NCBI RefSeq assembly: GCF_024713975.1
Contig: NC_091097.1
Span: 8,612,861 to 8,676,860, forward strand
DNA length: 64,000 nucleotides
Source of the DNA: Paralichthys olivaceus
Taxonomy: Eukaryota > Chordata > Actinopteri > Pleuronectiformes > Paralichthyidae
Direction: 5' to 3'
Within the stretch, counting starts at the first letter, position 1. Every line of letters starts with the position of its first letter. A model generated the notes under the pieces. It was given only the letters and a program-made list of their open reading frames with translations, was not told the DNA's origin and searched no databases. Positions 1 to 64,000 of this stretch are shown piece by piece. The position numbers and the translations under genes are program-made.

Positions 1-295
1 GCCCCTGTGCCAGAGTTGACAGTAACTAGTAACTCTCTGTTGTCGAAGACATGTTGCTGCCACCTTCGTCTCTGCCTGCGGATTAAACACCACTGAGTGC
101 AGGATGAGCCATCAAACTGTTGAAATCGTAAAAGAGTAAAGATTGGGATTGTATATTTTTATAACAATAAAAACAGAGACACAGGATTAAAACTATGAAC
201 ATTTACTTTTCATTTAATGGGGCCTTTAAGGTGCATTTTATTAATAGCAGCCAAAGGAACCAGTAATAAGTGACAGATTATGTTTGTTTTTTTAG

Positions 296-8566
<8,271 letters not shown>

Positions 8567-9215
8567 GATCTGACGCCTCTTCTTCTTCTACTTCAATTAC
8601 TATCTCTCATCTGAGAATCTGTGTGGTGTTAAACAGTGATTTTTGAGTGAAGCATTTTTCACAACTTTTCTGAGTGAGCCAAGATTATCTGTCAGACTGT
8701 CGCTTGTTTTGAACCTCTTGTCATTTTCAGAATCAGTAGCTAAGTCTTGAACACCTACCTATTCATTCCAGAGAAAAAAAAAAATAGCACTAGCTGTATC
8801 TGTCATGTGTCTCGTTTCAATTAAGTCATTTTGTTTTACCTGTGTTTTATTTAGTTTACTATTATTTATGCAAAATTCTTTATAAAACCTACATTTTTCC
8901 TATGTGGGAGTGTTGCAATACTGATTATTACAAGCAATGCTATGTGCAAATTTCTTGACTGATGATGCTGATAAAAGCTAGACAAGTCTTTTCCACATTG
9001 GTGTATGCTGATTGTCTCTTTCTCTTGGTATACAAGTACACCTATCAAATTGCATACTGACCTCGCACATCAAGCTATAAAGGTCTAAAGGGAAAACAAT
9101 GAAACATCTGGATGCCGGTTGATTCTTTCATATCTGCATCTCTTGCGTTGTGCTCTGACGTTATCGAAGCCCTTTGTGCTGAGTAATCTGAATAAAGTGG
9201 AATCTGTTGGTGGTT
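8567..9215 (+). other. atp6v0a1: 3' UTR and poly(A) signal of atp6v0a1
   Basis: AT-rich non-coding sequence directly after the TGA. A canonical AATAAA at 9191-9196 followed by a GT-rich stretch (tggtggttgttc) makes cleavage near 9210-9220 likely. A second AATAAA at 9412-9417 could serve a longer form. The end point is inferred, not shown by transcript data. Confidence 0.55.
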
Positions 9216-9459
9216 GTTCTCAAACATCCGAACACACTGAAATTACTGTCAAGTAATTTTTGTTCCTTCTCAATTTTACTAAAATGTCAAAGTTTGAAAT
9301 GTTTTCCTCAAATTTAAAAGGGAGTAAGAGCGACACACAGCAGTCAAGACCAAGTAGAATTCATTCAGCAGAAATGAATGAGCACCGGCATTCATTGTGC
9401 ATCTCTTTGTCAATAAAGTAGAAAGAGCTGGTTTAAGTTTTGGTGTTGGTTTGATTATT

Positions 9460-9605
9460 TTTTTCCCTCATGTACTAAAGCAAAATTATAGTCCAGTAAT
9501 AGTACAAAAATACACAAGTAAAATTCCTCTTATCTTTCTGAAATGTAAATACAGACGTTTTATCAGCAAAATGTACTTGCATCATCAAAAGTAGAAATAC
9601 TTATT
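9460..9605. repeat. Decayed hAT-type MITE fragment
   Basis: Contains the phrases agtacaaaaatacacaagta, aaaatgtacttgcatc and aaaagtagaaatactt, which match by eye the ACTT/AAGTA-rich body of a very common percomorph non-autonomous hAT element. The better preserved relative in this window is at 57132-57624. No ends or target duplication can be defined. Confidence 0.35.
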
Positions 9606-10899
9606 ACATATACAATAGCAGCTTAATTGCTGTTTATGAATGTTTCATATGTATTTGGGCTTTGAAAACTATTTTCTTAAAACGTGCAACAACAAAAAAC
9701 ACAGCAGGAACTATAATTTCCTTTCTTTTGAATTGAAACCGATTTATTACAGAAGCTGCATTAGAATAAAAGCAGATTGAATGCTTAATTAACAACAGAG
9801 GTAACTTAAGCAGTTTTTGATACGTACAGCATGTAGAGTCTTTCTCTAAAATAATGTGTAACTTTAGGAGATGAAGTAAAAGCTATTGTCGAATTAACAA
9901 GAACCTTGTACACTTTAGAGGCAGCAGTGAAAACAATTATTGTGAGCTAAAATTCACAAGCACTAAAATAGTTTATATATATTACATATAAATTCACATT
10001 AAATAAACACATCACTAACATGATCCAATATAATGAGTGGTGAGGACCATGTGTCTCACAGTGTTATTGCTCCTCTTGGTGGCGCTGTTGAATAGGCTGA
10101 ACTTTATATGTGACAGCTCCATGAGAAATGACAGAAATGAGAGTTCCCCCTCTTGTATGTCACCAGTTGTAATAAAAGCACTTACAGTGTTTCAGTCCTC
10201 GACAGATGGAGTATTTTGATTACCTGCTCTACTGCTGGCATTTGTGCCTGAAATTGGATATTGGAGATTTATTTGGCGACCCATGAGGAAATAACCCATA
10301 AGAACACCGACTACACTGGAAATAGATGGACAGCTATGTATTATCTACATAATGGTCCTTTTCTTTAGCGTGGCTGTAATTGCCTGGGTTCCCTCAGTCT
10401 TACAGTCGCCAGGACGTTGAGTTACAATGCCCCAACAGAAGTGTCAATTTGTCTCTCCACCTATTTTAAAAGGGTTTGGTTGACTTTTCTCAGGGCTTGT
10501 TAAAGGCAGCAGGAAACAATCAGCTTCACACAATATTACTTTTTTATGATTCAGCAGTGATGGAAGAATTACTCAAGGGAATAGCACAGTGTAAACACAG
10601 TTTATTCTAAGGGTTATTCTTTCAAACGTGTTGGCCTGGAAAGAACCAAAACTAAAAGTATTCAATATGCAGGATGTTGTGTTTCATAATAATCTAAATT
10701 ATATTATTCGATTATTATGTATCTAATTAATGAAGCTGGTAAAGGTGGGGCTAATTCAATTTTAATTACTTTTACACAAAATTAATTTTAATAGCTTGTG
10801 AAATCTCTCCCCAGGGATTTCAAAAGTCTAATAAAGTCCTTATTGTTCTTTTACTGGTCAGCTGAAGGAATGGCTTATTGATAATCAGAGTGTGCACAT

Positions 10900-11130
10900 T
10901 AGACTACTGACTGCCTGGAGACTTTTGCTGCTTGACTGCAGTTTGTCTTTGTTGGTTTTAACTTGCTTTGCTTTGTCTTATATGCTGTGTTGTTCCTTAT
11001 TGTTATGCATCGTATCTGAATCTGTATATATTGCTTGCATGTGTTGACTATAAGTCTCATATACAGTCATCCTGATGTTGATTAATGAGCATTGTCCCTG
11101 TCAAATAAACCAATTAAATGAAATTGAATT
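10900..11130 (+). repeat. Possible LINE 3' end fragment
   Basis: The stretch ends with gagcattgtccctgtcaaat then AAACCAATTAAATGAAAT, the type of simple 3' tail seen on fish non-LTR retrotransposons. No ORF remains and the family is not assigned. Confidence 0.25.
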
Positions 11131-11451
11131 ATAGACCACAATTTGTTTGGTGATTATGTTTTGTAGAACAACCTGAAATTGCAAGGGAACTAGTAAAGGT
11201 TTTTCGATAGTAGTGGAGTAGTAGTAGATTTCTCAAACTATACTTGAGTGGAAGGAGGGGTAACAGGAAGTCCACCAAACCAGGAAAAGGGGTGGAGACT
11301 ATAAAAGGGGGTGGGACCCTCACCTGGCCTTTCTTCCTGCACGGAGACACACATGAGGTCAGCTTTGGTTTGGTGTTTTATTCGGTGTTGTGTTTAAAAT
11401 CATGACTTAAAGTGAAACTGTAGAACAAAAGATATGTTAAATTTAAATGTG

Positions 11452-11820
11452 TTAATGGTCCAGTGTGTAAGATTTAGGTGAAAGGGAACTATTTGCAGAC
11501 ATTTAATGTAGAATAATCCCCATGATGTTTTCACTAGTTCGTTTCATCTAAATTGTATGAATTGTAGTTTTCTTTATGCCAGAAAAGGTCCTTTATATTT
11601 AAATGCTTTATATTTACATCGAGAAGGTCCTCTCTATGGAGGCCGCCATGTTTTTTTACATTAGTCCAGACTGGACAAACAAAGCACCTTTTGAGTTTTG
11701 TGACAATTAAAGGCCACGACAGTTTCTTTTTCATGTTTGGAAGGATAGGATGAGGGGTGTTCAGCTGCAACATGCAATTTCAACACTGATATCACTAAAT
11801 TCTACACACTGTAACTTTAA
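11452..11820 (+). mobile_element. TTAA-flanked MITE, solo copy
   Basis: Begins TTAATGGTCCAGTGTGTAAG and ends TCTACACACTGTAACTTTAA, giving inverted termini (TTAAAGGTYCAGTGTG type). The internal sequence (tcctctctatggaggccgcc, gttcagctgcaacatg) matches the copies at 19162 and 22301 in the coiled-coil array. Non-coding. TTAA at both ends suggests a piggyBac-like target, although the terminal bases are not the canonical C-run. Confidence 0.7.
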
Positions 11821-12504
11821 GTGTGCACATGTTTGGTGAGGGATTAATGCTTGAAGTAGTTGTTTAGGCCTGTCAGCCTTAACAAGGTGCTTAAACATAA
11901 TGGAAATGCTTTTAAACAGATTTTTTCGAATATGTGTGGATTTAAATGCTGGGATGGACATGGATGTATAAATGGTGTTGATTATTTTACCTATGATGAC
12001 CTATATTTTTTTTCTATGAACAAATGTGATAATCCTGTGAGGCCTGATCGTATTCATTACAATGATGCCTTGTCCTCTGGTAATTTTAATACTTGCCATA
12101 AATGCATTTAAGCAGTTTCACCTGCAAATTAAACCTGTCAATCCCTTTTTAATTTATGGCTGTTTTATCAATATACTTTTCAAACAAAGACACAATAGGA
12201 AGAACCGAACACAGTTTTTTTCCCCCCCGTCCATTTTATTAGAGTCTTATGTGCCATTTGCTAATCTGGGGCGGGGGGGGTATGCTTGTTTTCCTGTAGT
12301 GTTAAAGGTTACTGAGTGGTTCAGTTGCAGTTCTCCATGTCTGTTAAAGTGTGGTTGCCTAAGCTTTGAATTGTTTCACATTATGTACTGGTGGTTTATT
12401 CATAATTTGCAGACATATTTTGATACTGTTTTACCTGGCCATACTGCTTATTTTAGGTTTGTTCATTTAATAAATTGGGTTTTTGTGTTATTTGTAGAAT
12501 TTGT

Positions 12505-12710
12505 CTTCATCCCTATTTTGCTGTGACCTGCATTTAACCCCCAATTAAATGAAATAATTTTGGCACAGCAATGTGTGGTTCTGGTTTATTCCTTTATCAC
12601 CTGGACTCACTCTTAAGTAGAGTAAATGTTTGATTGTCGCAGGATTATGACAATCAACAATGTTTGCTGGTGGAAAATCCCACAGTGAATTTTAAATGTT
12701 TAATTTACAC
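12505..12710 (+). repeat. Interspersed repeat of about 205 bp, copy 1
   Basis: Runs from CTTCATCCCTATTTTGCTG to TTTAAATGTTTAATTTACAC and is closely matched by 15294-15518 in the same orientation, with small indels. Sequence on both sides of the two copies is unrelated, so this is a dispersed element rather than a segmental duplication. Family unknown. Confidence 0.65.
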
Positions 12711-15293
12711 GTTGTAAAGAATGATTGTACATATTGCTTGATTGGTTGTACACTATTTTTCATGATGCATTATGGGAAACAATGAGTGCATTATGTAGGA
12801 TATGAAAAAAGCTCACTAAACATTTGGACATACAAACTACAGAACTACAAAATGGCAAACTCACCATATAGTGATTAGTGAATGATTTTGGACACAGCCA
12901 AAATTTAAAGTTTTCTCCTGGTAACACCATGGGGGGAGGCTGACTGTAAAACCCTTCAGCTGCTCACCATGAGGAGCATCATGTTCACTGTATATTTTTT
13001 AAAAGGGGGGTCTGCTATTAGCCACAACAGCCCTGAGTAATAATACAGCTATTTATTTATCATTTTTTTCTTTTCTTAAGAAGCTCATTTAATTTGATAT
13101 TTCCCAGTGTGTCAAGTATGAACCTGGGTGAGGGTAAGCTTGTGTGAAAGCTCCAGAAATCCTGTTGTTTACACATGTAGGGACTTATTACGCTGCAGTT
13201 CAAAGCACCAAACCCCAATGAGATCGAGTTTATTATTTTGCTCCTTTATCTAACGCAAATATTAAATGCACTTTAGTTTGGCACAAAATGGCCCAGAGGA
13301 ATGTTGTGTTTCTTGTAAGGTTACACTTTTTCTTTGGGATAACAGAGATGCTTTTGCAGCTGTCCCAGGGCGGCAGGCGTTGCTGTCTTCTTGTTTCAGG
13401 CTCAGAAAACAGGGTTGTATAAACTGAAACTGCTGCTCCGGTGGCAACTTCAAATCTTTCTTCATGTACTTGGTTTGTCGAAGACAATTTCTCACTTGGT
13501 TTGGAATGGTTTCTAGAATTTTGAGTCATTATCGCTCACAATGTCATGTTCTTGCTAATTTTTCTGAAAATGTGTTTGCTTATTTGATTCTATAAAACCA
13601 TGATGAATGAGAGCTGAGACTTGTGATTGGTTGAGCATGTGTATAGGTGGGACCTCAGTGTCATGGCTTCACTTCAGAGTAACAGACTCTGACTTCAAAT
13701 GATGTCTGAAGAACAAGATGGCATCACAATATCTGAGATATTTTGGCTTTATTTTTGCACAGTGGGAGCAAATGATGATGCATCGTCTATCTTTATATGC
13801 AGTCTGTCTATGCACTAAACATGGAGTTCAGTTCTGGAAGATACCAATCAAAGTAGCCTATTGAACAAATTTGAATTTTGACCCCAATGATGGGGCTTCA
13901 GGGGAATCTGGCCAATGGTATTTTCAGATATGAAATAAAACTTCCCAACTTGTTTTTTGTTGTTTTTTTTAGGGGTAAAAAAAAGGGAGTGAGTCAGTGT
14001 ACTTGCTGGTCTTGATCCCTCTCGACATCCACCTGCAAGGCAGCACAAATAAACCCTGTCAGAAGACTGCCACAAGCTGTCACATCAGGAGTTATCGTGG
14101 CTGACAGATGGAGAAGGTAAAATTGTTCATGCAGTCATGAGTGACAAGCCAATACATTCTTCTAATAGAAAGTTCAGGTGAAACTAGGATAGCGGAAGGC
14201 TTTCTTTACTCAAAAGGCTTGTACCTTTCCACACCATCAGGATTTTATTACCAGGTCTGCTGATAACATTGTTCCTCAAACAGTTTTCCCTCAACCTGTC
14301 TGACCCCTACCTATTGTTTCCAGGCTCTTTTTTCAGACACCGATTTGGCCGATTACATCAGGAAGCTTCAGACAATATGAAAATATGGCAGCAATGACTC
14401 TCACACGCACCCACATGCACACATCTTCATAACTCTGGATGAACGTTACATAACACAAACGGCCAGGGAAAGGAGGAACAGAAGGAGAGAGAAAAAAACA
14501 AGTGACAATCACTTAAAACGATGTGACAGTTGACTTTTTTATTAATTAATTCTTCCTGGCTCCAGGAAACTTTCCTAGAGGCAGAATGTTCCACACAAAA
14601 GTCTCCAAGTTCCAGAGAAATACATTTCCTTCTGTCATCAGTCAAGATTAAGTCACACATGCAGAACTGCTGAAAGATTAACAAATGGCAGCTCTCTCTG
14701 TCAACACTTTAGAGACAGGAGGTGCCAGACAAATAATCTTTTCTAAATACAACCTCTCCAGTAAAACAAGTGCTTGAATTCACTGAAATATCTCATGTGT
14801 TTGATGATTTGCTATAAAAATTTGAGAAACAAATTTGTGGTCCCCTGAGGATGAATCCTGCAGACTTTGGTGTTTTCCTGACTTTTCCTCCAGGACCACT
14901 GTGAGGCTGTCTTGACAATTATGAGTTGGACTGCTACTATGATTTGGAGCAGACACTCTGACTTTTCTTGAGCACCAAATAAAAGTTTTATTCATAAGGA
15001 AAAAACGTGTTCAGTGTGTGAACTGTCCACAGCTGAGTAGGTACTATGATGCACCAGCGTGATATGCTAGTTTGCTGTTCTCTCATTTAATATAACGTCG
15101 TTACATAAAACCTTGTCTCAGCACCCTCAGCTTTGACTCATCATCCTCGGTTGTATTTGTTCACAGCTGATTATCAAATATTTGAATGCTAACAAGCTAA
15201 ACAAGGCTAAAGGTAGCTATGGACTCTTTCCCTTGTTGTTGTAGTGAATCCTAAACTTTTTGTCAAAATAGGGGAATTGTCTGCCACAGTTAC

Positions 15294-15518
15294 CTTCATC
15301 CCTATTTTGCTGTGACCTGCATTTAACCCCCTATTGCTTTAATTTATTGTAAATAAAATAATTTTGGCACAGCAATGTGTGGTTCCGGTTTATTCCTTTA
15401 TCACCTGGGCTCACTCTTAAGTACAGAGTAAATGTTTGTTATTGTCGCAGGATTATAACAATCAACAATGTTTGCTGGTGGAAAATCCCACAGTGAATTT
15501 TAAATGTTTAATTTACAC
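15294..15518 (+). repeat. Interspersed repeat of about 205 bp, copy 2
   Basis: Second copy of the 12505-12710 repeat. It carries about 20 extra bases (tattgctttaatttattgta) after CATTTAACCCCC and has otherwise few differences. Confidence 0.65.
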
Positions 15519-15768
15519 TTAGTATTTTAACTAAAAACATGTTGAATTATTATCGTTATCTTTATTTCCCATCTCTCCTAAGCAAACTGATTGGGTTTTA
15601 AGAAAAGTGCATCATGCTGCAGTAAATCAGAATGTGTCAACATGTTGATGTTGAAAGAGGAGTTGTAGAGATTATGACATTTCATAAACATATTACATCA
15701 ATGTGGAGAAAAAGAGGGAGGTAATAATGAAGGAAAAAATAAATTAGACTTATCTTATCCCTGCAATT

Positions 15769-15770
15769 GA

Positions 15771-15801
<31 letters not shown>

Positions 15802-15811
15802 TGTGTGTGTG
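15769..15811. repeat. GCGT/GT alternating microsatellite
   Basis: About eight GCGT units pass into GT dinucleotides, a 40-base almost perfectly alternating purine-pyrimidine tract. It produces spurious His-Thr-Arg ORFs on the minus strand. Confidence 0.9.
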
Positions 15812-16902
15812 TAACCCTCTAATCCAGTACCATAGTAAACAAGGAGAGGGCTGTGGGTTGAAAATCCAGCGCTCGAAAAGATCCAGACCACCACAATCTG
15901 TTCCCTGCCGGTCCGAAAACCTGGACCTCCTCCCGAGCTTGAAGCGAGTCAGCGGACAGAGTTCACTGTGGGTACTCTGGCAAGTGTGTGTGTGGGTGTG
16001 TGTATAAACTACAGTGTAAGTACATGTGAGTGGGTATTCGTGTGCACCGCGTCCTGCAAATCCAAACAACAGAGCTGGCAGTGTTTTTGTTTCTTTCCAT
16101 GAGCTTACCCACAGTGAAATTGAAACTTTTAAGGATTAACTTAGCCGTGTCCCTTGTTTTGGTTGGATTTTTTACATAGCTTTTGAGTTGAAAAGTTCTC
16201 CCTGGGCTCAGTGTGCCTATTGTGTGGCTCTTTGAGCTCCAGTTGTGCCCCCACGTCGAGGGAGGATATGGTCGCCACAGACAGAGGAAAACAGGCAGCA
16301 GCATTAGGTCGTGCTATCCTTTGTTGAGAATGCTTATGTTGTTCTTCAACTGTTTCCAGGCACAGAATAAATAGCTCGGCTTGACCAAAGGCATTTTCCT
16401 TTCTCGCTGAATGCACCACCATGAGAAACATATTACCTGTGGTTACGAGTGTTCTGCCTCTTCTGGAAATTCTCCCTTGCTTTTTGTTTGCAAGGATTTC
16501 TGGGAAAAAAATGTTTTTCCATTGCTCTCCCTGTCAACTTAGTAAGCATGAGTGTAGAAGATTTCAGCCAGACAATGGTAACAGTGAGGATATTTGTGCA
16601 TTTTCCTCCTTGTAATATTCACTTGAAAGAAAATATGTACTAGTCTAATGGACCAAGGTTTTTAACACTACTGCAATTCCTCTATGTGCCATGTGCTCAA
16701 TTCCCTCATTCACATCCCACATAACATATTTCAAACAAACTAATCCTAATGTGATTTAAACTCATGTAAACCTGAAATACACTCAGCCAGCAACATGTTT
16801 CTTACATTTACTAATATGTAGAGCAACATGCAGGACACAATAAAAACCTGCACCACATATCTCTCACCCTCAACATTCACCATCTTGGTAGCGTAGAGCA
16901 AG

Positions 16903-17680
16903 TTATAATAATAATAACTGAATTTTATAGCACTTATCTAAACAAAGTTACAAAGTGCTTCACAGGAAAAATAATCAAATCCATGACTAGAAGAGTTTAA
17001 CCATCACATTTGAGCTCTTTAAAACTGGTGGTCGTAATAATAATAAAAAAAATTCAGTTGTACCTTGTTGTAATCAAGTATTTCAGCCTATTAATCACAA
17101 AAACATTGAGAGAGGCCAAAAGTAAATCTGACTGGCTACTGGCTTGTATGGCAGTGCTATGAAAGCCATGTGGCCCCCTCGATAGATAAGACATCATTAT
17201 TATTTGTTTTTAAACTAAATTGAACTAAATACCTACTGTCATAGGAAGCAGAGTCAGAATCTGTCATATTAAACCCATAGACTGTATATAAAGAGATTAA
17301 ACCCAACAGATCCCACAATGAGCAAGCTCTTTGACGACTGTGGAGAGAGAAAAACTTCCTCTTTAGCTGGGAGAAACCTCTGGCAGAACCAGACTCAGTG
17401 TGGGTAATCTGCCTCGACCGGTTGGGGTGAGTGGAGAAAAATGGGGAAAGAGGAGGTGGGTGGCAATTAGGGAGTACAATAGAGAGAGAGATGGGGTGGT
17501 GGGGTCAGGGGAAGGGAGAGGGACTTCAAGAACATCATACGTGAACTCTGTAAGTGTCATTATTGTGGTGCAAGTAATTAAAGGTCGCATGTTAGAAATG
17601 CTTTCCTATAAAAATAAGTTTTGAGCAGTGATTTAAAGATCGGTATTGAGTTTGCAAGCCTAATCTCATCCGGCAGCATT
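16903..17680. repeat. Fish interspersed repeat (retroelement-like)
   Basis: Recognisable phrases of a widespread fish repeat: tttatagcacttatctaaac with caaagtgcttcacaggaaaa, gggagaaacctctggcagaa followed by ccagactcag, and ctgcctcgaccggttggggt, ending in tctcatccggcag. It borders the coiled-coil unit 0 ORF directly; that ORF takes its last codons and stop from this repeat. The short related piece tttattcataaagcaccttt also occurs at about 21890 and 24865 inside units 1 and 2. Confidence 0.5.
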
Positions 17681-18004
17681 CTCTGCAGCCTGCTCTTTCA
17701 GTGCAGTGATTTCTGCAGCCGGAGCAGTGATTTCTGCTGCCTCCTTCCTCACAGCTGTGTTTTGTTCAGTCAGAGCTGCATTATTATCATCCACCTTCCT
17801 TCTCAGAATACTGTACACTGCAGCTCTCTCTTCAAACTTTGCAGCCTTCTTTTGCAGAGCAGTGTTTTCTGCAGCCAGAGCAGCATTTTCTGCAGCTTGC
17901 TCTTTCAGTGCAGTGTTTTCTGCAGCCAGAGCAGTGTTTTCTGCAGTCAGAGCAGTGTTTTCTGCAGTCAGCTCACTCAGCGACTGAAAGTCAAGAATAA
18001 ACAT
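17666..18004 (-). CDS. Coiled-coil repeat protein, unit 0 (short, diverged)
   Basis: Unrecognised family. A 112-codon ORF from ATG at 18004, with a start MFILDFQS equivalent to MYICVFQS in units 1 and 2. It has heptads AENTALTAENTALAAENTAL, one KEQ unit, then the module KFEERAAVYSILRRKVDDNN and AALTEQNTAVRKEAAE, a few more heptads, and a stop. The stop (TGA 17666-17668) lies in the adjoining interspersed repeat, so the coil is cut short compared with the 400-residue sisters. The upstream segment lacks both the ATG (ACG instead) and the GTAAGT donor present in units 1 and 2. It could be a short functional member or a pseudogene. The N-terminus is uncertain because an acceptor-like CAG lies within the first codons. 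Confidence 0.4.
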   Translation of the reverse strand: MFILDFQSLSELTAENTALTAENTALAAENTALKEQAAENAALAAENTALQKKAAKFEERAAVYSILRRKVDDNNAALTEQNTAVRKEAAEITAPAAEITALKEQAAENAAG

Positions 18005-18411
18005 GTAGCAGGTAAAAACACAGTCCCATCCTCAGTTCAGATATATTCAGACAGATTATTAATACATTTTAGTCATTTACACATGACTGCTTTTAAAGTC
18101 TGTAAAACTACTGTAAAGTAAGATGAAGAAATAAAAGATAATTGTGTCTTCATGAGGTATGAAAGTAAAGTTTAACCTGAAGTCTCTCCAGCTGAAAACA
18201 AAACTTTGTCTGTAGAGCAATTCTTCTTCGTGTTGGATAAACACAGGTGATCCAATGTAACAAAGTTGTTTTAAAGTATTTTGGCCGTGAAGCACTGGTC
18301 TACTGACAGTTGTCTGTGACGTTTTAAGGACGTTGTCAAAGAGAAGATTCTCACGCAGCTGTCATCTTCTAATGGTCGTAGAGTCTGATTCTGCTGAGAA
18401 ATGTTTCTCCT

Positions 18412-18421
18412 TTATATATAA
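18412..18421 (-). promoter_or_regulatory. TATA box and upstream CCAAT, coiled-coil unit 0
   Basis: On the minus strand TATATATAAAGG lies about 400 bases before the ORF, with AGCCAAT a short way further upstream (about 18427-18433). An AGATCAAAG-like motif (TCF/LEF type) occurs near 18450. The block is aligned with the same elements in units 1 and 2. Confidence 0.45.
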
Positions 18422-18934
18422 GTTAATTGGCTCTAACCTGTTCTGGCTTTGATCTGAACTGGACTGAAACAAGTGTTACGTGAGGGTTGGATGTGTGGTG
18501 GTTGGATCACTCTTTATTAGGAACAGCAGGATGACGACGGATAACTTTCTCAAGCAGCACTTTACTCGATTCCACACTTCTTAACATTTTTCACTTCCTG
18601 CTTCGCACTACTCACGTGACTGAACTAACCAATCAGAAGCTAGGTCTTCAATTAAGGTGAACTTGAGGGAATCAGAAAGGCAGATTCAACAGACTTAATC
18701 TTAAATGTCTAAAAGATGCACTTTTAAATATTTAAACATGTAAATAATAAATGTGTAACATAAATATGTAAATAGTTAACTAATGTAAATTAAACTTCTG
18801 AGCCTTACAGCTGTCAAATATAAATTAACTTCACTTCTTAACCTTACATTATTATAACATAAATTGTTGCTGCTATCGTTAATAACATATTTGCATCTAC
18901 TATTCTCTTTCTCTCTCTCGTCTTTTCCATCCAG

Positions 18935-18959
18935 CCCCCCCCCCCCCCCCCCCCCCCCC
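18935..18959. repeat. Poly-C tract of 25 bases
   Basis: Uninterrupted C25 (G25 on the strand of the array genes) at the boundary between units 0 and 1. The same position has C7 at 22092-22098 and about C13 at 25066-25078, so tract length varies between units. Confidence 0.9.
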
Positions 18960-19161
18960 ATTTTTTCTCCAGTCACCGACTGGTCAAGGCAGATGTCGTC
19001 CACGTTGAGTTTGGTTCTTTCTTCCAGTTCATGAGGAGTGTTTTTTATTTCATTTCAGTTGTCAGAGCTGTTCATTTTGGGAATTGTTGAGCTAATGTAT
19101 ATTATAATTTAAAAATTTGATTCAATGTTTTTATACATTTTATTTATTATTGTAATTATTG

Positions 19162-19551
19162 TTAAAGGTCCAGTGTGTAAGATTTAGGTAAAAGGGATCT
19201 ATTGGCAGAAATTCTATCTAGAATAATCCTCTTGATGTTTGGACTAGTTCATTTCATCTAAATTGTTTGAATTGTAGTTTTCTTTACCCCAAAAAATGCC
19301 CTTTATATTTAAATAAAGTAGATTTCAATACTTTATATTTACATCGGGGGGGTCCTCTCTACGGAGGCCACCATGTTTTTTACAGTCGTCCAAACTAGAC
19401 AATCTAAACAGCTTGTGAGTTTTTATTACAACTGAAGGCTACCACAGGTTATTTTTAATGTTCGGAAGGGGAGGGTGAGGTGAGGGGTGTTCAGCTGCAA
19501 CATGACACTTCACCACAAGATATCACAAAATTCTACACACTGAACCTTTAA
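19162..19551 (+). mobile_element. TTAA-flanked MITE in unit 1
   Basis: TTAAAGGTCCAGTGTGTAAG at the left and TTCTACACACTGAACCTTTAA at the right, about 390 bp, non-coding, with internal similarity to 11452-11820. Its left end is also the left end of a larger TTAA-to-TTAA block (19162-20059). Confidence 0.75.
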
Positions 19552-19990
19552 ATACACATTTAATGTTTTAATTGATTTTACTGTGTCATTTGTTTGTCTT
19601 TAGATTTAAATCAGTTTGGTCACGTCCTCTGACTCAGAAATCTCTTCTTCACCATAGTCTGTGCATCATTTATATGATTTCTCAAATGATTTTTTACTAG
19701 TTGACAGGGTGTTCAGTTTCCTGAAAGAACTTTGTAATAAAACAAAATTTCTCTTAGTCATGTTTCTGCTCTAATGTTTTTATTTTTATCAAGTGTTGGA
19801 TCATTTTTTCCACTTAAATAAAACATAAGAAGTTTAGACAGAAATATCTTATTCAATATGTCACAAACCATGACTTAAACTAAAAGAAGTATCTTCAGCT
19901 ATTAAAGATAAATTAGCATGAAGAGAAAAAGAACATTTTGCTGTGAGTAGAAACAGAGAAGGTATAGAAAGAGGTGAGTAATAGAAAGAG

Positions 19991-20059
19991 GTGAGTATTC
20001 AGCTGCAACATGATAATTTACCACTAGATATCACAAAATACTACACATTGGACCTTTAA
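19991..20059 (+). mobile_element. Partial MITE (right end only) in unit 1
   Basis: Only the last 69 bases of the MITE family are present (gtattcagctgcaacatg ... cacattggacctttaa). It lies immediately downstream of the stop codon of the unit 1 coiled-coil ORF. Confidence 0.65.
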
Positions 20060-20083
20060 AATCAAAATAATACAACTGCTTTT

Positions 20084-21316
20084 TTACTGCAGTTTTTTCT
20101 GCAGCCATAGCAGAGGTTTCTGCAGCCTGCTATCTCTATGCAGTTTTTTCTGCAGCCAGAGCAGCATTTTCTGCAGCCTGCTTTCTCTATGTAGTTTTTC
20201 CTGCTGTAACTGTGCAGCCTTTTGTGTTGCCTCCTTCGTCAGATTTTCTGCCGCCTGCTTTTTCAGTGCAGTGTTTTCTTCTGCCAGAGCAGTGATTTCT
20301 GCAACCAGAGCAGTGTTTTCTGCAGGTAGAGCAGCATTTTCTGCAGACTGCTCTTTCAGTGCAGTGTTTTCTGCAGCCAGAGCAGTTTTTTCTTTAGCCA
20401 GAGCAGTGTTTTCTGCAGCTAAAGCAGCACTTTCTGCAACCTGCTCTTTCAGTGCAGTGTTTTCTGCAGCCAGAGCAGTGTTTTCTGCAGGTAGAGTAGC
20501 ATTTTCTGCAGCCTGCACTTTCAGTGCAGTGTTTTCTGCAACCAGAGCAGTGTTTTCTGCAGCTAAAGTAACAATTTCTGCAGCCTGCTCTTTCAGTGCA
20601 GTATTTTCTGCAACCAGAGCAGTGTTTTCTGCAGCTAAAGTAGCACTTTCTGCAGCCTGCTCTTTCAGTGCAGTATTTTCTGCAACCAGAGCAGTGTTTT
20701 CTGCAGCTAAACTAGCACTTTCTGCAGCCTGCTCTTTCAGTGCAGTATTTTCTGCAACCAGAGCAGCGTTTTCTGCAGCTAAAGTAGCACTTTCTGCAGC
20801 CTGCTCTTTCAGTGCAGTATTTTCTGCAACCAGAGCAGTGATTTCTGCAGGTAGAGCAGCATTTTCTGCAGCCTGCTCTTTCAGTGCAGCGTTTTCTGCA
20901 GCCTGAGCAGGTATTTCTGCAGCCAGAGCAGTGATTTCTGCAGCCAGAGCAGTGATTTTTGCTGCCTCCTTCCTCACAGCTGTGTTTTCTTTAGTCAGAG
21001 CTGCATTATTATCATCAATCTTCCTTCTCAGAATACTGTACAATGCAGCTTTCTCTTCAAACGTTGCAGCCTTTTGTGTTGTCTCCTTCGTCAGATTTTC
21101 TGCAGCCTGCTTTTCCAGAGCAGTGATTTCTGAAGCCAGAGCAGTGTTTTGTGCTGCCTCCTTCCTCAGAGCTGTGTTTTCTTCAGTCAGTATTGCATAA
21201 TTATAATTCACAATACTGTACACTACAGCTCTCTCTTCAAACTTTGCAGACTTCTTTTGCAGAGCAGTGTTTTCAGCATTCAGCTGAGTCTTTGACTGAA
21301 AGACACAAATATACAT
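20084..21316 (-). CDS. Coiled-coil repeat protein, unit 1 (long)
   Basis: No known family recognised. ORF of 410 codons from ATG 21316. An alternative two-exon model uses ATG 21547 (MNKNCSRNK, 21521-21547), a GTAAGT donor and the CTTTCAG acceptor before 21295, in phase, giving 412 residues. Order: short heptads; a partial KFEERAVVYSI module; a full TFEEKAALYSILRRKIDDNN module (about residues 88-125); then a 24-residue repeat of type KEQAAESATL / AAENTAL / VAENTAL with nine K[EVK]Q units; a TKEATQKAAQLQQEKLH segment; and a tail RESRLQKMLLWLQKKLHRDS read out of the repeat's frame. Composition is almost only Ala, Glu, Leu, Asn, Thr, Lys and Gln. No signal peptide or membrane segment is seen in the ORF. 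It is predicted to be a long alpha-helical oligomer. Could also be a non-functional minisatellite; expression data are lacking. Confidence 0.5.
   Translation of the reverse strand: MYICVFQSKTQLNAENTALQKKSAKFEERAVVYSIVNYNYAILTEENTALRKEAAQNTALASEITALEKQAAENLTKETTQKAATFEEKAALYSILRRKIDDNNAALTKENTAVRKEAAKITALAAEITALAAEIPAQAAENAALKEQAAENAALPAEITALVAENTALKEQAAESATLAAENAALVAENTALKEQAAESASLAAENTALVAENTALKEQAAESATLAAENTALVAENTALKEQAAEIVTLAAENTALVAENTALKVQAAENATLPAENTALAAENTALKEQVAESAALAAENTALAKEKTALAAENTALKEQSAENAALPAENTALVAEITALAEENTALKKQAAENLTKEATQKAAQLQQEKLHRESRLQKMLLWLQKKLHRDSRLQKPLLWLQKKLQ
20212..20960 (-). repeat. 72-bp minisatellite encoding 24-residue coil repeats (unit 1)
   Basis: On the plus strand the period is 72 bases (tgctctttcagtgcag ... 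ctttctgcagcc). Smaller 21-base sub-repeats (ttttctgcagccagagcagtg type) correspond to single heptads. There are nine K[EVK]Q units here against seven in unit 2. The antisense strand is also open through the array. Confidence 0.9.
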
Positions 21317-21520
21317 GTAACAGGTAAAAACACAGTCCCATTCTAAGTTCAGATATATTCAGACAGATTATTAATACATTTTAGTCATTTACACATGTCT
21401 GCTTTTAAAGTCTGCAAAACTACTGTAAAGTAAGATGAAGAAATAAAAGATAATTGTTTCTTCATGAGGTACAAAAGTACAGTTTAACCAGAAGTCTCTC
21501 CAGCTGAAAACAAAACTTAC

Positions 21521-21547
21521 TTTGTTTCTAGAGCAATTCTTATTCAT
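21521..21547 (-). CDS. Candidate first coding exon, coiled-coil unit 1
   Basis: ATG at 21547 opens nine codons (MNKNCSRNK) ending at a consensus GTAAGT donor. The next in-phase acceptor is TTTGTGTCTTTCAG before 21295. Splicing would join SKTQLNAENTAL directly. An intervening AG at about 21420 (cttactttacag) could be an alternative acceptor. Modelled only. Confidence 0.35.
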
Positions 21548-21716
21548 GTTGGATAAACGCAGGTGATCCAATGTAACAAAGTATTTTTGCCGTGAAGCGC
21601 TGGTCTACTGACAGTTGTCTTTGGCGATTTAGGGACGTTGTCAAAGAGAAGATTCGCATGCAGCTGTCTTCTACTAATGGTCGTAGAGTCTGATTCTGCT
21701 GAGAAATGTTTCTCCT

Positions 21717-21728
21717 TTTTATAGAAGT
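21717..21728 (-). promoter_or_regulatory. TATA box with CCAAT, coiled-coil unit 1
   Basis: Minus strand reads AGCCAATTAACTTCTATAAA then AAGGAGAAAC, a good TATA box with a nearby CCAAT motif. The sequence downstream (CATTTCTCAGCAG) is the probable start region. AGATCAAAG, a TCF/LEF-type motif, lies about 40 bases upstream. The whole block is shared with units 0 and 2. Confidence 0.45.
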
Positions 21729-22300
21729 TAATTGGCTATGATCTGTTCTGGCTTTGATCTCAACTGGACTGAAACAAGTTCACACTCTATGAAGTGCTTT
21801 TGTAAAAAGCAGTTGAAAGATATTGCGTTTCTTTGCAAAGTGTAGAGACATGTAGGGTTGACTGCAACATGAATTTGACATGTAAATATAATCACTTTAT
21901 TCATAAAGCACCTTTGAAAACAGTTGTTACAAAGTCCTTCACTAAGAGGCCAAATGAAAACAAGAAAATAAACATGAAAGACAACAATAATGTCATCATC
22001 ATCATAATTATTATATACATTGCTGTCATTAATGCTGTCATTAATAACATATTTGCATCTACTATTCTCTTTCTCTCTCTCATCTTTTCCACCCCCCCAT
22101 TTTTTCTCCAGTCACCGACTGGTCAAGGCAGATGTCGTCCACGTTGAGTTTGGTTCTTTCTTCCAGTTCATGAGGAGTGTTTTTTATTTCATTTCAGTTG
22201 TCAGAGCTGTTCATTTTAGGAATTGTTCAGCTAATGTATATTATAATTTAAAAATTTGATTCAATGTTTTTATACATTTTATTTATTATTGTAATTATTG

Positions 22301-22690
22301 TTAAAGGTCCAGTGTGTAAGATTTAGGTAAAAGGGATCTATTGGCAGAAATTCTATCTAGAATAATCCTCTTGATGTTTGGACTAGTTCATTTCATCTAA
22401 ATTGTTTGAATTGTAGTTTTCTTTACCCCAAAAAATGCCCTTTATATTTAAATAAAGTAGATTTCAATACTTTATATTTACATCGGGGGGGTCCTCTCTA
22501 CGGAGGCCACCATGTTTTTTACAGTCGTCCAAACTAGACAATCTAAACAGCTTGTGAGTTTTTATTACAACTGAAGGCTACCACAGGTTATTTTTAATGT
22601 TCGGAAGGGGAGGGTGAGGTGAGGGGTGTTCAGCTGCAACATGACACTTCACCACAAGATATCACAAAATTCTACACACTGAACCTTTAA
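22301..22690 (+). mobile_element. TTAA-flanked MITE in unit 2
   Basis: Duplicate of 19162-19551 carried along by the tandem duplication, so it is not an independent insertion. Ends TTAAAGGTCC and GAACCTTTAA. Confidence 0.75.
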
Positions 22691-23129
22691 ATACACATTT
22701 AATGTTTTAATTGATTTTACTGTGTCATTTGTTTGTCTTTAGATTTAAATCAGTTTGGTCTCGTCCTCTGACTCAGAAATCTCTTCTTCACCATAGTCTG
22801 TGCATCATTTATATGATTTCTCAAATGATTTTTTACTAGTTGACAGGGTGTTCAGTTTCCTGAAAGAACTTTGTAATAAAACAAAATTTCTCTTAGTCAT
22901 GTTTCTGCTCTAATGTTTTTATTTTTATCAAGTGTTGGATCATTTTTTCCACTTAAATAAAACATAAGAAGTTTAGACAGAAATATCTTATTCAATATGT
23001 CACAAACCATGACTTAAACTAAAAGAAGTATCTTCAGCTATTAAAGATAAATTAGCATGAAGAGAAAAAGAACATTTTGCTGTGAGTAGAAACAGAGAAG
23101 GTATAGAAAGAGGTGAGTAATAGAAAGAG

Positions 23130-23198
23130 GTGAGTATTCAGCTGCAACATGATAATTTACCACTAGATATCACAAAATACTACACATTGGACCTTTAA
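23130..23198 (+). mobile_element. Partial MITE (right end) in unit 2
   Basis: Duplicate of the 19991-20059 fragment, ending cacattggacctttaa just downstream of the unit 2 ORF stop. Confidence 0.65.
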
Positions 23199-23222
23199 AA
23201 TCAAAATAATACAACTGCTTTT

Positions 23223-24290
23223 TTACTGCAGTTTTTTCTGCAGCCATAGCAGAGGTTTCTGCAGCCTGCTATCTCTATGCAGTTTTTTCTGCAGCCAGAG
23301 CAGCATTTTCTGCAGCCTGCTTTCTCTATGTAGTTTTTCCTGCTGTAACTGTGCAGCCTTTTGTGTTGCCTCCTTCGTCAGATTTTCTGCCGCCTGCTTT
23401 TTCAGTGCAGTGTTTTCTTCTGCCAGAGCAGTGATTTCTGCAACCAGAGCAGTGTTTTCTGCAGGTAGAGCAGCATTTTCTGCAGACTGCTCTTTCAGTG
23501 CAGTGTTTTCTGCAGCCAGAGCAGTGTTTTCTGCAGGTAGAGCAGCATTTTCTGCAGCCTGCACTTTCAGTGCAGTGTTTTCTGCAACCAGAGCAGAGTT
23601 TTCTGCAGCTAAAGTAGCACTTTCTGCAGCCTGCTCTTTCAGTGCAGTATTTTCTGCAACCAGAGATGTGTTTTCTGCAGCTAAAGTAGCACTTTCTGCA
23701 GCCTGCTCTTTCAGTGCAGTATTTTCTGCAACGAGGGCAGCGTTTTCTGCAGCTAAAGTAGCACTTTCTGCAGCCTGCTCTTTCAGTGCAGTATTTTCTG
23801 CAACCAGAGCAGTGATTTCTGCAGGTAGAGCAGCATTTTCTGCAGCCTGCTCTTTCAGTGCAGCGTTTTCTGCAGCCTGAGCAGGTATTTCTGCAGCCAG
23901 AGCAGTGATTTCTGCAGCCAGAGCAGTGATTTTTGCTGCCTCCTTCCTCACAGCTGTGTTTTCTTTAGTCAGAGCTGCATTATTATCATCAATCTTCCTT
24001 CTCAGAATACTGTACAATGCAGCTTTCTCTTCAAACGTTGCAGCCTTTTGTGTTGTCTCCTTCGTCAGATTTTCTGCAGCCTGCTTTTCCAGAGCAGTGA
24101 TTTCTGAAGCCAGAGCAGTGTTTTGTGCTGCCTCCTTCCTCAGAGCTGTGTTTTCTTCAGTCAGTATTGCATAATTATAATTCACAATACTGTACACTAC
24201 AGCTCTCTCTTCAAACTTTGCAGACTTCTTTTGCAGAGCAGTGTTTTCAGCATTCAGCTGAGTCTTTGACTGAAAGACACAAATATACAT
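23223..24290 (-). CDS. Coiled-coil repeat protein, unit 2 (long)
   Basis: Sister of the unit 1 ORF: 355 codons from ATG 24290, or a two-exon model with 24495-24521 (MNKNCSRNK) joined to 23223-24269. The N-terminal 190 residues are the same as unit 1 apart from rare changes. The repeat block has seven K[EVK]Q units rather than nine. The 55 missing residues equal one 24-residue unit plus one 31-residue unit (KEQVAESAAL ... AKEKTALAAENTAL). Repeats differ by conservative changes (for example AENTSL, AENSAL), and the ORF stays open, which hints at coding constraint but does not prove it. Function unknown; a long alpha-helical coiled coil is inferred from the heptads. Confidence 0.5.
   Translation of the reverse strand: MYICVFQSKTQLNAENTALQKKSAKFEERAVVYSIVNYNYAILTEENTALRKEAAQNTALASEITALEKQAAENLTKETTQKAATFEEKAALYSILRRKIDDNNAALTKENTAVRKEAAKITALAAEITALAAEIPAQAAENAALKEQAAENAALPAEITALVAENTALKEQAAESATLAAENAALVAENTALKEQAAESATLAAENTSLVAENTALKEQAAESATLAAENSALVAENTALKVQAAENAALPAENTALAAENTALKEQSAENAALPAENTALVAEITALAEENTALKKQAAENLTKEATQKAAQLQQEKLHRESRLQKMLLWLQKKLHRDSRLQKPLLWLQKKLQ
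23350..23934 (-). repeat. 72-bp minisatellite encoding coil repeats (unit 2)
   Basis: Same 72-base period as unit 1 with two fewer units. The flanking single-copy modules are unchanged, so the length difference is confined to the array. Confidence 0.9.
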
Positions 24291-24690
24291 GTAACAGGTA
24301 AAAACACAGTCCCATTCTAAGTTCAGATATATTCAGACAGATTATTAATACATTTTAGTCATTTACACATGTCTGCTTTTAAAGTCTGCAAAACTACTGT
24401 AAAGTAAGATGAAGAAATAAAAGATAATTGTTTCTTCATGAGGTACAAAAGTACAGTTTAACCAGAAGTCTCTCCAGCTGAAAACAAAACTTACTTTGTT
24501 TCTAGAGCAATTCTTATTCATGTTGGATAAACGCAGGTGATCCAATGTAACAAAGTATTTTTGCCGTGAAGCGCTGGTCTACTGACAGTTGTCTTTGGCG
24601 ATTTAGGGACGTTGTCAAAGAGAAGATTCGCATGCAGCTGTCTTCTACTAATGGTCGTAGAGTCTGATTCTGCTGAGAAATGTTTCTCCT

Positions 24691-24702
24691 TTTTATAGAA
24701 GT
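24691..24702 (-). promoter_or_regulatory. TATA box with CCAAT, coiled-coil unit 2
   Basis: Same CCAATTAACTTCTATAAA arrangement as unit 1, at the expected 2974-base offset, with the upstream AGATCAAAG motif also kept. Confidence 0.4.
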
Positions 24703-25085
24703 TAATTGGCTATGATCTGTTCTGGCTTTGATCTCAACTGGACTGAAACAAGTTCACACTCTATGAAGTGCTTTTGTAAAAAGCAGTTGAAAGATATTGC
24801 GTTTCTTTGCAAAGTGTAGAGACATGTAGGGTTGACTGCAACATGAATTTGACATGTAAATATAATCACTTTATTCATAAAGCACCTTTGAAAACAGTTG
24901 TTACAAAGTCCTTCACTAAGAGGCCAAATGAAAACAAGAAAATAAACATGAAAGACAACAATAATGTCATCATCATCATAATTATTATATACATTGCTGT
25001 CATTAATGCTGTCATTAATAACATATTTGCATCTACTATTCTCTTTCTCTCTCTCATCTTTTCCACCCCCCCCCCCCCTTTCATT

Positions 25086-25290
25086 TTTTCTCCAGTCACC
25101 GACTGGTCAAGGCAGATGTCGTCCACGTTGAGTTTGGTTCTTACTTCCAGTTCATGAGGAGTGTTTTTTATTTCATTTCAGTCGTCAGAGCTGTTCATTG
25201 TGGGAATTGTTGAGATAATGTATATAATAATTTAAAAATTGAATTCAATGTTTTTATAAATGTACATTTATTATTGTAATTATTGTTAAA
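25086..25290. repeat. 3' flank of array unit 3 with unoccupied TTAA site
   Basis: Third copy of the flank starting ctccagtcaccgactggtca. At 25286-25289 it has a single TTAA followed by aaggcaacataatac. Units 1 and 2 have the 898-bp element block at this point and then TTAA-aatcaaaataatac. It therefore looks like the empty insertion site. Confidence 0.6.
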
Positions 25291-25313
25291 AGGCAACATA
25301 ATACAAATGCTTT

Positions 25314-25540
25314 TTAGTGCAGTTTTTCCTGCTGTAATTGTGCAGCAATTTGTGCTGCATCCTTCTTCAGAGCTTTGTTTTCTGCAGCCGGCTTTTTCAG
25401 TGCAGTGTTTTGTGCTGCATCCTTCTTCAGAGCTGGGCTTTCTTCAGTCAGAGCTGCATTGTGATCATCCACCTTCCTTCTCAGAATACTGTACACTGTA
25501 GCTCTCTCTTCACACTTTGCAGTCTTCTTTGTAGTTTTTA
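25314..25540 (-). pseudogene. Truncated coiled-coil unit 3
   Basis: An open stretch encodes KCEERATVYSILRRKVDDHN, AALTEESPALKKDAAQ and further heptads, ending QLQQEKLH and TAA at about 25312. It matches the conserved YSILRRKxDDxNAALT module and the coil end of the other units. There is no start codon, promoter or upstream exon; on the upstream side it abuts a Helitron-like repeat fragment at 25544. The stop comes directly after QLQQEKLH, where units 1 and 2 read on in another frame. Confidence 0.55.
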
Positions 25541-25543
25541 AGA

Positions 25544-25690
25544 TTATGAGATAGGATATGTTTCACTGATTTCTCAGATAATAATTAATGAATCTTGAGG
25601 AAAAAAATCAGATGATTAAAGGACTAATATTTATGATCTAGTGAATTAAAATGTGGTGTTATGAGGAGACTGTTGGGCCTTGGGATGGGG
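25544..25690 (+). mobile_element. Helitron-like repeat fragment (3' half)
   Basis: Phrases tttctcagataataattaat, aatcttgaggaaaaaaatca and actgttgggccttgg match the 3' half of the Helitron-like family (compare 46600-46740). The 5' half is missing and replaced by coiled-coil unit 3. Confidence 0.4.
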
Positions 25691-26038
25691 GAGTCAGGAT
25701 GAGGGGATGGTTGAGGGAGAGGAAGGATGAGAAAGGGGATTAGGACAAGATCTGGCCCATAAAGAGAAAACTAGGGAACATCTTCATCCTCTCTTTCTTC
25801 TCTCTCTTCTTCAGTTAATTCCTCTACTTCTTCTCTCTCTCCAGTTTCTCTTTCTTTTCTTGATTCTTCTATTCTTTCTTCTACTTTCTCTCCATTCCAT
25901 TTTCCATTCTCTCCATTTCTTTCAGCTTCAGCTAAAATGATCTGATGTAAAGTACCTGAAGCTCAAAGTTGTGCAGGATCAGGGGTTTTACTTCTTTCTC
26001 CATCTTTCTCTCTTTTCACACTAACAAGTGCATATAGG

Positions 26039-26040
26039 GA

Positions 26041-26070
<30 letters not shown>
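26039..26070. repeat. (AC)n microsatellite
   Basis: About 15 AC dinucleotides immediately beside the decayed SINE. Confidence 0.9.
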
Positions 26071-26073
<3 letters not shown>

Positions 26074-26079
26074 AGTACA

Positions 26080-26198
26080 ACCATCAGGTGCAACTTGTTG
26101 TTCAGTATGTTGTCCAAGGACACTTAGACAAAGGAGTCAGTGTTCGAACCATTGGCCTTCTGATTAGTGGACATGCCTCAGTGAACCATGGGCTGTAG
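26080..26198 (-). mobile_element. Decayed tRNA-derived SINE (head region)
   Basis: Minus strand reads like a fish tRNA-SINE: GTCCACTAATCAGAAGGCCA then ATGGTTCGAACACTG (B-box-like) and TGTCCTTGGACAACATACTG AAC. The A-box part is mutated and no 3' tail is preserved. Confidence 0.5.
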
Positions 26199-29100
26199 TC
26201 CTTGACCTTATTGTGGAAGTGTGGAAATGTAAAAGATCTATGTGAATTATTGGGTTCAAACCCTCACCCTGGGATGTAGCAGGAGTGAACTCATTTGGCG
26301 GTAGTGGCTAAAAGGTTAAGGTGTTGTGGACGCCCATTAAGCACATTCCTAAAAGATAAGATGAAAATCATTTGATTAGCCATATGTTGCAAAATCAACA
26401 AGATCATATACGGTTATGTTGAAGAAAGCTGAGGTTATAGAGTGCTACGGGTTACAGGGTTTCCAACCCCAGGGGATAGATCATGTTTTCCTGACGTTTT
26501 CTGTGTTCTTTCTTGAAATAATCAGAAACACAAGCGTAAAGGAATTTCCTCCATTATGTAAGGTGTGAGGGGAACTATAGTTCTGAGAAAACTAGTTCAC
26601 TGGGAGAGATCTAGAGATTGAGAGAGACAGGGAGAGCAGAAAATACGACAGTGAGAGAAGGAGAGCGACAACCATAGTAGGAGGTCAGGCAGATGGGGAG
26701 AGAGAGACAGGAGCATCTGTGAAGAACTGGGAACGCTCCCTTTTAGTCTTTCTAGTGATAGAAGTAGGCCATTCATAGAGGCAGCTGGCCGGGCCTTGAA
26801 GATCAGCTTTTAATTGATATCCATGTGCATGCACCACAGAAGTACTTTTAAGCAAGGCATCAGCCCCTTAAACTGCTTTACAGGAGTGTTTGTGCAGTAG
26901 AAACTAAATACACTTGAATTCCAGTTCAGCGATCGCGAAAAGGTAAAAACTAAAAGTACTTTGTACTATTTGAAGAAATGAAAACATGAAAAAAGTTGGT
27001 TGAACAAAGGCATCACGTTTTTGCAAATTTCATATTTGTAGTTCTTACTGCAATTGTTATCTATCGGGGTCTGTGTGGTGCTTTATGTAAATGTGTGAAA
27101 TTTAAAGCCCAGTCATTATGTTCCATTTTCAATTCCATTTTGGACAATTTAAGTAATATGAGACAAAAACAAAGTTCTTTACATAAACAGAAATTCTATT
27201 TCAGCCATGATAGCATTTTACTGCATGTTCCTAAACTTTTAGTGGCACTAAGATGGTAATACCACAGTCGAAATGTTTCCATGCTGTCAAACAATCTGCA
27301 GTTATGTTCTGATAGTTTTGACCTTTACAGTGAAGATTACAGGTTTTCCAGTTTCCAAAGAGATTTACATTTAAAAACACCAGTTCAGGATTTTAACTAA
27401 CTTCAGGCGATCAAAGTGCGGCAGCTGGAACCAGACTTATTCTTTAGGATGTGCCGTGGGTCAGTGTAAGATGAAACAAGTGCCTGTAGCAAACATCATC
27501 AGCCTAGTTTTTAGATATTGAAAGGAAAACCAGAACTCAAGAGAGACAAATTGATTTTTTAAGAAAAAGTGCCTCATTGTTGAGCTCAACTGGAATATTT
27601 GTTGCTTTCAAAAACCATTAAGTCAGACTTCATAGTTTTAATCCACGTGCATGTTGAGAGCAGGTTATCTGGACAACACAACAAGCTTTGGCTGGCTCTT
27701 TGTGTTTGTTTGGATCTGTGGGAGTCAAGTGCTCTTTTGCTACAAAGCCAGATTTTGCAGTGCACTGTGGGTCAGCAGATGACATGAACTACATCCACAT
27801 CTGTCTTAAATCATCTGTTAATGGTCACCTTAAATATCAAAGTGAAATTAATTGATTCCAAGAATCCCTCTGAGACACGGCCACTTAATCATCCACATCA
27901 ACGACCATGTTTGTGTGTGTGGGATGAAACCCATAAGGATGGAAGAAGGGAACAGAAGCATAAAGGACAAGGTTTGAAAAAAGGAAGGAAGCCAGTTATA
28001 GACATTTCTGGCATTCCTTGGCTTCATGCAGCAGGATTTTCTTTAGGGGAAACAGCCGGTCCAGCCAAGAGCCACCAGAGCAGGACCCTGCAGGGAGCCC
28101 CGCTTTTTCCTGGCTGGCCACGACACAGCTGAACTGGCTTGCTGCCAACCACAAGTGGAAGAACACATTAAAGCAAAACTTCAGGACATTGAATGGCAGG
28201 GATATTTTTTAACCTGACACAAGTAAACAAGAGTGTGAGCACGAGAGAGAAAGTAACTTTACTACAGTGGAAAAACTTTGTGTTCCTCCTCACAGGATGC
28301 TGGCATTTCCTGTTCTGAGAGGCTCCTGAATATTTATGGCTGACCGGCTCAAGAGAATGCTTTTATTTTCTTTATGATACTCCGTTTCTGTAAATAGACT
28401 CACTGAAAGGAAAAGCAGATGCTTCAATGATCCAAGCTCACGTAATCTGTTTTGTTATGAGATCTGCTCTTCCACAGACTGCACACACACACACTCGCAG
28501 GTTAACTGTCAACATCAGAACAGAACAGAGACATTGAAAGATATTACTGTTGATCATCAGTCAAAATCAGAATTTGGGATCATGAGGGAGTTTACGGAGC
28601 AATGGCAATACATGCTGGGATGATTTGTGAGTACTGGTCTCCAGTCTGAGGCCCCAGATGCTCCAAATTGTCATCATTAATATGCTAATATTATAGACCA
28701 TAGTATAAAATCTGAAAATGTTATCTACAATTTTTAGTTTTATGTTTTTTTGCGTCTGACAGAAGTAGCCTACTTTAAGATCAAGAGGACACATCATGAG
28801 TTTTACTAAATTTTGTGATTAGGATATTCTTATGTAAGATTAGTTTCTTCTATTAAATATAGGTATATATGTAAAGAAGTATATTTACAATTTTACTCTG
28901 CGATTTTAAAATTTAGTCTGTAAGGAAGCTTATTCCTCAGCAATAGATTTAGTTGAAAGCTTATCATTCCGGTTGTAGTTTCATTTGTAAACAGTGATTG
29001 AACCTGACAAACCCATGAGTTTTTTGTGTGCTTTGAGCTTAACACTAACGTCAGCATGCTAACATACTCATACTAGTGCACAGCTTAGTTTAGCATTTTA

Positions 29101-29499
29101 GAAAACTACCATTTTTTACAATGTTCGCACTAAACGCAGCTCAGGAAAATCATTAATTTTGCACATATTTAGTTATTTATTTAAAGTTGTGTCCCAATGA
29201 TGGTACTACAAGAATAAAAGCAACAGAGTTGTTGTGATATATCATCCAAGGCAGTCTCATAGCCTCTAGTAAGACTTGAAAACTAACCACAGACTATTAT
29301 TGATTAACTTTCTTAATCCAAGCAAGTTCACTAGTAAACAGTTAAAAGAAAAAACTGTGGATCTATATAACTATTTGGAAAATAAACTAATGCTCACAAA
29401 AGTTTGATTTCATAACTATTGGTGCTTTAAAAATAGTCACACATACGTTAGTTTGATACAAAATGCACATGTATTTGATTTTCTTCGTTACATTTTGCA

Positions 29500-30892
29500 A
29501 GGCATGCCATCAACATTCAATCATTTAAACATAATGTCCACAAGGACAAGTGCAAACCTGCCTGAAATTCATGAGCAGACAATAATAAGTAAAAGTACAA
29601 AATAAGACTTGATATAATGATGTTAACATTCATACACTGGTAAACAAAACAAAACAAAAAACATTATCCTGACAAATAAATTTTAATACTAACGCACAAT
29701 ATACATTTCAGTACTTTTTTGAGAAATCAAAAACTATTTCTCTGCTCCCGAGCGTCTGCAGGCAAATATCACATATTTATTCAACTCTGTGCTCTTCAGT
29801 TGACCATGTCATTGCTTATCTATTACAATCCTAATCATAAAACCGAACTGTTGCATTCAACCCCTGCCATTCCTGAGAATGAAAGTGTGGCATCATTGCA
29901 GTTAAGTACGAAAAAAAACAAAAAACGTGTGCAACTTGTGCAATAGCCAACAAAATAAAACAAAATTTAAGTAAAACTGTTTATATTAACAAAGACTTGA
30001 GGTTGACACAGTGGCACTTTGTGAAAAAAAAGGTTGTGTGACAAAATCAGTGGATGGTGGATAAATATGAATATGTACAGTACATTGTGACAGCTGACTG
30101 TGCTTGATGAGCCTTTGGTTTCTTATGATTACACACACAGATAACGAAATGAAAAAGTGCTTGATTGTCCTTAAAAAAGAAAAAAGAATGCTACCATCTC
30201 CATCTAAAACTGTGGCATATACGGGGCTTTTGTTTATTCAAGGGACTGAAGTGGTATTATAAAATCATAAATTAGCATATCAAACAGTGGAGAAAGTTAA
30301 CATGTGGTGGCCTCAGCGTTGCTTTTAATTCCTTTGTTAAGAAGAACCATCTGTCAAAACCCTTCAGTTCCTTCAAGAGAACTCATCACAGAAGGTATGT
30401 CTGGGTCAGCTGAAGCATAACATGTTTTGATGAGAGTGCACAGTGAGTGAAGTCATTTCCCAAAGAGGCAGGAAGCTGCCTCTCCTCCTTCAAAAGGAGA
30501 AACCAGTGTGCGTGCAGGGGTGAACCAGCCTCAGTGTGAAGCTGAGAACAGTTCTGTCACTTTTAAGGCAGCAGTGCAGTCCTGCGACAGAATCCTCATG
30601 CGTCTTTCTCCCACATCTTCATTCCTCTCACTTTCCTGCCGTGCAATCATAAATCAGCACGCAGTAGCAGGTATTATTCTCACACACACAGACACATTCA
30701 GAGGTGTCAAACAGCCCAGCTCACAGACGTCACAGCAGTGGAAGCAGCCAGCAGCAGCAGGCGCACAGCATCCATACAGCACGGCGCTGTGCCACATCCA
30801 GTCTAAGAAGCTGTAGGCTGATTCGCTCTCAGCGTCCGTCGAGATTGAATATGTTCAGTCCCTGTCTTTCCCTCCAACCTGTGAAGCATCAC
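29500..30892 (-). other. Probable 3' UTR of the STK17-like kinase gene
   Basis: Non-coding sequence after the TGA at 30893. Minus-strand AATAAA signals occur at 30233-30238 and 29776-29781. Extent is inferred only from these. Confidence 0.3.
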
Positions 30893-33800
30893 TCAGCAGA
30901 TCAGCTCCTGCTGTATTTCAGGCCGCGTGGGGAACGGGGTCTCGCTGAAGGAGAAGGCATCGCGGCCCGCCTTTAGTCCACCCTGGCCCGGGCACCCCAG
31001 GAATGAGCCGATCAAGTCCAGCTCCGGGGAGGGGGCCGGGCTCTCTGGCTCTGACTCGGACTGGCTTGTCTCTGGTTCGTCCAGAGACGAGGCTGACCTG
31101 GAGTGGAGGTGCGGGTGGGAGTGGGGATGTGGGAGTGGGTTCAGCCAGGGGTGTTTGAGGCATTCCTCTGCCGTGGCTCTCTTCCTGCACACACAAACAA
31201 AATAACAGTGTGGATGAGTGGAAATTCCAGAAGAGTTTACATAACCGACAATTCGCCTGGATCTTTTGATTCACTCAGACGTCAGCCATATTACTTTTCA
31301 ACATTTGGTTTGGAAAACCACAAATAATAAAATCACTTTTTTGCTCTCAAGATTTTTTCCCCCCTCAGTTTCTCACCGATTACTCAGACACTAGGGAATC
31401 TTCAATCTTTTTCCAGTGACACCACTAATCTGTGGCATTTAAATGATACTGACTGGAGACAGAGGCTGCTGCTACTCTTCATCAACAAATTGTGGTGACA
31501 AATTAAATGCTCCGTGTTGGAGAATTAGGGTTAGAATTAAGTATGACTGCTTGGCTTCCTTTGGAAATCAGCTTAGTTTACCTTCTTCATTTTTTTCATG
31601 GTGACACTTAAAGCTGATGTTTGGGGAAATGTGAGAACAATGATAATATCATATCTTTCAAAATGAGGTGAGCTTGCAACCACATTTTGCAAAAAGGGAA
31701 ATGTCTTCCTGCCTAACTGACGTAAATCTTGTTACCACACATGCTCATTCAGACGTATGCGGATGTACTTCCGTGCAGATATGGACATGACTCACATCCT
31801 CAGTGTGCAGTTTTATCCATAATCAGAGCATCTCATCATCTTCACTGTTCATTTAAAAAACTGCCTCACCTGGGGTTTTTAACCAACAAGGACTTGATGA
31901 AGTCAACAGCCGGGGAAGAGATTCCTTCAAACGTGTCCTGCGAGTAGTCTACATTAACTTGGGAGATGTTGAGGAATGTCTCCTGCTTTTCGTCACCGAG
32001 AAAGGGAGACTCGCCCGTCAGCATGACGTAGGTCAGGACCCCGATACTCCTGATAAAAAGAGAGGAGGAAAAGAAATGAGGCAATTTGTCTTCTTTGACG
32101 GTTGCAGAATCTGAATTGCGACAGTTTGTGGCACAACGGATTTGGTGGACTTCCACAATGTCATGAAGCAAAGATGAGCTCATCATCAAAATTTTAGACA
32201 GAAAAACTGTTGTTTGCATGGCAAAGTGATGATGTCACTGTCCTGAATGTCTTTATTCCAAGAGGTAAAGCACAAACTAAGGGATTTCTGCATTGCATGC
32301 ATTTTAATGAGTGGAAATAGTCTCATTAACTATGCCAGTCAACTTACCACATGTCTGTCGCAGTGCTAATGGGTTCATAGTTCAGGATCTCTGGTGCTGC
32401 AACAAAGCACATGGCTCCCATTAGTCATCATAAATGACACTCAATGAGAAAAGACACAGGTGACACTGGGCATTAAGCAGGACTTACCCACATACTCTGG
32501 CGTACCCAGGATCTCCCTGACTTCTGTGATGTTGTCCATGCGTCTGGACAAGCCAAAGTCCACAATACGAATGTCCCCGAGAGGCCTGGCACTGGTCAGC
32601 AAGACGTTCTGGGGCTGGAGATGTGGAAACATGCACACGTTAGACAGAGGTTCGTTACTACATGTGACTGATGACTATTCAAGGAGCCTGAGGACTGACA
32701 TGTGAGGTCATTAAAGCGCTTGAGGTAACTGGTCTCAAGAGGATCTGGGGTCTGTTTGGTCAGTCAGCGTTCTAGCTGCTCCTCAGGGCTAAGATCATCC
32801 GTTAAGCCTATCAGACGATACTGAAAAACGGTACGGTGTTCCTGCCAAGTAAGTGCCTAATGCATTTTTGTGTGCAAATACTGTGGTATACCATTAACTG
32901 TGCTTCATTCTGGGTCAAACTGGCTTTGAGCCACAGTTGGTTGGAACATATGAGATAAGACAAGCTAACTTCAGGCTTGGGCCACAAAGTCTATCAAACC
33001 ACAGGAGCCTCACACTGTGTTATTAAACACCAAAATGTTTTAAAGTGTCACTCCTGCTAAACCATGGGCTTGGAATATTTGAACTGAACATTTAATTTAA
33101 AACACATGCACTTTTTCAAGGCACATATTCACTTTTGACAGAATTGTATAACACGTAAAGAGAAACCAGGTTCATTTTTTGAGACAGACAACGTCAATGA
33201 TGACGACCTTGTTACCTCAGGGCCCATTAAATAAAACATGATAGGGCAGTGAGGTCCCGTCACAGGCTCATTCCTCGTGGGAACAGGGTCATAACACACT
33301 GAATGAACTGTGCTTGCATAACAGAAATCATATCTCCCCCAGTCTGCCACTCGGGGGAATGCACTGTCCTACATCGCCATATCACGTTTCAGTGCACTTA
33401 CTTTCAGATCCAGATGCACCACATTGTTTCGATGCAGGAAGGCAACCCCATTCAGGATCTGCTTGGCCAGCCGGATCACATCTTTCTCTGTGAAGGCCTC
33501 GTCATTATCAGCCACACACTGGTTGAAGATTTCACCACCGGCGGCGCTGGAGGGAAAGCACAGGAAGGAAAACTGGGAGTTTAGTTTGGCTCACCTTCAT
33601 TTTTGATTATTCATCTTAACTTGTCATAATAAATTTTGCCTTAAACCGTACAAATACACCCTTCCTCCGAGCTTGAAAGTTGACAATGGCGAATTCCAAA
33701 CCATCAGTATGATTGTAGGCCCAAATTATTTCCACTTTCTTTGAGATTATGTAACAGCCTGTCCCCTCATTAGTGCACTTTACCTTGGAGGAACAAAGTA

Positions 33801-36800
33801 CATCCACATCTACAGAAATTATTATAATTTAAGGACCCCAACCTCAGCATGTACTTTCCCCTTCTCAGGAATATTACTGGAGATATATCAGACATATCAG
33901 CTGACAGCAGGCTAAGATAAGGACTTATATGGGACTGATATATAAGTTAAATTAATAAATCAAAAAAAGGGAAGGCAGCAATAGAAGGGGGTTAAATGAT
34001 TCATCATTTAAAAAATTACAGTTTTTAAGTCATAAAAAAGACAGAGAAGGTGCAGAAAAAGGTGGCAGGAGAGAAATGTGTGGTTGGTAATTGGATACTG
34101 TTCTGAATGAGCCCCAGCCTGAATAGTTTTCTGCTCTAAACAACTTACAAGCACTGTATAAAAGGGATTATCCTTCTTTTGGAATTCAGTAATTATACAA
34201 CCGGATGGACTCACATTTTCTGCACATGAAAAAGTCAGAGTCCTGCCCGGTCTTGCTGCACTTGTGAAATAACATTAGGGAAAAAAAGTGGAGACATGGT
34301 GGACTTATGCTGGGAGCTCCGTCAGTCAGATCAGTGCCTGAAGCTGACAGTTCACCCAAAATATGAAAACCATGTGTGGGGGATTTAGATGGCCCACATG
34401 CTTTTTATCTTCAGAGGACAACTTTAGGCCCTGGGCATGTCTCGTTACATAACCGCCCACCCTGAGCTCTTCACTATCCTCAGCTGTGAAAATAGTGCCC
34501 CTGTTTTTTTGTTGGATTTCGAGGATATCCTTGCTTATAATCTTTCCCTTTGCTCCAAACAGCAAAATACTTGACCTGCCACCTACCCTACTTGTTGCAA
34601 ACGTGCTCAAACCCACCAAACAACCCCCAGAGAGTTTAAGAGCAGCAGAGATGGACAATAAAATGTTGCACTTAATCTGCTTATATTGATCTGCTCTGAA
34701 ATCCAAATGCGAGCAAGCCTGGTGTTAGCGTTTTCATTTGGGAGAGGAAATGAAAAATGTGTGTATTGTTAAAAAATGAAATGGGGAAAAAAACCTGTGC
34801 CCCTCGCTGAGTTGGTGTTAAATCAAGAATAACCTTAAATCTGTCAACGTAACGCGGCCTGTGTTTCAAGCTGTCAGCAGAGCGCCCCAGAGGATTTAAA
34901 ATCTTGATAAAATACCATCTTGTTTGAGTTCAACAGGGTGCACACATTCTGAACGAGCACTTAAGAATGATCCTACACTTCCCTGAACTCTAAATATCGT
35001 CTCTGCGTTCTCCCTCCCTCACTCCATCTCTCTATCCTCCCATCAATCCCTCCCTCCAGGAGAGTTAATGTGCTCACTCCTTCAGTGCGTAGGCCCGAAA
35101 TCCTCCCACCAGACCTCAATAATACCCACAAACACGAGAGCAGGCATAAAACAAGCTTACAGACGAGCTTCAATCTTTGAATAAAAAGAAGAAGCAGATA
35201 TAGTTTTCTATCTTTTAGCCATAAACCAAGTCAACCTCCTTTCTAGTTTTTTTTCCCAAAGCTATTCTTGGCTGACCACCAGGCTGGGTGATCATTGACG
35301 TCACCCTCACAGCAGCCTGGCAGCCAGTTCCCACAAGCGTAACCTGTCTGTTGGCTGAATTTTCTGGACAGCGATTGTGTTCCTTTATAGTCCAATTATA
35401 GCCCTGATGGTGAGAACATTAGTGCTCCGGGTTACATTATACGCAAGGAGGGATATTGAAATCGGAATTTACATGAAACATGGCTCTCTAAAAAAAGAAG
35501 AGAAAGCAAATCTAAAGGAGGAAACAGAAAAATCTAATGAAATTCAAGTCAGGCCATATTAAGGAGAGTTGTGCAGAGATGTCCTGCGGTGCATATGTAA
35601 TGAAAAGGAGACCGAATTTTGAATAAATGATACCTTTTGAATATGAAACTCTTTAGATTTACAGAACACCAGGAATGTAAAGGGCTGAATCTGTAGTTTC
35701 TGTAAGTTCATCACTTTCCTTAAGCACACAAACTAATTAGTGTGATCTTCTTTGGCTATATGCACAAAAAAGTGCTCAGAGGTGATGCCTGTTCTTTTTT
35801 CATCAAAGTGACCATCTCTCACATCAGTCACACACTGTGGTTTTCTGTGAAACTGACACACGATAGAGCTACACTTAATCTAAAGATGATTCAAATTCAA
35901 CTTCTTGCCTCCAGTTCACTAAGGATGTGGCTGTGGTTATGATGAGTGCATGTGTTTGTGTCGGCATGTGTGTGCAACACTTTATACGAGCACGGCGCTG
36001 TGCTACTTTTGGGAGTTTTGCTTGCTGCTTACATTTAAACCCACAGGAAATGGAAAATGGTTTGCGATTCTCGAAAACTCATGCTGAGGTCAGACAGTTT
36101 TTGGAGATGCAGCCTCTCAGCCAAAAACTCTCGCTGCTTGGTTACTGCAGTTTTTAAAAAGGACGAATGACACTATTAAAGATTATAACTGACGAAAGAA
36201 TGAACTGACATATAGAACGAAGCTTTTAAAATTGCTAAAATATCATGCATGTGCAGGCCGCAGCTCCATTTGGCAGCTGGAGAGGAACTGCGGACTGGTG
36301 CCGAGCGACCTCCTGCTGTGTTTTCTCTGCAGGCATGCAGGGGTGAACTGCGGTGCTACTTCCCCTTTCACACTTCAGTCAGAGGTCAAACACAGCCCTA
36401 CAGAAAAGGCTTTTGTTCTGCAGAGGCATTCCATGTCTGGGATGCGGACGACTAGCAAGGTCTGGGCAGGAGGCTGCTTCCTGCTGGAGTATAGCGAGCA
36501 GTTCAGAAACAGGGTCAGGCTACCGCGGTTCAAGTGTAATTGTCTGGTGTTATCTCCCTACTAATGAGGCGAGCGAGGTAATAAAGACGCCAAGTGTCCT
36601 TTCAAAATCCCAATTAAAAGCTGTGATTGGATACATCATTGCATTTAACACCAAACCACAACAGAGCAACAGCAGACAGCCGGGACGACCTTTGCTGGGG
36701 TCACTGAACGAGCAGATTCTCTCAGCCAGATCACCTGCATGTCAAAAGACAACAAACCATCCACAGAACTGAGGAATTGGTTCTCACAGCAGCAGAGTTT

Positions 36801-39800
36801 AAAAGACTCATCTTGCCCTATATTGTTTTTTCACACAGTAAGCATAGTGCGCTTATAGCACGTTGGTATTTAAAGTTCCTGTAAACATTCAGTGCAAAAA
36901 GAGAGGTGTCGAGGCTGAGATGAGCAGTGAACCGCAAAGAAAAAAAATTCCATTTAAGGCAGAGTTAGTGTGATAGCAGTGTGACGGCTGTGCATTTCAC
37001 ACATGTATGTTTTTTTTCTTTCTTTGAGGTGACAGGAAATAAGTGACAAGTGAGCAGTTTTCTCAGTAAGTAGCACGTAACACTAAACCAGGAAGTGTCT
37101 TTTTCCCCCTTCAGATCAGATAAAAGCGGACTTACACAGAAAACCATACGCACTGACGTCACGCAATCGTTATTTGATTTCAGATTTTGTCTCCCAATCA
37201 CAGAGAAAAAAAACTTTTCTTATGAAGTAGAAATGACTGATGGAATTATTTGAGGCCAGTTATGGATCCCTCAGACATTCTGCATGAGAAAAACTCCAGT
37301 GTTGAAAAGTTCACATGGAGTAATTAAAGGATTTTTCTGGTGTGGCCCTCGAACGTTTAAAAGGACATTAAATTATCAACATCATTACCTCCACCAAGGA
37401 GGTTATGTTTTGGTCTGTGTTTGTTTGTGTGTTCGTCTGTTATCTGGCAGGATTACGCAAAACCAGACAACCAAGAAACTTGGCAGGATTTAGTATGGGT
37501 CAGGAAAGAACCCATTAAACTTTGGTGCAGATCGACATCAGGGGGTAGATTTTTTTTCCATTTTTGTTTATTTCTCTATTATTAAAGATGAAAAAAATAT
37601 CTGGCATGTTTAGGGGATGGATATTTCTTGAATTTGGTGCAATGTGGTGCAGAAAGTGAATTTAAAAGTGGTTTAATAAGGGAACTCTTGTGCCTTGGTG
37701 GAGTTAAGCACTCTACTAAGGGGCCATTCTAGTTTTCTTTTTTTATGTGTGGCAGGGCATGTTTTATTTTTTCACTAATGCCTACTGGCTTACCACTCGA
37801 GGACGAGGATGATTTCAGTGTTGGTTTCGTAGACCTCGTGCAGGGCCACCACATATGGGTTGGCCTTGGCTGACTCCAGCACAGAAATCTCGTTCAAGAT
37901 GTCCATGCGGCAGTCCTCACCCTTCCGCCGCTTTCGCAGGAACTTGGCAGCGTACTGCTTCCCTGTTGCCTTCTCGATGCACTTCTTCACCACCGCAAAC
38001 TTTCCCCTGGGAAACAACAAAGAGGGGGAGAGAGCGAGAGAGTGATTAGTGAGGAGACAGAATAATTACAACCACACCACTGGCTTTTCAAATAGATTTG
38101 GTCAGCGATGGTTCTGTTCTGCATCCAAGTGGCCGACGGGACCACTGGATCGCATTTAAGCCATTTAAACTGCACACTCGTCGCAGTTTAAACTGCTGTG
38201 AGGCGAAACCTAGATTACAGTGCAGGACGTTTGGAAATTCCCACAGAGCAATGGGTGTAGGCGAGATCAACAGTTCAGAGATAAGAAGTTTAAGCACCAT
38301 CGTTTGAAAAATGCAGACTCTGCTATTGACCGCTGATATGCTCAGCTGAGGAGGCGTCATTGGGCATTCGGTAAAAGATTACGCTCTCTCTCCTCCTTTT
38401 CCCTTAGCCCTCAGGAGGGTCTGACAGCAGGGAGATAAGGTTGACAGTTTTGGCGGCAGCTGCTGAACCGTGGGCAGGGACCCAATAAGGCTGATGCCAC
38501 TTTACAGGTCGAGCAAAAGCAAAGAGATGCAACAGTTTGATTGCTGGATGTTGCAGAACAGAACATAAAACAGAACATCCGCTCTAACAACCTCCTTGCT
38601 GCCATTCATATTTCTGCATTTACACTGATGGATTCACGGGAGGTTTTAAAGGTCAGCCGTGGGTGTGGGCAGGATGTCCGATGTGTGCAGAATTGCCTCT
38701 GTGTCAAGCCGACCACTATCACCAGCCATCCCTCCCAGGCTGATAATGAGGCCTTGTCTGTTTCCCTTTTCTTTACAGCTGACAGCAGCACGGACAAATG
38801 GAATTGTGTCAACGCCTCCGCCCAGACCCTTGGCCAGAGCCTTCCTCTCCTTTTGACAGTCGTACAAAAGCTGACCAGTTGGTTAACTCAGCCGCTCCGA
38901 GACCAGGACCACCCACCTGACCACGGCTGGGGTAGGCCAGGCAGGGGGTCACTGCTGTTACAGTCAGGTTGGAGCCTGAGCAGCATGCCAGAATGGATAT
39001 TGCAGCCTCAACATCTATATCCAATTGTTTTAATAAGCTTTACAAACCAGATGCACTTGGAAAAGCCTTGATAAAATGAACATTGGGTGTGAAAAGATGT
39101 CTCTGCACCCTGCAGAATCTAAATGAAGTGGCCGAGAGGTCCAGTCAGCATGGTGCCAGTCATTTTTCCACAAAGTGTTACTTCGAGCTCACAGCGCTGC
39201 ACAGACCAAAAACAGCAACTGTTCTGGCCGGAGCCTTTGCCCTGTTTTGGCTGCCGCCCCGGCCTGCACGCTGTGGGGCCTGTTCCTTCTCCTTCTGCCT
39301 TTTCCCAGTCTTGAGAATGGTGACGACTCATTGTTCAGAATGAAAAGGCAAAACCCGTCAGAGCCTTTTCATCCTTAATTAGTCAAGTTCAGAGCAGCTC
39401 ACTGTGGGCTGGGAACTACATATGGAGTGAAAAGGAATGACCGCTGGCGACGGAAAGGAGCAACGGGAGGCCTTTCAAAGGCTGACAACAGGTCAGAGGT
39501 TACTAAACATGGCTGTTGTCCAGCCGGCTGTGTTCACACTCTTTCTAGGCTGATGCACAGAATCTCCTGATCATACAAAACATCATGGGGCTTTAATGTA
39601 ATATTTCATGCATGATGTTTCTTTCCTTTCAAGCTCACAGTTATAGCCAAACTCTAATGAACACTTTCTCAAACATCCAAGTACAGTGATGTGCATCAAA
39701 CAGCTCATTTGCAAGGTCGTCCTCAGCCTGTCATCATTCATCAACTTCACTGTTGCACACAAAGCAAACTCCTCTCCAGCAGTGGAGATGGTGATAAGTA

Positions 39801-40636
39801 GATTGAGAAACCCCATTTCCTGTGGTGTCTGCGTTTTCTTCTCTCTCGGCGGGACACTGACTCACGTCTGACATGCAGTGAGAAATGACAGCCACACAGA
39901 CAGACTGACACACAACAAGAGTTCCTTTCCTGCTTCTCGAGTTGACCGCAACATTTTTATTGTAAACAGGTCTGCAGGGGAGGACAGCTCATCATGCAAA
40001 GCTTGATGATGGGAAGAAAATAAGGCAGATGAGCTTTATTTTGTTTCTCTCAGCTTCAAGAGAGATGAAAGCAGCAACAGGAGGAATAATACAACTCAGC
40101 CACCTACTGGTTAAAATGTGATCAACATCCATCCTAATGTACAGACTACATAGCTGATCTCCTGGCATGCAGCGCTACATACATTCCTCCCCTTAATGCG
40201 ATTATGAGGCCTGATCTCAGGATGTTGTTGGGTTGGGAGTCATGAGAAGAGGAGGGAAGAAGGATGAAGGGTTGAGGTCTGGGGGTGAGGGGAGGGTGGC
40301 CTAAACTTCACAGGCGGCCCCCAGCCAATCCACCCCCACTATGGGTTCTGGCTGCTGTCCCAGGATGTCCTAGGGTGTCCGACAAGGAAAACTGACTGCT
40401 CCTAATGGACTCTTTATTTAGCCCGTCCCATCACAGTATGGAGCGGCAGCAGACTAATGAAAAGTGGAGTTGTTGCTGGGGCAGAGGCAGAACTGGATCG
40501 AGTGGGAATCAAACAGCTGTTGCATTAAGCGGAACCCACTGCGGTTTTTCGTCTCGATTCAAAAAAAACTTTCTGGGTGGAAGTCATTACTGCCTGGCAT
40601 ACATCCCAGCTTAAGTGGCACTGGAATGTGCACGTA

Positions 40637-40667
<31 letters not shown>

Positions 40668-41676
40668 GTGGCAACTCTAATGCGTTTGACTGAAGAGAGA
40701 GAGGGAGAAAAGCGGCTGATGGTACATGGTACATTAGATCCTCAAAGACAGGCACATAAATTTAGAGACTGTGTTCTAACTTGCATCAAAAATATCTCCT
40801 AAAGCCATAAGGGACACTCAATGTTTTCATAGTTATCTCTAATAATACTTGGTAATCTAACATCACACTTACACAGTGATAAATTGGAGGATGGCACATG
40901 GTATATTTGATCTTGCATATCCTGGATGACAGGAACAGAAAACTATATACACTGCCTTAGTAATAACTTTAAAATTAAAAATATCTCCAAAAGCCACAAG
41001 GGGTACAGTGTGTTTCCATGTGGGGATTTCTCTTCGTGTTGTATATTTTGCATCATTACATCACACTTCAAAATGTGACTCAGAAATAACATTGAAGCGC
41101 AGCTTGTGGCATTTAAGGACATCTACTGGACCACAGAGGTTGACAGCAACACAAACAGAGACACAGGTTTCGCAGTTTCAAAATACAAGGAAGAAAATTA
41201 TGCCTACATTCTGTCTTCAGTTGTCAGACATAAGAATAGTGTGGGGAAAAGGCGACCCACAAAACTATATACCTCATTCTTCACAATCACAAGATCACAA
41301 GAGTCCCAGCACTTCTCAGCCAGGAGCAGGAGCGCATTACCATCATTACGCATTCTTGGTGCGTGGCTCCACCAGTGCCTTTCCCTTAACTCAGGTTGGA
41401 ATGCGGGAATGGAAATGTTCAATTAACCCTCTCCCCATCAACACGTGCACAGAACAAACCTGACGTGATTAGCAGATAATCTCATCAAGACATTGTGCCA
41501 AAGTCCAGTCAGTAAATCGGTCTGCCAGGGAGCGCACGAACAAACCCAGTTTACAAAGATGATTCTTTTACTCAAACTCACCTGCCCAGCTCTTTGCCCA
41601 CCAACTCGTAAGTGGCCGGGAACGGGTCACTTCTTATCCTCGTGTGGATCTTGGTCACCATTCCGTTTTTGCTCAT
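30893..41676 (-). CDS. stk17a: STK17 (DRAK) family serine/threonine kinase, complete
   Basis: Death-associated-protein-kinase-related Ser/Thr kinase linked to apoptosis signalling. Seven GT-AG exons on the minus strand: 41582-41676, 37794-38006, 33402-33546, 32488-32614, 32348-32396, 31870-32049, 30893-31184. They sum to 1101 nt, 366 residues, no frame break. Motifs: glycine loop GKELGRGKFAVV (28-39), ATP lysine K53 in AAKF, alpha-C E71, basic KRRKG, catalytic HLDLKPQN (D149), DFG at 170-172, GTPEYVAPEIL, and [12 protein letters not shown] at the lobe end. All catalytic residues are intact. Start ATG 41676 (MSKNG) is chosen for its GCCACG-ATG-A context; in-frame ATGs at 41694 and 41727 are weaker. 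The N-terminal [11 protein letters not shown] resembles STK17A, while [14 protein letters not shown] resembles STK17B, so it may be the fish stk17a-like gene. The C-terminal tail ([11 protein letters not shown] then Ser/Glu-rich [13 protein letters not shown], ending EIQQELIC) is unlike the human tails. Confidence 0.93.
33547..37793 (-). other. Intron 2 of the STK17-like gene
   Basis: 4.2 kb intron. The only element recognised is a Helitron-like repeat at 37384-37735, close to the donor side. ORFs of up to 139 codons (for example 36353-36772) have no domain signal. Confidence 0.65.
37384..37735 (+). mobile_element. Helitron-like non-autonomous repeat, copy B
   Basis: Starts attacctccaccaaggaggt and ends ggtggagttaagcactctac-taag ... 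ccattctagtt. Shows the palindromic ACCTCCACCAAGGAGGT start, terminal CTAG and the phrases gcaggattacgcaaaac and gaacccattaaactttggtg typical of the family. Confidence 0.65.
40636..40667. repeat. (GTCA)n microsatellite
   Basis: Seven to eight GTCA units with one GTCT interruption. Confidence 0.85.
40720..41070. repeat. Old tandem duplication of about 175 bp
   Basis: Both halves contain, in the same order, gg(a)catggta-atttagatc, aaaaatatctccwaaagcca with aaggg, a ttttcatag/tttccatgtg segment, and atyacatcacactt. Divergence is substantial, so the event is old. Confidence 0.55.
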
Positions 41677-42085
41677 CGTGGCTGAATCTAGCATTGAAGT
41701 CGCGTCTTGGAGCAAAACAATCTTCATTCGCCAAAACCAATGGACTGGCAACAAAGTGGACTTTCTACTATGATCAAGTAAAAACTTGCATGACAAAGAG
41801 GAAATCGGGTGAACAGCAGCTGTGTGAAGGCACCGGGAGATAATCCAGGCGGAGCACGTCTCCAAACGAGAGGATGATGCCCTGCGGGAGCGTGACACAC
41901 AGACAGACAGACGGAGTCGGTGCGGTAAACTGAGTTTGAGCGCTACTACACATTCCTGACAATAAACTCCTCGTCCAGGACCAGAGGACCAGCCCCCCTG
42001 CGATGACGCGCTGCTGCGGAGGACCAATGGATCTGCAGAGGAGGACGGAGCCAGCTGGCGAGTGATGCGTTCAGGGCACATACTA
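41677..42085 (-). promoter_or_regulatory. 5' UTR and promoter region of STK17-like gene
   Basis: GC-richer than its surroundings, with several CpGs and a CCAAT box (plus-strand ccaatgg at about 42024). No TATA box is seen, in keeping with a housekeeping-type promoter. The ORF stays open upstream for about 130 codons but its sequence (Ser/Arg-rich) does not look like protein. Confidence 0.4.
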
Positions 42086-42254
42086 GGGCAGGTACACTAA
42101 TATAAACAAACATTTATATGTTATCATAAGTTTCAGTATGAGAGTTATTAGTATGACTTATGTGATGAAATAATCAAAACTCAGTAGATGATTAAACATG
42201 AGCATCCCTCCTATCTATCTATCTATAAGTTTTTATCTATGTATTTACATGTTG

Positions 42255-42255
<1 letters not shown>

Positions 42256-42313
<58 letters not shown>
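42256..42313. repeat. (TCTA)n microsatellite, compound
   Basis: About 14 uninterrupted TCTA units. Flanking shorter tracts at 42212-42226 and 42350-42363 are separated by repeated spacers of the type (a)cagGTTTTTATC / TTACATGTTTTTATC, indicating a compound array. Confidence 0.95.
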
Positions 42314-43079
42314 CAGGTTTTTATCCGTCTGTCTTTCTATTTACATGTTTTTATCTATCTATCTTATTATTATAATGATTCTGTAAATACTTATTAATTA
42401 CCAATAAAACTAATCTTTATCAGTTTAGATTTTGGCATTTGGCATGTTTACTGTACAAATAAACTTTGATTTAATAAAGAAGAGTTCAAATGTGTTTTGA
42501 ATGCAAATTATTAAGCTACTTATGTTAACCAATCCATCCAACATTTTGAACATCTCTGATGTGGGACCTTTGGTGGGGTTTTTCCTGCTCCTTCTTGGAC
42601 TTGGATTTGCTGCAGGTGAGACTTGATTTGTTTTTTTCCCACACAATGCTCAGCCATTAATTTGTATCTGCCCTTGGGCTATGAGAGCATTCTGCACATG
42701 TTTTCTTATTTCATAATGTGTGGGAGAGTTGTTTGTCTACCTGCGTGCCATTAAAGAAGAATTCAAAGCATCCCATCACACCATTCATCACTCAACACAG
42801 AGATGTTGATGCACAAGTGCTTCAGTTTCTCTCCATAAAATATTAACTGTAAATTAGAAATAGAAAACATGTTACCACTAGTTAGCCTGTATTGTGGATA
42901 GTTAAAATCAAAGACCAGACCAGTAAGGAGACATTAGTGTTGGTATTTACAGCCTGCAGAGGGGACCAGTGTGGGGAAGAAAGGCCTGGATGCCATGGGA
43001 AATGTGTCACCTAAGCTCCAAGGGCTTGTTGAAGCTAAAACTGTGAAGCTGTTAGAAGACCAGGGCCTGCGCTGACCTT

Positions 43080-43142
43080 AACTAAACAGAACCCCCCCAC
43101 TACCACCACCACCACCACACACACCACACACACACACACACA
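43080..43142. repeat. CCA/CA low-complexity tract
   Basis: Starts as accaccacc units and passes into (CA)n. Explains the Val/Cys-rich minus ORF across it. Confidence 0.85.
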
Positions 43143-43424
43143 GCTGAGAGTCATTCCCAGACAATAAAGGAACTGGTGGTGGAGGCTGTGGTTTGGCCTC
43201 AGTTTACGCCTCGTGTACAGAGGAGAACATATGAGACCATGTGAGATGTTTGCCTTCCTCAAAAACATTGTCGTAACGTGTAGCAACGGGCAAATAAAAC
43301 CAAGACCCATGCAGGGAGTCATTGCCATTGAGGGCTACATCAAATAACTATTTTGTTTTTTTCATCAGGGTCCAATAATTTTTCCCTGCAGGGACAACAA
43401 TGAAAATGTCAAAGAAACAATGTC

Positions 43425-43812
43425 CTATCTCGCAATGTTAAAGCAAGTGATTAAAAAACTCCCAGATCCACCATCTGATCTGGATCTGCACCATAATCCA
43501 AAAATTCCTGACCTACATTGCACCCTTTTACCAAATTTTGTTGTAATCTGTCCTTTAATTTTTGTGTAATTCTTTTTAAAGACAAACAAACAAGAATGAC
43601 ACTGAGTAGAGCGCATCCCTACGACAAGGCCCAACAGTCCCAGATCTGCACCAAAATTTAATCGACTCTTTCTTGGGTCAAGTCCCTCCCCTCCACAAAA
43701 TTATTTATGGTGATCTATTCAGTTGTTTTTGCATATTCCTGATAACGAACAAAAAAATCAACCAATAAACAAACAGACATGCGTGAAAACATGATCTCCC
43801 TGGCGGAGGTAA
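43425..43812 (-). mobile_element. Helitron-like repeat, two nested/adjacent copies
   Basis: The right edge is ctccctggcggaggtaat, the reversed 5' end of the family. An internal reversed 3' end (cactgagtagagcgcatccc) at about 43597 marks one element as 43597-43812. The phrases gatctggatctgcaccataa and ccaaattttgttgtaatctg at 43425-43595 belong to a second piece. Confidence 0.55.
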
Positions 43813-46405
43813 TAAATGATTGACAAATATCTGTGGGTTAATGACTCATTCTGTTGGGCACACTTGGTATCATCATTACAGGCACATACTTTCCCTAAAG
43901 AAGGGAGAGACTCATACCAGCCTCTCAACTGCATTTTCCTTAAATGAACAGATGAGTATTTTTGCTGATGTGATGGAAGGAAAGGGAAGGGAAGGCGTGA
44001 AGAAAGATGACACAATGACACGTTCCTCTGAGTTGGCTTTATGTCCCATAGCTGAGCACAGTGCCAGTGGTTGGTCATATGCCCCAAATAGTCCTTATGT
44101 ATCACATAGAGCAGGATTGGTCCAGTCTTACCATACCAAAGCCAATTTTGTTGCCACAAACAGCAACCAATGTAAAAGGGACCTATTGAGAGTGGACATT
44201 CCTCAGGCACTGCCGAGTCATTAGTGTCCAGCAACAAGGTTACATAACCTGTTTTGCCTCCTCAAATTGTTACCTTAAGTCTAAGTGAGCCCACTCTGAA
44301 GACTTGACCCTCTTTCTCTGCCAGCCCTCCCATTAAAGCCGGGGTCGGAGTTCAGTGGAGCTGCGTTAGTGAGGGAGCGCTACCCGGGCCCCCAGAGACT
44401 TAATGAAAACACATACCGGTGAATTAGCCTGCCAGCCTACAGTTTAGCTAACATAAATATGAGAAGTTTGGCCATGACCTGGGGGAGCGCGAACGCTTTC
44501 TGAGCCACTGGAACAAATAGGCCTAGTCATGACTGGGTCAGAAAACATGGCTCTATGTTTTAACAGGCGCTCAGGGTCTTGTTTAAGAGATTTTTATAGG
44601 GTGGAAGTGTATTTGACGTTGTTTCAACTTATGCCTGAGTTTGTATTTATGATATGACCGTAACACAGAGTGCCTTTGTTCTCCAGTAATGGAATTAGAA
44701 GACGATGGTTCCGTTCCAGTGAACCCTTCATCTCGTCCACACGCAGGTCGGATAATCAGAGGAGTTGTTGAAGAAGGCAAGAGAAGGTCAAAAGGTTTTT
44801 TACGAGCAGCCGGGCAGAAGCAATCCGGCGTTAAAGAATCGACCACTGCAGGATCTGAGTTAAAGTGCACTGTTAAGCTCTTGTATGACTCCCTTAGGTA
44901 AATGTGTTAGAGAGACAGACAGTCTCTTGTCCACTGTTTCAAAGATGTCCTTTCTCTCCTTTATGTTGCCCAGGGGAGTGTTAAAGAAAGGGAGGAGTGG
45001 TGGGCTCTCATTATGTAAGTGTTTTTCTTCTTTGACTATGTGACACTGTGCTGCTAAATGTTTGCTGCCGTGCATATATGAGGCTGCTAAGGCCTGGGCC
45101 GTTATGTTAAGATCTATGACTTTGATAACATCCCAGACTTTTCCTTTCTGCTTGACTGACCACAATGACCTGTTTCCACCCGCTGCTTATAACACAGAGG
45201 TATGAATGATGAGGTGTCCTTTTTTAGTTTTTAGTAAAGGTTCGAGTCTCTTTCATTGCCTCATTTTTCTCGTATTTCTTGTTTTGCTCCATCTCTGAGC
45301 AAGGACACCATGACAGCCACCTTCGTGCAAGCAATAATTTCGTGAGAACAAAAAGGCCAACAATCTTTCTTAGGAAATGTGTCTTGTTAACAAGGCCTTA
45401 AAGACTACATCTGCAAAATTTCAAAATGCTGAATCCTTACAGAGCGTGATTGCTGGCTGTCTAAAGTCTCTGTTTATGCTTCTCAGTCATAAACCATTGT
45501 TTACGCAGTGAGAAGATTCAGTCTAATGAATAGGTTCAGGCCCAGGAGGGCTACTCGGTAATCTCACCTTAGTCGATAAGTGTTCCCTGTCTTCTTTGGT
45601 TGCTTAAACAGGGCTTCAGTACAAAACACATGTGTCACATGTTGTGCAATTTGTAATTAACAATCGACTGATGTTCTGGCGAAAAAGCTCTGCTCTATGT
45701 TTCTGCATCACGGGCAAACGCTAATTTGCTTAGGTAGATAGCGTGCATGTTACCACTTACAGGGTTAGGGGAGGCTAACAGCAGGCTAATTTAATGCATG
45801 ATGTCATGCTTTCATTAACTCTATAAATCACCGGTGCGCTGGCGTAACAGTGGCGAGCCCAGGTCACACACTGGTGTGATCTCTAATCTGTTTTCGGTGA
45901 CCTCAGAGTAAAGTGTCTGAATGCAGCGGCAAAGGTCTCGCAACTCATAAAACCAAACAGCCCAATGGCTCTGGTTGATTTAGATGCTCAACTCACCACC
46001 CACGTATCAAAGCCTCCCCCCCCACCACCCGCAAACTACTGCTGGTATTTCTGCCACATCAACAACAGCGGTGAAAAAGGACAAATGTCTTCCTCTGTGA
46101 CCTGAAAGAGTTCCCAAACACTGGCGCTGGAAGTCGTACCACCTCGAGTCGTGCAGAGCTGACGTTGGAACGGTATTAAAAGATAAGTTCCTAATCCTTT
46201 TGGCAACTGAGAAAAACAGCGGAGGAGGGATAAAAATAAGACATCAGAATGGGCTCAAGATGTAATTGCCGTGATTGTGATCTAAAAGCGACGCATGGTA
46301 AACAGGCCTGCAGGGGAAGTGGTGTGTGGCCTCGCTGATTTATCATACTATTCTTCAAGGCGACATCATCAATGAGTCAGAGCTTTTCAGAGGTCCTCTG
46401 TGATT

Positions 46406-46752
46406 TATCTCCACCAAGGACGGTATGTTTTCGCCTCTGTCCATTTATTCACTGGTTGGTTGTTTGTATACAAGAGCACTTCTGAACGGATTACGACAAA
46501 ACTTGGTGGCAGGATGCAGTATGGGTCAGGAGTGAACCTATAAAACTTTGGTCTGGATCCAGATTAGGGGACGGATCGAGGAATGTTTTTTTCACATTTA
46601 ACTTGATTTCTCAGAGAATAATTCATGTGTCTTGATGATAAAAATCTATGAGTGTGTGAAGGGGGGTGCAGATCCAAATAAAAATATGGATCTAGTGATT
46701 TTAAATGTGGTCTCATAAGGGGCATTGTAAAGGTATGCACTCCAGTTTCTTG
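46406..46752 (+). mobile_element. Helitron-like non-autonomous repeat, copy D
   Basis: tatctccaccaaggacggta start, gaacggattacgacaaaact, agtatgggtcaggagtgaac, tctcagagaataattcatg, ending aaggtatgcactcca. The terminal hairpin is truncated. Confidence 0.6.
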
Positions 46753-49700
46753 TTAATTTGTTTATTGGACAATTCTGGAATTTCAGTTTATTCAAATAAG
46801 CTGCTTGTAAAATGATTGACATTATGAGCATACTTGTATTTCTTTATGCGTTTGTTAAAAACAAAATAAAGATGAGTCTTTCTCAAATATCTTTTATCAA
46901 TATTATCCATTTAAGTAAATAATCTAACCCTAATTGGACTGTCTAGAACAGGCATCCTATAGTATGACTTTCTCTTAGCATCTGCAACTAAGTAGGACAT
47001 TTGCAACTCATACAAGTCTTACTAATAATTACTTTTCTCAAAACTAGCAGGACACTGTTGTTGCTGTAAACTTATTTTCCACGAGGACGTCTCAGGTGAA
47101 CGAGAGAACATGTTTTTCAACTCCTCACAGTCCCGGTGGAGCTTCATTTGTCAAATGCGTCCCTCCAGGCTCTCACACACACACACGTACCTCTCTGTTT
47201 GCATCTCTGTCACAAATCATCCCAAAACAACAGCCCCTCTTTGACAGCCCTGTTGCTACAGTCAGCAGCAGGAGCAACGTCAGCCCCCCTTTTTGGTGGC
47301 CTAATATTTTGAAAATGGGGTGACACTTATGGATGTTAATTACATTCAAACAGCTGGTTTTGGTTCGTCTTTCCTGACCAGAAAACCGATGGGAAAAGCT
47401 GACATGATGCTCAGGATGAATGCACCAGATGAGAAACCCTGAGGACAGACAAAGTAGGGCACTGGGAATGCTTGTGTTTAAATTGCAGACCCACTGATTG
47501 CAGTGGAAAGCTTGAGTGTGAACTATACGTCTCTTTTTTTGTTTGGCCGCAAATATGAATTTGGCTTTTGCAGACTTTTTTTCCCTCTAGGTTGCAGCGG
47601 CTGATTTGTCATCTGTCAGGCTGCACTGTGTGGGCTGGTGCAGAACAGCAGCACAGGAAGAGAAGGCTGAGACAGAGAGTAGATGAAAGCTGAACTGCAG
47701 GTAGAGGCAACCGAGCAGTATGTTCTGCCTCATCCTGCCTCACTTTCTGGCAATGTGACCTCCCAGCACGGAGGAAGTCATAACTACAGCTCTGCACACG
47801 TCTGCGAGACGCTCTCTGCAAGTGAAGGCAGTAATTGCGGTAAAGTGATTATTTCCTTCAGGCAGCAGAAACAAAAAACTGTATAAACAAGACAAGACAC
47901 ACATAGACAAGCCTAGTGTGAGACAAAAACAAAATACAGCAGCTGCATTCACATAAAAATAAAAAGGCATTAGTCACATGCAAGAACTCTAGATTGGCCA
48001 AAATAGCTCCATGCATACTTAAGTATTACCCCGCACTAAAGGCCATTGGGGTGTTGGCATTAACAGATGCAGCCAGGCTTAACCACAGACACGCAGCACA
48101 GACAGACCAACTTAGAAACCGAAAGGGTTTTCTCAGCTGTTGCTTCTGTCTCGGGTCTCCATCCTCCCTCACAGCCTCATCATTGTCTCATTAATCCAAC
48201 AATAGACACATAAACCCTTTCACAGCTCAATCACTGTACACGCTTTGTGCTGAACAGCACTTGCATTACTCAGATAATATCAAAGTGGATTAAACACAAC
48301 TTGAGAAAAATTTGAATACCAGACACCTTCTTGGACCAGATGAGAAATTCTGCCTAACACCAGTCGCCATCCATCAAACCGTTATCTGTGTGGGTTGGTT
48401 GCCAAAACAAACTACTGTTGTGTCAGTTGGGGCTTGATGACACAGTAAAGTAAAGTTGTAAAAAAAGAAATAGCAACTGCAGTCTGGCCATAATGAATCG
48501 AATTTCCCAGCAACTCAAGATAAAGAAAATGGAGGAGTGAATTTGGCTTTTCACCCTTTTCTGAGATGCTCAGATAAACCTAAAACCAGTCAGCGAGGCT
48601 TGGAAGAATATGAATCGCTCGAATGTGAAGAGAGAGCGAAAGAAGACGTGCCAGCGGCTGGAGAAGAAAGACGAGAGAAGGAAACAGAGGAAATGGGGAA
48701 GCGGACAAATCCGTTTGGAATGTCTGACTCAGGAAAGAAATGGAAACAATTTATTTTGATTGGCGAGCGAACATGGGAAGCGGGGAGAGGTGGGGTGGTG
48801 AGTATTAAGAAATAGGGTGGTGTTAATCGTGCAGAAATGCCAGTGAGATTAAAAAATATGTCGAGAAACAAAGACTAATTGAAAAGGAGCTTGAAGACAA
48901 TGAAGTAACTTGTGGTGCTTTGCAGAAAATCTCTTAGTAAAGCCAACACCTTGAAAGTAAGAATGGTAAACAAGAATTTGAATCATGATGAACGTCTGTG
49001 AGGAAAATCTGCAACAGTCATTTTCTAACATTTCATATATTTTTCATAGCCAAGGGAATTTCCAGATTATTTTTTAAACATTGGCTTTGTCCAAGAGGAA
49101 ATATTTCACCCACAAAGTTATTGGACATGACAGAACACACGTGATACTTTTGGAAAAATATTGACAAATAAAAACCATGAGCTTCTTCTGCCTAAAACCA
49201 ACTCACACCCTCCGTCTGAGTCTCCAGCATCTCCACTGAGTCTCCACTGAATAAAACAAATCTTCCTGGTCACCACACACAGTCACAGCCCAGTGACTCC
49301 AGCAACAGCAGGTAGACGCGACCATATGTCATCTGAGGAATGGCAGGGGTCAAAGGTCGGCTCGCTGCTAATGATTACCTGCTGAACCACGCCGCTTCGG
49401 TTATCCTTGTTTGTTTGCGTAGCTGTGGTTACGGTGCAACAAGCTGCTGCATTAAGGATACATGCCCACTCCCCTTCATCACCATGCCAACTTCTACCAT
49501 CCTCTTGACAATGAGTCCAGAAATAAGGAAAACATAATAATTGCAAATCAATATAAAGTTAGAATCAAATAAAATGCACAGCCAACTTGAAAGCGTTGTG
49601 ACGTCAAAATCTAAAGAGCTTTAGATTTTTTTCTCTCTGTGTGTAGGCAGAGTTTGCTTTAAAGCCGGCATAGCAGATTTTTTAAAGGAGTTCAGCCTCG

Positions 49701-52639
49701 TCCTTGTTTCCATCCCACCACAAGGCCATTAGTGAAAGCTCTGTGGTTTTTGGTTTATGGGCAGGTCTCGACTTCAAATGAGGTGAAGGACAGAAAAATC
49801 ACAAGCCACCTCATAAGAGACACGACAGTCATGATTTTGCGAGGTGAAAACAGCACATAGGTAGGTTTCATGAGCTCAAGGGCCACAGCTTTGAACGTGA
49901 TAGGCGAGCGGCCAGTGTGAATTAAGTCGAAATGTTCATTCGGCCAGTTGTGTGTGTGTGTCTATACATATGCATGGTGTGTGTTTGCCTGCCCCCGTGT
50001 TTGTGTTTGTCTTTGTGTAATCAGCGGGCAGCTTGCTCGGTTGCCTTTTGTGACTTGCACGAGGAGGGAGGTGAGGGTCAAAGGTCAAACAAAATCGATC
50101 AGTTCCTTCTTTGCTGCAAATGTCACACCTCCTTTATTCATATTGTGAACAGTTGCACTGTGTAATGCAAGAAAACCCCCCCAAGCCATTATTTGTCATG
50201 TGCTTACAGGAATAGTAGTGAGTTAACTTAGTTTAGCATCAACACTGAACTGTAACCATAGACTGTATAACTCACAAAAAAGAACAGTAACATAAGATGT
50301 CAAACCTTTTTCCAGTCCTGATGGTATGTCGCTGTTATTTGCATTTTTGAGATCAGTTTGGTCATTTCTATTTTCTGTAGCTGACACCGATCTGTTAAGA
50401 AGTTAACTTTTTTCAAAGTCACATTCCACATTATAAAAAAGTTGGGCTTAAAAAGTCTGGGTGAAGGTTATAACATTTATTGGCCTATGGGAGGTTATAG
50501 AGGGCAAAATGATTTATGAGAAGAAGGACATTTAGGTCAAATGCCTCAATGCAAATGATTAAACAGAATTTTATTTGTTGCTCTCAGCTCATAAATTATT
50601 TAATGTATTGTGTATATGTGGAGAATTTCAGCCTCGTGGTAGCAACAGGGGTCACTGGACTAATTGGGAATCAAATACATCCCCAGCAAAAGTGATGGAA
50701 AACCAACCAAAACGTTTTGATACATGTTGACATGGACCAAAGTGTTGGTCAGAGCCAAACTGTGGCAGTGGTGGGGGAGGGTTATGGGGTCTAAAATATG
50801 TAGGGATCATCCCCTTGGGACTGGGATCCCCAACCAACTTCAATGAAGGAGAAAAAAAATCTGTACAAATTCGCAGACACTAAAATCTGACTTATACATA
50901 ACACAATTACCTAAATATGTTTGCAAAGCTCATAAACCTATTTTTATATTTCTTCTTCTCCACAGATATCATTCATCTCATTCTGTTGTACTGGCTGTGC
51001 CCAAGTGAGCTGCCACTGTTTTGCGTCTCACTCATACAAACAAATACTTCTCCAGCCTTGGCAGCTTGAATCCCCCATGAACTTGAGTCTGGCGTCTCCT
51101 TCACTCTCATAATTTTGTATTCTGTTCCCACTTCCTCACGTTCTTTGCCCTCTACAGGACCTCCCAGAGAGACACCTAAACTTAAGAGCGACTGCCCATA
51201 CTTGTGTGTGTGTTTCCACCAACTTAGCAATCCCAGCTATGACTTATAGCTCTTGCTGACAGCCAGTTATTCATGCTTCCCTCCAGGCCTCTATGGTAAA
51301 ACTGTTTTCTTTACTACCCCCCCTCATCTTTTCAGCTGATTGCATCACAAATCAGACAAGTGACCAAAATCCATGCACCAATCAATCAAACTTTTCTAAA
51401 CATGCTCATTTTCCCCAGGAAGGAATTTATTCAGGCTTTTTTTTAACAGAAGTTACCCTCTGTTCTGTTTTATAATCTGGTGAAGGATTTTAGGTGTGCA
51501 ATATAACCGGTCACAGAATATTGTAAATGTAAGATAAATTGCCCATTAAACAATATTTAAAGGGTTGGAGAGTGTCCAGCTTTCGGTGATCTGCAGCTCC
51601 TTCCTCACGCTGAATGGGAACATAAAACACTCTGGCAGGGATTCAGACTCAGAGTTAAACGCCCTCCAGGCCGATGTCTGTGGCCTCGCTGAGGGCGTGT
51701 CCCCGCTTTGAGGAGACAACCGCCCCTGACTCACCCTCCTCTAAATCCAAACCCTGAGACCCCACAAATAAAGGCACTGGTTAGAGCCATCTGTTGGTAA
51801 CATAATCTTCCCTGTTAATTCAAGTGATTTGTCTGGGAATCTGGATGTCACATGTATTTGTGTGGGTGGTGTGTTGGGTTGATGATACATCCACATTTAT
51901 ATCCAAATTATGTGACTTTTTCCGAAGTTGAAAGCAGAGTTGGATTTTCGTGCATGGTCACAAATCTTACACATCTTCATCTTCATTCATAGCTTTGCAT
52001 TTATCATAGACAGGGCCTCTTGTGTTAACAGACACTGAATTGCTCCTTTGTCTCTTCCATCCCTATTGAGTGAAGTGTGTGCTGGAGAGGGGACCATCGT
52101 CACCATGGGATGGATGTTATTTGGTATTCTGTGCCACCATTCGCCTCCCTGGACATAACTCTGAGCTCACTGAACATGTTTCTCACACCCCTCAATCTCG
52201 CCAGGGGGGACAGGAAACGTTTATGTCCGTCTGCGTCGTTGCGATGGTTATGCGTTGGGTCGGGAAGAATGCAGCACCCAGATGCTGAATCTCAAGGAAT
52301 CTCCCTGCTGACGCAAGGCCAGGCGGATGGAATCTGCTGCCACATCTGTGTTAAACCAGTGGCAGGACTGGAATTATTTGGAAATGTTGATTCTGATTAC
52401 TGGTTTCGTGAAAAACAACCTCAGGACCTCATTTACATTACAAGGTATCTTTACAAAAACAGTCTTTAAATAGGAAAGTTCAACAATTTTATATATTGTT
52501 AAAATTTTAAGATGTACACTTTTCCAGCAACAATTCAGATTACAAATCTCATGAAAAATACTATAGCGTGTACTTCTGTCATGCAAGGCACAACAGAAAC
52601 CACATTTAAATCTACCAGATCTGGTGAAAAAAACACACC

Positions 52640-52830
52640 CTATCTTGTAGTATTAAAAAAATACCCAGAGATCTGCTCCTTTGTCTAGATAGCCAAACTT
52701 TAATGGGATCTTTCTGGGCCTGTATCTCATTCTTCTGCCATGGAAAAGTGTTCAGATGTTTTTGCGTAATCCTGCTGACAAACATATACAAACATGAACA
52801 GGGCTGAAAACATAACCTCCCTGGCAGATG
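52640..52830 (-). mobile_element. Helitron-like repeat fragment, copy E
   Basis: Reverse orientation: ends cataacctccctggcagatg, with tttttgcgtaatcctgctga inside, matching the 5' half of the family. Confidence 0.5.
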
Positions 52831-54374
52831 AAATTAATAATATAAACATTTCAAGCAAATAAGTACAAAGTGCTTTCCATGGTCAAAATTGAACATGCCA
52901 TATTAAAAAGGACAATTCTAGATAAAATTAAAAAAGTTAAGTGAACAGCTCATACAAAAGAAGTCAAATATATCAGTTAAAATAAATAATAATACGAAAT
53001 AATTATAATAGAACAACAGACTTATTGTAATTCTTATTTGTTATTAGTATTATTACATTTTTTGACGAACATTTCATGAAAAATCAGACTTTCCCTTAAT
53101 CTACTCTGACGTCTCTCTCCTCTGAGACTTTTCCAGCACCTTTGATGTAACTTCACTTTTGTCTGGGCAGTAATGTTAATGAGGAGAGCAGCGTATGTCC
53201 ACTGCAGTATTTGATGTGAAGCACTGATCAAAGACCCCAGAGACAGATGAGTCGTACAATCCGGCCCAGTTTACTGAAAGAGTCAGACAGCCATGACGGT
53301 CATGAATTAAACCAAGTCAAAGCTCACATGGCTCAGGCTCCGAGGAGCGTTTCCTCAATGCTTTTATGCACTTAAATTCCCAGGAAAAGGTTTGTCTCTT
53401 TTTCTCAGAAGTGCACAGCCAGTGTTTGTAAGTGGAAGTGAAACATGTCCTGATGTCATCAGATGAAGCGCACACATGTTAAGGCCACCACCATAACCTG
53501 CTTTGCCTGACAGACTTGATAACTGAGAATGAAACAGTTTATTCAGCTGATAAAAAGACATCATGTAATTAGTTACAAAATTAATAAAGAATTAAACCCT
53601 TTTCACTTTACTAAAGATGTTTTGGCAACTTCATCCCAATTCCTTTCAGCCAAAAATATTTCACTCTATTTGTATTATTTCACACAAATGTATCTATTAG
53701 GTACTTTTTACATAGCAAATATAGTCTTAATAAACATTTGTTGTAAATTAAACCAGTGCCTCCCAGCCTCTTGGCACGTGACCTGTGGTTGGGGTCAGAT
53801 TTCTTGGTTTTGGATGTCTGACTTGTTATCAGTTCACCTCAAAACTGCACATGATTTCATTTAGATCATTTCCAAGGGTTTAAAACAACCAATATGTCAC
53901 AATAAAAAGCAAAGATTAGTGAAAAGCTTCAAAGCTTTTTTTTCTAATTTGTGCATTTCTTTCTTTTTCACCTTCCTTTAACTATCTCATGACCTCTTAG
54001 GTTTATTGTGACCCTTTTTAACCTTAAATCAAGCAAGGGTTGGACTCCATCTAATTATTTGTCTAATTACTTCCCTATGAAGCATTAAAATGATATGTAA
54101 GCATTCATAAAGCCCTTTGTTAGAATTTAAATATTGTAAATTATACATTATTTAAAATAATAAGAACCCTCTGATTCCTAGGACAGTTCGTAGGTCAGAA
54201 TCAAGAAGAACTGTTTGCGTTTCTTGCATCTGTTAAGGAAATCATACATTTGTTTGTCAGCAGAATTACAGAAAAACTTCTGAAACACTTGCATGGAGCA
54301 TGAATCAGGGAAGAGTTAAGTGTAAATCCAGGCATGTTGATGGTTAGAAGAAATTAAAAAATGTTATGAGTAAT

Positions 54375-54482
54375 TTTTGTCAATTTCTCAGTAAATAATG
54401 TACGGCCCAAGATGTGAACATATTTCAGATTGTTTTGCTTTAGCGGAGGTATGTACTGTAGCTATTGGGTGCTATTCTAGCT
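54375..54482 (+). mobile_element. Helitron-like repeat fragment, copy F (3' end)
   Basis: Contains caatttctcagtaaataatg and the family 3' end gcggaggtatgtactgtagc ... gctattctagct with terminal CTAG. Confidence 0.45.
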
Positions 54483-55727
54483 GTAAGTATAAGGGTGTGA
54501 AGGGCAATGAGCAACACCCAAACATGTGACCTTCCAAATGAGCCATAAACAAGGAAGGAATGTGAAGGTGAGTTCACTGCAGCGCGATTGACAGAAACTG
54601 AGAGTGGCTGGAATGTAAGGGAGAGTCAAACTGGCCCATCAGCTTGGTTTAATGCCCATATTAGGCTGTTAGTGCCATGGCATTCCCGACATGCCCGTCT
54701 TGAAGAGTGCCATGCTTGTCACTCCCAGAATTCAACTTAATTTCTTGGGTTGGCCAAGTCACGGAAAAGCTGTCTTATATAACCAGCAGCTAATAATCAT
54801 GTGTTTGGGCTCATCTCCTCCTCCTGACTACTTTATCTGCTGCCTCCACAAGAAGTCTTCTTTCTAAAACCCAAATTATAGACCAAAAGGTTCTTACGTA
54901 ATAATTGCCAAGTATGATAAACTGTCAGCAGAAATGTTTGCCCCAGATATGGCTGAATGCTCTGCTTATGTTGGAGGACCTCTGTGGATCCCGGAGGATC
55001 GTGCAACGCAGCACATTTCCCAGAGATTTCTTTTGACCTTTGCGCTGTCGTCTCGTAACCGCAAGACAGATTCAAAGGCTGTCAACCAGAGGGATGTCTG
55101 AGAAACTCTTCAGCATGTCACAGTGACCCCGCTCTATCGCTGCCCAACTGTACCTTAGCCTCTAACTCGTCCTCTTATCACTTTAAAAGACAGCAGCATT
55201 AGGGGCGTTAATACAAGAAAAGTAAGATAGGAGTAGCTCCTGCTACAGAACATGGAGGGATGTGTGATAAGCACGTAGCTTATTGGCAACATTTACCATC
55301 CATTCCCACACTTGAGGGACTTGGCTCCTGATCATGGTCATTTAATGTGAAGAAATTATGTTAAGACGAGATAAGACCCAGATGGTCTTTGCAAATCTTT
55401 CTTCAAATGCATCCTATAAGCATATACAAGGCTGCAGAAAAAGTTATCCGATCTACTGTAATAAATAACCTTTTCTGGTGCAAAGGTGGCCAAAAAGTGA
55501 ATACTACTCTTCTCTTGATTGCTATTTTTATGGGCTAGTATCCTATTTGACCTTTGCTTATATAAGCTGTTGCATGTGGCACGACATTATCATAAATAAA
55601 TCTTATTTGACACAGCATGTAGGGTGATACAATCACAACAGCAGAGATTTGAGCAGGATGCTAAATCTCCTCCAGCTCCTGTACTTTTAAACAAGAAGAG
55701 AAAAAAGAAGAGATCTCATGAGGCAAT

Positions 55728-56012
55728 AATTACCTCCACCAAGGAAGAGATGTTTCTTACCACTGTCTGTTTGTTTGTTTTGTTGTGTGCAGGATGATGC
55801 AAAAATTGAGAAGGATTTTGATGAAAATTTGTGGAAGGATGCGGGATGGCTTCGGTGCAGGTTCCAGCATTTTCATTGTTTTCCAAGAGAATAATTTATG
55901 GATCTTAAAAAACAGCTGGCATATTTAAGGGACTGATCTATAAGTGTAAGCAATTTGGTGCAGCTTGAGTGAATTTAAGGGGACTGTGGGGCCTTGGCAG
56001 AGGTATGAGAGT
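55728..56012 (+). mobile_element. Helitron-like non-autonomous repeat, copy G
   Basis: Starts aattacctccaccaaggaag, contains gtttgtttgttttgttgtg and ccaagagaataatttatgg, ends ggccttggcagaggtatgag. The 3' hairpin is decayed. Confidence 0.55.
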
Positions 56013-57131
56013 TTTGCCTGGGATGTGATATTTCTTCTGTTTAGAAATTAACAGCCTTACTGTTGTTTTAATCATACTGACAGGGTATTTATGCATTACA
56101 AACCTAATCATTAAACTGTCAAATTTATCATGTGGTCACGTGAAATATTGAAGACACATATCTGGGTTCTTTAACAACCTCAAATATGACTTCTCACTTT
56201 CTCTTTGCCCTGTACATTAGTTTACTGTCATCACCTGTTGTAAAGTGAAATTGGCAGGAAGTGAAACAGAGGGGAAACAAAGCCATCAGAGCAAACAAGT
56301 TACTCAGAAACTCTACGTTGGCTTTCGCTGCAGGTCGACGCTCTCTTTGTTGCTCTGCAGCTTCTTTTCAAGTGTAGCTCAGACAAAACCTGTGAGGAGA
56401 CAACCAATGAGAACACCACAGTGTCAAAAAAAACCTGCGCAGGTAAGTCAGAAATGAAGACGAACAACATTTCTCTTTATTCAGAAGTATTTGTATGGTA
56501 ATAACAAGGAATTGCTCTCTCTGTGGAACATACTGGACCTGTGCATAGTGCAGATGACAAAGAGCGATAAGGAAATATGATCCATCAAAATGCGTCAGTT
56601 AGAGGGCGGGGAGGGAAATGTGCTCGCGGTGATTGGCATTTAGCAGGTTTGCATGCCACAGGTGTGGAACTCAGTGTCACTGTGTTCTTGTCAAGTCGAG
56701 GTTACATACAGTAACTGTGGTGTGGGCAGGGGATACATTCCCATTAGACTTCTAGGGCACTTCTAGGGTCATTGTCATAGACTGTCTGCCAAGGTTTCAC
56801 TGCAGCTTCTCTCTGACAGCAAGCTTATGCAAAAATAGGTGGGGTATCAAAAAGCAACAAAGCCGTCTCCAAGACAAACAATAAATATGTTAAATATGTT
56901 CAGCCATGTAAGGACTGGATATGTTAAGTGTGTGGCAGGGAAATCTTAGTTTAGGTGAATTGGTTGCATTCAAGAGTCAAGGGGAGATGGGTTTGTTGAG
57001 TTTCTGCACATGAGGACAGAGCAAAATATAAAATGCATGTTAGAATGTAGCAGTTTCTGATGTTATGTGCGTGAGCATGTTTTCCCTCTTACTGTCATTT
57101 ATGCTCATACAGCCAACCACATTGTGCCTAC

Positions 57132-57624
57132 CAGGGGTGGGATGTAAAGAAATACATTTACTTTCCATGTATTTGCACTTTTATTTTCAGGTACTGTTGC
57201 TTTTTCTTCACTACATATATCAGCACATATCTGGACTTTCTACTCAACTACAATGCATTGCATACATGCCCACACAGTTTTATTTTAGCAATTGGTCCAT
57301 TTATCCAATCAGATTGGAAAGGTAACCTTAGACCCCGCCTCCTTCTGCAAGAAACATCAAAAATGAATCCATGGTGTTTTCAGTAGCATCACCTGCACTA
57401 TTCTTTATTATTAATAGAGTCGGTGTTATCCTTGTATTAAACAAAATATACAGTTTAAGATGTAGTAGACCAGAATAGGAAATACTTGGCAAGTACGTTT
57501 ACTTTTAATACTTAGCTACTCACTTATTTTTACTCAAGTAGTGGTACTTTTACTTTAATTTGAGTACATGTTTGTCCATTTATTTGAACTTGAGATAAAT
57601 GTTTGGTTACTTCCTCCACCCCTG
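57132..57624. mobile_element. hAT-type MITE with 8-bp target duplication
   Basis: Termini CAGGGGTGGGATGTAAAG and CTTCCTCCACCCCTG are inverted repeats, flanked by gtgcctac (57124-57131) and atgtctac (57625-57632), an 8-bp target duplication with two transitions. The body is rich in the tactttt/aagta phrases of a common fish hAT derivative. No coding capacity. Confidence 0.75.
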
Positions 57625-60600
57625 ATGTCTACACTTATTTCATTGTTTCCAGGCCCGGCTGTAAACAGAGTGTATCCAGGTAACCAGGTGGTGGGTGGGG
57701 TGCACCACTGATTCCATCAGTGTCTGTGGGAAGGCAAGAATGCACATGGGGCAGCGTTATTCAGATGTGATTCAGACAACAAGAGAGTTCGACTGACTGG
57801 AGGAGAAGAAGAAGAAAGAGGAGGGGCCAGCTGTGAGGGCAAAACAAAGTCATTTGGCGTGAGAACCGCACTCCCCGCCGACAACGATTTTAGGAGCATA
57901 CCAGCACGGCTGAGTCACTTGCTGTGTCCCGACACTCCACCCATCACTTGATTTCCCCACATCACAGGTGAGGTACTGATGCATGGAGTGCTTGGCATTC
58001 TCCGCCTGCTGCACCTGGAGCTCACAGACAGAGAGCCAAGTCAGAAAAGATAAAACACTGAAGTATAAATACATTTGAGGGTTTCTTTTGTTATTCCAGA
58101 TGCGTTAATGCATTTTACTCAGCCCCTGAAGTTTTGACGCTGCTGTCTCCACCGGTGTTTTCCCAGCTATACCAGCAAACCTCTCCTGGTGAGATCTGCA
58201 AATGCATCAGAATTCTCTCTTGTACGTTATCTAATGAATTTGATCTCACAACAGAACAACCTCTGATACAGAGTTCAGATACGTTTGTACCTCGCTAACA
58301 AACAACCAAATGATGGTGCAGCTGCTTGAGCTATGCGTACATTGAAACTGCTATTGGTGCTCTGAGCAAAATACAGGTCAGGTCTAGTCCTATGGCTAAC
58401 CAGAGCGCCTGAAGGCCCAGAAAGGAGCAGGAACAGGATGTCCCCAATATAACAACGAGAAAGAATGCCTTGAGCATTCCATTCAAGACAGAAGGGACAT
58501 TTCCCATGACACAATCCCCCACCATTTCCTGGAGCGTTGAAGTTCTGTGTACAAACAGGTCCTGTGGAATGCCTGAACGACCAATGCCACTAACCTCAGG
58601 CAGCGGCCCTCAGGGTTACAGCTGACGTCCAGCACATCGCCATAAACCCTGCTTGACCTCACACCGTATATCAAAAACTCTGGGAACTGGGAAAAATATA
58701 CACGTATGACAGCCTTGTACCCTTGACCTTTGACCTCTGCAAATGGAAGCATGGCGAGACTCTTCCCTTGTGCCCGGAGCATGAAATATTAATGGCTGTT
58801 TATTTGTTTCCCTCTGTCATGGCTTTGCTGAACAATGAATTATAGACTTGCAGGTCTTTCATACAAAGGGCTCAACTTGCATGTAAATACAATTCTAAAA
58901 CGATTAGGTAGATATAAATCCTGCAGCCATAATGCAATTTTACTTCGTACATCATAAACTGAAAATGTGCTGACTCTGCCCCTGTATACAGTATGGGTGT
59001 TCAGAAGCATTCATACTTTCCACACGTCTTCTCCCGTTTCAACCATGATGATTTTAGCAGAGAGGAGCGAACCCTGCTGCCTCTATATTACCTTGAGAAA
59101 AACACACTCTGCGCTTCTCAGGTTCTCTCTTCTCCCTTTATTGAAGTAAACCTGCTGAATCTCTGTGGTCGTCACAACAGAGCGATTTGTTGGGGCCAGA
59201 TCTCTCATCGGTTGTGGTTCATAAGCAGGAATATCAAGATTTAAAGCTCCTTTAGTTTTGGTATTTTATCATCCTGGATTAGATTCTCAGAGGAGGGAAT
59301 TATTTTCCATCTCGCACTCCAGTGTCAGTTGTCCTGTGTGCAGGAATGGTTTCACAGAACAGAGGATACTTTCTATTTACCACATATCCCTGCAAGTGTA
59401 ATACACAAGAGCACAAGACCTCTCTCAAACATTGGCAGTTTACCTTGGAAACCTGTTCAGCACTGAGCTACATGCAATATATGCATATGTGTGAAAGTAT
59501 GTGAAGAAACTCTGGAAGCACATGAGAAATATTAGCGTTCAGGGTCAAACACGTCGTGACTGAAACAGTTGAGAGGCTGCAGACGTTGATGAATTATCAG
59601 AGCCAGGAAGGAAGAAAAAGATATGGATTCAATGTATCTGCTGTGTGTTGAAAGGAGAGGCAGGAAAAGGTCATAGACTGTAACTCAACCTAATCACATG
59701 CAGACGCAGAGTTCTAATCATAAAATCCATCAAGTCCAGACCACAGCAGTCAAACGGTGGTTTTATAAAATGAAACAAAACTCTCTCAGACAGGTGGGGA
59801 GCAATCAAATTGATATCAGATGGGAATTCTGCTGTAACATGAACTGGTTGGCATGGTGACAACACCAGACAAAAACACCCATTAGGGGACATTCCTATTT
59901 TATTCTCATCTCTGTCACAAGCCTTGTTGTGGTCAAAACATTTGTCCGCAATTCTATCGACCTTAAACGTGTTTCGTCATTTTACTGAACTGAAGAATGA
60001 AAGATAATATGACCTGCATCTCAGGATGTCACAATGAGGTTACTAGTCTAATAGATATGTGAAAAAATTCATTTCATAATTTGAGACCTCAGGTGGTTCA
60101 CAAACATTTGCCAAACTTATCCCCACAGCCCTGTCAATCAAGTAACAGCCCATCGACATGACCTGCCCCACATGTGTTCGTTTAAAAAGGGGTCAGTATC
60201 TATCAGTGTTATGAGAGCGGCTATAGGATGTTACAATAATGCAAATTTGAACTTTCAATATTTACGTTTGTGTTGCTAAAGTTTTCATGTGACCACTTGT
60301 GATAAGCTACTTCAGTTTTACTCAAGCAAATTGTGATATACATTTAGCTACCCACTGTATTTTAACCATTACTTTTAGCTCGCTTGCTATTTATTTCTCG
60401 TGTATTCTTAGTTGAAACTCAGTATATAGGCTTTTATAAATACCAGGTATCCAATCACACTCTTGTATCTGCAGAAATCCCTCAAGTAACCCCTGGCTAG
60501 GAATCTGTAACGCATATTCTCTTGGCATCATTGTTAAGATGATCAACAATTTGTGTTAATCAGCTTCAAAAGGTTTTTAAACAGGTTCAGGCAAACATTT

Positions 60601-62926
60601 CTGAGAAATGTATCTGCGTTCAGTCCCGCTGCCAGGTATGGCGTGCCATTTAAGCTTCACCGCATCCACCATGACTGGTTTCAGGTGTTTCACTTCTGCT
60701 CATCAGTCTCACATGGGACATCCTGTTGTGTACATCTGCTTCTGCATCACAAACCTCATACTGTGTCTACACCGTGACCATATTACATGTCTGTCCTGGA
60801 ATAGCACAATGGGACTCGCTCAGCGTGGTCGTCCACAGGGCGAGCACATGAATGGACTCACACCAAGGAGCTGTTATGCTCTTTCCTCCTGCAGCATTAG
60901 CAGATACGTCCTTCACTGCAGTCACAGTGCAGAATTCATGCTGCTACGACTCATGCATATCACCCATGAGCACGAGGCCAGCCTGCTGCCTCCGCCGGCT
61001 CCAACAAATGCTTCAAGACACACAGCTGTGCACGTAGGACGTCCTCGCTCTTTCCCAGAGCAACTGTAAGGTCTTCAGAAGTCTCTTTACGCTCAGCACT
61101 GTGGGCCGAACTTGTCCACGAGGTGCTTTAAAGGCTTTTCCAGACCACTGTGTACCTCCCCTCAACTTCCTCTGGGTAATTACTAGGCTACAAGGCCACG
61201 TGAAGAAGAAAACAGCATGAGTGCACTACACTGGACCACAGTACCATGCTGCCAGGCCAGACTCAGAGAAAATTGATATATGTAGTGTAGCCCACTTCTG
61301 ACTGATGCCTGAGAGAGAGAGACAGGAAAGGAGGTCGAAAGCTTCTGCTTTTTCACTCAAGTTACAGTAATTTACATACAGTAGCAACAGACACTTGGCT
61401 GTGCCTCATCAACTCTTCTAGTAACAACACAATATGCATGTATGCATACTGTAAAGCACAGTGTATTAAAGCCACACCACCACAAGCAAGATAACATTAG
61501 AAGAAAATAAACACACTGATGAATACAGTAAAGTGCTTAAAATTCCATATGTCTGAGGTCAAGCAGTTCAAGATTTTTTAATGATGCTCGAGGGCTGTAG
61601 ATATTTGAAAGAGGTTCAATTCCTGGTACTATCTGTCCCGCAGACTCTGGGACCACAGCCAGGCTGATGCCATCTCAAGGGGAGGAATGCAACAAAATGG
61701 CAGGAAATTCCGACTTGGTTTGTTCCCAATCTTTTTTCAAATCATGCTGCTGAAATGTTGTATAACGTTTTGTTTTTCTTCCATCCTTTTTTGACCAGTC
61801 TGTTTTTGGCTGTAATGCACATGAGATGGAAACCAGTTAGCATGCAGAAACAAAGACGTGAGAACTGACCCAAATGATCGTGACACAAAGTAGGTGCAAG
61901 GTTTGTTTACAACGACAAATTGAAACTGCAAAACAACTTTCATGCAAGGTGTATCTGAACACATACATTCTACATGGGAATTCCTAGAGATGAATAACAT
62001 ATTTGATGCAATAATTCATCCAAACCCAGCACAGTGTCAAATATTTCTTGGGAGCCAAGAAGAATTACAACTTTACACACTTTTGAATAGGACACATATG
62101 TAGGCAAGCACCAAGGAGCAAGCGCAAAGTAATCTGTACCTGAGGTTTTGTTGCCACCTAGTGAAAGTTCACTGACATGCACATGATGTACCCTATAATT
62201 GTTACATGTCTGATGGATTACTTGAACTGTGTAAAAGACAATTGAACACCAGATATTTTTTCACTGAGCACGGTTTCCTCTTAGTTCACATTAACTACAT
62301 TTTGAAATGTCCAAATCCTACAACCATGTGATCACAAATGACAAAATGATCATCTAGACATTGAAACATATCATAGTTCAGCTCTTTGTGATCTTGACTC
62401 CATTGACTTTCCAGACCATCCTCGACTTGAACACGGAAACTCATTCTTGACCTCAGGAACAGTATGCATGAGAAATTATTCTCAGCTTTTTCAATACTTT
62501 CATCAGTCGATAAAGACTGTGAAGTGCAGCTGAAACATTATTTGCTCACACATTCCAAGAATTGGTAGATTCATGACTGGATGACCCACTGACTGTTGTA
62601 TTTGCTTTTTAAAACAACCACAGCTGAATGAACAATAATGGGAAAAAGGTGCAAGATTTCCAAATATTTTGTGAGCAACACAGTGATCGATCCTTCAGAA
62701 TTCAAACTTTTGTTGTCAGCCTCATTCTGATGACACACATAGTGCAGGAGTGCTATTTCAGCATTTTGCTGCCACCTGCTGCTCAAGTCAGTGTTGCAAT
62801 TCAAAGCACAAAGAGTACATCATTTACCTGGTTTTCTCAGCTATCATCATTCTCAGGAGGAGAAATCTCAGAGCCGTCACAGCAAAAGAAAGGAATGTTT
62901 CCCACGTCTCACTAGAAAAGTCAAAC

Positions 62927-62934
62927 TATATAAA
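62927..62934 (+). promoter_or_regulatory. Candidate TATA box upstream of hsd17b1
   Basis: TATATAAA lies 170 bases before the ATG at 63104, which would give a 5' UTR of about 140 bases. No other core-promoter element was identified. AT-rich surroundings make chance occurrence possible. Confidence 0.3.
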
Positions 62935-63103
62935 CAAGGAGATAAAGCGGGAGGACTGCAGGTGGCTGATAACAGAATGATGTTTAGGAGACACTGGCCT
63001 TGTGATGGCATGACAACACTGGCAATCAGAGTTTTCACATGCCTCCATCCCGCTGACTGACTCCTCTCAAAGGTGTCAACCTCACTTTGCTCAGCCGCTC
63101 ACT

Positions 63104-63233
63104 ATGGAGCAGGAGGACTTTGGTGAGCCGGGCTCCATGGACAAGAGGGTGGTGCTGATCACGGGCTGCTCCTCGGGGATCGGTCTCAGCCTGGCAGTTC
63201 GGCTGGCCTCTGACCCCGACAAAAAGTTCAAAG
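63104..63233 (+). CDS. hsd17b1: 17-beta-hydroxysteroid dehydrogenase 1-like, first exon
   Basis: Short-chain dehydrogenase that reduces oestrone to oestradiol with NAD(P)H in ovarian follicle cells (family knowledge). The exon encodes [11 protein letters not shown] then [20 protein letters not shown] and [12 protein letters not shown], ending in phase 1 at a GTAACA donor. TGCSSGIG is the Rossmann cofactor motif (TGxxxGxG). LAVRLASDP is the HSD17B1 wording rather than that of the close relative RDH8 (inference from memory). The ATG at 63104 has A at -3 and G at +4; the in-frame ATG at 63137 has a weaker context but would give the usual family N-terminus, so the first 11 residues are uncertain. 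Later exons are beyond the right edge. Nearness to atp6v0a1 matches mammalian gene order. Confidence 0.85.
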
Positions 63234-64000
63234 GTAACAACAGGGTTAGACTTTTGCTTTGTGACATGGTGCATTACAAATCTGGAAGTAGCCAGTAAAA
63301 GATGAGTGTGGCCATGGACGGATGCAACAATAGTAATACAGGTGGTGGCATTCAGACAATGAGGGATTAGCATTAAAGGGGCCCATGGTGTGCAAAGAAA
63401 ACACAGCCTCCACAGCCTTGACATGCTGACAAAAGGCATATGGATTCATGGATATTCAGAGAGATTTCTGTTCTCATCTGACAAGAGTGGAACCCACTGT
63501 GACCTCTCTGATCTTAGATGTGAACTGAAAGTTTTTTGTTTTCTATCTGCTTCATTTTATTCACTTCAGCCACATGAGTGACTTCTTGGATGACCACATG
63601 AATAGCTGAGTAAGTTTATGTGCTACTTGACTGAATAAACGTCTTGACAGCTTGTGTAAAGCTGGTTGTTTGCTTACCAGAAGGTCGGTGGGTCCATCCT
63701 CGGCTTCTCCAGTCCGTATGCCGAGACAATGAGTCTTAAACAGCTTCTGAAAGCTGTGCCAGCAATGCATGATTAAGAAAAGAAAACACTGTGTATGGAA
63801 GTGCTGTGGGAATGTGATTTGTATTGTTAAGTGCTTTGACTGGTCAATAAGACTAGAAAACTGCTATATAAATACAGTGAATTTACTATTCTATTTGTAA
63901 ACCCTTTATTTGTACGGGTGATTTAGTCAGATGTGTGCATTTCTTTAAATGAAAATGTGTCACTGAGGGCTACTTTCTGTTTAGTCTATGCCACGATGAG
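63234..64000 (+). other. Start of hsd17b1 intron 1
   Basis: No second exon is recognised before the window ends. A tRNA-SINE relic lies at 63660-63893. Confidence 0.6.
63660..63893 (+). mobile_element. tRNA-derived SINE relic
   Basis: Phrases gcttaccagaaggtcggtgg, tccatcctcggcttctccag and tccgtatgccgagac resemble the SINE head and middle. The 3' end ttaagtgctttgactggtca, ataagactagaaaactgcta and tataaatacag matches the common fish SINE/LINE tail. Confidence 0.55.

Follow-up and report, generated by a model that had tools for sequence, protein, structure and literature searches.

The repetitive array in the Paralichthys olivaceus window (the whole 64,000-nucleotide stretch of DNA analyzed) is likely, as judged from sequence comparison, to be one branch, duplicated recently, of a large family of coiled-coil genes that is spread over many chromosomes. 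Since parts of this family are clearly under selection, the array probably consists of real genes and not of repeat junk. The copies compared show a common predicted gene plan of a promoter region, a 5′UTR, a nine- or ten-codon exon, a phase-0 GT-AG intron of ∼226 nt and a long coil exon.

Layout of the tandem array

Four related segments, U1 to U4, are arranged in tandem on the minus strand, and each carries one YSILRRK module, at ∼17.8, 21.0, 24.0, and 25.5 kb, as noted in the preliminary description. Of the promoter block that had been ascribed to all four units, three occurrences were found: the 491-bp block of promoter, 5′UTR, exon 1 and intron is present in the window at 100%, 100%, and 89.9%, and a search within the window gave none at the fourth segment. 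U2 and U3 have the shared 5′ block, an ATG exon, a GT-AG intron and an in-phase coil exon, a set that is not found in U1 and U4. Repeats of 21, 51, 72, and 93 bp are dense in the array.

The minus-strand ATG-to-stop frames described before were exact, with 410 codons in U2 (20084-21316) and 355 codons in U3 (23223-24290). The MYICVFQ start lies inside a predicted intron, and the predicted spliced frames comprise 412 and 357 codons, respectively. In U3 a putative CCAAT (24705-24709) and a putative TATA box, TATAAAAAG (24689-24697), both reported earlier and assigned a function by position, precede the coding part of exon 1, MNKNCSRNK (24495-24521), in which the ATG is followed in phase 0 by GTAAGT. 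An upstream ORF of 39 codons, a point against the gene reading, extends over the ATG of exon 1. The predicted intron 1 of 225 nt (24270-24494, GTAAGT...CTTTCAG, acceptor at 24270-24279) is followed by exon 2 (23223-24269), which continues the open spliced frame through a coil with a 24-residue repeat and Leu steps of 7/7/10 to the stop. Exon 1 (21521-21547) and the predicted intron (21296-21520) of U2 are identical to those of U3, and its exon 2 (20084-21295), also open when spliced, contains 93 + 72 bp more repeat. Outside the repeat only 4 mismatches were counted over about 2,480 bp, not including 10 at the outer ends (8 near 18,850-18,878 and 2 at 22,099-22,100). U2 and U3 are one near-identical tandem duplication of ∼3 kb, and their long frames therefore count as one duplicated observation.

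Alignment identified U1 as a relic of the 5′ block (17984-18474), with ACG in place of the ATG and a donor that lacks 4 bp, followed by an open exon 2 of 105 codons plus stop with a shortened 3′ end (17666-17983). U4 is an exon-2 fragment that reaches from the module to the stop (25314-25529), without promoter or intron; the adjoining segment 25530-26100 matches nothing in the array and has 8 short matches at other places in the window. The alignments thus show a coil that varies in length in frame, a predicted gene lost at U1 and one truncated at U4.

The minus-strand 3′ tail of U2 (20088-20204, with a copy in U3 at 23227-23343) consists of 51-bp repeats whose reading frame differs from that of the coil, resulting in RESRLQKMLLWLQKKLH-type units. 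An insertion-like segment of ∼0.9 kb, with boundaries drawn by eye, lies between the U2 stop and a spacer AATAAA (19164-20058); it has a second copy at 22303-23197 and is absent at U4. There, a minus-strand AATAAA (25267-25272) lies ∼40 nt past the stop, while its U2 and U3 counterparts are 936-940 nt past the stops, with further AATAAA at 300, 657, and 1035 nt.

Coding evidence from the window

It was not possible to demonstrate coding with the window by itself. The preliminary description had argued for coding from the two open frames, which is not sufficient, because they are one duplication and the neutral chance of finding no stop is 0.46. Open length by itself is weak evidence as well, because the same DNA has a plus-strand frame that stays open over 292 codons, and neither length nor absence of stops was accepted as proof. 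In the non-repeat segments the plus frames contain 0-4 stops, and the two remaining minus frames have 3-10. The conserved module, a further argument made for coding, diverges by 6.5% between U1 and U2, which is no less than the 6.3% of the intron between U1 and U3, and the proposed dN/dS comparison between units outside the repeats gave dN > dS in all six module pairs.

Exonic length differences (3, 12, 9, 93, 72, and 102; the first three from a hand alignment and the last by eye) are multiples of three in six of six cases, compared with one of six non-exonic differences (11, 4, 4, 1, 6, and 23, without gaps at alignment ends; a test on one of five gave P = 0.015). This bias is weak, because the repeat units themselves have 3n lengths, as gaps guided by the protein necessarily do. 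Expansion of the array through repeat changes that keep the reading frame is consistent with the sequence, and the minisatellite source put forward in the preliminary description is a conjecture.

Paralogs across the genome

Support for coding comes from paralogs elsewhere in the genome. At least 118 matches to P0001 were found in the window's own genome (114 of 231 candidates scored), and a search with the 5′ block (40 of 598 candidates scored) yielded at least 11 copies with 88-100% identity on contigs C3, C5, C17, and C19 and at least 29 further copies with 79-80% identity on C1, C5, and C16. Thus the family, which had been taken for a local array, reaches over many contigs and into diverged branches. 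Other loci have the same set of promoter, 5′UTR, exon of nine codons, intron with a GTAAGT donor, and coil exon in phase. With a mechanical gene model (ATG exon, GTAAGT or GTAAGC, acceptor, open exon 2), an open spliced frame was obtained for 10 of the 11 close copies, with exon-2 frames of 234-415 codons in these 10 models; U1 failed. The nine-codon exon 1 is the same as that of U3 in 10 of 11 close copies, and 10 of 11 aligned intron-bearing copies, the exception again being U1, keep the exon-1 ATG and this donor. Many array copies scarcely differ from one another, so that their open frames do not count as independent. Two copies on C12 have no intron and form a single frame of 382 and 420 codons that begins at the ATG of exon 1 and continues to the C-terminus; they are not simple retrocopies, because the 5′ flank is kept and the missing stretch also includes the last part of exon 1 and the first part of exon 2.

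A related branch gave 89 matches to its non-repeat C-terminus, 3 of them with internal stops, and 72 lie within 2.35 Mb of the same chromosome, where at least 70 copies would stand in tandem. Twenty-three of its 25 mechanical models have CWRSS-type tails, and among 20 loci examined with the model 18 were intact, L036 was stopped early and no model could be built for L039. This branch has the C-terminal domain SLDSSISQLCQVKDDLANMMEEL...FSFLFPCWRSS, with a lysine/glutamate-rich tail and a polybasic, hydrophobic end containing one Cys. Between 10 copies from 6 contigs, excluding a C17 copy with two stops, dN < dS was found in 42 of 45 pairs, 23 of them with P < 0.05, although, given their common ancestry, these pairs do not count as independent tests. 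Substitution rates indicate that the non-repeat C-terminus of this branch is under purifying selection.

It is unlikely, though conceivable, that the family codes elsewhere while the window copies are dying or non-functional, U2 and U3 looking intact only as one young duplication. The excess of dN in all window pairs and the broken U1 and U4 agree with this, and close-branch pairs are near dN = dS (dN < dS in 5 of 10 pairs of five close paralogous modules without that of U3, and in 10 of 15 pairs of tails). Against it, the ATG, the donor, the phase and an open exon 2 are retained in 10 of 11 close copies, spread over four contigs, and the 3′ tail is alike in U2, U3 and the copies at C19 and C5:4.62. 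The chance that U2 and U3 are two alleles placed in tandem by the assembler is smaller: their few mismatches would suit it, but the upstream (5′) side of U3 joins U4 through an older spacer copy that is 92.4% similar, and C19 and C5:4.62 hold tandem copies too.

Very improbable is a self-spreading repeat, in which 5′ block and coil exon multiply within a repeat unit or by conversion and the frames are open through youth. The related branch does consist of ∼5.4-kb tandem units that are 96.6% alike, each also with a PH-domain reading frame, and the introns of C5, C16, and C1 copies are only 1.3-2.6% apart versus 6-9% for the coding C-termini. However, dN < dS at the C-terminus holds between copies on different contigs, and by eye no transposase was seen inside the unit. 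A hAT-like frame was observed by eye near the unit in L026.

Protein character

A single-sequence AlphaFold2 model of U3 is nearly all helix (pTM 0.23, mean pLDDT 75). The Leu steps of 7/7/10 are confined to the repeat array and become irregular in the N-terminal part and tail; hydrophobic periods were 3.42 and 3.52 (ad hoc scale, residues 1-310, without shuffled control). A long helix with a regular hydrophobic stripe places the family among coiled-coil proteins as a general kind.

Descent from a named coiled-coil family of the Shugoshin or zipper type is the least credible alternative. Shugoshin_N reached 41 and 45 bits, above its cut-off of 30, and HALZ exceeded its cut-off for P0002, but the Shugoshin_N score adds up over repeats, because two repeat units gave 13.3 bits and a typed idealized repeat 29.1, and the N-terminal 164 residues had no match at 0.01; counter to this, the reversed sequence had no match at 0.01 and a plain heptad polymer reached only 18.3. 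With Shugoshin_N, HALZ, bZIP_1, TSC22, and ZapB the family has the Leu heptad pattern in common, but matches cover the generic zipper part only (26-44 of 45 positions as the best Shugoshin_N stretch; for P0001, 37-62 of 64 in bZIP_1 and 19-40 of 43 in HALZ). Pfam showed no basic region or homeobox beside the zipper. Shugoshin proteins carry a C-terminal SGO motif, and the SGO-motif family was not among Pfam matches at E ≤ 1 for P0001 and P0002. Membership was rejected, as the score builds up over repeats and no partner domain accompanies it.

PDB gave no match for P0001 at E ≤ 1; for the C-terminal domain of the related branch it gave two entries for Na,K-ATPase beta, which were taken as chance (E of about 0.8). 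In Pfam this domain and other branches had nothing over cut-off except the PH frame, and Rfam had no match at gathering scores. Pattern matches in viral contigs (51 for alignment A1, 14 for P0002) and prokaryote contigs (50 and 119) included no confirmed relative. As the preliminary description had supposed, Pfam, PDB and literature searches with family peptide strings name no counterpart; by these sources the family is apparently unnamed, and it may well carry automatic names in fish annotations.

Proposed model and known families

Transcription would start from the TATA region, followed by splicing and translation. The product may be a helical rod that self-associates by its Leu-lined face, with a length set by repeat number and other coil residues little constrained, and may be tethered by its tail. 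Membrane attachment would suit both the FSFLFPCWRSS end of the related branch and the basic amphipathic Leu/Lys/Arg segment of the window branch. A role as tethered spacer or scaffold is a guess. Tandem clusters presumably expand by duplication, which in the window would have left two intact copies (U2 and U3) and two relics.

More tentatively, this unnamed fish family may use one conserved 5′ cassette (promoter, 5′UTR, leader exon, and intron) to drive many different repetitive rod exons. The cassette would be kept or homogenized across chromosomes more tightly than silent coding sites, and in-frame turnover of the repeats would remake rod length and tail, in one branch via a second repeat frame. 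If real, a family this large with neither a Pfam nor a PDB counterpart would amount to a sizeable, unannotated portion of a vertebrate proteome. Its intact, duplicated, intron-less and broken copies make growth of repetitive proteins and homogenization of a 5′ cassette directly testable, and a low-complexity array that is undecidable alone becomes readable after comparing paralogs.

Type I fish antifreeze proteins also have an Ala-rich helix, but their 11-residue Thr spacing, without a Leu zipper, ruled out this identity. Chicken BG proteins have a heptad tail. BG genes are likewise reported to form an expanding multigene family with coiled-coil parts, but are butyrophilin homologs with other domains, none of which was found in the window family (PMC4046983). 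Codfish antifreeze glycoproteins are secreted polyproteins of 9-bp Thr-Ala/Pro-Ala units with a reported origin from non-coding DNA; the window family differs in its Leu-bearing helix, 7/10-residue units and far larger size (PMC8622921). Their genes resemble the array in having a coding exon built of imperfect repeats whose lengths are 3n, in slippage, and in clusters of intact and truncated members (PMC8622921).

Structure of the array in the window

The minus-strand array at 17.66-25.55 kb of the window is read as one branch within a large, probably coding family of coiled-coil genes. Four related segments could be identified, U1 (17.67-18.47 kb), U2 (20.08-21.79 kb), U3 (23.22-24.76 kb) and U4 (25.31-25.53 kb), and the open frames of 410 (U2) and 355 (U3) codons given in the preliminary description were exact on re-reading. 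The 5' block (491 bp; promoter, 5'UTR, exon 1 and intron), described there as common to all four units, is present in only three copies: searching the window with it gave identities of 100, 100 and 89.9%, and no copy at U4.

U3 has, on the minus strand, a CCAAT (24705-24709), TATAAAAAG in the promoter region (24689-24697), an ATG at 24521, a donor GTAAGT at 24494, an acceptor CTTTCAG ending at 24270 and the stop codon TAA of the open exon, exon 2, at 23223. The predicted exons join in phase 0, resulting in 357 codons in U3 and 412 in U2. The C-terminal end is CTGCACTAA in U4 versus CTGCAGTAA in U2 and U3. In U1, the ATG is replaced by ACG, 4 bp are lost at the donor and exon 2 stops after 105 codons. 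A 39-codon upstream ORF (24521-24633, minus) overlaps the exon-1 ATG of U3; at the aligned place, U1 carries neither the ATG of this ORF nor that of exon 1.

U2 and U3 are a tandem duplication with an offset of 2,974 bp at exon 1 and 3,139 bp at the spacer. Counted without 10 mismatches at the outer ends of the alignment, the two copies show 4 mismatches over ~2,480 bp of non-repeat sequence and 7 over ~516 bp of repeat, where they also differ in length by 93 and 72 bp (Fisher P = 0.0008 for the mismatch rates, with an ambiguous repeat alignment). Poly-C tracts of unequal length were observed at the duplication junctions (18935-18959 and about 25070-25080). An insertion-like element occurs at 19164-20058, 22303-23197 and 11450-11820; a 0.39-kb part of it recurs at 80%, and an inner end of 76 bp has a second copy at 85.5%. 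The U1 coil ends at a segment (17000-17670) that is presumably similar to the 3' tail sequence of a widespread fish retroelement.

Copies in the genome

The window's own genome (588 Mb, 25 contigs; window at C5:8612861-8676860) was searched with P0001, the U3 protein as first read from the unspliced frame, and at least 118 matches were found with 114 of 231 candidates scored, the weakest of which may include non-homologues because coils look alike. The 5' block is the better family marker. With 40 of 598 candidates scored, it identified at least 11 copies at 88-100% identity (three in the window, two at C5:4.62 Mb, four at C19:2.87 Mb, one each on C17 and C3) and at least 29 at 79-80% (C5:25-27 Mb, C1 and C16). 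The gene family of the preliminary description holds as a family but not in its extent, since copies lie on many contigs, nor by the evidence chosen to show it. Ten of the 11 close copies have the exon-1 ATG, the donor and an open in-phase exon 2 of 234-415 codons. Exon 1 reads MNKNCSRNK, MAKNCSRDK or MPKNNCSRDK in this close branch and is MEKINGSGDK-like in a related, diverged branch.

A third branch (FQSLGQVQPKDSTQRHSCSKSKMLQDLRQ...) was observed at loci L015, L020, L021 and L024, on C2, C4 and C7. Downstream in L015 and L024 lies a separate Lys/Glu-rich frame ending FRIFLAKCCNFC, perhaps a further exon.

Evidence for coding

The window by itself does not prove coding. The open frames and the module (the YSILRRK segment of exon 2), put forward as arguments for coding, did not suffice: dN exceeded dS in all six module pairs (total difference 6.5-16.0%), third positions accounted for 7 of 37 events (P = 0.08), and zero stops among these 37 has P = 0.46. 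The U1-U3 divergence is 9.8% for the upstream part, 6.5% for the 5'UTR and 6.3% for the intron.

Proteins of the related branch have a common N-terminus, SFEQMQSHDTAQNNGCSVTKMLKALRQALLDSKREN, then a coil whose length varies and, after it, a shared C-terminus that is not repetitive and ends in FSFLFPCWRSS. With 109 of 109 candidates scored, this C-terminus matched 89 rows in the genome, of which 72 lie in C5:25.04-27.38 Mb (L025-L046) and 17 on C1, C6, C8, C9, C12, C16 and C17; internal stops occur in three of the 89. Among ten copies on six contigs (L054, with two stops, excluded), dN was below dS in 42 of 45 non-independent pairs, with P < 0.05 in 23. Between C5 and C12, 7.5 silent and 6.5 replacement changes were counted (dS 0.138, dN 0.024). 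Two C12 copies (L018 4421 and L019 3431) have lost the intron and kept the 5' flank; they are open in a single frame from the exon-1 ATG (382 and 420 codons), which supports this ATG and the in-frame joining of both exons.

In the C5 cluster, units of L028 recur every ~5.4 kb at 96.6% identity, and the opposite strand of the ~5.4-kb tandem units holds a reading frame that scores 36 bits for the Pfam domain PH.

Intron 1 was less diverged than silent coding sites between the unlinked copies L025, L030, L047 and L048. The C5, C16 and C1 copies differ by 1.3-2.6% in the intron (3/227 to 6/227) and by 6-9% in the coding C-terminus; for C5-C1, 3 of 227 intron sites versus about 10 of 55 silent sites changed (P = 7e-6, silent count rounded). 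The C9 copy (L016) showed a higher intron difference, 4.4-5.8%. The low divergence could reflect conversion acting on the 5' part or, alternatively, a functional role of the intron.

Protein features and known families

The N-terminal part of the protein holds two diverged FEE(R/K)A..YSI modules, followed by 24-residue units (e.g., ALKEQAAESATLAAENTALVAENT) in which successive Leu residues are spaced 7, 7 and 10 apart; after these, 34 residues correspond to two 51-bp units in a different reading frame. AlphaFold2, given P0001 as sole sequence, of which the first seven residues are intron-derived, predicted helices at 9-149, 156-264, 275-338 and 341-354 (mean pLDDT 75, pTM 0.23).

Shugoshin_N and HALZ exceeded the Pfam cut-offs. 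Membership was rejected, as these scores come through the repeated zipper part (Shugoshin_N: 13.3 bits for two units alone, 29.1 for an idealised repeat) and, in the spliced model, the first 164 residues gave no Pfam hit at 0.01. As controls, a plain heptad polymer scored above cut-off for HALZ and ZapB and below it for Shugoshin_N, and with the reversed sequence none of the three passed. The family is assigned to no named family.

Neighboring features

Left of the array, V-type ATPase 116-kDa subunit exons (about 3460-6320, plus) matched in all three frames; their positions are the best stretches from scanning 1-10 kb of the window. STK17/DAPK-type kinase exons lie to the right (about 31870-38010, minus), with STK17A as the best solved match. 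An ORF at about 63120 (plus) is presumably short-chain dehydrogenase-like.
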